Positions 1-38,833 of a DNA stretch of 38,833 nt are shown in pieces (the stretch's first letter is position 1; each line of letters starts with the position of its first letter). Source of the stretch: Planctomycetota bacterium. GTDB lineage: Bacteria; Planctomycetota; GCA-002687715; DRQF01. Both the position numbers and the translations under genes were made by a program. The stretch spans positions 1 through 38,833 of the forward strand of contig DRQF01000286.1 of the NCBI GenBank assembly GCA_011369445.1, written 5' to 3'. The notes under the pieces were generated by a model that ran no database searches, was not told the DNA's origin, and saw only the letters and a list, made by a program, of their open reading frames with translations.

Positions 1-1342
1 ATCCAGGCACCATGTCCACGTTCATGCGCGTGTAGGCCGCGAAGATGAGGGGGTCGAGCCGGCCTTCTTTGTAGTTCGAGACGATGATGCCCCTGTCCTC
101 GGGAGGAATCATGGCTCGGACCTCAGCGGCCGTCTCCTTCATCTGTTGCCCGCTCGCGATGGCCAGCTCGTTCTCGGGTGTCATGATAAGAAGGGCGGCG
201 GCGATCCCGATGGCAAGCCCCAGCACCAGCCAGGGGGCATTGCGAATTCGGACGGCTTTCAAAACGGCGATCAGCACCTCCGCCGTGATGCCAAACGAGA
301 GCCCGGCCAGGGGGAGCCAGTAGCACCCCCAAAAGTCATGGAAGGGGGCTTTTGAGGGGAAGGCCGCCAGATTGAGAGCGCCCCATGCCAAGGCCGCCAG
401 CCAGGGAAGAAACCTCGTCTTCAGGGCGTTGACGGATCGCAAGGAGACGAGACCGGCGAATCCGACGGCGCCGATGGCGACCCAGCCGTAGGAAAACAGC
501 TGGTATTGCCACACGCGTTCGAACCACTGGGCTGGGCTGAGGGATTCGACCTGGGTCACCGCCGCCGACCGGAGGGCTTCGAGAAGCCCCCTGGGCACGC
601 GGGCGATGAGGTCCACGTGAATCCAGACCCACAGGATCGAGAGAAAAACGAGAACCGGAATCCCGAAGACGTAGGCCGGTCGTCGTCGGGTGAGGATCTC
701 CACCATCCAGAGGATGAGGGGGACGAAGTATCCGGCCCAGTCGAACTGCATCCCCGCAAGAAGGGCCACGGGAAGGAGAAGGGCGCTGAGGGGGCGCCGG
801 CCCTCCCGCAATCGAAGGTAGCAGAGAATCGCCAAGAGCCCCGAGAAAAGCGTCATGGGGTGATGCATCGAGAGGTGGGCCAGACGGAGGAAGAGGGGAA
901 CACCCACCATGCCGAACACGGCGGCTCCCGCCGCGGCGGGGGCCATGCCCAACTCCTTGGCGATGAAAAAAAGCAAAAGGGCCGCTCCGAAGCAGCCGAC
1001 CAGCCCCTGGAGCCGCATCACCCATTCGTGGGGGCCGAAAACCTTCACCAAGGCCGCGCGGAGGACGACGTCGAGGACCGGATGAGTGCAGTACCACCGG
1101 AAGTTGGGATACGTCTCCGGCTCGGGATTCAGTACCGGCATGAAGCGAGTCTCGACGAAGCCGTCCTGAACCATGTTCTCGGACATGAGCGCGAACCACG
1201 CCAAAAGATGGCCGTGGTAGTCATGCTCGTAGGGGCGGTTCATTCGACGAATCTCCGCGCCGGAGAGGCCCAGCAGGGCGGCCACGGTGATCACGGTCAT
1301 CCAGCGGCTTCGGCGCGTTCGACTCTCGTCTGCGGTGATCAT
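1..1342 (-). CDS. GT39/ArnT-like membrane glycosyltransferase (C-terminus cut by window edge)
   Basis: About 447 residues are visible and the reading frame is open to base 1, so the C-terminus lies outside the window. The start ATG is at 1342-1340. The protein is a multi-pass membrane protein. After the first membrane helix comes a loop with EHDYHG and later a CTHPVLD segment, followed by repeated hydrophobic helices (for example GCFGAALLLFFIA and PVLVFLSILWVWIHV). This is the layout of GT-C enzymes of the GT39/GT83 class, which move a sugar from a lipid-phosphate donor to a protein or lipid acceptor outside the inner membrane; an acidic residue in the first loop is catalytic in that family. 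Acceptor and donor cannot be read from the sequence. It is transcribed divergently from the secreted protein at 1496, with 153 bp between them. The family call is by topology and motif only. Confidence 0.7.
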   Translation of the reverse strand, partial: MITADESRTRRSRWMTVITVAALLGLSGAEIRRMNRPYEHDYHGHLLAWFALMSENMVQDGFVETRFMPVLNPEPETYPNFRWYCTHPVLDVVLRAALVKVFGPHEWVMRLQGLVGCFGAALLLFFIAKELGMAPAAAGAAVFGMVGVPLFLRLAHLSMHHPMTLFSGLLAILCYLRLREGRRPLSALLLPVALLAGMQFDWAGYFVPLILWMVEILTRRRPAYVFGIPVLVFLSILWVWIHVDLIARVPRGLLEALRSAAVTQVESLSPAQWFERVWQYQLFSYGWVAIGAVGFAGLVSLRSVNALKTRFLPWLAALAWGALNLAAFPSKAPFHDFWGCYWLPLAGLSFGITAEVLIAVLKAVRIRNAPWLVLGLAIGIAAALLIMTPENELAIASGQQMKETAAEVRAMIPPEDRGIIVSNYKEGRLDPLIFAAYTRMNVDMVPG

Positions 1343-1495
1343 GGGGGAATCATGGGGACTCGGCGGCGGTTCGCCAAGTCCACGACCCGTCGAATCGGCT
1401 CCACCAAGGGACCCAATCGCTCCGGCCTTTGTCTTGAACGCCGAATGCATAGAATGACGATCCCAACGCCTCCGGCCCATCAAGGATCTTCCTCC

Positions 1496-3124
1496 ATGCA
1501 CAATCGCCTCCTGCTTTTCTCCCTCCTTTTGCTTTTCTCGGGACTCGTCCCTGGGCAGATCCTGAAAGTGCGGCTCCGCGACAGCAAGATCGAGAGGCGG
1601 TACAAGGCCTCCCTCAGCCGGATCGGCGGGGCGTACTTCATCGTCGGCGAACCCAAGGCGGGGCTCGTGATCAAACCCGGCTCCATCAACATCGTGCAGA
1701 AAAGCATCGAGCTGTGGGTCCTCGACCCCCGCCACCCGGACAGGTTGCCCTACAAGATGGGCAAGAAGGGAGAACTCCAGCCCACGAGCAAGCGTTCCTT
1801 CGTCGTCATCCCCCGTTCCGACCTGGCCGGTTCCCACCCGGTGAGCTTTCTCATGGAGGATCAAACCCTTCCGGGCATCGCCGGCGAGTACCGGCTGCGT
1901 TCGGACGAGATCGCCGCCATTCGGAAGAAGATCAAGAAGACGAAGAAAGCCACGCAGGAGTGGTTCCGCCTGCAGCGCCATCTTCTGGATCGCATGGAGA
2001 GGTTCCGCCTCTGGCTCGAGGCCTTGAGCTTCGAGAAACCCGCCCGGAAGATGGCCGCGGACATCGCCAAGGAGACGAAGCGCCTGAAGGACGACGGTTA
2101 CCGGGAACGGGCCCAGTCGGCCCTCGAGTCCATTCACCCGATTCCCGTGCCGGAGGACTTGGATGAGACGGCCCGCGAGATCTCGGGAACCGAGTACAAG
2201 GCCTTCGAGAGTCAACATGTTCGCCTGCTCTTCCCCGCGGGGGCCATGGAGCCCGGGACGGCCAAGAGTCTTTTGAAACTGGGGGAAAACATCATCGAGG
2301 GCTTCCGCCGGGAGTTCTGCGACCCCTACGCCCCCCAGAGGGACGACGACGGCATCGAGGACGAGATCCCGGACGGGGTCTTCGCGGTGTTCTTGTGGGT
2401 GCCGGATTCGGCGAAGGCCTACGAGAGGTATTACACGGATTACCTGGGCGGGTCCTGGGGAACCGGTGAGCGAAAAAAGCGGCACCTGCAAGCGCGCGGG
2501 ACCTCGGTGAGGGGGCTGCACGGTTTTCCCTACCTCCACTACTGGCGGTTGGGGGAACAAAACGACTTCGAGGGGCAGGTGGCCCACGGTCTGGGACACG
2601 ACCTCATGCAGATCCAGTTCTGCAGGGGCGCCCCCGGTTCCCGTGAGGACTGGATGCGCGAAGGCGTGGCCTACTACACCTCCTTCGAGTACCTTGGCCG
2701 CAACACGGTCACCTGCATCGCCTTCAAGATGAAGACCTACGATCGCACGCCGGGACCGGAAGGAAAGAAGACCGTGGCCGAGGGGCGTCGGGCGGCCTTC
2801 AACGAGTTGGCGCTCTCGAAGGGCCCTCCCCTCCACAGGTTGGTGTCCATGGACCTCGCCGACATGGAGGACCCCGATCTCGCGAAGGGTTGGAGTTTCT
2901 TCGACTTCGTCGCACGGACGCTGGGGAAAAAGGGCGTCCTTTGGCTAAGAGCGGCCTGTTTCGAAGCGGGGAAGACGGACGGATTCGTGGAGCGTCTCCG
3001 TGCTCGGACGAAGGAGATCTTCGGGTTGAAAGAAGGGGACGCATTGGGCTGGTTGGATTCCCAATGGCGGGCCTACGCGAAGTCCTCTCAGAACAAGGGT
3101 GAAGCCCCGAGGCGCCGCCGATGA
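1496..3124 (+). CDS. Secreted protein with degenerate gluzincin (HExxH-like) region
   Basis: The protein has 542 residues. The frame is open upstream to 506, but ATG 1496 is preceded by AAGGAT and begins a clean Sec signal peptide ending near VPGQ, so 1496 is the likely start. An N-terminal beta-rich part is followed by a charged helical, coiled-coil-prone stretch around residues 140-215. The C-terminal half resembles zinc metallopeptidase-like (gluzincin/peptidase MA) folds: HGLGH at residues 364-368 lies where HExxH should be, and WMREGVAYY around residue 389 looks like the third-ligand helix. The catalytic Glu of HExxH is Gly here, so zinc may bind without hydrolysis, or the protein may be a pseudoenzyme. 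The stop overlaps the next start (ATGA), which implies translational coupling. No precise function is assigned. Confidence 0.75.
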   Translation: MHNRLLLFSLLLLFSGLVPGQILKVRLRDSKIERRYKASLSRIGGAYFIVGEPKAGLVIKPGSINIVQKSIELWVLDPRHPDRLPYKMGKKGELQPTSKRSFVVIPRSDLAGSHPVSFLMEDQTLPGIAGEYRLRSDEIAAIRKKIKKTKKATQEWFRLQRHLLDRMERFRLWLEALSFEKPARKMAADIAKETKRLKDDGYRERAQSALESIHPIPVPEDLDETAREISGTEYKAFESQHVRLLFPAGAMEPGTAKSLLKLGENIIEGFRREFCDPYAPQRDDDGIEDEIPDGVFAVFLWVPDSAKAYERYYTDYLGGSWGTGERKKRHLQARGTSVRGLHGFPYLHYWRLGEQNDFEGQVAHGLGHDLMQIQFCRGAPGSREDWMREGVAYYTSFEYLGRNTVTCIAFKMKTYDRTPGPEGKKTVAEGRRAAFNELALSKGPPLHRLVSMDLADMEDPDLAKGWSFFDFVARTLGKKGVLWLRAACFEAGKTDGFVERLRARTKEIFGLKEGDALGWLDSQWRAYAKSSQNKGEAPRRRR

Positions 3125-3528
3125 CGATCCCCTCCGCGCCTGAGCACGATGCGGTCGTGGAACTCCTCTTGTCCGACGAGGAGGTGGAGGCCCTGGCCGC
3201 TCGCTCGGACCCCAGCGAGAGCGAGCAGTTGCTCTGGTCGATCGGGATCGCCGAGGACCGATTCATGGCCGCCGACTCCAGGTTGCGCGAAGAGCTCCTG
3301 GGGAGCATCCAACTGCAGGAGGCGCGTCGCCTGATCGGAAGTCTGACACTCCTCGTCCTGGTGGCCGTGGCGGTGGTTCTGCTGGTCCCCGCCGCCGTGG
3401 CCGCGGCGGCTTTGGCAGCGGTGGCGATGAAGGCCGGCATGGACTTCGCCGGCTTCAGGCGCCGCAGACGATTGGTGGAGGCAGCCCGTTGCCTGGGAGG
3501 TGGCGATGCGCCCGAGACTCGGTCTTGA
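3121..3528 (+). CDS. Small membrane protein of unknown function
   Basis: The protein has 135 residues and its ATG overlaps the stop of the preceding gene by 4 bp. The first 65 residues are acidic and helical, with no recognisable catalytic motif. Residues about 69-107 are a continuous Ala/Val/Leu-rich stretch (LIGSLTLLVLVAVAVVLLVP and onward) long enough for a helical hairpin or two tightly packed membrane helices. An Arg-rich segment (GFRRRRRLVE) follows and would sit on the cytoplasmic side. The gene is coupled to the secreted gluzincin-like protein and lies 52 bp before the Lgt-like gene. I do not recognise a family. The tail is Gly/Ser/Thr-rich and unremarkable. Confidence 0.65.
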   Translation: MTIPSAPEHDAVVELLLSDEEVEALAARSDPSESEQLLWSIGIAEDRFMAADSRLREELLGSIQLQEARRLIGSLTLLVLVAVAVVLLVPAAVAAAALAAVAMKAGMDFAGFRRRRRLVEAARCLGGGDAPETRS

Positions 3529-3580
3529 GATGCCTCCCTCCCCGCGCGAGGTGATGGCATGACGTCCGGGGACGAAACCC

Positions 3581-4390
3581 TTGCTGCCTGAGCTTTTTCA
3601 CTTCGAACTCTTCGGCCGGACCCTGAGCGTCAACGGCTACGGTCTCATGATCGGGATCGGTCTCGTCCTGTGGACCTGGCTGGTGGGGAAGGAGGCGCGT
3701 CGCCAGGGTCTGGTCAACCTCCAGGAACGCACCACCTCCACGCTGCTCATCTTCATTGCCGCGCTCTTCGTTGGGGGGAAGGGGCTCTACCTGCTCACCC
3801 TGCTGGGTGAGCGCGCTCCGGACGCCGACGATTTCCAATATGGCTTCGTCTTCTACGGGGGGTTACTCACCGCCGCGCCGGTCATGGCGTGGCAGTCGAG
3901 GCGCCTCGGGTTAGGCGTCCTCCAGGGGCTCGACATCTTTGCCTTGCCGGCTCCGCTCGCCCACGCCTTCGGTCGTCTGGGCTGTTTCCTCGCGGGTTGC
4001 TGCTACGGACACCGCTGTTCGTTGCCATGGGCGGTGCGCTTCGAACATGGACGGGGTCTGAACGGTGTGTTCGTTCACCCCGTGCAGCTCTACGAGGCCG
4101 CGGGCCTGCTCGTCCTTTTCGCCATTTTGTGGTTCGGCCTCCGCAGGCGAATACGTGTCCATGGGCAGATCCTCTTCACCTACCTTCTGGGCTACGCCGC
4201 CCTCAGATGCATCACGGAACTCTTCAGAGGAGATCCCGAGCGGCGCATCCTCTTCGCCGACGGGCCGGTGTCGCCGGGGGACCCGCCCCACGGGCTGCCT
4301 CTTTCGACGATGATCGCTCTGGTCACTGCGCTGCTGTGTCTGCTGGCGCTCCTTTGGCTCCGCCGTCGCCCTTCGCCTCCGGCTTCATGA
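3581..4390 (+). CDS. lgt: Prolipoprotein diacylglyceryl transferase-like protein (Lgt family, divergent)
   Basis: The protein has 269 residues. The start is TTG at 3581: the frame has a stop at 3560-3562 and no ATG or GTG between, and GGGGA lies just upstream. Lgt moves the diacylglyceryl group of phosphatidylglycerol to the lipobox cysteine of prelipoproteins in the inner membrane. Visible family features are the N-terminal VNGYGLMIGIG, FYGGLL near residues 91-95, the Lgt-signature position GRLGCFLAGCCYG at 131-143, and HPVQLYEA at 166-173, with several membrane helices. The usual signature reads GRxGNFxNxE. Here the Asn and Glu are both Cys, so this is a divergent branch or a paralogue. The window does encode at least one lipoprotein substrate (9980). 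The last 68 bp overlap the convergent gene ending at 4323. Confidence 0.8.
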   Translation: MLPELFHFELFGRTLSVNGYGLMIGIGLVLWTWLVGKEARRQGLVNLQERTTSTLLIFIAALFVGGKGLYLLTLLGERAPDADDFQYGFVFYGGLLTAAPVMAWQSRRLGLGVLQGLDIFALPAPLAHAFGRLGCFLAGCCYGHRCSLPWAVRFEHGRGLNGVFVHPVQLYEAAGLLVLFAILWFGLRRRIRVHGQILFTYLLGYAALRCITELFRGDPERRILFADGPVSPGDPPHGLPLSTMIALVTALLCLLALLWLRRRPSPPAS

Positions 4391-7121
4391 GGGCGAACCC
4401 CACCACGTACAGACCGGCGGCGATCCAGATCACCCGGGTGAAGCCCATCTCCTGAGACAGCACGATGCAGAGGATGGAGGCCATCACCGAGAGGAAGCCG
4501 TTGATCGCCCAACCCCAAGGAATGAGTTGGGGACAGTTGCGATTGAGGATGCGGATGCCTGATGGGAACGCGGTTCCCAAGGCAAGCCCGAGAGGGCAGA
4601 GCAGGGCGACCACGACGGCGACGCGGGCTGGGAAGGGCCAAGCCAGCAGGTGGGGAAGCACTCCGTGGATGGCGGCCACGGTCAGTCCGATTGTAGCGAC
4701 GATGCCGAGCAGAAGGAGAGACAACTGGCTGCGTCCCATGTGCCGAATCTTTCCGGCCAGGAACGAACCCAAACCGGCGAACGCCAAAAGAGAACTCAGC
4801 ACGACGCTGAGGGAGTACGTCGGGTGACCCAGGAAAACCACGAGCATCTGCATGAGTGCGATCTCGAGGAACATGAAACCCAGCCCGAGGGCGGCGAAGA
4901 AACTGAAGTACCGCAAGCTCCCTTTCGTGCGAATGCCTTCATGGGCCAGGTGGCGAATCGGCCAGAAGATGAGGATGCCCGCCATGAGAAGGATCTGCGC
5001 CAACGAGATCAAAAGGATCGTGTGCCCCACGGGGAAGTCTGGATGATACCGGTTCTGCAGGGCCGTGGATTCTCCCTGGTCGCTGCCACCCTCGAGGAGG
5101 GTGCGCCACTTGTAGTAGTTGAAGAAGAAAGGACGATCGTCCGTGCAGGGCGTCAGGTTGTATTCGTAGTCATCGATGAACTTGGCGCGACCGGCGTCGT
5201 CGCTGCGCAGGAGGGCCTCGAAGTCCCGACGGGTTTGGAGGAAATGTTCGTTGTTGCCCCGCACCCAGCTCACGGCGCCGGAGATGAGGCCCATGAGCCG
5301 TCTTTTGTGCGCGTCGTTCCCATGCAGGGTGTTCACGAGCGCCGATGATTCCGCCGTTCGACCCTGGAACTGGAGGTTGTAGGCCCGGCCCAGAAGATCG
5401 AGAAGGGGCTCCATGCCTCCGGCCTCCTCGATGGCTTCGGTGGGGACGGTCTTCTCGAGGGCTTTCGAGAAGTAGGTGCGCACGCCGCTGAGTTGGTCGG
5501 AGGGCGGGTCGAAGTCCTCTCCTGGCTTCTTCAACGGGTCGAAAACCAGACCGCGGAACGCGAGGCGCTCCGCAAAGTGCTTCAGGGCCTGAATCTCGTC
5601 TCTCGTGAAGGGCCCCTTCTTGATGATGGTCGAAGCCCAGTCGATGCCTTGGAAGACGGCGATGGACGACGCGGCGTCCTCGACCCCCAGTTCCGCGAGG
5701 GCTTCCCGCGCGATGTTGGCGAGTCGCAGTGTCTCGCGAGGTTTCTTCGGCCGGTCGAGGATGAAGCGTGAGTAGTTGACGTAGCCACCGTCATTCAGGT
5801 GCGCATAGAAGTCCTTCACGGCCTCCACGGTGTAGAGGTAGGTTTCGGAGAGCGTGTAGGCGCCGGTTGACAGGGCGGTGAACGAATCGACGCCGCTCAT
5901 CTGGATGATGTCGTACTTGGCGTCGCCGTGGCGGATCCATGCTCGCCCCTCCGCATTCTCGAGTTGGATGCGGTCCGAGAGGGGGTGGGCGCCGGGAATG
6001 AAAAGGCCGCCCGAGAAGTCCGCGTAGAATTCGGTGACCATGCGAATCATGGCCTGGTTGATCTCCACGGCCGTGACGTGTCGCGCGTCGTTTGCAAGGG
6101 CCACCATCACGTCGACGCCGCCGCCCACGCCGATGACGAGCACGTCGGGAGACTCGGCACCCCTCGCCTTGAAACAGACATAGGCCGACCCGGCCTGGGT
6201 GTCCGGCAAGAACGGGAACTTGGCGATGTTCGAGGCATCGCCGTAGAGCATCGTCGGAGCGGTTCCGTCCTGGGCGACGAAGCGCGCCTCGACCTTTTGG
6301 CGATTGAGCGGAGAAAAATTGCCCCCGATCATGGGGTGTGCGTCGAAGGGCGGCGTCACCTCGACCTCGGCCGTGGCGCTCGGAATCCGCGTTTCCACGC
6401 GGCCGTTGGCCAGGTCGTAGAGTTCCTTGCCTGGGGCGTCGGGAATACGCCATTTCATCTCGGGAATGTGAAGCACAGGGCTGCCACCGAGAATCCCGAT
6501 GAGCGCCACGGCGCCCACGGCGGACAGAAAAGAAGTGGCGAGGCGGTGTCTCCACTGGGCGGCGCAGGAGAAGAACAGCCCCGAGAGACAGCCCGCGAAG
6601 CCTGCCGCGATGACCGTTGGAGCCGCACCGAATCTCTGGAGGAGGTACACGCTTGCCGCGCCTCCCACCGCCGAACCCACCAAGTCCGCGAAGTAGATGC
6701 GGTTCACGTCCGCGGCCATCCGCGTGAGCAACTTGCCGATCACCAAGCCACCGATGAGCATCGGTGCGCCGATGATGAGATAGAACAGAAGAAGCGCAAT
6801 GAGATTCGATTTGTCCTCGGTGATGCGGAGCGTGTCGATGTTGACCTTGGTCGCAAAGCCGAGTGAAAGCATGACCGCGAGTCCGAAGACAGAGGCGAGC
6901 ATCGCGATGGAACCTGTCGGATCACCTTTCTTGTCCGCCTCTCGTGTCGCGGTGAGGATGCTTCCCGCCGCGCCGAATCCGAGAAGGGCGATGGACACGA
7001 CCATATAGGTGAAGTGGTGCCACATCATGATCGCGAAGACGCGCGTGAGCGCGATTTCGAAGAGGATGATGCTCCCGGCAATCAGGAACGTGCCGGCATA
7101 GATGGAACGAGGCGTTTTCAT
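4323..7121 (-). CDS. Multi-pass membrane protein with spermidine-synthase-like methyltransferase-fold domain
   Basis: The protein has 932 residues. ATG 7121 has GAGGGA about 6 nt upstream; the longer open frame to 7319 has no Shine-Dalgarno. An N-terminal block of roughly eight helices begins with GTFLIAGSIILFEIALTRVF, a pattern typical of membrane-fused spermidine-synthase-like proteins. A soluble Rossmann domain lies around residues 300-480, with LVIGVGGGVDV (S-adenosyl ligand loop) and TAVEINQAM (acidic ribose-binding residue). A second membrane block of about seven helices ends the protein. In true spermidine synthases the catalytic segment after the fold reads YDVIxxDxxDP; here it is YDIIQMSGVDSF, so aminopropyl transfer is doubtful. 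The substrate is unknown. It is transcribed divergently from 7304 across a region with a 12-bp perfect dyad, and its 3' end overlaps the lgt-like gene. Confidence 0.8.
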   Translation of the reverse strand: MKTPRSIYAGTFLIAGSIILFEIALTRVFAIMMWHHFTYMVVSIALLGFGAAGSILTATREADKKGDPTGSIAMLASVFGLAVMLSLGFATKVNIDTLRITEDKSNLIALLLFYLIIGAPMLIGGLVIGKLLTRMAADVNRIYFADLVGSAVGGAASVYLLQRFGAAPTVIAAGFAGCLSGLFFSCAAQWRHRLATSFLSAVGAVALIGILGGSPVLHIPEMKWRIPDAPGKELYDLANGRVETRIPSATAEVEVTPPFDAHPMIGGNFSPLNRQKVEARFVAQDGTAPTMLYGDASNIAKFPFLPDTQAGSAYVCFKARGAESPDVLVIGVGGGVDVMVALANDARHVTAVEINQAMIRMVTEFYADFSGGLFIPGAHPLSDRIQLENAEGRAWIRHGDAKYDIIQMSGVDSFTALSTGAYTLSETYLYTVEAVKDFYAHLNDGGYVNYSRFILDRPKKPRETLRLANIAREALAELGVEDAASSIAVFQGIDWASTIIKKGPFTRDEIQALKHFAERLAFRGLVFDPLKKPGEDFDPPSDQLSGVRTYFSKALEKTVPTEAIEEAGGMEPLLDLLGRAYNLQFQGRTAESSALVNTLHGNDAHKRRLMGLISGAVSWVRGNNEHFLQTRRDFEALLRSDDAGRAKFIDDYEYNLTPCTDDRPFFFNYYKWRTLLEGGSDQGESTALQNRYHPDFPVGHTILLISLAQILLMAGILIFWPIRHLAHEGIRTKGSLRYFSFFAALGLGFMFLEIALMQMLVVFLGHPTYSLSVVLSSLLAFAGLGSFLAGKIRHMGRSQLSLLLLGIVATIGLTVAAIHGVLPHLLAWPFPARVAVVVALLCPLGLALGTAFPSGIRILNRNCPQLIPWGWAINGFLSVMASILCIVLSQEMGFTRVIWIAAGLYVVGFALMKPEAKGDGGAKGAPADTAAQ

Positions 7122-7165
7122 GAAAGTCCCTCGGCGAACGACGGTGCGGCGCACCATAGCAGTTT

Positions 7166-7202
7166 CGGCATTCCCGAGGGAGGTGCTGGATCGGGAATGC
7201 CG
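7166..7202. promoter_or_regulatory. 12-bp perfect inverted repeat in a divergent intergenic region
   Basis: CGGCATTCCCGA at 7166-7177 is the exact reverse complement of TCGGGAATGCCG at 7191-7202, with a 13-base spacer. It lies in the 182-bp gap between the gene starting at 7121 (minus) and the gene at 7304 (plus). It is 45 bp from the first start and about 100 bp from the second. No T-tract follows on either strand and no gene reads into it, so an operator for the divergent pair is more likely than a terminator. A hairpin in the 5' leader of the minus-strand mRNA is also possible. Confidence 0.5.
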
Positions 7203-7303
7203 GGGTCGGCGGGCGGGGGGAACCTGCTCCTCGCGCATCGCCTTCGGCCCGCCCAAATCCAGGTTGCGATGGGGGGCTGGGCCGTTCGCCGTTATCCTCG
7301 TCC

Positions 7304-7810
7304 ATGCCAGCGGATCCAAGAATGGTGGAGGATCTCGTTCGGATCGAATTCGAATGGAATCGCTTCCTTGACGCGTGGGGGCGCGCCGACGACACCGCGT
7401 CCTGGAGAGGTTGGACCCCCGTCGAGCACGGGCTGCACGTCCTTCAAACGATGGTTTGGAGCCGTGAGGGTCTGATGCGGAACCGTGGCCAGACCCGTCC
7501 CGACGAGGATTCGGGTTTGGCCACGACCGCGCTGCGTCGTCTTGTCTTCGCGACTTTTCGAATTCCGTCGAAGCTCCCCGAGGCTCCCGTGGGCCCTCCT
7601 GACGTCATCCTCCCCCCGGAGGCGCTGATCCAACTCATTCGAGAGGAGCGAGAGGCATGGGTCGGCCTGTGCGCGGACAGCCGAGCGCTCGGTCCGCCGT
7701 GGTTCGCGTTTCCCCGCCTGGGTCACATGGCCCCCAGGGATTGGGCCAGGTTTCACGTCATCCACGGTCTTCACCACATGCACCTGGCCCGGGAATCCCG
7801 GTTGGCTTGA
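7304..7810 (+). CDS. DinB/DUF1569-like metal-binding four-helix protein
   Basis: The protein has 168 residues with ATG at 7304. It is a soluble, mainly helical protein. WTPVEHGLHVLQ near residues 38-48 and RFHVIHGLHHMHL near 149-161 place His residues in two helices, matching the pattern of the DinB-like superfamily (including DUF1569), where three His residues bind a divalent metal at the centre of a four-helix bundle. MAPRDWARFHVIHGLHH resembles the C-terminal helix of DUF1569 proteins. Members include thiol-transferase-like enzymes, but most are uncharacterised, so no reaction is assigned. It stands alone, divergent from the membrane protein at 7121 and followed by the promoter of the signalling genes. 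Confidence 0.7.
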   Translation: MPADPRMVEDLVRIEFEWNRFLDAWGRADDTASWRGWTPVEHGLHVLQTMVWSREGLMRNRGQTRPDEDSGLATTALRRLVFATFRIPSKLPEAPVGPPDVILPPEALIQLIREEREAWVGLCADSRALGPPWFAFPRLGHMAPRDWARFHVIHGLHHMHLARESRLA

Positions 7811-7842
7811 TGTCATGGAGTCCCGCCTTTCGGCCCAGGGGG

Positions 7843-7871
7843 TTGACCTTGGTCCCGGCGGGACCGACAAT
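7843..7871 (+). promoter_or_regulatory. Sigma70-type promoter with dyad filling the spacer
   Basis: TTGACC (7843-7848) and GACAAT (7866-7871) are separated by 17 bases. The spacer holds a perfect inverted repeat GGTCCC-GGC-GGGACC at 7851-7865 that abuts the -10 box. It sits 37 bp before the ATG at 7908, which has its own GGAGGG site, so it probably drives the receiver/histidine kinase pair. A dyad between -35 and -10 is where MerR-type activators and many repressors bind; the cognate regulator is unknown. Confidence 0.5.
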
Positions 7872-7907
7872 GGGGAAGCGGTTGGGGAACGAGCCGGAGG
7901 GCCTTGA

Positions 7908-8300
7908 ATGCGTAATCCCCAAGTTTTGATTCTCGCCAAAGATGGATTTCATCGACGGCTTCTGCTGGATCTCGCTCGCACGAACGATCTTACCGTCGAG
8001 GCTTCCGAGCCGAGATCGGCGGGGTCTTGGGTGGCCAAGATGACCGCCGCGGATTCGAGGCCGGACATCGTCCTTCTCGATCTGGACGAACCTTCGTTGG
8101 CCGACTTGAGAGCCTTGAAGGCTCTCGAGAGACTTCCGGACGCGGAACGCCCCTTCGTCGCGGGCTGGGCTCATTCCACTCCCGCGTCACCCGGTCTGGA
8201 TGCCTTCTTGCCGCTACCTCTGGATGTGGGGGCCGCGTCGCGAACCCTGGCGAAGCTGGCTTTGAATGCACGTTGTCGCGGCGAGGTCGCCGTCTCCTGA
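7908..8300 (+). CDS. Stand-alone receiver-like domain protein
   Basis: The protein has 130 residues. ATG 7908 is preceded by CGGAGGG at good spacing. It is a single domain with the order of a CheY-like receiver: a hydrophobic first strand (QVLILAKD), an acidic third strand PDIVLLDLDEPS in which Asp58 sits at the phosphoacceptor place, and a later strand FVAGWAHS. The conserved Lys of the last strand (usually KP) is replaced: the segment reads FLPLPLD. The first-strand acidic pair is also reduced to a single Asp. It may therefore be a pseudo-receiver that binds partners without normal phosphotransfer. The histidine kinase follows immediately, and the two are probably co-transcribed from the promoter at 7843. 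Confidence 0.7.
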   Translation: MRNPQVLILAKDGFHRRLLLDLARTNDLTVEASEPRSAGSWVAKMTAADSRPDIVLLDLDEPSLADLRALKALERLPDAERPFVAGWAHSTPASPGLDAFLPLPLDVGAASRTLAKLALNARCRGEVAVS

Positions 8301-8355
8301 CGCGAACGCTCCCGGTGGCTTTTCACCTTCCGCGCTTCGGGATACCGTGGTCGGT

Positions 8356-9909
8356 ATGGCGCGCATTCAACTCATCGAAGGCCTCGACGCCGTTCCTTCC
8401 CTGGCAGAAATCATTGGATCCGCAGGCCATGAGGTCGCCGGGCGCAGCCGGAGCTGCGAGCCCTTTCGAGCCGCGGAGGACGTGGATGCTCTCGTCTGGG
8501 ACCTCTCTTCCGACCCGTCGACGTCGCTGCGCGAGCTGGATCACCTACTGAACTTCGAACAGACCGCCGACTGTCGGATCGTGGCCGTCTTGCCCGCTGA
8601 TCGCCCGCTGCTTCAGTGGAGACTTCGGCGAGCGGGTTGTCGCCGGCTCCTGGAGCGCCCCGTCTCCGCCTCGGAACTCGCCCGGGAACTCTCCGAGTCC
8701 CCCGACTTTCACGAAGACGACGATACGACTTGCGCGACGATTCTTATCCATGGCGCTCAGAACGCCTTGGGCGGGGAATTGAAGCGTGAGCTTCAGGCCG
8801 AGGGGTACGCCGCATTCTGGGGAGCCTCCGCCGCGCGCATACGCGAGATCGCGTCTCGGATTCGCATCGACCTGGCCGTTCTGCTCGAGGAAACCGGCGA
8901 GACCCACGAGGTCATGGCGATCTTGGCCGACATGTCACCGGGGTCGTCCCTGGTCATCGTCGACGCGGCTCAGCCGCTTGCTGGAGAAAAAAGCGGTGGC
9001 CTCATTCGCAGGCTTCCCCGCGGCGCGACGGTGGGCGAGATCGCTACCGTCGTCGCCGATGCCATCCGAGTTCGGCGCGAGCTTTCTGCGAGAGGGGAGG
9101 AGAAGCGGCTCCTCGCCGCCAAGGATCTCGAGCTGCACGGCCTCAACGAATCCCTACGAACTTTGAATCGCGCCGTTGTCGTGGCGAATCGACGCCTGGA
9201 GCAACAGGGCCAGATGAAATCCGAGTTGATCGGAATCGTGGCCCACGAGTTGAAGTCGCCGCTCGCGGCCATGGCCGGCGCTCTCGAGATCCTCTGTCGC
9301 GACAATGAATCCGCCGACGAAGTCGAAGCCCGTCTGCTCGGGCTCGTCCAGCGCAACAACCAGCGCATGATCAAGTTGGTGAACGACATCCTCGAACTTT
9401 CGAGATTGGAATCGGGGAGAGTTCGACTGAAGCCCACGCCGACGATCCCCGACCGCCTCGTAGAGCAGTCCATCGCCGTGGTTGCCCACAAGGCGGCCGA
9501 CAAGGGTGTGCTGTTTGACCTGGAGAGCGACGTGTTTCCCGAACGCGTTCTTCTCGATGGCGACCGTGTGGCGCAGATGCTGATCAACCTCTCGGACAAC
9601 GCGGTCAAGTTCTCGCCCACGGGTGGGATCGTCCGGATACAGGTGAAGCGTAGAGAAGGTCGTATCCACTTCGTCGTCAGCGACGAGGGGCCCGGTATTC
9701 CTCCAGACGAATGGGAGTGGGTCTTTGAGAGTTTTCACCACAGAGCGCGGGGAGACGATCCTCACTCCGCCGGTTCCGGATTGGGACTCACGATCACAAA
9801 GGCTCTGGCCGAGTACCACGAAGGAAGCGTCACCGTGGGAACCTCGCCCAGCGGCGGAGGGCAGTTCACCCTCACCCTGCCGCTCAGACCCGTACCGTCC
9901 GATGATTGA
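8356..9909 (+). CDS. Soluble histidine kinase with two N-terminal receiver-like domains
   Basis: The protein has 517 residues from ATG 8356. An in-frame ATG at 8266 would overlap the previous gene by 35 bp but adds no domain. Residues 1-120 and 125-240 look like two degenerate receiver folds: the first keeps VWDLSS with Asp49, while the second (LAVLLEET) has no Asp at the acceptor site. A coiled stretch (about 250-285) leads to the dimerisation domain with H-box IVAHELKSPLAAM (His297). The ATPase domain has N-box LINLSDNAVKF (Asn415), DEGPGI (443-448) and GSGLGL (473-478). All kinase motifs are intact. There is no membrane segment, so it senses or integrates in the cytoplasm, plausibly through the receiver-like domains or the small receiver at 7908. 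No DNA-binding regulator is adjacent. Confidence 0.85.
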   Translation: MARIQLIEGLDAVPSLAEIIGSAGHEVAGRSRSCEPFRAAEDVDALVWDLSSDPSTSLRELDHLLNFEQTADCRIVAVLPADRPLLQWRLRRAGCRRLLERPVSASELARELSESPDFHEDDDTTCATILIHGAQNALGGELKRELQAEGYAAFWGASAARIREIASRIRIDLAVLLEETGETHEVMAILADMSPGSSLVIVDAAQPLAGEKSGGLIRRLPRGATVGEIATVVADAIRVRRELSARGEEKRLLAAKDLELHGLNESLRTLNRAVVVANRRLEQQGQMKSELIGIVAHELKSPLAAMAGALEILCRDNESADEVEARLLGLVQRNNQRMIKLVNDILELSRLESGRVRLKPTPTIPDRLVEQSIAVVAHKAADKGVLFDLESDVFPERVLLDGDRVAQMLINLSDNAVKFSPTGGIVRIQVKRREGRIHFVVSDEGPGIPPDEWEWVFESFHHRARGDDPHSAGSGLGLTITKALAEYHEGSVTVGTSPSGGGQFTLTLPLRPVPSDD

Positions 9910-9934
9910 GGTCGTCCGGGGCCCCCGGTAGACT
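9906..9934 (+). promoter_or_regulatory. Candidate sigma70 promoter for lipoprotein-mutY
   Basis: TTGAGG (9906-9911) and TAGACT (9929-9934) are separated by 17 bases, about 46 bp before the lipoprotein start at 9980. The -35 box overlaps the last codons and stop of the histidine kinase gene, so the downstream pair can be expressed independently of it. Called by consensus only. Confidence 0.4.
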
Positions 9935-9979
9935 TCTGCGTGAAGGCCGCACACCGATTTTTCTGGAGCTGACCGATCC

Positions 9980-10447
9980 ATGATTCGCCTACCGTCGTTG
10001 CCGTGCGCTTTGGTCCTGATCATGGGAATCCTCGTCAGCGCGTGCTCGAGTGTCGACACCGATGAAGAGGCTTCCGGTCCGCTCATCCGGCTGGATAGGG
10101 ACCACCCCGAAGCGTGGACGACCCGGGGCTATCTCAACGTCAAGACTCTCCTGTTGATCCCCGCTCCTCACACTCCCGCCGCGGATGAGATGCTCGTCCC
10201 CGGTCACATCGTGGGGGGCTGGTTCCACCCGGATGGTGACGTGATCGGAACTCTTCAACCGGCGCCGACGGGAGAGCGCAGCGTTCCGTGTTTCCTTGTG
10301 CTGGAGGACCGAAGCCTCATCCTCGATTTGGACGCGCCGCGCCCGAGAGGACGCACCTTGCTGCGCGGCCGCTTCGATCCGGACGATCAGCTTTTCTATC
10401 CCAGTCAAAGCCGACTCGAGCAGCCGCGAGGCGACGACACTCCGTGA
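9980..10447 (+). CDS. Predicted lipoprotein of unknown function
   Basis: The protein has 155 residues with ATG at 9980 and GGAG a little upstream. The N-terminus is a lipoprotein signal peptide: positive start, hydrophobic core ALVLIMGILVSA and lipobox VSAC with Cys22, the site for diacylglyceryl transfer by Lgt. Asp does not follow the Cys directly (it is followed by SSVD), so outer-membrane sorting is possible by the enterobacterial rule, though that rule may not hold here. The mature part is a small beta-rich domain with repeated Asp/Pro/Gly turns; no family is recognised. Its stop overlaps the GTG of mutY by 4 bases (GTGA), so the two are translationally coupled. Confidence 0.75.
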   Translation: MIRLPSLPCALVLIMGILVSACSSVDTDEEASGPLIRLDRDHPEAWTTRGYLNVKTLLLIPAPHTPAADEMLVPGHIVGGWFHPDGDVIGTLQPAPTGERSVPCFLVLEDRSLILDLDAPRPRGRTLLRGRFDPDDQLFYPSQSRLEQPRGDDTP

Positions 10448-11520
10448 CAGGACAGGCGAGCCTCGCCCGGCGGCTGTCGGCCTGGTTCGGAAGACATGGG
10501 CGGGATCTTCCCTGGCGAGAGCATCGTACGCCCTACTCCGTTTGGGTGTCTGAGATCATGTTGCAGCAGACGACCGCCGCTGCCGTGCGTGGTCGGTATG
10601 AGGCGTTTCTCGAGCGGTTCCCTGACCTGGTCGCCCTGGCTCGTGCTTCAGAAGAGGAGGTCCTCTCCGAAGTCGCTGGGTTGGGCTACTACCGACGCTT
10701 TCGAGCCATGAAGAAGGCGGCCGAGCAGCTCGTGGGGGGCGGCAGGGACGATCTTCCAGGCACTCGCGAAGAACTCATGGAGCTCCCCGGCATCGGTTTT
10801 TACACGTCGGGAGCGATTTGCAGTCTTGCATTCAGCCAACCCGTTCCCGCGGTCGACGGTAACGTGGAGCGTGTCCTCGGGCGACTCCACGCAATGGCGG
10901 AAAGAGTGTCCTCCCGGAGAGGGCTGAGGGCTTTCGAGGACAGGGTTCTCGAGTTGATGGAGCATGGGGAGCCATCGACGATCACGGAGGCCCTCTTCGA
11001 TCTGGGCGCCACGGTGTGCCTGCCGCGTTCTCCCCGATGTGATGCGTGTCCCTTGCAAGGTTCATGCGTGGCCAGGCAGCAGGGGCGAATCGACGAGTTT
11101 CCGACGCCCAAGGTCGCGACGACGATGGTGGACAGGGTCGTCGTCGTGGGGCATTTGGGTAGCCGCCGAGGAACGCTGTTCTGGCGCCGCCCCGACGATG
11201 CGTCTCGGATGCCAGGATTCTGGGAGTTGCCAGAGTGCTGGGCCGACGGATTCGATGACGGTGTCGCGAAGTTGGTGGCACTCGTGGAGAAGCGATTGGG
11301 GGCGCGCATCGCTCTCGATGAGGTCACCGAAATGAATCAGGCCCGTCACACGATCACGCGGCATCGCTTGGACTGCCGTTTGATTTCTCTTGGGACATCG
11401 ACGGCTTGCCGCGACGAGGATGGCGTTTTATGGGTTCGCGATCCGAGCGAGATCCCGGGCCCTGTATCCACCATCACGAAGAAACTCTGGCGGCGACCCG
11501 CGGCGGCGGGGGAGGCGTAG
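10444..11520 (+). CDS. mutY: A/G-specific adenine DNA glycosylase MutY
   Basis: The protein has 358 residues from GTG 10444, which overlaps the upstream stop; the longer open frame to 10288 runs through the lipoprotein gene. MutY removes adenine mispaired with 8-oxoguanine in base-excision repair. Key residues fall at positions matching the E. coli enzyme: Glu37 in SEIMLQQTT, the helix-hairpin-helix LPGIGFYTSGAI (114-125), catalytic Asp138 in VDGNVERV, and the iron-sulfur cluster ligands Cys192, 199, 202 and 208 (C-x6-C-x2-C-x5-C). The C-terminal Nudix-like 8-oxoG recognition domain (about 220-358) contains FWELPE, and NQARHTITRHRL looks like the FSHF-type region, here with Arg-His-Thr. A complete, normal-length enzyme. 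The last 47 bp overlap the convergent pentapeptide gene. Confidence 0.95.
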   Translation: MTGQASLARRLSAWFGRHGRDLPWREHRTPYSVWVSEIMLQQTTAAAVRGRYEAFLERFPDLVALARASEEEVLSEVAGLGYYRRFRAMKKAAEQLVGGGRDDLPGTREELMELPGIGFYTSGAICSLAFSQPVPAVDGNVERVLGRLHAMAERVSSRRGLRAFEDRVLELMEHGEPSTITEALFDLGATVCLPRSPRCDACPLQGSCVARQQGRIDEFPTPKVATTMVDRVVVVGHLGSRRGTLFWRRPDDASRMPGFWELPECWADGFDDGVAKLVALVEKRLGARIALDEVTEMNQARHTITRHRLDCRLISLGTSTACRDEDGVLWVRDPSEIPGPVSTITKKLWRRPAAAGEA

Positions 11521-12109
11521 GGAGCCCCTCGAGGCGGTCCGGACGGCGACAGGGTTCTTGCAGGTCGTGACGGCAATTCAGGGCATCGAGGACGGAGGCG
11601 ATGATCTCCTCCAACGTCCACGGAACGGCCGGCGGCGTCCAACCGCGTCCGTCGTTCCAGGTCCAGGAGCCCCACTCGTAGAGGATCGGTCGAAGCGTGC
11701 TCGAACGATACGGGCATCCAAGGGGCTCGTTTTCGACGTTCGGCCCCACGAAGCGAGTCATGGCGAACCGAAAATCGAAATGCCGGATCTGATTGACGAT
11801 CTCGAGAGAAAGGTCTTCGGGGACGGCGATCTCGACGATTCTGGTGGTGTCGAGGTGCGCCCCCCTCAGATCGGCGCCATCCAGACGCGCCCGAAACAGG
11901 TCGGCCCCCCGAAGGTCGGCGCCCCGGAAGTCCACGTCCCTCAGATCGAATCCCTTGAGGTTCGCGGAAATGAGGCGCCGTCCCCGCAGATCCCTTCCTC
12001 GCCAGCTGCCGGGAGCCCCCTCCGCAGGTGGGGAGGATTGGGGGGAGAAGGCGTGCCGCTTGGAGCGGCACGCGCCGGGCGCGAGGGGGTGAGTCGAGGT
12101 CATTCCCAT
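11474..12109 (-). CDS. Pentapeptide-repeat protein
   Basis: The frame is open from 12208 (TTG) to 11474. I place the start at ATG 12109 (or 12103), giving about 211 residues, because a strong promoter lies inside the upstream part and its codons are unlike the neighbours. The TTG at 12208 has a good GGAGGTGA site and remains an alternative (244 residues). After a Pro/Ser-rich lead comes a run of about ten pentapeptides of the A(D/N)LxX type (for example FRGADLRGADLFRARLDGAD), which form a right-handed quadrilateral beta helix. A distinct C-terminal region with many Trp and Pro residues (EWGSWTWNDGRGW) follows and ends in a Pro-rich tail. Some such proteins shield DNA gyrase; nothing here shows that role. 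It converges on mutY with a 47-bp overlap. Confidence 0.7.
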   Translation of the reverse strand: MGMTSTHPLAPGACRSKRHAFSPQSSPPAEGAPGSWRGRDLRGRRLISANLKGFDLRDVDFRGADLRGADLFRARLDGADLRGAHLDTTRIVEIAVPEDLSLEIVNQIRHFDFRFAMTRFVGPNVENEPLGCPYRSSTLRPILYEWGSWTWNDGRGWTPPAVPWTLEEIIASVLDALNCRHDLQEPCRRPDRLEGLPTPPPPPRVAARVSS

Positions 12110-12165
12110 GGCTCTGCTTGCTCTGTTCGTCGGACCGAGGAGAATCGAGATCAGTGACGAACCGC

Positions 12166-12195
12166 AATCTACAGTGCTACGAGTTGCACTGTCAA
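12166..12195 (-). promoter_or_regulatory. Strong sigma70-type promoter for the pentapeptide gene
   Basis: Reading the minus strand, a perfect TTGACA (12195-12190) is followed after 18 bases by TAGATT (12171-12166); GTAGAT with a 17-base spacer is the alternative. An A/T tract (12207-12215) lies where an UP element would. Transcription would begin near 12158, about 50 bases before the ATG at 12109. Its presence inside the longer open frame is the main reason for choosing the shorter protein. Confidence 0.55.
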
Positions 12196-12205
12196 TAGCA
12201 GTGCA
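12171..12205. promoter_or_regulatory. Triple half-site operator overlapping the promoter
   Basis: Three alternating half-sites on the plus strand: ACAGTGC (12171-12177), GCACTGT (12186-12192) and CAGTGCA (12199-12205). Sites 1 and 2 form a perfect 7-bp inverted repeat with an 8-base gap; TGCACTG (12185-12191) and CAGTGCA form a second perfect 7-bp repeat with a 7-base gap. The middle half-site is shared. The array covers the -35 box and spacer of the promoter, so a bound protein would block RNA polymerase. No obvious cognate regulator gene is adjacent. Confidence 0.55.
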
Positions 12206-12243
12206 CAAAAAAATTCACCTCCCTCGCGCCGACGGAGTGGACC

Positions 12244-12939
12244 TCAGCCCAACCGACGGGCTGCCGCCTCCCAGTCCACGAGATGGTCGAGCCAGGCCTG
12301 GATATAGGCTTTCCGGCCGTTTTGGTAGTCCAGGTAGTAGGCGTGTTCCCAGACGTCCAGGGTGAGCAGAGGGGTCAAGCGGTGATCGACCAGCGGCGTG
12401 CCGGCGTTTTGTGTCTGACGGATCTCCAGGGTCTTTTCGTTCTTGACGAGCCAGGTCCAGCCACTCCCGAAAAGCCCCCCCGCAGCCTTGAGGAAAGCGG
12501 CCCGAAAGGCGTCCATGTCACCGAATGACGCTTCGATGGCCGACTTGAGTTTCCCGGAAGGCTCTCCGCCGCCCTTGGGTTTCATGCTCGCCCAGTAGAA
12601 GGAGTGATTCCAGGTCTGGGCGGCGTTGTTGAAGATCTTGGGCGCCTTCTCGGCGGTGCCCAGGATGATCTCCTCCAGCGACTTGTTGGCCCAGGGTGTC
12701 CCCTTGATGCCTGCATTGAGCTTGCGGACGTAGCCCGCGTGATGCTTCCCATAGTGAAAGTCGAGGGTCCGGGCGGAGATGTAGGGGGAAAGAGCGTTCC
12801 GGTCGTACGGGAGCTTCGGCAACGTGATGGGGTCCGCGCGGCGGGCGAGGATATGAAAGGGATAGCCGAAGCCCGGGCGGGTGCCGAAGAAGGCAGCCAC
12901 CCCCACGAGGCCCTGGCTCAACAGTGTTCTGCGGTTCAT
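12244..12939 (-). CDS. sodB: Exported Fe-type superoxide dismutase
   Basis: The protein has 231 residues. ATG 12939 has a near-ideal AAGGAG seven bases upstream. The first 25 residues form a twin-arginine-like signal (NRRTLL followed by a hydrophobic run), so a folded, metal-loaded enzyme may be exported by Tat. The rest is a full Fe/Mn superoxide dismutase that converts superoxide to oxygen and hydrogen peroxide. Metal ligands are His62 (FHYGKHHAGY), His112 (WNHSFYW), Asp195 and His199 (DVWEHAYYLDY). Gln108 in NNAAQTWNH is the position that holds Gln in iron enzymes, whereas manganese enzymes carry it elsewhere, so iron is the likelier metal; cambialistic use cannot be excluded. It follows the RIFT-barrel/lyase-like gene by 74 bp on the same strand. 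Confidence 0.9.
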   Translation of the reverse strand: MNRRTLLSQGLVGVAAFFGTRPGFGYPFHILARRADPITLPKLPYDRNALSPYISARTLDFHYGKHHAGYVRKLNAGIKGTPWANKSLEEIILGTAEKAPKIFNNAAQTWNHSFYWASMKPKGGGEPSGKLKSAIEASFGDMDAFRAAFLKAAGGLFGSGWTWLVKNEKTLEIRQTQNAGTPLVDHRLTPLLTLDVWEHAYYLDYQNGRKAYIQAWLDHLVDWEAAARRLG

Positions 12940-13013
12940 TTTGGTCTCCTTGATCACAAACGGGTCGCCGGACGGCGAACGACATGCATCCTGACAGACT
13001 TGGAGTTCCCGCG

Positions 13014-15467
13014 CTACCGCTTGCGAGAAGGGGAGAGGGACATGAGGGCGACCCCGCCCCACAGCCCGATATTGGAGAGGATTTTCGACTCCGCGCCCGG
13101 GTAGTTGAGCATGCGGAACGCGATGGGGGAGGGCGTTTTCCCCTGATGATGGAAGACCGCCTCTTCGAAGAGGGCGCGCGCGCGAAGGCGCAGTGTCTCG
13201 TCATCGAAGACCTTGGCGCCCCAGGCGAGGGAGGAAGCCATGGGCCAGAGCAGGTGAACGGAGAGGTCCTTGCGGTATTCTCCTCTCGGATCGATGTGCC
13301 GCCACACCCGCGGCGCGGGATTCATCACGATCAGCCGGCGTTCGAAGAAGTCGAGCATCCGGTGCATCAGGGGATGGAATCGCTTGGAACCGGTGAGGGC
13401 CGCATGGCGGGCCGTGGCGTTGAAGAAAATGGCGTGCATCCAGGACTGGAGACTGGGGGGACGCATGCGTCGGTTGATGACGTAGCCCTTCTTCCCAAAT
13501 CGTTCGGTCTCGATGCGTTCGAAGTTGGCGAGAGTCTGCTGCGCCGTGTCCAACGCCAATTGGTCCCCCAGGACCCACCAACACTCGAGGAGATTGTCCG
13601 CGGTCCATCCCGGAATGCGGACCCCCCAATCGCCGCTCCACTTTTCCGGTTCGGAGCGCAGAAGGAAATCACGGGTCAGCGTGATGGCGTCGAGAGCTGT
13701 CTCGTCTCCCGTGAGCAGATAGTAGAGGAAAGGTCCCGGAAGCCAGGTATGCGAAGGCGTGGCGTGGTAGTAGTTCCCGTGCCAGTGACCCTTCTCGTAG
13801 AACTGCCCCCCTCGCTGCCGTGACTTCGATCGCGTGTCGTGGTCCTGATCGATGTCGAGGCGGTGGCGCATCATGTCCCGCCCCAACTCGAAAAATCGCG
13901 GATCGCCGGTGCGCAGATACTGCCAAAGGACCACGTAGGGCCAGTCGTAGTGCAGAGAACAGTAGCCGTCGGCCCATGGAATGTCGCCGAAGTTGAACCA
14001 ACCCCTGAAGACCTGCCGGCCGTAGGTGCCTCCCCGCTCGACAAAGGCCGGGTAGCCGATGCGTCCGAGGGAGGGTTGATCGTCCGCGGCACCGTCGCTG
14101 ACCAAGATCTCCATCATCCTCTCGAACCGCGCCGCGGCCGGGTCGTCATTGCGGGGCGCGGGAATGGGGTGCCCGAGGGCGCCCGTTCGGTGGAAGGCAC
14201 CGAGGGGGGGGAGAGCGTGCAGGGGATGGAGCGCGCGGCGGGCGAGATCCTCCTCGATTTCGTCGACGTCGCCGTTGGTGAAAACCAGGTGGAAGCGTTG
14301 TGTCTTCGCCCGCGCACCCTCGAAGCGGTAGGCCTTCAAAGACAAAGGGTCGGCCGAGCCCTTGCCCGGCTCGCCGTACTGCCCTCGGTAGTGGGGGCCG
14401 CTGCCGCCTTCGGGGAAGAGGTCGAGAATCACGCTGTCCCGAAAGATGCTCATGGATTTCGGTGCGTTCTCCCAGAACCTTTCGACGGCCAAGCCCATGC
14501 TCGTGGCCCCATCGCCGAGGACGAGAGTGCCCGGCGCTCGACGGCCGGAACCGACGAATTCGTTGCCGGACCAGATTTGGAAGGGAAAGGATTCGGGGTT
14601 CAGTTTGCGTTCCCGGTGGATGCGCTGGATCTGACTCAACCAGAGCGGCTTCTCACCCGTGGCGACACGCTGCCCCGCCAGGATGGCCGCTTTCGCTCCA
14701 GGGAGGCGGGGGAGGGATAGCCCCAGTCGTCGAAAATACCGATGGGCGCTCGGTCCTCCCATGTGTCCGTAGGGGCCGCGATTCACGACTCGCAAGTCGT
14801 TCGTCCAGCCTCGAACGCCGTCCACGAAGCGCAGTCGCCACTCAATGTCCAGGTCGAGAACGCGACAGGTGGCGAGAAAGGTGGCGGCCACGGAGTCCTC
14901 GTCCTCGAGCAGGAGGACCCAAGGCGTGGCGTCTTCCGCCTTGCCCTCGACGTTCGTGAACAGGACGCGTCCCGCTGGGCCTCCCAGATTCTTGCCCTTC
15001 GCATCGCGCACCGACGTCAGGAGGTCGTGAGCGCCGTTGACCAACACGATCGTAAGACCGGCCGTCGTCACCGTGTACCGGTCCCCCTCTTTGTCGATGC
15101 GGAGCTTGCCCTCGACGGGCGTTCCCCGTACGAGTCGAAGGGAACCGTGGGCTAACTGCGCGTTCACGGCGAAGGTGAGGGAGAGCCACTTGATGGGAAG
15201 GGACCCATCGTCGGGCCTCCCTCCCCAGCGAGAGAGAACCCGCATCCGCACAGGGACGATCTCTCCGTTCGTGGAGACGAGGCGTAAGGCGTCGGTGGCT
15301 TTGACGGCGTCCGAGCGCGCAAGAGGGACGCCCGCCCGGACGCGCTCGTACCGCGCGCCGGGCTCCGCGAGCGTCCGGACTTTCACGGACGCCAGCACTT
15401 CGGGCATCCCCTGGGACTGGGCGCCGATCACTCCCGACAGCAAGGCGATCGCGACGAAGATTCTCAT
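13014..15467 (-). CDS. Secreted PcRGLX/YetA-like polysaccharide-active protein
   Basis: The protein has 817 residues. ATG 15467 overlaps the stop of the upstream small membrane gene (ATGA), and a Sec signal peptide ends near IGAQSQG. The order of parts fits the PcRGLX/YetA-like family: an N-terminal beta-barrel (about 25-200), a central beta-sandwich, and a C-terminal alpha/alpha toroid (about 450-800) rich in Trp, His and Tyr. The segment around HYDWPYVVLWQYLRTGDPRF and the region GHWHGNYYHATPSHTWLPG could line an active-site groove. Family members include an exo-rhamnogalacturonan lyase, so a secreted glycan-degrading role is plausible, but the substrate is inferred, not shown. It lies between a membrane protein and an exported superoxide dismutase. 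The family call is by domain order without alignment. Confidence 0.6.
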   Translation of the reverse strand: MRIFVAIALLSGVIGAQSQGMPEVLASVKVRTLAEPGARYERVRAGVPLARSDAVKATDALRLVSTNGEIVPVRMRVLSRWGGRPDDGSLPIKWLSLTFAVNAQLAHGSLRLVRGTPVEGKLRIDKEGDRYTVTTAGLTIVLVNGAHDLLTSVRDAKGKNLGGPAGRVLFTNVEGKAEDATPWVLLLEDEDSVAATFLATCRVLDLDIEWRLRFVDGVRGWTNDLRVVNRGPYGHMGGPSAHRYFRRLGLSLPRLPGAKAAILAGQRVATGEKPLWLSQIQRIHRERKLNPESFPFQIWSGNEFVGSGRRAPGTLVLGDGATSMGLAVERFWENAPKSMSIFRDSVILDLFPEGGSGPHYRGQYGEPGKGSADPLSLKAYRFEGARAKTQRFHLVFTNGDVDEIEEDLARRALHPLHALPPLGAFHRTGALGHPIPAPRNDDPAAARFERMMEILVSDGAADDQPSLGRIGYPAFVERGGTYGRQVFRGWFNFGDIPWADGYCSLHYDWPYVVLWQYLRTGDPRFFELGRDMMRHRLDIDQDHDTRSKSRQRGGQFYEKGHWHGNYYHATPSHTWLPGPFLYYLLTGDETALDAITLTRDFLLRSEPEKWSGDWGVRIPGWTADNLLECWWVLGDQLALDTAQQTLANFERIETERFGKKGYVINRRMRPPSLQSWMHAIFFNATARHAALTGSKRFHPLMHRMLDFFERRLIVMNPAPRVWRHIDPRGEYRKDLSVHLLWPMASSLAWGAKVFDDETLRLRARALFEEAVFHHQGKTPSPIAFRMLNYPGAESKILSNIGLWGGVALMSLSPSRKR

Positions 15468-15679
15468 GGGCGATTCCGTTCGGCGTCCCGCTTGCGCGCC
15501 AAGTGCCGCCGCCACGGGATGATCAGCCCGCCCACCAGGAGCAGAGCCAACCCGACGCAGACCGCTCGCGCCCCGTCGACCGCCGTCTCCAGATCGACAT
15601 CCAGGAGGAGCAAGAGGACCGTGGCGATACCCAGGACGGCGAGAAGAACAAGGAGAGCGATTTCCGGGGCTCGACGCAT
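15464..15679 (-). CDS. Small two-TM membrane protein
   Basis: The protein has 71 residues from ATG 15679; longer in-frame starts would run into the tadA promoter region and lack a ribosome site. Two hydrophobic helices are visible, EIALLVLLAVLGIATVLLLL and VCVGLALLLVGGLIIPW, joined by a short acidic loop (DVDLETAVDGA). The tail is strongly basic (RRHLARKRDAERNRP), which would place both ends in the cytoplasm. It heads the minus-strand operon: its TGA overlaps the ATG of the secreted PcRGLX-like gene by 4 bp. It is divergent from tadA across 73 bp. No family is recognised. Confidence 0.6.
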   Translation of the reverse strand: MRRAPEIALLVLLAVLGIATVLLLLLDVDLETAVDGARAVCVGLALLLVGGLIIPWRRHLARKRDAERNRP

Positions 15680-15752
15680 GCCCCATGATAGCGACCCCGG
15701 TGCTGGGGGGACCACTTCCGAGAAGGACTTTCCCCAGCTACCATCCCGGCGG

Positions 15753-16241
15753 ATGTTTTCCGACTCACCCTTCAACGACGGTTCGAATCACGAATCCTTC
15801 ATGCGAGCGGCGCTCCGGGAGGCCGAGGCGGCCCTCGAGGAGGGGGAGGTTCCCGTGGGCGCCGTCATCGTCCACAAGGGCCGCGTCATCGGGCGGGGGC
15901 ACAACCAGCGGGAGACCCTGCAGGACCCGACGGCCCATGCGGAGATGATTGCCATCACCCAGGCCGCGGCCTCGCTCGAGAACTGGAGATTGGAGGGCTG
16001 TCGCCTCTATGTGACCCTCGAACCCTGCTCCATGTGCTCAGGCGCCGTGGTCCTCTCCCGGATCCCGGAGGTGATCTATGGCGCGGCCGATCCCCGCGCG
16101 GGAGCCTGCGGATCGGTGCTGAACCTGGTTCAGAACGAGAAATTCAATCACCGGGCGATCGTCGTCCCCTCCATCCTCGCGGAGGAATGTTCGGCGATCC
16201 TTGGGGAGTTCTTTCGCAGGAGGCGCAAGGACGACCGTTGA
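15753..16241 (+). CDS. tadA: tRNA-specific adenosine deaminase TadA
   Basis: The protein has 162 residues from ATG 15753; ATG 15801 is a shorter alternative, but the HESFMRAAL segment before it matches the family N-terminus. TadA deaminates adenosine 34 to inosine in tRNA-Arg(ACG), allowing one tRNA to read several Arg codons. The zinc site is complete: HAE at 62-64 (His62 ligand, Glu64 proton shuttle) and PCSMC at 91-95 (Cys92 and Cys95 ligands). EEGEVPVGAVIV and the C-terminal DPRAGACGSVLNLV are typical of TadA rather than of cytosine or guanine deaminases. Normal family length. The upstream gap has no clear ribosome site. Two tRNA-Ser genes follow directly, probably from their own promoter at 16238. 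Confidence 0.92.
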   Translation: MFSDSPFNDGSNHESFMRAALREAEAALEEGEVPVGAVIVHKGRVIGRGHNQRETLQDPTAHAEMIAITQAAASLENWRLEGCRLYVTLEPCSMCSGAVVLSRIPEVIYGAADPRAGACGSVLNLVQNEKFNHRAIVVPSILAEECSAILGEFFRRRRKDDR

Positions 16242-16265
16242 TGACGGCCGAGCCTGGGTTAGAAT
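16238..16265 (+). promoter_or_regulatory. Promoter of the tRNA-Ser pair
   Basis: TTGATG (16238-16243) and TAGAAT (16260-16265) are separated by 16 bases, with the -10 box 12 bases before the tRNA 5' end at 16278. The -35 box overlaps the stop of tadA. The spacing to a stable-RNA gene makes this a good candidate. Confidence 0.5.
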
Positions 16266-16277
16266 GCGCCGCCTCCG

Positions 16278-16364
16278 GGAGAGGTGCCGGAGTGGTCGAA
16301 CGGGCCGGTTTCGAAAACCGGTGTCCTCGCAAGGGGACCCAGGGTTCGAATCCCTGCCTCTCCG
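16278..16364 (+). tRNA. tRNA-Ser (anticodon CGA)
   Basis: An 87-nt cloverleaf. The 7-bp acceptor stem GGAGAGG/CCTCTCC closes at 16278-16284 and 16357-16363, with G as discriminator at 16364. The anticodon stem-loop CCGGT-TTCGAAA-ACCGG gives anticodon CGA, reading UCG. A long variable arm (type II tRNA) and the T-arm AGGGTTCGAATCCCT confirm serine identity. CCA is not encoded. Confidence 0.95.
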
Positions 16365-16370
16365 CTCTTA

Positions 16371-16459
16371 GGAGAGATGTCGGAGTGGTCGAACGAGCAC
16401 GCTTGGAAAGCGTGTGACCGTGTCAAAGCGGTCCCTGGGTTCGAATCCCAGTCTCTCCG
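16371..16459 (+). tRNA. tRNA-Ser (anticodon GGA)
   Basis: An 89-nt cloverleaf starting six bases after the previous tRNA. The acceptor stem is GGAGAGA/TCTCTCC with discriminator G at 16459. The anticodon stem-loop CACGC-TTGGAAA-GCGTG gives anticodon GGA, reading UCC and UCU. The long variable arm and T-arm TGGGTTCGAATCCCA fit serine. It is probably transcribed with the first tRNA and ends at the terminator just downstream. Confidence 0.95.
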
Positions 16460-16465
16460 CCATTC

Positions 16466-16504
16466 AAGCCGGGCGAGCCTTCGAGCTCGTCCGGCTTTCT
16501 TCTT
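16466..16504 (+). terminator. Rho-independent terminator after the tRNA-Ser pair
   Basis: A 13-bp stem pairs AAGCCGGGCGAGC (16466-16478) with GCTCGTCCGGCTT (16485-16497); one pair is G-U. The 6-base loop is CTTCGA. A T-rich tail (TTTCTTCTT) follows. It sits seven bases after the second tRNA, as expected for a stable-RNA transcription unit. Confidence 0.85.
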
Positions 16505-16514
16505 GCCCGTCTTC

Positions 16515-16542
16515 TTGCAGGGAGAGGGGGCTCGGGTAGAAT
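16515..16542 (+). promoter_or_regulatory. Candidate promoter of the AGCS symporter gene
   Basis: TTGCAG (16515-16520) and TAGAAT (16537-16542) are 16 bases apart, just past the tRNA terminator and 36 bp before the ATG at 16579. The same -10 hexamer and spacer length occur at the tRNA-Ser promoter (16238). Confidence 0.4.
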
Positions 16543-16578
16543 CCGCGCCATCATCGATTCGGAGCGAGGGGAGCCCCC

Positions 16579-18213
16579 ATGACCTATCCGTTTTCACGCA
16601 TTCTGGCCTGTGTCGTCCTCTTTTTGGGAATGACTCAGACGATCCCCGCTTCGACTCCGATCTCTCCTGCGGTGATGACGGCCACGGCGGCGAGGGCAGC
16701 CGCACCCACATCCCGACAGGAGACCGAGGCGGCCCCCAAGGACGAGAACATCTTTCGGCGGTTCGAGAAAGCCGCCGACAACGGTGCCGGCGTCCTCGTG
16801 AAGGTCCTCAGCAGCGTCCTCATGTGGAACGTGCTCTTCTGGCAGGAGAACATCAAGTTGCCGGTGATCGTCCTTTGGCTGGTCGTCGGCGCCCTGGTTT
16901 TCACCCTCTACATGCGCTTCATCAACCTGAAGGCCTTCGGTCACGCCATTCAGGTCGTCTCGGGCAAGTACGACAATCCGAAGGAAGCGGGAGAAGTCAC
17001 CCACTTCCAGGCGCTTTCGGCGGCCCTGTCCGCCACCGTCGGTCTCGGCAACATCGCGGGGGTCGCCATCGCGGTGAGTCTCGGCGGGCCGGGCGCCACC
17101 TTCTGGATGATCGTGGCGGGCTTTTTGGGAATGAGTTCGAAGTTCGTGGAGTGCACCCTGGCCCAGATGTTCCGCAGCGTGGACGACGCGGGACGTGTCT
17201 CGGGTGGTCCGATGCACTACCTGGGCATCGGTTTGAAAGAGCGCGGTGTCGGAGGACTGGGAAAGGTTCTCGCCGTGTTGTTCGCTGTCCTTTGCGTCGG
17301 CGGTTCCTTCGGCGGCGGGAACATGTTTCAGGTGAAGCAGTCTCTGGGCGCCATCAGCTACTCGGTGCCCGCGTTGCAGGAGTACAACTGGGTCTACGGG
17401 CTCATCCTCGTCGTCCTCGTCGCCATCGTGATCATCGGCGGCATTCGCCGCATCGCGCACACCGCGGAGAAGATCGTACCCCTGATGTGCGGCATCTACG
17501 TCGCGGCATCGCTGTTCATCCTCTTCAAGAACTACGATCACATCGGCGCGGCCTTCGGCGAGATCTTCGCGGGCGCGTTCAGCCCCACCGCGGCCTACGG
17601 CGGATTCGCGGGCGTCCTCGTCGTGGGTTTCCAGCGGGCCGTGTTCTCCAACGAGGCGGGGGTGGGCTCGGCCGCCATCGCCCACTCGGCGGCCAAGACC
17701 GAGGAGCCGATTCGCGAGGGCATCGTGGCCATGCTCGGCCCGTTCATCGACACCGTGATCGTCTGCACGATGACGGCGTTGGTCATCGTCATCACCGGGG
17801 CTTTCGACAACGGTGCGGCGGAGTTCGTGGCCGCCCGAGGCGCCGACGACGGGGCCAGGCTGACCTCTCTGGCGTTTTCTCAGGAGATCTCCTGGTTCCC
17901 CTATCTTCTTTCCGTGGCGGTCTTCCTCTTCGCGTTCTCGACCATGATTTCGTGGTCGTACTACGGGGAGCGGTGCTGGACCTGGCTCTTCGGCGAGAAG
18001 AGCTCCATGAGCTACAAGGTCATCTTCCTCATCTTCGTCTTCCTGGGATCGGTGGTCAGCGCCACCAACATCTTGGACTTCAGCGACCTCATGATTCTCG
18101 GGATGTCCTTCCCGAACATCCTGGGGGTCTACTTCTTGGCCCCGAAGGTGAAGAAGGCTCTGGGGGTCTACATGGAGAAGCTGAAGAAGGGCGAGTTCAA
18201 GACCTTCAAGTGA
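16579..18213 (+). CDS. AGCS-family sodium:alanine/glycine symporter
   Basis: The protein has 544 residues. ATG 16579 has GAGGGGAG upstream. AGCS proteins import alanine or glycine with sodium across the inner membrane. The body (about 80-540) has the family's ten to eleven helices and its conserved stretches: QALSAALSATVGLGNIAGVA near 149-168, GGPGATFWMI, the GGPMHYLGIG region, and FQRAVFSNEAGVGSAAIAHS. An N-terminal extension of about 70 residues, starting with a hydrophobic segment (ILACVVLFLGMTQTIPA) that looks like a cleavable signal and followed by an Ala/Thr-rich linker, is longer than in typical family members. The stop lies 9 bp from the stop of the convergent MBL-Rieske gene. The substrate (Ala, Gly or another small amino acid) is not decidable. 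Confidence 0.92.
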   Translation: MTYPFSRILACVVLFLGMTQTIPASTPISPAVMTATAARAAAPTSRQETEAAPKDENIFRRFEKAADNGAGVLVKVLSSVLMWNVLFWQENIKLPVIVLWLVVGALVFTLYMRFINLKAFGHAIQVVSGKYDNPKEAGEVTHFQALSAALSATVGLGNIAGVAIAVSLGGPGATFWMIVAGFLGMSSKFVECTLAQMFRSVDDAGRVSGGPMHYLGIGLKERGVGGLGKVLAVLFAVLCVGGSFGGGNMFQVKQSLGAISYSVPALQEYNWVYGLILVVLVAIVIIGGIRRIAHTAEKIVPLMCGIYVAASLFILFKNYDHIGAAFGEIFAGAFSPTAAYGGFAGVLVVGFQRAVFSNEAGVGSAAIAHSAAKTEEPIREGIVAMLGPFIDTVIVCTMTALVIVITGAFDNGAAEFVAARGADDGARLTSLAFSQEISWFPYLLSVAVFLFAFSTMISWSYYGERCWTWLFGEKSSMSYKVIFLIFVFLGSVVSATNILDFSDLMILGMSFPNILGVYFLAPKVKKALGVYMEKLKKGEFKTFK

Positions 18214-18222
18214 GCGAGGGTT

Positions 18223-19797
18223 TCACTCCGATGGGGCCTCCCGCCGCACCTCGAGGCGAAACCCCTTCGCGTTGAGGCACTCGCCGGAGCTCAGATCAAA
18301 GCGAAAGCGATGGGCCATGCAGGTGATGGTGCCGTCGTCGTTCACTTCGCCGTGCCGCAAGAGATCGACGCCTGCGTGGGGGCAGTGACGAGCGATCCTG
18401 AAGCATTTTCCATGGGACTCCACCCGTATCGTCTCCTCCGTGGCGGCGCGGCGCTGGAGTTTCTCCTCGTATTCCGCCAGCCGTTCCAGGGTCTCCGCAT
18501 CCTGGTACTTCAGGAGAGTCTTGAGATGGGGGACGAATCGGGGGGTCCTCTCCCGGAAGACCATGCGCAAAGAAAGCATCACGTCGTCCCAAGTCGCCCG
18601 CCCTTCGAGAACCTCGTGGACGGAGGCCGCGGGAGCTTCGAGGACGTAGAGCGGGTTGGCCGACGGTCCCTCCGCGGCGAGACCACGGGCGAAGTCGACG
18701 GAATAGGTCGCCTTGTCTCGTTTTCCGTGGATGACGAAGTCCACCGAGCCTCCGATCTTCTCCGAGGCCCAGGGTGACACCGTGGCCATCCTTCGGAAGT
18801 GGGCGAGTGTTTCCCCCATCGGGGGCAGATCGCCCCAGTCGTAGGGGAGGAGATCCATTCGCCTTTCTCGATAGCCTTCGATGTAGGACGCCTTGTCCGT
18901 GTAGGCCTGAAACCGAGGATCGGTGAGGTCGGTACGCGAGAAGAGGTGGTCGTCGTCGAGACGATCACCCGGCATGGTGAACCAACACCGCTCGGCGATG
19001 TCGGGACGGCGGGAGGCGAAATGTCGGGTGATGTCCAACTGGTCCGGGAAAACGGAGGTCGCGCTCGCGTCGTTCATCGCGTTGAGCCCGGGGTCGAGAA
19101 AGACCGGTGGCCCCGCGAAGATGAGGACGCGGTTCGGGTTCATGAGGTCGATCACCCGTTCGCAGGCCTCGAGCTTGAGGGTGCGTTTCTCCATTCTGCG
19201 CCGGAGCAGGTCGCCTGGATCGTAGTCGTAGCAGACCGGGTACTCGCTGGCGCCGGAGCCCTGCAGGCAGAAGGCATCTACGTGCCCCAGGATCTCCTTG
19301 ATGCGCAGGAATTGATCCGTATTCAGGCGGGCGTCGTTGAGGTTGAGAAGGTTGCGGTCGCCGTCGCGCCAGACCATGGCCGCGTCGACCTGCCCCGGCG
19401 ACTCCTCCGGAACGAAACAGATCTCGCCGCCCGCTCGAAGGGGAAAGAACGCGAAGGGGTCGTGCTCGACGACGCGATCGGCGAGGGCGCCCAGACGGCG
19501 CCGAGCGTGCCGCACGAACCAGGACGACGGAAAGCGGGCGATGTGGAGCTTCGCTTCGGGGTGCTCTTCGAGAATCTTTGTGATTACCCCCAGATCGAAA
19601 TGATCCTCATGATTGTGAGACAGGCAGATATCGACCACGCCGCGCACGGCATCGTCCTGAAAGGGATGGTTCTCCGGGAACTGGAACCAGGAGCGGAAGA
19701 ACGCTCCGTCCCTGCTCAGCCACGGATCCATGATGCAGGCCGCATCCGATCGGCCCTCCAGTTTCAGACAGGCGTGCCCGTAGTGAATGAACTGCAT
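18223..19797 (-). CDS. MBL-fold plus C-terminal Rieske protein (CMP-sialate hydroxylase-like)
   Basis: The protein has 524 residues. The N-terminal part is a metallo-beta-lactamase fold: HYGHACLKLEG at the start, as in UlaG-type proteins, and the metal motif HNHEDH at residues 61-66. The last 60 residues are a Rieske [2Fe-2S] domain with C472-x-H474 and C493-x2-H496. MBL and Rieske domains in one chain are the hallmark of vertebrate CMP-N-acetylneuraminate hydroxylase, where the Rieske domain is N-terminal; here it is C-terminal. The gene starts 9 bp after the fused epimerase-aminotransferase, downstream of a UDP-sugar dehydrogenase, so oxidation of a nucleotide sugar or glycan is plausible. 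The substrate and electron donor are unknown, and no sialic or nonulosonic acid synthase is in view. Confidence 0.75.
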   Translation of the reverse strand: MQFIHYGHACLKLEGRSDAACIMDPWLSRDGAFFRSWFQFPENHPFQDDAVRGVVDICLSHNHEDHFDLGVITKILEEHPEAKLHIARFPSSWFVRHARRRLGALADRVVEHDPFAFFPLRAGGEICFVPEESPGQVDAAMVWRDGDRNLLNLNDARLNTDQFLRIKEILGHVDAFCLQGSGASEYPVCYDYDPGDLLRRRMEKRTLKLEACERVIDLMNPNRVLIFAGPPVFLDPGLNAMNDASATSVFPDQLDITRHFASRRPDIAERCWFTMPGDRLDDDHLFSRTDLTDPRFQAYTDKASYIEGYRERRMDLLPYDWGDLPPMGETLAHFRRMATVSPWASEKIGGSVDFVIHGKRDKATYSVDFARGLAAEGPSANPLYVLEAPAASVHEVLEGRATWDDVMLSLRMVFRERTPRFVPHLKTLLKYQDAETLERLAEYEEKLQRRAATEETIRVESHGKCFRIARHCPHAGVDLLRHGEVNDDGTITCMAHRFRFDLSSGECLNAKGFRLEVRREAPSE

Positions 19798-19806
19798 CGA
19801 TCGATC

Positions 19807-22026
19807 TCACGCAGGGACGAGGGACGCCGCCTCGCGAATGGCCCGCACCACGCGAACCTGGTCCTCGGGCCCCAGGTCGGGTGAAGAAGGCAGACAAAGC
19901 GCGCTGCGCCAGATGGCCCGAGCGCGGGGAGCCTCTTCGCGGATGGCGTCCTGAAAGGCCGGTTGCATCGAAAGCGGTGCGAACACGGGACGGGATTCGA
20001 TGCGCCGATCCTTCAGATGCCGCAAGAGTTCCGGTCTGGTGATGCCAAACTCAGCGTCGTTCACCAAGATGGCGGAGAGCCAGTAGTTGGAGCGGCCGCG
20101 TTCGAGTTCTCCGTGAAACGCCACCCCGGGGATCGAAGCCTCGCGGAAGAGGTCCTCATAGCGCCGGGCGATGGCCCGTTTGGCCTCCACGCGGGACTTC
20201 AGGTCCGTGAGTTGCGACCGGATGAGGGCCGCCGTGAGACTGGACATTCTGAGATTGTGGGCCGGGACGTCGTGAACCCACTCCGTGGGGTCATCGAGGA
20301 GTCCGGTGCGAGCCGTCGTCGCCAGATGTCTCATCGTCTGGGCCGCCTCCGCATTCGGAGCGACCAGCATCCCGCCGGAGCCACCGGTGACGATCTTGTT
20401 GCCGTTGAAGCTGAGAGCTCCCCAGTCGCCCAGCGCCCCCGCGGGACCGGTTGACGCAGAAGAGCCCAGTGCCTCGGCCGCGTCCTCCACCAGCGGAAGC
20501 TGCCAGCGGGAGGCGATCTCGCGCAGGGCCTCCAGAGCGCAGGGATGGCCCAGCATGTGCACCGCGACGAGAGCGCTGACCCGACGTCCACTGCGAGAGT
20601 GCAGTGTTGTGGTTCCCGCTCGATGACAGGAGCCGGAGAGGAACCTTTCCACGGCTTCCGGGTCAAGGCCCCAGGTCGCGCAATCCACGTCCACGAGGGC
20701 GGGCAGAGCGCCCAAGGCGTAGAGAGGATTCACGCTCCCGGCGAAGGTGAGGTCCGGCGCGATCACGAGTTCACCTCGGTCGACCCCCGCCCCTCGGTAG
20801 GCGAGGAAGAGGGCGGCCGTGCCACTCTCGAGGGCGACGCAGCGAGCCGGATCGACGTCGAGAACCGCCGCCACCTCGCTTTCCAGCGCGCCCACTTCGG
20901 GGCCCGCGGCGCTCACCCAGCCGGAGCGAAGGGTCCGAACGACCCGGTCGACGTCCTTCTCGGAGATCACCGGAACGGCCAGTGGAATCGAGGGCTCCGC
21001 GACGGCGGGTTTTCGGGCCCGGGGTGCGGAGCGCCCCTCGAAGAGTTGACGATACCACTCCCACGTTTGCCGCAGCCCTTCCCCCAGGGTGACGCGCGGA
21101 GCGAATCCGGTCAGGGTTTCCAGTTTGGACGTGTCCGGGAGTCGTCTCGCCGGAGACTTGGAAGGAGCCTCCTCGTCGAGGAGCGGCGGATGGCGTCCGA
21201 CCGCCTCCATGATCGCCTCGTACAGGTCGGCGATGCTGGTCTCGTGGGTGGCGTTCCCGACGTGAACGATACCCGCCTCATCGAATCCGTCGCATTCCAT
21301 GAGGGACGTGGTGGCTCGCACCGCGTCGTCCACGTGACAAAACGCCCGGGTCTGATCTCTTCCGAAACGCCGGAGCGGCGACTCCCCTCGGTGGAGCCGT
21401 TCCATGACCTGGGGAATGACATGGGAGAGTCCCATGCGGGGTCCGTACACGTTGTGAAAGCGAATGACCGCGGCGGGCAGGCCCTGTTGGCGAGCCGTCT
21501 GGAGGACGTAGGTCTCGCCGAGAATCTTGCTGGCCGTGTAGGCGGACCGGGGGTGATTCGGATCGGTGACGACGAGGGGGACGGTCTCCGGTGTGGGGAG
21601 GGGGAGCCCCCCTTCGAGCTCGAGGCCGAAGGAGTAGGTTTCACTCGTGGAGGAGAAGATCAGCCGCCCGTTTCTGGACAGGCCCCCCGCCACGGCCCAG
21701 TCCACGAGGTGGATCGTCGACAGGGTGTTCGTGCGGATCACGTCGGCCGGTCGTTGCATCGTGGCGTCCACCCCCACCACGGCGGCCAGGTGGTAGATCC
21801 GGTCGACGCCCTTGGGGAGGGCTCCGAGGGCCGCCGGTTCCGTGAGATCCGCTTCGACGAGCCGTACCCGCCCATCGGAAAGGACCGCGTCCAGATCCGC
21901 GTCGCGGCCGTGACGGCGCAGCGTGTCGACGAGGGTGATGCGGTCTTCGGGGTGGGCCGCGCCGGCCAGGGCGCGGGCCAGATGGAGACCTATGAAACCC
22001 GCGCCGCCAGTGATGAGGTGATGCAT
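19807..22026 (-). CDS. Fused NAD-dependent sugar epimerase/dehydratase and DegT-family aminotransferase
   Basis: The protein has 739 residues from ATG 22026; the start lies 37 bp inside the upstream dehydrogenase gene. Residues 1-330 are an extended SDR domain: GGAGFIG (7-13) binds NAD, and Ser/Thr near 125-127, Tyr163 and Lys167 (YTASK) form the catalytic set. IRFHNVYGPRMG is typical of UDP-sugar epimerases, decarboxylases and 4,6-dehydratases. A linker of about 20 residues follows. Residues about 345-739 are a DegT/DnrJ/EryC1/StrS aminotransferase: SGWVSAAG at 368-375 and LSFNGNKIVTGG with the PLP lysine Lys544 resemble the LegC-like branch. Together they could make a 4-keto sugar nucleotide and aminate it in one chain. 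The frame is continuous, so this is a real fusion. The exact sugar is unknown. Confidence 0.85.
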   Translation of the reverse strand: MHHLITGGAGFIGLHLARALAGAAHPEDRITLVDTLRRHGRDADLDAVLSDGRVRLVEADLTEPAALGALPKGVDRIYHLAAVVGVDATMQRPADVIRTNTLSTIHLVDWAVAGGLSRNGRLIFSSTSETYSFGLELEGGLPLPTPETVPLVVTDPNHPRSAYTASKILGETYVLQTARQQGLPAAVIRFHNVYGPRMGLSHVIPQVMERLHRGESPLRRFGRDQTRAFCHVDDAVRATTSLMECDGFDEAGIVHVGNATHETSIADLYEAIMEAVGRHPPLLDEEAPSKSPARRLPDTSKLETLTGFAPRVTLGEGLRQTWEWYRQLFEGRSAPRARKPAVAEPSIPLAVPVISEKDVDRVVRTLRSGWVSAAGPEVGALESEVAAVLDVDPARCVALESGTAALFLAYRGAGVDRGELVIAPDLTFAGSVNPLYALGALPALVDVDCATWGLDPEAVERFLSGSCHRAGTTTLHSRSGRRVSALVAVHMLGHPCALEALREIASRWQLPLVEDAAEALGSSASTGPAGALGDWGALSFNGNKIVTGGSGGMLVAPNAEAAQTMRHLATTARTGLLDDPTEWVHDVPAHNLRMSSLTAALIRSQLTDLKSRVEAKRAIARRYEDLFREASIPGVAFHGELERGRSNYWLSAILVNDAEFGITRPELLRHLKDRRIESRPVFAPLSMQPAFQDAIREEAPRARAIWRSALCLPSSPDLGPEDQVRVVRAIREAASLVPA

Positions 22027-23435
22027 GGAGCCAGTCCGATCGATTGGTAGACGATGCCGGGGATGTCGCGGACGAGAAGGGGCGGCGCGTCCGCTTCGCT
22101 CAAAGAGAAGTCCGTGGGGCCCACGGTTCCCTGCTCGATGGCCATGCCCAGCGCGCCCGCAAGCGGGGTATCGAAGATCCGCCAGCAATCCATGAAGAGC
22201 AGGGGCGCATGGGACTTGGCGGCTAGCACGGGCAGGCTTGCCGCGAGTTCGCGATAACCTCGATGGTTATTCAAGAACACGACAGCGTCCGCGGATTCGA
22301 AACCTTCCGAGAGTGATGTCGGTTCCACCCCCATGGCGCGAATGCGTGCGTCGCTCACTTGGAAATCGTGGGCGAGTTTTTCTCCCAGCCGATGTCCGAC
22401 CGCTTCCAGAATGGGTTCGAGGGGATTCCCGCGGGTGTCGTCCGTGGGAGGTGTCCCTTTATAGGCGACCCCGCAGAACAGTACCCGTGAGTTCGAGGGG
22501 TTCTTGCCGAGGGAGAGGAGCCCTTCGACGATGCGGCGTCCCACCCTGCGCGGCAGCTCCTCGTTGATGCGACGGGCATTGCGGACGAGGCTGGGTTCCG
22601 AGTCCGGTGTGGCGTCGAGCAAGAGGTAGGGATCTTTCGAGAGGCAGCCCCCGCCCACGAATCCGGGATGAGCCACATCGGGGCGTGGGTACTCGAAGTT
22701 GGCGCCGTGAACGACCTCCCGCGGGTCCACGCCGTGGCGCTCCGCGTAGCCCGCCATCTCGTTGGCGAAGGCGTAGAGGACGTCGGTGTGAGCGTTGTTC
22801 ACGAGTTTCGTGAGTTCGGCGGCCTCCGGCGACGAGAGCGTCACGACGCGACCGCAGAAACGTTCGAAGAACGCGCGCGCGGCCTCGGTGGAGCGGGCAT
22901 TCACACCGCCGACGAGTTGGGGAAGGTTCTTCACTTCCCTGAGCGCTTGCCCCTGAATGGTGCGCTCGGGACAGAACGCGAGCAGGATGTCGTTCGTCCG
23001 GAGCATGTCGCGGAGGATGGGCTGGAGAATCCGGGTGGTGGTTCCCACCGGGACCGTGCTCCGCACGATGATCAATGTGTCCGAGGTGATGTGTCCCGCC
23101 AGGCCTTCCACGGCAGCGATGAGATGACCGAGTCGCGGTCGGCGCGTGACGTCATCCACTGGCGTGGAGACGGCGAGGACCACGGCGTCAAGGGAGGACT
23201 GGCCCAGCTTCTCGCCCGCGAAGAGATTGCGTTCCATGTGCGTGGCCAGGATCTCCGGGATGCCCGGCTCATGAAATCGGGGGCGAGCCTCGCGAATCCC
23301 TCGGATCAGCTCCGGGTCCACGTCGATGCCGTGGACGAGGAATCCCTCGCGGGCGAGGACGCAACTCAGGGTGAGTCCCACGTATCCCAGTCCCACGACG
23401 GCCACTCGGAAATCGGTGTTCAGTCTCGGCTGCAT
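21990..23435 (-). CDS. UDP-sugar 6-dehydrogenase (WecC/Ugd-like)
   Basis: The protein has 481 residues. ATG 23435 has GGGAGAGCAGG directly upstream. These enzymes oxidise C6 of a nucleotide sugar to the uronic acid in two NAD-dependent steps. Visible motifs are the NAD loop GLGYVG (15-20), RSTVPVGTT (125-133), FCPERTIQGQAL (154-165), Lys210 and Asn214 in KLVNNAH, and catalytic Cys264 in GGGCLSKDPYLL. CPERTIQGQAL and the overall pattern lean towards the UDP-ManNAc/UDP-GlcNAc dehydrogenase (WecC-like) branch rather than UDP-glucose, but this is a judgement from motifs. The C-terminus runs about 40 residues past the usual end. First gene of the sugar-nucleotide cluster; its 3' end overlaps the fused gene by 37 bp. 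Confidence 0.88.
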   Translation of the reverse strand: MQPRLNTDFRVAVVGLGYVGLTLSCVLAREGFLVHGIDVDPELIRGIREARPRFHEPGIPEILATHMERNLFAGEKLGQSSLDAVVLAVSTPVDDVTRRPRLGHLIAAVEGLAGHITSDTLIIVRSTVPVGTTTRILQPILRDMLRTNDILLAFCPERTIQGQALREVKNLPQLVGGVNARSTEAARAFFERFCGRVVTLSSPEAAELTKLVNNAHTDVLYAFANEMAGYAERHGVDPREVVHGANFEYPRPDVAHPGFVGGGCLSKDPYLLLDATPDSEPSLVRNARRINEELPRRVGRRIVEGLLSLGKNPSNSRVLFCGVAYKGTPPTDDTRGNPLEPILEAVGHRLGEKLAHDFQVSDARIRAMGVEPTSLSEGFESADAVVFLNNHRGYRELAASLPVLAAKSHAPLLFMDCWRIFDTPLAGALGMAIEQGTVGPTDFSLSEADAPPLLVRDIPGIVYQSIGLAPCITSSLAARVS

Positions 23436-23528
23436 CCTGCTCTCCCTCAGGCGGAGACATCGGCGTCCCCTGCATAATCATTCGGCAGGGAGCCGCTCCG
23501 ACTTGAGTGCGGGGGCGGGCGGGGGCGC

Positions 23529-24428
23529 TCAGAGTCCCTGCTGGGTGATGCGGAAGGCGAGATCCGACTCGGCGCGGGTGGTGTGGTCGCGGACGAGGTC
23601 GAACACTTCTCGCAGCCGGATCTCGCCCTGCCAGCGGTGCAGCCGGCCGCCCTGGGCTTCGATGCGACCTCTCCAGATCTGCTCGAAGTAGCCGGACCAC
23701 GTCGAACCCGCGGCCTTCCGTCGCCGGTAGGCCAGGACTTCGAAGCGGCTCTCCAGCGTGGTTCCAGGCGCCCAGTGCTCGAGGAAGACGCCGCCCAGGG
23801 GAGGGAAGACGTCTTCTTCCAAGGAGACGTTCATCCTCTCCGCCACCGCCGCGGAGGCCGACGTGAGGATGCGAGGCACCAACGCAGCCCGTTGGTGCTT
23901 GCGAACCGACGCCGGGAAGGGCCCCGGGAAGAACAACCCCGCCTTCGCGAAGAGCAAGGGGCGCGCGTTGGAACCGTCCGAGGCGAGGCGAATCTCGCCG
24001 TCGGCCGCCCATAGGAGAAGGAGGCCCGCGGCCCCCACCCAGGGAGGAGGAGGGGAATCGAGGGAGGTCAGGCGCACTTTCCAGGCTCCGTCGGCACCAT
24101 CTTCCACGTGGAAACGAAAACGTCCGGTGGCCGGAATGCCGACCAGAGCGTCGCCCTCCGTCGACCTGGTCTCCGCGTCCAGCCGGCTTTCCACCTCCCA
24201 GGTTTCTCCGGCGCTCAGGTCGTATCCGGGACGAACGGCGTCGCCGGTGGGCCGGGGTAAGGCCTTGATGGCCCGATCCACCGACTCACCGAGGGCGGAA
24301 ATCGCCGTTCCGGGGGGGCTCGTCCGCACGAACCACTGGACGATCACCGCCGGAATGACGGGGATCAGCAGGATGGCCAAGATGACGGTCATCTTGGCGC
24401 GGCTGGATGCAGCTCGAGAGTTTTCCAT
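23529..24428 (-). CDS. Membrane-anchored protein of unknown function
   Basis: The protein has 299 residues from ATG 24428. A single N-terminal hydrophobic helix (KMTVILAILLIPVIPAVIVQ) acts as an anchor or uncleaved signal, so the rest should lie in the periplasm. That part is mostly beta strands, with repeated charged turns and a hydrophobic insert near PPWVGAAGLLLLWAADG. No catalytic motif or family is recognised. It starts 27 bp after the stop of the secreted nuclease-fold gene and ends 93 bp before the sugar dehydrogenase, all on the same strand. Shared transcription with either side is possible; no ribosome-binding site is obvious before the ATG. Confidence 0.6.
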   Translation of the reverse strand: MENSRAASSRAKMTVILAILLIPVIPAVIVQWFVRTSPPGTAISALGESVDRAIKALPRPTGDAVRPGYDLSAGETWEVESRLDAETRSTEGDALVGIPATGRFRFHVEDGADGAWKVRLTSLDSPPPPWVGAAGLLLLWAADGEIRLASDGSNARPLLFAKAGLFFPGPFPASVRKHQRAALVPRILTSASAAVAERMNVSLEEDVFPPLGGVFLEHWAPGTTLESRFEVLAYRRRKAAGSTWSGYFEQIWRGRIEAQGGRLHRWQGEIRLREVFDLVRDHTTRAESDLAFRITQQGL

Positions 24429-24455
24429 GGGGCGAGGTTAGCAGCGGGTGCGACC

Positions 24456-25907
24456 TCAAGGAACCAGATCGAGCTGGTGGGCGTCTGAGAAGGCCAGGAA
24501 TCCGTTCGCGGCGATAGGGGAGATGGCGAGGCTCTGGACCAGCATGCTGACACCCGCGAATCCCGGCGGCACCAGGTAACTGTGGGTGTTGCCGAGAACG
24601 GGAGCGATGGCCGCCTGGAAACCGCCCGGCTGCTCCAAGCCGTTGAAGAGCACGACGGCGGTTCCTTGGAGACTGAACCACATGCCGGGCAGGGGACCGA
24701 AGGGAGGAATCCCCGGGAAGGGGAAAGGTTCCACGATGATGACGGGAGGCTCGCCGTCGAAGGTGCCCCCCGGCGACACGTATTGGACGTAGAAGTAATC
24801 TCCCGCCGACGCCGTCTTGATCTCGTTGCCGGGACCGGATGTGGGAAGACCGTTCACCCCCGTCGACATGACGAAGTCTTCGCCGCTTCCCGGATAGAGC
24901 GCCGCGTTCACCGTCGTGCTGGGAACCGTCAAGTCGGCGAAGACGGCGAAATGGTCGGAGGATTGGGCACTGGCGGTAGGGGAGAGCGGAGCGCCCACCT
25001 TTGGCAGCCAGTTTCCGATGGGCGTGTCGTCGATGCCGTTGTCGCGCATCGAATTGTAGACCTCGTCGCCACTCAGCAGGGCCCCGTTGGCGTAGATCAC
25101 GTAGTCCAACCGGCGGCCGGACGATGGGCGCGTGGCGTAAAGGGTCGTGCTGTCTTCCTGGGTGGCGTCCGCGATGAGGGCGCCCATGGCGAGAAGGGCG
25201 TTGAAGGGGTCATAGACCACGGGGAAAGTGATGTCGGAGCCGAGGGAATACGTCTGAGGCAGTCCCCCCGGAATTGCGTTGAACGTCTGGCCGAAGGGGC
25301 CGTCGCCCAGGTCTTCATTGAGGTCGCCCATCACGAGCCAACTGCCCATGGGATATTGGGCCTGGTAGGCGGAGATGGCCTGGCTGAGTCGGTGAAATTC
25401 GATGGCGCGGCGGAATTTGTTCTCGCTGAACGAACCCGCTTTCAGATGCAGGATGAAGAGGGCCGTTCGCTCGGCGGCATTGGGCACCTGGACATGGACC
25501 TCGAAGATGTCGCGGGTGATGTCGTTGGCGTTGGGGTCGCCCGAGAGCTGGGCCGCGCTGTGGGAGGCGGAAAAGAGAATGGGGTAGTTCGACAGGACGG
25601 CGCCGCGGAAATCCCCCGAAAGCGTCCCCGAGACCGACGACACCGCCCAGTTGGAGTAGCCCGTCGCTCCCGCCAGCGTGGGGACGAGGGCCGCCTCGGC
25701 GGCGGTGTCGATCTCCTGGAGGGCCACCACGTCGGCGCCGATCCGATTGAGGATGTTCACCGTCTGATTCCACTCGTTGCTCCCCTGGTTTCCCAGCGAC
25801 TGGGTGTTCCAGGTGGCGACGCGCAGGGCCTCCTGGGCCGGGGACGGCGTGCCCCACAGGATCACGGCGAGGACGAGGAGCAGGATGGACGGCTTGCCCT
25901 GGGACAT
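24456..25907 (-). CDS. Secreted endonuclease/exonuclease/phosphatase-fold protein with shared C-terminal domain
   Basis: The protein has 483 residues. ATG 25907 has GGAGAG about 9 bases upstream; the in-frame ATG at 25922 lacks one. A Sec signal peptide ends near PSPAQ. Residues about 27-320 form an EEP fold (DNase I-like): ATWNTQS, the metal-binding Glu in ALQEIDT, GDLNED, and the terminal SSDHFAV are all present, so hydrolysis of nucleic acid or another phosphodiester outside the cytoplasm is plausible. Residues about 335-483 form a separate domain starting near SGEDFVMSTGVNGLP and ending AANGFLAFSDAHQL. It matches the C-terminus of the beta-helix protein at 32126 in order and key residues. 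It may serve in surface attachment or export. Confidence 0.85.
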   Translation of the reverse strand: MSQGKPSILLLVLAVILWGTPSPAQEALRVATWNTQSLGNQGSNEWNQTVNILNRIGADVVALQEIDTAAEAALVPTLAGATGYSNWAVSSVSGTLSGDFRGAVLSNYPILFSASHSAAQLSGDPNANDITRDIFEVHVQVPNAAERTALFILHLKAGSFSENKFRRAIEFHRLSQAISAYQAQYPMGSWLVMGDLNEDLGDGPFGQTFNAIPGGLPQTYSLGSDITFPVVYDPFNALLAMGALIADATQEDSTTLYATRPSSGRRLDYVIYANGALLSGDEVYNSMRDNGIDDTPIGNWLPKVGAPLSPTASAQSSDHFAVFADLTVPSTTVNAALYPGSGEDFVMSTGVNGLPTSGPGNEIKTASAGDYFYVQYVSPGGTFDGEPPVIIVEPFPFPGIPPFGPLPGMWFSLQGTAVVLFNGLEQPGGFQAAIAPVLGNTHSYLVPPGFAGVSMLVQSLAISPIAANGFLAFSDAHQLDLVP

Positions 25908-26053
25908 GACGGGACTCTCCATGGATGATTCGGCGTCCCCATTCTACCGATTCCCGCCGGAGGGGCCCAAACATGGGATTTCGCGAAGAGAGGGAACGGG
26001 TGCCGACTTCCGTTTGGACGGGACACATCGTGTGAGAGGGGGTCGGTTCTCAG

Positions 26054-26138
26054 TGCCGGAGGAGGGACTCGAACCCTCACTCCCATTACAGGAAACGGAT
26101 TTTGAATCCGTCGCGTCTGCCAATTCCGCCACTCCGGC
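26054..26138 (-). tRNA. tRNA-Leu (anticodon CAA)
   Basis: An 85-nt cloverleaf on the minus strand. The acceptor stem GCCGGAG/CTCCGGC closes at 26138-26132 and 26061-26055, with discriminator A at 26054. The anticodon stem-loop ACGGA-TTCAAAA-TCCGT gives anticodon CAA, reading UUG. The long variable arm, D-arm GGCGGAATTGGCAGACGC and T-arm AGGGTTCGAGTCCCT fit leucine. CCA is not encoded. Confidence 0.95.
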
Positions 26139-26148
26139 TTGGAACGGG

Positions 26149-26176
26149 ATCTTAACGGAAGGTCGTGCGGGATCAA
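26149..26176 (-). promoter_or_regulatory. Promoter of tRNA-Leu
   Basis: On the minus strand, TTGATC (26176-26171) and TAAGAT (26154-26149) are 16 bases apart. The -10 box ends 10 bases before the tRNA 5' end at 26138. The layout closely matches the tRNA-Ser promoter at 16238. Confidence 0.55.
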
Positions 26177-26313
26177 TGGATGGGGGAGGAGGAGATCCCG
26201 GAAAATAATGGGCCCGGCCGAAAGAATGATGCTGCCGGGCGAGTCTTGTCGTGGAGAAGGCTCGCGAGGGGCTACAATGTCATGGACCGAGGTCCTCAGC
26301 CCGGATTGAGTGC

Positions 26314-28356
26314 ATGTTCCGACAGATTCTGAAACTGAAGCAGGCCCGCAAGGCATTCAAGGAAGGACGCTTCCAGGAGGCCCTCTCCCTCGCGGACGAT
26401 CCCGAGGTCAAGGACCATCTTCAGGCGAAGAAGCTGCGAGACCGGGCACTTCGAGCTCTCGCCGGCCAGGTGGACCGTCACGAGCGGGAAGGAGATCTCT
26501 CCCTGGCCGTGGCCGAGATCGAGAAGCTGCGCCGATGGACGGATGACGATGCCGTTCGTCTCCACGAGCGGCGCTTGCGCAAACAGAAGCGGGATCGCGA
26601 GGACGACGCCGGACGAATGAGGCAGAAATACTACAAGGCCCGCTTGCTCATCGACCGCGGCGACATGGACGGGGCGCGTGCCCTTCTGTCCGCGATCTCC
26701 CCCATTGAGCGGACGCCCGAAATCAAAGAGTTGCTCGTCGAGATCGAGCAGCGGGCGAAGGACGCTCTCCGTTGGATTGGTGACGCGCGTTCGATTCTGT
26801 CCGCCGATCCGGTGCAGGCCGAGGAGCTGGCCCGCAAGGCTGAGTCCCTCCATCCGCAGGCGCCCGAACTGGCCGAGTTCTACCGTGACCTCGCTCGCGC
26901 CAAGGTGAAACTCGTGACCGATGGCGATCTTTCCGACGGAGCGCTGGCGGCGTTCCTTTTGGACTGGCGTCTGTTCAAGCGTCGCCACTTCCACAGCGAG
27001 ATGACGGCGGACTTGGTGCGGAGCGAGGCCGACTTGGTGAAACTCCTCTCAAAGCGCGTCCGAGAGCATCTCGCCGCCGGGCGCTACGCCGAGGCCGAAC
27101 GCCTGATCGATCGCCAGAGCGATGTTTTGGCCCGCGATCATGATCTCGAGTCCCTCGGTCGAGGCCTCAAACGGTTGGCGGAAGCGCAGACGGCGTTCGA
27201 ACAGGGCGGCTACGAGGACGCCAAGGCCCGCCTCGAGGAGGCGATGACCCTGCTTCCCCGATCGGGTCACCTCAAGGAGTTGAGCCGTAGTATCGAGCGT
27301 GCGCGCAGGGAGATTCAACCCGCGCTCGAAGAGGCGACGCGCCTTTTGAGAGAGCGCAAGCTCCACGAGGCCAAGGGCCTCATCCTGGGGATTTTGGAAG
27401 GAGCGCCCGGCCACATGAAAGCCGGCCGTCTGCTCGAACGAATCAATGCCCAATGGACGGAGACGCTGAGACACCTGGATGAAGCCCGCCGTCGTGTCGG
27501 CGAGCGGCGCTTGGAGGCGGCTTCGGCGGCCCTACAGCGCTTGGAGGCGCTCGGGTGGGAGGATCCGGAAGTCGACCTTCTGAGGCGAGAGATCGCTCAC
27601 CTCGAACGGACGAAGCCTTCCATCGCGAAACCCCGCCATGAGCTTGCCGGGGACGGGGGAAAGAAGGGGCCCGCGGCCTTCGGTGGAGCCGCCCCCCGAG
27701 CCGTGGCCCACGGAGGTGCCATGGGCCCGCTGTGGGTTCTCGGGGTGGAAGAACACGGCGAGATCCTCGTCGTGGAGAAATCCGAGGTCCTGTTCGGCAG
27801 CGCGGCACGGGGCGTCGCCGATCTCATGTTCATGGCCCCGCTCGCGGCCCGGCATGCCGTTCTACGTCGTCGCCGGAGTTTCCACGGTGGGGATGCCTAT
27901 GTCCTCGAATCCGTGGAGGGCCGCCCCGTGCGGGTCAACGGAGAAGACGTCACGTCCGCGACCTTGAAGGATGGGGATCGGGTGGCACTTGGAACGAAAG
28001 TGCATTTCCGATTCCACTACCCCTCGGAGGTGTCCAGGGCCCCGGTGCTGCAATTCGAAGAAGGCGAGCTGGTCCAGGGGCTCACCCAGGCCGTTCTCCT
28101 GCCGCCCACCGGTCGGGCAGGCGCGATCCGCGTCGGAAACCTGGTTGACGCCCACATCGCAACATCCGACTCCTCCGGAAGTTGTGAAGTTTATCGGGAA
28201 ACGGCCGCGGAGGGCGGTCAACTCGTGGTTCAGGGGGCCAGCGGCGTCGCCGTCGACGGTGATGCGCCCCGGAGCCGTGCTTTTTGTCGTGACGGCAGCA
28301 CGGTGCGAGCCGACGATCTGACTTTGGTGTTTCGCTCGATCGCTCCATCCGATTGA
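26314..28356 (+). CDS. Helical-repeat protein with C-terminal FHA-like domains
   Basis: The protein has 680 residues from ATG 26314; upstream in-frame starts lack a ribosome site. Residues 1-450 are almost all helix, with repeated ARxLLxxGxYxxAxxLL-like motifs (for example EHLAAGRYAEAERLI and AQTAFEQGGYEDAKARLEEA), as in TPR-like scaffolds. A Gly/Ala/Lys linker (about 450-468) leads to an FHA-like fold (about 470-575) with AARHAVLRR, VNGEDV and LKDGDRVALG in the right order. A second, weaker copy (about 590-678) has AIRVG, VAVDGD and FCRDGSTVRADDLTLVF. The Arg and Ser that read phosphothreonine are replaced in the first copy (FGS for GR, AARH for SxxH). First gene of the five-gene kinase/sigma operon, so it is a likely scaffold for it. 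No membrane segment. Confidence 0.75.
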   Translation: MFRQILKLKQARKAFKEGRFQEALSLADDPEVKDHLQAKKLRDRALRALAGQVDRHEREGDLSLAVAEIEKLRRWTDDDAVRLHERRLRKQKRDREDDAGRMRQKYYKARLLIDRGDMDGARALLSAISPIERTPEIKELLVEIEQRAKDALRWIGDARSILSADPVQAEELARKAESLHPQAPELAEFYRDLARAKVKLVTDGDLSDGALAAFLLDWRLFKRRHFHSEMTADLVRSEADLVKLLSKRVREHLAAGRYAEAERLIDRQSDVLARDHDLESLGRGLKRLAEAQTAFEQGGYEDAKARLEEAMTLLPRSGHLKELSRSIERARREIQPALEEATRLLRERKLHEAKGLILGILEGAPGHMKAGRLLERINAQWTETLRHLDEARRRVGERRLEAASAALQRLEALGWEDPEVDLLRREIAHLERTKPSIAKPRHELAGDGGKKGPAAFGGAAPRAVAHGGAMGPLWVLGVEEHGEILVVEKSEVLFGSAARGVADLMFMAPLAARHAVLRRRRSFHGGDAYVLESVEGRPVRVNGEDVTSATLKDGDRVALGTKVHFRFHYPSEVSRAPVLQFEEGELVQGLTQAVLLPPTGRAGAIRVGNLVDAHIATSDSSGSCEVYRETAAEGGQLVVQGASGVAVDGDAPRSRAFCRDGSTVRADDLTLVFRSIAPSD

Positions 28357-28413
28357 GCGGGAATATTCCGCCCGCGGTCAGAATGATGAGTGTTCTGGAA
28401 ACCGGAGGTTTTC

Positions 28414-29577
28414 ATGGTCCGAGGTCTTTCGAGATTCGCCGCGCTCATTGTCTCACTCATCGCGCTGTTCGTGGTGCTGGGTGCCTGGTCGCTGACCGTT
28501 CGATCTCGCAGAGCCCGTGCCCAGTTCGTGCGCGAAGTCGCCGTCGAGCGGAGAGACGCCGCGGAGCGTCGCTTCGAGGCTTCTGTCAGGGCGAGCGGGC
28601 ACGGGGTGAGCGTGACCGTGGATTCCGTGGAGCCGGAAGCTCTCCAATACGGGCCCGAGGGCGTCGAGGTGCGATCCACGCTTTCCGACGCCATCGACGC
28701 CATCGCCGATTCCGTGGAACGCATGACCCAAAACGGCCGTCTGCGGGGCCGTCGCATCCGAGAAGTCGGCGTCATCGAGGCGCATCGCCGGGACGACGCG
28801 CCGGACATCCGTTCCGCGCGCCTTCGACTGGTCAAGGTCCTTCGGATGCGAGGTGTGAACGCCCGTGACGGGGAGGCCCGCAGATTCGGGGGGATGACCC
28901 TCGAAATCTCTCTCCGCAAGGAAGGTGAGGAGGCCGAACTCCTGGGCGTCTACGAGCGCGAGGGCGGCTTCATGCGAGAGATCCTGATCGAGGGTGCGAG
29001 CGCTGGCGATGTCGCGGACGCGCAACTGGATTTCGAGATGCGGAAGCTGCCGCGCTCCGACCGCTCCACTTTGAGATTCAAGACCGGAGTGACGTTGAGC
29101 CCCGACGATGCCCGCGAGGACGCGCTGGATCTGTTGGCGCGCCGCATTCGCAAGGAATTGTGGAGCATGGCTCTCGTCTCCACGGGGATCGACGAAACCG
29201 ACGCCTCGGAGTTCGAGCGTCGCCTCTGGGACCGCTACTCCAGGGATTTTCTCGTGGGGCTCGGCGCTCTGCAGACGCGCCCGGAGACTCTGGAGGTCGA
29301 CGGAGACACCTTTCACCGGGTCGAGGTCCGTTGGGTGGCGAGTCGACGCGACCTCCAGGACCTGGCCAAGGGCGTGGCGCTCTCCATGCTGGCCGAGCGC
29401 CGCGAACCCTGGCTGAAGCTCGGTTTCAGTCTCGGATTCGCCGTCCTCGCGTTGCTGCTTTGGCTGAAGGTGGATTGGCTCCTGAAGGGGCATTTCGCCG
29501 TCCTTTCGAAACTTGGCTTTGTTATACTGGTTGTCATGGGTGTCGGCCTCATTTGGAGCTTGAACATCCATGTCTGA
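28414..29577 (+). CDS. Integral membrane protein of kinase operon, unknown family
   Basis: The protein has 387 residues. ATG 28414 is preceded by GGAGGTTTTC, a strong site that decides against the in-frame start at 28390. One N-terminal membrane helix (ALIVSLIALFVVLGAWSL) is followed by about 290 mostly soluble, charged residues, then two C-terminal helices (FSLGFAVLALLLWLKVDWLL and LGFVILVVMGVGLIWSL). The central region would sit on one side of the membrane, probably periplasmic, where it could act as a sensor. It carries no recognised domain, though its mixed strand/helix order around 45-200 suggests a compact fold. Its end overlaps the kinase start by 8 bp, which implies coupled synthesis. 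A sensor or adaptor for the kinase is an inference from position only. Confidence 0.7.
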   Translation: MVRGLSRFAALIVSLIALFVVLGAWSLTVRSRRARAQFVREVAVERRDAAERRFEASVRASGHGVSVTVDSVEPEALQYGPEGVEVRSTLSDAIDAIADSVERMTQNGRLRGRRIREVGVIEAHRRDDAPDIRSARLRLVKVLRMRGVNARDGEARRFGGMTLEISLRKEGEEAELLGVYEREGGFMREILIEGASAGDVADAQLDFEMRKLPRSDRSTLRFKTGVTLSPDDAREDALDLLARRIRKELWSMALVSTGIDETDASEFERRLWDRYSRDFLVGLGALQTRPETLEVDGDTFHRVEVRWVASRRDLQDLAKGVALSMLAERREPWLKLGFSLGFAVLALLLWLKVDWLLKGHFAVLSKLGFVILVVMGVGLIWSLNIHV

Positions 29578-31018
29578 CTTGGCCCCCGAGAAGACTCCCC
29601 CCGTCGATGCGAGGGGATCAGAGAATCGGAATCCGAAACGGGATGAGAGGTGGACCATGGACTGGGAAGGTTTCTTTACCTCCTACAGAAAACCAGGCTT
29701 CATCCCCGGGTTCGAGATCGTCAACAAGCTGGGCAGCGGCGTTTTTGGCGAGGTCTACAAGGCCCGCAAGGAGTCCATCGGCAAGTTCTACGCCATCAAG
29801 TTCCTGAAGGTGACCGACGAGCGCGTCAGCGAGGCCATCTTCAAGGAGTTGGACTCCCTCAAGTTCTTCGCCCAGATCGATCACCCCAACCTCGTGAGCA
29901 TCGAGGACAAGGGGGAGGTGATGGGCATCCCCTACATCATCATGGGGTATGCCGGCGATGAGACCTTGAAGAAGCGGCTGGCCCAAGGAGCTCTTCCCGA
30001 ATCGGAAGCGAACGAGATCTTCCGGCAGATCTGTTCCGGGGTCGCCGCACTTCACGAGAAGTCGATCATTCACTTCGATCTGAAGCCGGCCAACATCTTC
30101 ATGAAGGGGCACCACGCTCGTGTTGGCGACTATGGGCTCTCAAAACTCGTGAGTGAGTCCCACATGACCATGTCGATCGGGCGGGGGACGCCCTACTACA
30201 TGGCGCCTGAGATGTTGACGCGCAAGGGGGATCATCGCAGCGACATCTACTCCCTGGGTGTCATTCTCTACGAGATGCTGACGGGAAGAGTCCCGTTCAC
30301 TGGCGATAGCGAATGGGAGGTTCTCCGCAAGCACGAGAACGAGAAACTCGAGATTCCCGACGTGGTCAAACCGCCCTATCGCGGCATCATTCAGCGCTGC
30401 ATGAGGAAGAAGCCCGAGGATCGGTTCCAGAGCGTGAACGAGATCCTGGCGCTTCTCGAGGGGCGCCCGATGACGGCGTCGACACCGCTGGTGGAGTCAC
30501 CGAAGCGAGGTTGCGCGCCCCCTCCGTTGCCCCGAAAGCCTGGGAAGTGCGGCCCGTTCCGGAAACGGACCCGGGTTGAGAAACGACTCGGCGGCGAACT
30601 CGGCCGGCTGGCGGAATTCGCCCGACGCAATCCCAAGTCGGAGGAGTACCGGGCAGAGTTTGCCGCGGCCCGCGCGGCGAAGGTCCTCTCGCCAGCCAAT
30701 CAGGATTCGGTCTATATCGATTTCGAAGACGCCGCGGACACACCGACGGCGGCTTCCGATGAGCAGACTGCGGTCGCCGAGAAGCCGTCACGCCCCCCAC
30801 GGCGCCGTCGGTCGTTGATCGGATGGCTTTTCCGCCCCGTGACCGCCCTCCTCGGCGGGGTCATCGCCTTGCTCAGGGGCATCGTGCGCGGGTTGGGAGT
30901 TTTCTTCGCGAACTTCCTGCGATACGCTCTCGTCATCGGAATCACTCTGGCTTTGGCGTTTCTGATTCACGCCGCGCTGCGAGGATTCGACGGAGAACTC
31001 ATTTTCGCAGGTTGGTAA
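29570..31018 (+). CDS. Membrane-anchored Ser/Thr protein kinase
   Basis: The protein has 482 residues from ATG 29570. The eukaryote-like kinase domain spans about 47-315: glycine loop GSGVFGEV, Lys77 in YAIK, Glu93 on the C-helix, HFDLKPAN (168-175) with catalytic Asp170, DYG (187-189) in place of DFG, and MAPE (211-214). The Arg usually before the catalytic Asp is Phe (a non-RD kinase), so activation-loop phosphorylation may matter less. After a Pro/Arg-rich linker, residues about 415-475 hold hydrophobic helices, ending in YALVIGITLALAFLIHAAL, which anchor the kinase with only a short tail outside. Neighbours are FHA-like, membrane, sigma and zinc-finger proteins, so the kinase probably controls the adjacent sigma factor. 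No PASTA or other sensor domain is present. Confidence 0.92.
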   Translation: MSDLAPEKTPPVDARGSENRNPKRDERWTMDWEGFFTSYRKPGFIPGFEIVNKLGSGVFGEVYKARKESIGKFYAIKFLKVTDERVSEAIFKELDSLKFFAQIDHPNLVSIEDKGEVMGIPYIIMGYAGDETLKKRLAQGALPESEANEIFRQICSGVAALHEKSIIHFDLKPANIFMKGHHARVGDYGLSKLVSESHMTMSIGRGTPYYMAPEMLTRKGDHRSDIYSLGVILYEMLTGRVPFTGDSEWEVLRKHENEKLEIPDVVKPPYRGIIQRCMRKKPEDRFQSVNEILALLEGRPMTASTPLVESPKRGCAPPPLPRKPGKCGPFRKRTRVEKRLGGELGRLAEFARRNPKSEEYRAEFAAARAAKVLSPANQDSVYIDFEDAADTPTAASDEQTAVAEKPSRPPRRRRSLIGWLFRPVTALLGGVIALLRGIVRGLGVFFANFLRYALVIGITLALAFLIHAALRGFDGELIFAGW

Positions 31019-31024
31019 CCCCCT

Positions 31025-31663
31025 TTGCCAAGAGAACGCTTCGACTACGACATCGCGAAACTCCAGGCCATGGATGCCGAGGAGTGGGAGGCGTTGCAAC
31101 GCAACTACTACCAGCGCATCTTCTATTACGTGAAGCGCCAGGTCACCGATGCCGACACGGCCGAGGACATCACGTCCGAGACGTTCTTGGGCGCCCTCAA
31201 GGGGATCGGCCGTTTCGACGAGCGCTACAACATCGAGCAGTTCCTCTTCGGGATCGCCCGCAAGAAGACGATCGATTGGATGCGAAAGTCCGGGCACGAG
31301 CGACAGATTTCCGGTAAGGACGACGACTCCTCGAGCTTCTTCGGGAACGTCCCCGCCGAGGAGATGTCGCCGGCTCAGCTTGCCGTCGTGCGCGAAAAGG
31401 TCATGAGGCAGCGCGACGCTCTCGTCGAAATCCTGAGGGACTACGTGGGTGACCTGTGGGAGTCTCGAGATTTCCGCCGCCTGAAGACGATCGAACTGAT
31501 TTTCCTGCGTCGGTGGCGTCATCGCCCGATTGCCGATCTGCTGGGCTACCAGGACGAGAAGGCCATCGCGGGTGTGAAGTTTCGCGCCATTCGCGACTGG
31601 CAGGACCGCCTTCGCAGGCGAGACCCCAACAAGACTCTATTTTCCAAGCTCTGGGAGTCCTGA
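31025..31663 (+). CDS. ECF-like sigma factor
   Basis: The protein has 212 residues from TTG 31025, six bases after the kinase stop; ATG 31070 is a shorter alternative that would trim 15 residues. Region 2 (about 20-90) is clear: YYQRIFYYVKRQ, the acidic DTAEDITSETFLGAL of region 2.2, and FLFGIARKKTIDWMRK of 2.3-2.4. A linker with many Asp and Ser residues (about 95-120) separates it from a region 4-like helix-turn-helix (about 150-200; RPIADLLGYQDEKAIAGVKF), which is more divergent. Sigma factors of this size recruit RNA polymerase to regulon promoters. ECF groups genetically linked to Ser/Thr kinases are known from Planctomycetota and other phyla, and phosphorylation of region 2 activates one such factor in Vibrio. 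The zinc-finger gene follows 2 bp later. Confidence 0.88.
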   Translation: MPRERFDYDIAKLQAMDAEEWEALQRNYYQRIFYYVKRQVTDADTAEDITSETFLGALKGIGRFDERYNIEQFLFGIARKKTIDWMRKSGHERQISGKDDDSSSFFGNVPAEEMSPAQLAVVREKVMRQRDALVEILRDYVGDLWESRDFRRLKTIELIFLRRWRHRPIADLLGYQDEKAIAGVKFRAIRDWQDRLRRRDPNKTLFSKLWES

Positions 31664-31665
31664 GA

Positions 31666-32073
31666 ATGCCGTGCCCCCCCGTCCAGCAGATCGTGGAAGC
31701 CGTGGAGCGCGACGAACTCCCTGAGTCGCTGCAGGACCACATCCGTGCCTGTCAGGCCTGTGCCGACGTGCTGACGGCGCTGCGAGACGAGTCGGACGGT
31801 CTCACCATCTGCGTGGGCTCTCTTTGGGTCAAGGAACGGATCACCTGTCCGCACCCGGACATCCTCCTCGGGTTCGTCAACGACGGCTTGGATCCAGACG
31901 AAAAGGATTACATCGCTTTTCACCTGGACACCATCGAATGCCCTCATTGCCAAGCCGAGGTGCAGCGGTTGGAGGACTTGGTGGCTCGCGGCGACGAGCG
32001 TCGCGTCGAGCGGGCCATGGACGACGCCATGCGTCGGAGCGCCGTTTTGTTGGACGAACTCCGCAAGCGGTAG
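31666..32073 (+). CDS. Double zinc-finger (ZAS-like) putative anti-sigma protein
   Basis: The protein has 135 residues. ATG 31666 lies 2 bp after the sigma stop with GGGAG upstream; the longer frame to 31456 is a shadow of the sigma gene. Two copies of an anti-sigma-type zinc module are visible: Cys3...His25-x3-Cys29-x2-Cys32 (HIRACQAC), and Cys61...His86-x5-Cys92-x2-Cys95 (HLDTIECPHC). There is no membrane helix, so unlike classical membrane anti-sigmas it is soluble. The C-terminal third is a charged helix. It probably binds the sigma factor; whether as inhibitor, co-regulator or redox switch is not readable. A stem-loop after the stop (32084) probably ends the operon. Confidence 0.75.
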   Translation: MPCPPVQQIVEAVERDELPESLQDHIRACQACADVLTALRDESDGLTICVGSLWVKERITCPHPDILLGFVNDGLDPDEKDYIAFHLDTIECPHCQAEVQRLEDLVARGDERRVERAMDDAMRRSAVLLDELRKR

Positions 32074-32083
32074 AGACGGGCAA

Positions 32084-32106
32084 CGGGGGAGCTGTCAGCT
32101 CCCCCG
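32084..32106. terminator. Hairpin between convergent genes, no T-tract
   Basis: A perfect 10-bp stem, CGGGGGAGCT (32084-32093) and AGCTCCCCCG (32097-32106), with the 3-base loop GTC. It lies between the stop of the zinc-finger gene (32073) and the stop of the convergent beta-helix gene (32126). No U-run follows on either strand, so it is not a textbook terminator, but its site and stability suggest 3'-end formation for both genes. Confidence 0.55.
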
Positions 32107-32125
32107 TCGCGGCTCACCGAAGGTT

Positions 32126-33775
32126 TCAGAGTGTGATGATGTCGTGGGCCCGCGTGGATGCGTAGATGTGGTTGGCCGCCATCGCCGACAGGACGACCGC
32201 CTGAATTCGGGCGGTGATGCCGGGCGGAAGAGGGAGCGCATTGGTGCTGAATGAATCGCCTGCCGCAGGCAGCATCCCCGTGACACTGATCAAGGCCGCG
32301 CCGAAGGCATTCACCTGAAGGCTCTGGTAGGCGAGCGGCGAATAGAGGGGGCCCTGGGCGGGGTCGTAGATCTGAGCCAGGAGCACCACGTTGCCTCCGA
32401 CGAAGGTGCCGCCGGGAGACGCCCATCCCACGCTCAGTAGGTCACCGGGGGCGGCATGCTTCACGCAGAGCATGGGGTCGCCAAGACCGTTGATGGTGGA
32501 GGTCATGATGAAGTCCTCCATCGTCCCATCCAGGCAGACCTCATCCGCGCCCATGTCGGGAATGACGTTGACGATTCGTGGGTCCGCGTCCACGTCGAGG
32601 TCGAGGAGCCCCGTGAACGACGGGTCGGCCGCATCACGGCACGGCGAATCCGCTTGAAGGTGGTAGTCTCCGTTGGCCGGGTCAACGAAAAGCGCCGGTG
32701 CATCGATGTTGCCCGCATTGGGGATACCTCCCAATCCGATGGCATTCGAGGCCGCCACGGCCCCGGGGCCGGCGAATTCCACCGCGTAGGCCGGGTTTCT
32801 GAGGATGCTATTGCGCACCTCCATCGGTCCTTCGAAGGTGCTGCCTCCCATGCCAACGGGCATGTTGTCGGCCACGGTCGCGTGCAGCACGAGGAAACTT
32901 CCCGTGAAGCCCATTCCCGTCCGGCGCACGGTCGGGCTGATGTCCATGACGCCCAGACCGCCTTGATTGCCCGCGAGGATGCAGTTGACGATGCCGCCGA
33001 GAGCCGTGGAATCGATGCGGAGCACCCCGGGCCCGCCTTCTGCCGTCGTTCCGGCTCCGCCCGTGTTCCCGTGGAATTCGTCGTTGGCGAGGACCATCGT
33101 CCCGCCCACGGATTCGACCGCGCCGGCGCCGCCCACGGTGCCCACGCCTCCCGTGTTGTTCTCGACCCGGGTGCGAATCATGTCAGGCATCCCTCCGACG
33201 GAAAGCACGGCACCGGGACCGCCCGGTCCCCCGACGCCCAGACCGCCCATGTTGTTACGAAGGATACAGTCCTCCAGGAGGGGGAAGGCATTCGCATGCA
33301 TGGAAATGGCTCCCGCTCCGCCGATGGCTCCTCCGGTGCCTAGGCCTCCCGAATTGGCTTCGATGATGCAGTTGCGAAGGGTGGGGGCGGAAGCGACGCA
33401 GAGGACGCCTCCCGGAGCCCCCTCCGCCACGCCGGGCACGTTTGTGATGCCCAGCCCGCCTCTCAGCGTGAAGCCCTCGAGGTGGGTGGCCCGGGGCTCA
33501 CCCCCGACGAACCGGACGACGGTGCCGAGGCCCGCCGCGTCGATGATCGTGACCTGGGGGCCCCCGAAAGAGACCACCTCGATGGTCTTGCCCAGAAAAT
33601 CCAGGGTTTCGAGGTAGGTGCCCGGGGCGACTTGAATCACGTCCCCGTTGTTGGCGGCCACGATGGCGCTTTGAATCGTGGGGAATGCCCCCGGGACCTG
33701 GAGACCGGTCTGTCCAAAAGCGGTTGACAGGGTGAGGGTTAGGACGGCGACAGTCATGGCTGTTCTTGTGAGCAT
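32126..33775 (-). CDS. Secreted glycine-rich beta-helix protein
   Basis: The protein has 549 residues. ATG 33775 has GGAGAAAC just upstream and opens a Sec signal peptide ending near STAFG. The start of the mature part (VPGAFPTIQSAIVAANNGDV, then VAPGTY) is the classic lead of right-handed parallel beta-helix (pectate-lyase-like) proteins. Residues about 80-360 hold irregular coils full of GG and GPGG turns. AADPSFTGLLDLDVDADPRI and NVIPDMGADE mark the end of the helix, as in many secreted beta-helix proteins. The last 140 residues (from EDFIMTSTINGL to AHDIITL) match the tail of the nuclease-fold protein at 24456. No lyase catalytic set is visible, so a binding or structural surface role is as likely as an enzyme. 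It stands alone, divergent from 33946. Confidence 0.85.
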   Translation of the reverse strand: MLTRTAMTVAVLTLTLSTAFGQTGLQVPGAFPTIQSAIVAANNGDVIQVAPGTYLETLDFLGKTIEVVSFGGPQVTIIDAAGLGTVVRFVGGEPRATHLEGFTLRGGLGITNVPGVAEGAPGGVLCVASAPTLRNCIIEANSGGLGTGGAIGGAGAISMHANAFPLLEDCILRNNMGGLGVGGPGGPGAVLSVGGMPDMIRTRVENNTGGVGTVGGAGAVESVGGTMVLANDEFHGNTGGAGTTAEGGPGVLRIDSTALGGIVNCILAGNQGGLGVMDISPTVRRTGMGFTGSFLVLHATVADNMPVGMGGSTFEGPMEVRNSILRNPAYAVEFAGPGAVAASNAIGLGGIPNAGNIDAPALFVDPANGDYHLQADSPCRDAADPSFTGLLDLDVDADPRIVNVIPDMGADEVCLDGTMEDFIMTSTINGLGDPMLCVKHAAPGDLLSVGWASPGGTFVGGNVVLLAQIYDPAQGPLYSPLAYQSLQVNAFGAALISVTGMLPAAGDSFSTNALPLPPGITARIQAVVLSAMAANHIYASTRAHDIITL

Positions 33776-33945
33776 GAGTTTCTCCGGAGATGTGGCAAGA
33801 AGGCGCCGTGAATCCTCCATGTCGAACCGTCGCGAGTCAAGGATTCTCCAACAAAAAATAGCCGCTCGAATCCCCCGAATGCCTCCTCGTGACCCAAGCC
33901 CCAAGGAACGGCGGGTCGGCCTCGGAATCAGGAGTTCACACGATC

Positions 33946-34794
33946 ATGTTCAAGAAAATCTTCATCACGGGCGGCGTTCTCTTTCTCGCTTCGGTGCTCC
34001 TCTTCGGAACCCAGACGTTCGCCTGGGTGTCCCACGGAGCCTCGTGGGTCAAGCAACAAGTCAAGGACACGGTGCCGGTCGAGTATCAGTTGGACCAGGC
34101 CCGCTCTCTCGTCGAAGACATGGCTCCGGAGATCCGGGAGTGCAAGCGGGTCATTGCCCAAAAGCAGGTCGATCTGAAGTACCTCGATCAGGACATCGCC
34201 CGCCTCGAGCAGAGATATCAGTCCGCGAGGAAGCGCCTGGCCGAGCAGGCCTCCGCCCTCGACGAGCACCGCGAGACCTACGTGTTCCTCGGCCGCCGGA
34301 TCAACCGTGGCGACATGACGCGGGACGCCAAGCGTCGCTTCGAGCGCGTCAAGATGGCGCGCTCGATTCTCGAGAGCAAGTACGCTCGCAGGAAAGCTCT
34401 CTCGGAAGCCTTGGCCTCCGCACGTCAGACGATGGGCGAACTCGTCGAGCAGCAGGCGCATGTTCAGGTCAAGATCGAGGAGTTGGAAGCTCGCTTGCGG
34501 GAGAACGAGGCCAAGAAGGCCGCAACCTTGGACCTCGACATCGACACGAGCCGCTTGGCGAAGGTGAAAGGTATTCTCGCCGACATTCAAAAGCGACTGG
34601 ATGTGGAATCCCAGCTCATCGAGAACGAAAGTCCTCTCATCGGCGAGGAGAGAGACAATCTCGATAGCGCCGACGACTTCGAACTGGGGGACCGCATCTC
34701 TTCATGGCTCAACGGGCCCGACGAGAGCAAGAAAGTCGACCAGCCTGTCCTGCTCCCCGAAGAGGCTCGCATCCCCTTGAATCCAGAGCGCTGA
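33946..34794 (+). CDS. Membrane-anchored coiled-coil protein
   Basis: The protein has 282 residues. ATG 33946 has AGGAG 10 bases upstream. One N-terminal hydrophobic helix (IFITGGVLFLASVLLFGTQ) anchors it or serves as a signal. The remainder is nearly all helical with heptad patterns: about 50-105 (LDQDIARLEQRYQSARKRL), about 140-185 and about 190-225, broken at RRINRGDMTRD. The C-terminal 45 residues are acidic and Pro-rich. The anchor-plus-long-coil layout resembles envelope-stress proteins of the PspA type in a loose sense, but no sequence signature supports that, so I give no function. It is followed by a strong terminator (34865) and stands as a single transcription unit. Confidence 0.7.
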   Translation: MFKKIFITGGVLFLASVLLFGTQTFAWVSHGASWVKQQVKDTVPVEYQLDQARSLVEDMAPEIRECKRVIAQKQVDLKYLDQDIARLEQRYQSARKRLAEQASALDEHRETYVFLGRRINRGDMTRDAKRRFERVKMARSILESKYARRKALSEALASARQTMGELVEQQAHVQVKIEELEARLRENEAKKAATLDLDIDTSRLAKVKGILADIQKRLDVESQLIENESPLIGEERDNLDSADDFELGDRISSWLNGPDESKKVDQPVLLPEEARIPLNPER

Positions 34795-34864
34795 GCACCT
34801 CGAAGGGAAACCTCGAGGCCGTCCGTGGGACGGCCCCGGGGGATCTCGACCCGAGTTCCGATCC

Positions 34865-34897
34865 GAGCCGCCCCTTTTTCCCGGGGGCGGCTCTTTT
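34865..34897 (+). terminator. Rho-independent terminator
   Basis: A perfect 10-bp stem, GAGCCGCCCC (34865-34874) and GGGGCGGCTC (34884-34893), with a 9-base loop, followed by TTTT. It lies 70 bp after the stop of the coiled-coil protein (34794) and before the gene at 35010, so it separates the two units. The rest of this 215-bp gap shows no gene. Confidence 0.8.
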
Positions 34898-35009
34898 GCA
34901 AGGTCCAAGGGGGATGGTTCCTGCCTGGTGGTGTGGAATCCCTCCAGATGTGGGCTATGCTGGAACCGAAGAGTAGACCATCGGAAGACATTGAAGAGAG
35001 AGTGACATC

Positions 35010-35795
35010 GTGAGCGACGAGAAAGCCAAGACCTCAGAGACCCCCGACGTCTTCGAAATCGCCAAGAAGCCGGAGAGCACGAAACCCCCTCAAGTCTCGA
35101 TGAAGGAGTGGCGCAAGGCGCGGTTGGATGCCGGGCACATGGTGATCATCCGGTCGCACTTCAAGTCGATTTTCCTCATTCCCATGGCGATCATTTCGCT
35201 GATCTGCGGGATTGCGGTCACCTTTTCGGGGACCTGGGAGAACACGTGGGGGTTGATCTGGACCTTCTTCTTCGTGTTCTACATGAACATCTTCATCTTC
35301 GAGTGGAATCGAGCGTGGACCCTCGTGATGCTGGCTTTGAGCGTGATGTCGGTGGCGATCGGCTTCGCGGTGGACAGCGAGTCCTTCCCGGTTTGGGAAA
35401 ACCTCTACCACTGGCTGCGCGAACTCCAGCTCAATCACTCCGTCCAGGCCTACTACTTCTATGCCATCTTCTTCGGATTCTGCGCCTTCGTGTCGTTCGT
35501 GAAGACACGCCTGAACTACGCCGTTCTCGAACACAACGAGATGCAGATCTACAAGAATGCGTTCTTCGGAGACCGGGAGAGGATCGCCATGCTCAACCCC
35601 CGCGTGGAGGTCCAGGTCAAGGACATGATCGAGTACTTCCACCCGTTCTATGGTGCGGGCACCGTGGTGGTTCACGCGCCCAGCAAGACCATCGTTCTCG
35701 ACAACGTTCTGCACATTCGAAGGATCGAGCGTCTCGCGGATCGCTTGGGAAGCGTGCTGAACGTTCGCATCGAAGCGCCCCGTCCCACGGAATGA
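35010..35795 (+). CDS. Four-TM membrane protein with cytoplasmic C-terminal domain
   Basis: The protein has 261 residues from GTG 35010, with a purine-rich GAAGAGAGAG stretch upstream. A charged N-terminus of about 50 residues precedes four helices: about 52-72 (FLIPMAIISLICGIAVTF), 79-97 (LIWTFFFVFYMNIFIF), 101-120 (TLVMLALSVMSVAIGFAV) and 146-165 (YYFYAIFFGFCAFVSF). The C-terminal 95 residues are mixed strand and helix (KTRLNYAVLEHNEMQIYKNA, then VVVHAPSKTIVLDNVLHIRR), with the look of a bacterial PH-like domain such as those attached to membrane proteins, but this is a fold guess. It is a separate unit between the terminator at 34865 and the hairpin at 35831. Confidence 0.7.
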   Translation: MSDEKAKTSETPDVFEIAKKPESTKPPQVSMKEWRKARLDAGHMVIIRSHFKSIFLIPMAIISLICGIAVTFSGTWENTWGLIWTFFFVFYMNIFIFEWNRAWTLVMLALSVMSVAIGFAVDSESFPVWENLYHWLRELQLNHSVQAYYFYAIFFGFCAFVSFVKTRLNYAVLEHNEMQIYKNAFFGDRERIAMLNPRVEVQVKDMIEYFHPFYGAGTVVVHAPSKTIVLDNVLHIRRIERLADRLGSVLNVRIEAPRPTE

Positions 35796-35830
35796 TCGTC
35801 CGCGCCTATGATTCGCAGCCGGGATGACGG

Positions 35831-35853
35831 CCCCCCTGCCGACGGCAGGGGGG
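35831..35853. terminator. Hairpin between convergent genes, no T-tract
   Basis: A perfect 10-bp stem, CCCCCCTGCC (35831-35840) and GGCAGGGGGG (35844-35853), with loop GAC. It lies between the stops of the four-TM protein gene (35795) and the convergent secretin-like gene (35863). As with the hairpin at 32084, there is no U-run; the two share stem length and have loops that are reverse complements (GTC and GAC). Confidence 0.55.
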
Positions 35854-35862
35854 AGGGTCCTC

Positions 35863-36774
35863 CTACTTCACCGCCTTGGCTCGGAGCGCGAGGACGATGC
35901 CCCCTTTCTTGGAACCCGGGAGAGGAAGGCGTATGGCGACCCACTGGTCTCGGGCGATGACCATGTCCATTTCCCTGGCCGCCTTTCCGATGAGCGGCAT
36001 CCCGACCTGCCGTGCGTCCTTCGTACAGGGCGATCTGCCGACGACGCGTTCGATGGCCGCCGCGACGTGAAGGTGGATTGGCGCCATTCGATCTGAGCCA
36101 TCGTCGCCCGCCATGACCCGCGCGTTGGGCGGCGCCGGCTCGCCGGGATGCTGGTAGGACGCGGTGAGCTTCACGTTGATCCCCTCCTTGGCTTTCACGG
36201 TGTGCATGGAGTACCGCCCGTCGTCGTCCCGTTCGAGAACGGCATAGCCCTGCTCGTCCACCATGTCCATGGCGGCTTCGTGACCCGCGAAGACGAGTAC
36301 GCGCGGGGCGGCGATGACGTTGCTGGCACGGGAGGCCAGCAACTCCAGTTCTTCGGTGGTGAGGGGTTTCAGCCCCTGCACCGATTCTCCTGCGAAGTTG
36401 GGGCGGGAGACCAGCGACTCCAGGTCCTGGGGGTCGAGGAGTTTCAGTGCCTTGGCTCCTCGCGCGAAGAAGAACTTGTCCGTCCCGTCTTCGAACTCCA
36501 GGAACCTCATCTCCACCAAGATCATCTCATCGTGAGTGACAGGTCGAGGCATCGATTTGCGCAGCGCGCGCGTCTCTTCCAGGAGACGAGCAACATCCTC
36601 CATCTGGGGGGAGCCCTCTTTCTCCGCAAGGGCCAAGAGAGCCTCCAATTCCCGTTCGACGGACGCGAGTCGAGACTGGATCGATCGGCCCTCTGAGCGG
36701 TCTTGGGCGGGTAGGCGCGGATTGAAGAGACCCGCGAAGAGGAAAGCCAGAGAAACGATCATGAGCTTGCGCAT
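35863..36774 (-). CDS. Exported secretin-domain-like protein
   Basis: The protein has 303 residues. ATG 36774 has TAGGAG upstream and opens a Sec signal peptide ending at RLPAQ. Residues about 27-80 form an amphipathic helix (SIQSRLASVERELEALLALA). The rest is beta-rich and resembles part of the secretin/GspD family fold: an initial strand MILVEMRFLEF, then NVIAAPRVLVFAGHEAAMDM, which recalls the usual secretin stretch where strands follow AP-x-V and a Gly-x-x-A turn, and a final INVKLTASY strand. It is far too short for a full outer-membrane secretin and lacks the pore and S-domain. It follows an anti-sigma gene by 10 bp, so it may be a periplasmic output or sensor of that unit. Confidence 0.65.
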   Translation of the reverse strand: MRKLMIVSLAFLFAGLFNPRLPAQDRSEGRSIQSRLASVERELEALLALAEKEGSPQMEDVARLLEETRALRKSMPRPVTHDEMILVEMRFLEFEDGTDKFFFARGAKALKLLDPQDLESLVSRPNFAGESVQGLKPLTTEELELLASRASNVIAAPRVLVFAGHEAAMDMVDEQGYAVLERDDDGRYSMHTVKAKEGINVKLTASYQHPGEPAPPNARVMAGDDGSDRMAPIHLHVAAAIERVVGRSPCTKDARQVGMPLIGKAAREMDMVIARDQWVAIRLPLPGSKKGGIVLALRAKAVK

Positions 36775-36784
36775 GAAATGACTC

Positions 36785-37252
36785 CTACTTGGGTTTGAGT
36801 GCGGCGAGGAATCCTCGCGGTGATCGTGTGGGTTCGATGACGAGCTGTCGTTGGGAGAAAAGTCCCGCCTTTTGGGGGGACTCCATGTGGACCACGAGCG
36901 GACGGGTCGGGGAAGATGCTTTGCGGGAATCGTCACGGGAGGTCGACCAGCGGCCTGAGAGAAACGCCAGACAAAGGAGCATGGCGACCGCGATGCGAGG
37001 GCCCACGCGACCGCGAAGGATCTGTCCAGCGGTTCGAGGAAAACGGCGCCTCGGAGGGAAGTCCAGGGCTGCGGGAAGTTCGGGGAGACAGGCCCGCGCG
37101 AAGATCTCCACCAGGGCGGCGTCGGATGCGAGACCTCGACAAGAAGAACAGACCTGCAGGTGCGCGAGTGCCTCGGCCCGAAGTGGCCGGCGTTCCGGGT
37201 CGGTGGCCGCTTCCAGGATCTCGGCCGCGCGAGGACACGATGGGTTCGTCAT
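36785..37252 (-). CDS. Membrane anti-sigma factor with zinc-finger (ZAS) domain
   Basis: The protein has 155 residues from ATG 37252, which overlaps the sigma stop (ATGA). A zinc-binding anti-sigma domain fills the first 45 residues: Cys6, His31, Cys35 and Cys38 (HLQVCSSC). A membrane helix lies at about 85-101 (RIAVAMLLCLAFLSG), and about 55 residues follow on the other side. This is the standard plan of a membrane-bound anti-sigma that holds its ECF sigma factor until a signal outside frees it. The periplasmic part is short, with no recognised sensor domain. The order sigma, anti-sigma, secretin-like protein suggests that envelope state is the signal, by inference. Confidence 0.82.
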   Translation of the reverse strand: MTNPSCPRAAEILEAATDPERRPLRAEALAHLQVCSSCRGLASDAALVEIFARACLPELPAALDFPPRRRFPRTAGQILRGRVGPRIAVAMLLCLAFLSGRWSTSRDDSRKASSPTRPLVVHMESPQKAGLFSQRQLVIEPTRSPRGFLAALKPK

Positions 37253-37767
37253 CGACTCTCTCTCCATTTGGGGGTGCAAAAGCCCTCCGCTGTCAGCTGA
37301 CGCCTGAGTGTCGTCACGGCGTCATGGAGCCTCGAGGCCACCGTGCCGCGAGGTATCTCCAGGACCTGGGCGATCTCGTCGTAGGTGAGACCCATGCGCA
37401 CGCGAAGGATGAAGACCTCGCGAGCGGTCGGGGAGAGACGCTCGATGGCGGCCTCGACACTCGTCGGCTCCGCCGATGTGATGCGCGCCGGGGGCTCTTC
37501 GGTGAAGCGGTGCGGTGCGCGTCGCCTTCGTCCTTTCAAGACGAGTCGGCGTGCCGCGGCAAATAGCCACGCTCTGGGGAATCGGGGTGTGCGACCCTGC
37601 TTGATGGCGCGCAGATAACCCAGCCAGACCTCTTGGAAGATGGCGTCCGGATCCTCGTGGGGCGAGGTCTGTGCGCCGATCCAAGCGTGAAGACGGCCTT
37701 TGCAAGAGGTCCAGGCCGCTTCGAATTCGTCGTCATTCTTCGTCACGGAATCCAAGTACCCGTCCAT
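37249..37767 (-). CDS. ECF-type RNA polymerase sigma factor
   Basis: The protein has 172 residues from ATG 37767; the open frame continues to TTG 37842 without a ribosome site. Region 2 is at about 15-85 with DAIFQEVWLGYLRA (region 2.2) and RAWLFAAARRLVLKGRRRR (2.3-2.4). Region 4 is at about 110-160 with LSPTAREVFILR and the helix-turn-helix YDEIAQVLEIPRGTVASRL. It would direct RNA polymerase to its own regulon and is held by the anti-sigma encoded next. Its gene starts beside an inverted repeat around an A-tract (37777-37798) and is divergent from the exported TPR-like gene at 37854. There is no strong Shine-Dalgarno, so the start could be slightly off. Confidence 0.88.
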   Translation of the reverse strand: MDGYLDSVTKNDDEFEAAWTSCKGRLHAWIGAQTSPHEDPDAIFQEVWLGYLRAIKQGRTPRFPRAWLFAAARRLVLKGRRRRAPHRFTEEPPARITSAEPTSVEAAIERLSPTAREVFILRVRMGLTYDEIAQVLEIPRGTVASRLHDAVTTLRRQLTAEGFCTPKWRESR

Positions 37768-37776
37768 CCGTGAATC

Positions 37777-37798
37777 GTTCGAAAAAAAAGAGTCGAAC
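37777..37798. promoter_or_regulatory. Inverted repeat flanking an A-tract upstream of the ECF sigma gene
   Basis: GTTCGA (37777-37782) and its reverse complement TCGAAC (37793-37798) flank a 10-base A-rich spacer. The site lies 10 bp upstream of the sigma start at 37767 and about 56 bp before the divergent start at 37854. Position in a divergent gap fits a regulatory site, but six-base arms can arise by chance. Confidence 0.35.
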
Positions 37799-37853
37799 CT
37801 CCAAGGACGGGGGGCGTCCACTCCTTCGATTCGCTCAATCAAGGGAGTCCATC

Positions 37854-38833
37854 ATGCGTTTCAAGACCATCATGACCCGCCTGGCCGTCCTGTCCATCCT
37901 TTTCGGAAGCTTCGCCTGGACGGCGCTCGCGGGGAGGGATGGGGACCCGCAGAAGACTCTGCGCGAAGCCCGGCGCCTGGTGGCCCGAGGCGATCTCGAG
38001 GCCGCGAGGAAGACGCTGACGGGGCTGTTGCGGGAGACTCCCAAGGGGGAGGCCGCCAACGAGGCTCGTGTTTTGATGGCAAGGGTGCTCTTGAGAGGTA
38101 GAACGCCGCAGGAGGCCTTCGACTACCTTTCCCGGACGATCTCCTCCATCGCCGAGGACTCCTCCTGGCGGGGGAAGGCGAGATTCCTCCTGGCCAAGGC
38201 CGCCGAGGAGGTGGGAAAGGGCGGAATAGCCGCTCGCATCTATGGCGAGGAGGCGGTGTCGAGAAACAGCGAGTCGGCGAGGCTGGTGTGGGCCAAGATC
38301 CTCGTCGACCGGGCGGAGGCTCTCCTTCATCCCCAGCCCACGTCCACCGATCCGACCGCCGAGGCGCCGTCTCCCGACTTCTCCAAGGTGATTCTCCTCT
38401 TTCACGAGGCCTCTCATCTTCTTCCGGAAGGGGTGAATCGGAGTCGGTACGTGTTGCGGGAAGTCGATGCCCATCTCGAGGTCAACGACTACGGTCAGGC
38501 CACCCACGCCTTGGCGGAGGTCCTGTCCCGTCACGCACCCGACGGTCCGCAACCCGACCCCGATCTCTTCGCCGAGGCTCTCTACCGGCGCGCCCGCGTG
38601 GAACTCGGTGGCGGTCATCGGGGCACGGCGCGGGAGACTCTCGACGCATTGTCTCGTCACCCCGCCGCGTCACGGTTCCGGGACTTGGAGATCCTTCTCG
38701 GCCGCACCTACGGTCTTCCGAAGCCGACCACCCGGGAACTCTTATCGGCGGGCGTTGCCCACTGGATGCGATTCTTGGAGCGGTACCCCCAGGACGAACG
38801 CGGCGAATCGCTGCGGCGCGAGTTGGTGAGCGC
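37854..38833 (+). CDS. Exported TPR-like protein (C-terminus cut by window edge)
   Basis: About 326 residues are visible and the frame is open to the last base, so the C-terminus lies outside the window. ATG 37854 has AAGGGAG upstream. A Sec signal peptide ends near WTALAG. The rest is helical, with TPR-like pairs: LREARRLVARGDLEAARKTL near 35-54, RGTPQEAFDYLSRT near 82-95, and later DYGQATHALAEVL and GHRGTARETLDAL. Such periplasmic repeat proteins act as scaffolds or substrate carriers; no partner is visible. It is transcribed divergently from the ECF sigma unit, with 86 bp between the starts, and may belong to the same regulon. Confidence 0.75.
   Translation, partial: MRFKTIMTRLAVLSILFGSFAWTALAGRDGDPQKTLREARRLVARGDLEAARKTLTGLLRETPKGEAANEARVLMARVLLRGRTPQEAFDYLSRTISSIAEDSSWRGKARFLLAKAAEEVGKGGIAARIYGEEAVSRNSESARLVWAKILVDRAEALLHPQPTSTDPTAEAPSPDFSKVILLFHEASHLLPEGVNRSRYVLREVDAHLEVNDYGQATHALAEVLSRHAPDGPQPDPDLFAEALYRRARVELGGGHRGTARETLDALSRHPAASRFRDLEILLGRTYGLPKPTTRELLSAGVAHWMRFLERYPQDERGESLRRELVS

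Follow-up and report, generated by a model that had tools for sequence, protein, structure and literature searches.

A membrane-anchored Ser/Thr kinase, a stress-type ECF sigma factor, and the zinc-binding partner of that sigma factor seem to be connected by an ancient cassette, one old gene set that is common to many bacteria of a single phylum (very probably Planctomycetota). On our best reading, the set combines two modes of control that are usually separate, one exerted by a Ser/Thr kinase and the other by an anti-sigma-like protein that binds zinc. The window, which is the whole stretch of DNA analyzed (38,833 nt), contains the following features of the cassette and its surroundings.

26204–26233, + strand: candidate sigma-dependent promoter element resembling AATAAT-N13-AGAATG, 80 nt before the first ATG of the operon
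26314–28356, + strand: P0001, TPR-like helical-repeat protein with two FHA-like modules at the C terminus
28414–29577, + strand: P0002, membrane protein with one N-terminal and two C-terminal helices (hydropathy)
29570–31018, + strand: P0003, Hanks-type Ser/Thr kinase
31025–31663, + strand: P0004, ECF-type sigma factor, TTG start
31666–32073, + strand: P0005, soluble zinc-finger protein
33857–33886, + strand: conserved bipartite element AATAGCC-N12-CGAATG, upstream of the coiled-coil gene
33946–34794, + strand: coiled-coil protein with a membrane anchor, which the neighborhoods show to be the sixth conserved member of the cassette
35010–35795, + strand: 261-aa membrane protein 3′ of the coiled-coil gene, with homologues in the same place at loci L042, L043, and L044

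All five open reading frames of the operon lie on the + strand with intergenic spacing of 57, −8, 6, and 2 bp from P0001 to P0005, exactly the genes and spacing from which the first-pass annotation had proposed one transcription unit. The conserved unit is larger than these five genes, and the coiled-coil gene belongs to it; the gene at 35010–35795 is a conserved neighbor, but only within the order. Hydropathy indicates three hydrophobic helices in P0002, two C-terminal ones in P0003, and none in P0001, P0004, or P0005, and neither P0002 nor P0005 has a Pfam match above cut-off. No sigma-70-type promoters were found in the region, and terminator-like sites occur there no more than at chance level.

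In terms of conservation, a sigma profile search of 392 genomes of the phylum reveals relatives in 80, and their neighborhoods define a cassette comprising a coiled-coil membrane protein, an FHA-like protein, a Ser/Thr kinase, a membrane protein, an ECF sigma factor, and a zinc-finger protein. The gene order is not unique to this genome; it recurs across many families of the phylum, also in rearranged orders, a recurrence that places the grouping beyond chance. The strongest link in the cassette is that between the sigma factor and the zinc finger, which are adjacent, fused, or encoded in the same genome and are found together in 79 of the 80 sigma genomes (Fisher 8e-77 across the 392 genomes, in a test that ignores shared ancestry), with neither present in 308 and the zinc finger without a detected sigma factor in 4. 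The apparent lack of a sigma factor in these four proved wrong, as it is fused to the zinc finger and falls below the profile threshold; family f26, suspected from neighborhoods to have lost the zinc finger, likewise has the gene, located elsewhere in the genome. The two genes are unlinked in 27 of the 79 genomes, all of clade B, and both are still kept; in this clade, the zinc-finger gene is often elsewhere and the sigma gene stands alone in some genomes. Well-supported branches of the sigma tree force at least three changes between the fused and separate states.

Of the 35 clade-A sigma genomes, 30 have the clade-A kinase, which is absent from all other sampled genomes and is encoded directly upstream of the sigma factor at every examined clade-A locus with a kinase and a checkable contig. 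Five clade-A genomes keep the sigma factor and the zinc finger with the clade-A kinase absent, so the pair is able to work without it; both the kinase and FHA genes are missing near the sigma gene in five clade-A genomes. The FHA-like gene is conserved upstream of the kinase gene, directly or one gene away, and the coiled-coil gene, present in 84 of the 392 genomes (60 of which also have the sigma factor), is first in the cassette in clade B, whereas in clade A it follows the zinc-finger gene on the downstream side. Together, the conserved order, the fusion and co-occurrence of the sigma factor and zinc finger, and the placement of the kinase directly upstream of the sigma factor sustain the earlier view of these genes as a functional unit.

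P0003 matches Pkinase with E 5e-52 (domain 29711–30430), carries the motifs IIHFDLKPAN and RVGDYGLS, and keeps the catalytic Lys, the HxD Asp, DxG, and APE as invariant alignment columns (K77, D170, D187, and E214). It is not of the HRD (RD) subtype: wherever the motif can be read, the clade-A kinases have HFD, and HRD is found in clade B. A membrane anchor is visible at the C terminus (about 30815–30937). The clade-A kinases have this anchor only, with no ectodomain, which leaves the membrane protein as the candidate sensor. In P0002, three helices flank a region of about 300 aa, and one clear homologue is found, in genome G002. The view of it as a one-off protein was set aside on account of its resemblance to a wider family (hhalign 92% against clade-A relatives, with the signal mostly from the C-terminal helix pair and none from the soluble part alone in the family comparison); P0002 probably belongs, as a divergent member, to the family of membrane proteins found elsewhere between the kinase and the sigma factor.

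The FHA-like domains that the first-pass annotation assigned to P0001 are borne out at the level of the fold. TPR_19 matches at the Pfam cut-off (E 2e-5) and Pfam FHA below it (E 0.016), and the family profile matches the KIF1B FHA domain (PDB 2eh0) with E 1e-6; the modules lie at about 27760–28038 and 28045–28353, the second supported by an internal repeat (hhalign 72% versus 0.2% for the reversed control). P0001 thus has the FHA fold in common with mycobacterial GarA and kinesin FHA domains by profile, but of 27 homologues, 26 have another residue in place of the phosphate-binding Arg and 1 keeps it, the conserved pocket Ser is kept in 13, and the pocket residues of P0001 are Ser496 and Ala511. 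A phosphothreonine-reading scaffold was therefore rejected as unsupported. The proposed phospho-relay from membrane to promoter is likewise unsupported, because nothing in the set passes phosphate from protein to protein.

Both Cys/His modules described earlier for P0005 are present, C3-x21-H25-x3-C29-x2-C32 (31672–31761) and C61-x24-H86-x5-C92-x2-C95 with W54 (31825–31956), but only the second is conserved through the family (invariant columns in 37 homologues). The Hx3Cx2C spacing is found in module 1 of P0005 and a few relatives and is degenerate or lost in most; the family-wide module has Hx5Cx2C. Matches to zf-HC2 occur in 5 of 22 homologues (best 2e-7) and to RsrA/ChrR-type NCBIfam anti-sigma models in 6 of 22; P0005 itself matches both weakly and scores below every curated anti-sigma cut-off. 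Judged by these matches, P0005 appears to be a divergent relative of the class I (ZAS, zf-HC2) anti-sigma factors. Like P0005, the class I (ASDI/ZAS) proteins RsrA, RshA, and ChrR are small, soluble Cys/His proteins paired with an ECF sigma factor, whereas ZAS has H-x3-C where the conserved module here has H-x5-C-x2-C. The C-terminal helix of P0005 carries a near-invariant Ser/Thr at S125 (32038–32040; S/T in 34 of 35 homologues). By analogy, this helix is the likely counterpart of helix 4 of class I anti-sigma factors, which contacts sigma2 (PMC7406223), and the ZAS anti-sigma RshA binds SigH less tightly once PknB has phosphorylated it (PMC3427169); S125 could also be simply a small helix residue. 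A PDB search with the zinc-finger profile gave no meaningful match, and single-sequence AlphaFold models (mean pLDDT 49 for P0005 and 51 for P0002) were too weak for a fold search.

P0004 is an ECF sigma factor by Sigma70_r2 (E 2e-12, 47 bits versus a cut-off of 24) and TIGR02937 (47.3 versus 42.9), and its family has a conserved C-terminal tail, DPxxxLFxxLW; a scan of genome contigs with P0004 as query returned remote ECFs only. Its region 2.2 reads TAEDITSE, and the acids E47, D48, and E52 persist in almost every one of 52 homologues, most of which have at least three acids among the eight positions and none fewer than two. This feature bears on the comparison with ECF43, in which EcfP/PknT of Vibrio parahaemolyticus and EcfK/PknS of Xanthomonas citri similarly pair an ECF sigma gene with an adjoining gene for a membrane-anchored Hanks-type kinase. 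ECF43 factors lack the acidic region 2.2 motif and work without an anti-sigma partner (PMC8999054, PMC13147305), whereas the present family retains the acids and almost always comes with a ZAS-like partner. Activation of P0004 by the EcfP/PknT route, through a charge-deficient region 2.2, was rejected because of the retained acids.

Direct phosphorylation of the sigma factor as the switch (as in PknT to EcfP and PknS to EcfK), with the zinc finger as a secondary brake, is rather unlikely. It would suit the conserved adjacency of the kinase and sigma genes (6 bp apart here), the Ser frequent in the sigma linker, and the Ser/Thr/Asp/Glu at the T204 column of the C-terminal tail, and direct phosphorylation has been proposed for six ECF groups, four with planctomycete examples (PMC8999054). 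Against it, the retained acids leave no charge deficit of the kind that EcfP phosphorylation repairs, the sole Ser/Thr conserved in both clades is a linker Ser missing from P0004, and T204 is equally explained as a helix N-cap. The planctomycete groups ECF59, ECF61, ECF62, and ECF217 are kinase-linked and reported as mostly lacking an anti-sigma partner (PMC8999054); they resemble the present set in phylum (very probably), in a sigma gene beside a Ser/Thr kinase gene, and in the acidic motif, and differ in the ZAS-like partner found here. The present family, clade B above all, may belong to one of these groups.

That the zinc finger is instead a constitutive accessory subunit, a stabilizer or an adaptor to RNA polymerase or promoter, with the kinase regulating something else, for instance the membrane protein and the coiled-coil protein, is an unlikely alternative that accounts equally well for the repeated fusion and near-perfect co-occurrence; the H-x5-C-x2-C spacing and the kinase-less genomes also agree with it. 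However, zf-HC2 and the anti-sigma models are the only consistent matches of the homologues, and in the Actinobacteria ECF48, ECF52, and ECF53, which likewise have a zinc-finger anti-sigma domain fused to the sigma C terminus, the ZAS extensions are predicted to be built-in anti-sigma factors (PMC8999054). Those fusions extend further, with transmembrane and extracytoplasmic parts, and are presumed to be cleaved by proteolysis, whereas the present ones stop shortly beyond the zinc module and are accompanied by a separate kinase. It is very improbable that the kinase, FHA, and membrane proteins and the sigma/zinc-finger pair work in separate pathways with only transcription in common: the scattered genes of clade B and the absence of kinase and FHA genes near some clade-A sigma genes would fit, but the set recurs in rearranged orders across many families and the clade-A kinase never occurs without the sigma factor.

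Upstream of the coiled-coil genes, an EM motif has a log-likelihood of 157, versus at most 97 in shuffles, and the element is predicted across clades with p 5e-5 and 2e-4. A PWM trained on these upstream regions marks 26204–26233 (single-site p 0.019) and is enriched at FHA-gene starts (8 of 27 at p<0.05; binomial 4e-5), with no enrichment at kinase or sigma gene starts. The coiled-coil gene, whose profile gave no meaningful match in a PDB search, is a likely target of P0004; the element could also be read by another sigma factor.

We favor, at a probability of about 0.5, an envelope-signaling ECF system in which the kinase and the membrane protein control the pair of sigma factor and ZAS-like anti-sigma. 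At rest, soluble P0005, or its covalently attached equivalent elsewhere, would keep P0004 inactive. A change at the membrane would be sensed by P0002, and by P0003 with the help of P0001, and P0003 would phosphorylate and loosen the pair, with S125 of P0005 as the candidate site. Released P0004 would then transcribe its own operon and the downstream coiled-coil gene. As the anti-sigma domain is tethered to the sigma factor in several lineages, we tentatively suggest, at somewhat less than even odds, that the kinase switches it by reversible conformational release, not by sequestration or proteolysis, with the pseudo-FHA protein as a phosphorylation-independent adaptor.

Kinase-linked ECFs are already known in Planctomycetes, and what is new is the ZAS-like partner, often fused. 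The studied EcfP/EcfK mechanism relies on the absence of an acidic motif that is retained in the kinase-linked groups other than ECF43, which leaves kinase action in those groups open (PMC8999054); the nearly obligate ZAS-like partner may supply what is missing. A specific candidate kinase substrate and a predicted target gene can now be named, and because the sigma factor and zinc finger are inherited together even when their genes are apart, whether the kinase drives the pair is now testable, with the fused, adjacent, unlinked, and kinase-less versions of the family offering natural experiments. If true, a kinase switch acting by conformational release would add a distinct way of controlling ECF factors, one of long standing in Planctomycetota.

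The five-gene description of the first-pass annotation was borne out in coordinates, spacing and protein types. The operon, with intergenic gaps of 57, -8, 6 and 2 bp, lies in a source assembly of 4.5 Mb in 299 contigs and comprises the following genes:

26314-28356 (+), TPR-like protein with two FHA-like modules (P0001)
28414-29577 (+), three-helix membrane protein (P0002)
29570-31018 (+), Hanks-type kinase (P0003)
31025-31663 (+), ECF sigma factor (P0004)
31666-32073 (+), small Cys/His (zinc-finger) protein (P0005)

It is flanked by two secreted-type protein genes (24456-25922, -, and 32126-33904, -), whose products have a common C-terminal domain of ~140 aa that may serve in sorting or anchoring (E 6e-12 at 30% identity). 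The latter, a convergent beta-helix gene, separates the zinc-finger gene from that of a coiled-coil protein (33946-34794, +) in the window only; because these two genes lie 172 bp apart in the sister genome G002, which has no beta-helix gene there, it is probably a lineage-specific insertion. A tRNA-Leu(caa) gene (26053-26138, -) sits just 5' of the operon, two tRNA-Ser genes lie at 16278-16462, and a weak second ECF region 2 match (27.5 bits; 37516-37701, -) is found close to the window end. The planctomycete-type PSD1 family, with 71 copies in G057, occurs in the window's genome and in all four relatives examined, and in 0/14 control genomes, which makes Planctomycetota the very probable phylum.

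A sigma profile built from ten orthologues detects relatives in 80 of 392 genomes of the phylum (E < 1e-25), comprising clade A (35 genomes, including the window; E < 1e-58) and clade B (45 genomes; E ~1e-26 to 1e-38). The search for the gene set in related genomes that the first-pass annotation had proposed reveals a conserved cassette with rearranged orders at 52 loci of the two clades, as read from genes called with a simple script in often incomplete genomes, where contig ends hide some neighbors. The clade A order is FHA, (membrane protein), kinase, sigma and zinc finger, then mostly coiled coil; that of clade B is coiled coil, FHA, kinase, membrane protein and sigma, with the zinc finger adjoining or elsewhere. 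Five genomes of the window's order (L042, L043, L044, L046, L047) carry an arginine decarboxylase gene 3' of the locus, which the window lacks.

Of the 80 sigma genomes, 79 are also among the 83 matched by the zinc-finger profile (Fisher 8e-77, uncorrected for shared ancestry), and both genes are retained in 27 clade-B genomes in which they are unlinked. In four of the family f26 genomes inspected (L120, L121, L123, L124), the unlinked zinc-finger gene lies near conserved genes of ~290-330 aa. The two proteins form a single reading frame at 16/52 loci; the fused state requires three changes on the maximum-likelihood sigma tree, forced by supported branches, with a clean contrast between G035 (fused) and its sister G059 (separate). 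Four genomes with even more divergent sigmas also have the fusion, which lies in the same cassette in the two with enough mapped context (G137, G234). We judge sigma and zinc finger to be direct partners with a probability of about 0.9; this and the other mechanistic gradings are judgement estimates.

W54, C61, H86, C92 and C95 are invariant in 37 zinc-finger homologues (C-x24-H-x5-C-x2-C), and some members, including that of the window, have an extra N-terminal module with a classical Hx3Cx2C. Among 22 homologues, 5 match zf-HC2 and 6 match RsrA/ChrR anti-sigma models; the zinc finger quite probably inhibits the sigma.

Catalytic residues are invariant among the kinase homologues. Clade-A kinases have HFD where HRD is expected, so regulation through activation-loop phosphorylation is unlikely. 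As nearly all of them end ≤ ~20 residues past the last hydrophobic helix (26 in the window), they are predicted to have no ectodomain. This kinase occurs in 30/35 clade-A sigma genomes and in no other genome of the 392-genome sample; in the five where it was not found (G005, G007, G258, G366, G386), no FHA gene was seen near the sigma. FHA homology is clear by profile, but the phosphate-binding Arg is substituted in 26/27 homologues. The membrane proteins found in the other lineages belong to a single family (hhalign 98%), of which P0002 is probably a divergent member (92%; reversed control 0.3%), on a match that stems mainly from the C-terminal helix pair: 56% persists with the soluble part alone reversed, and the soluble part by itself gives no signal.

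That the kinase acts on the sigma/zinc-finger pair is somewhat favored. The ECF43 switch makes good an absent charge (PMC8999054, PMC13147305); the acids of sigma region 2.2 are retained here (TAEDITSE in the window), which rules it out. Ser/Thr is present in the zinc-finger C-terminal helix in 34/35 sequences (S125 in the window), and since helix 4 of known class I anti-sigma factors contacts sigma2 (PMC7406223), S125 is a plausible candidate phosphosite; action on the pair through this residue is nevertheless a tentative proposal, rather unlikely as it stands.

Upstream regions of coiled-coil genes have a common bipartite element, AATAT(T/C)C-N11/12-CGAAT(A/G) (log-likelihood 157 versus ≤97 in six base-shuffled sets). 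When a matrix is trained on one clade, it predicts sites in the opposite clade at combined p values of 5e-5 and 2e-4, although single sites are weak in this test (window p 0.06). The element is enriched at FHA gene starts (8/27 at p<0.05) and not at kinase or sigma gene starts. As a sequence pattern, it would fit a sigma-specific promoter and self-regulation, and the coiled coil is a reasonably likely target, albeit not the sole one, since family f32 retains sigma and zinc finger with the coiled coil in 0/18.

Groups of kinase-linked ECFs are already recognized in Planctomycetes and are reported mostly to lack an anti-sigma factor (PMC8999054), whereas the present family has a near-constant ZAS-like partner; this partner and its repeated fusion are, with caution, apparently undescribed in the literature consulted. 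The nearest functional precedent for kinase control of such a pair is mycobacterial PknB-RshA (PMC3427169). In the proposed mechanism, the membrane protein and kinase would control the sigma/anti-sigma pair, which would drive its own operon and the membrane-anchored coiled-coil protein.
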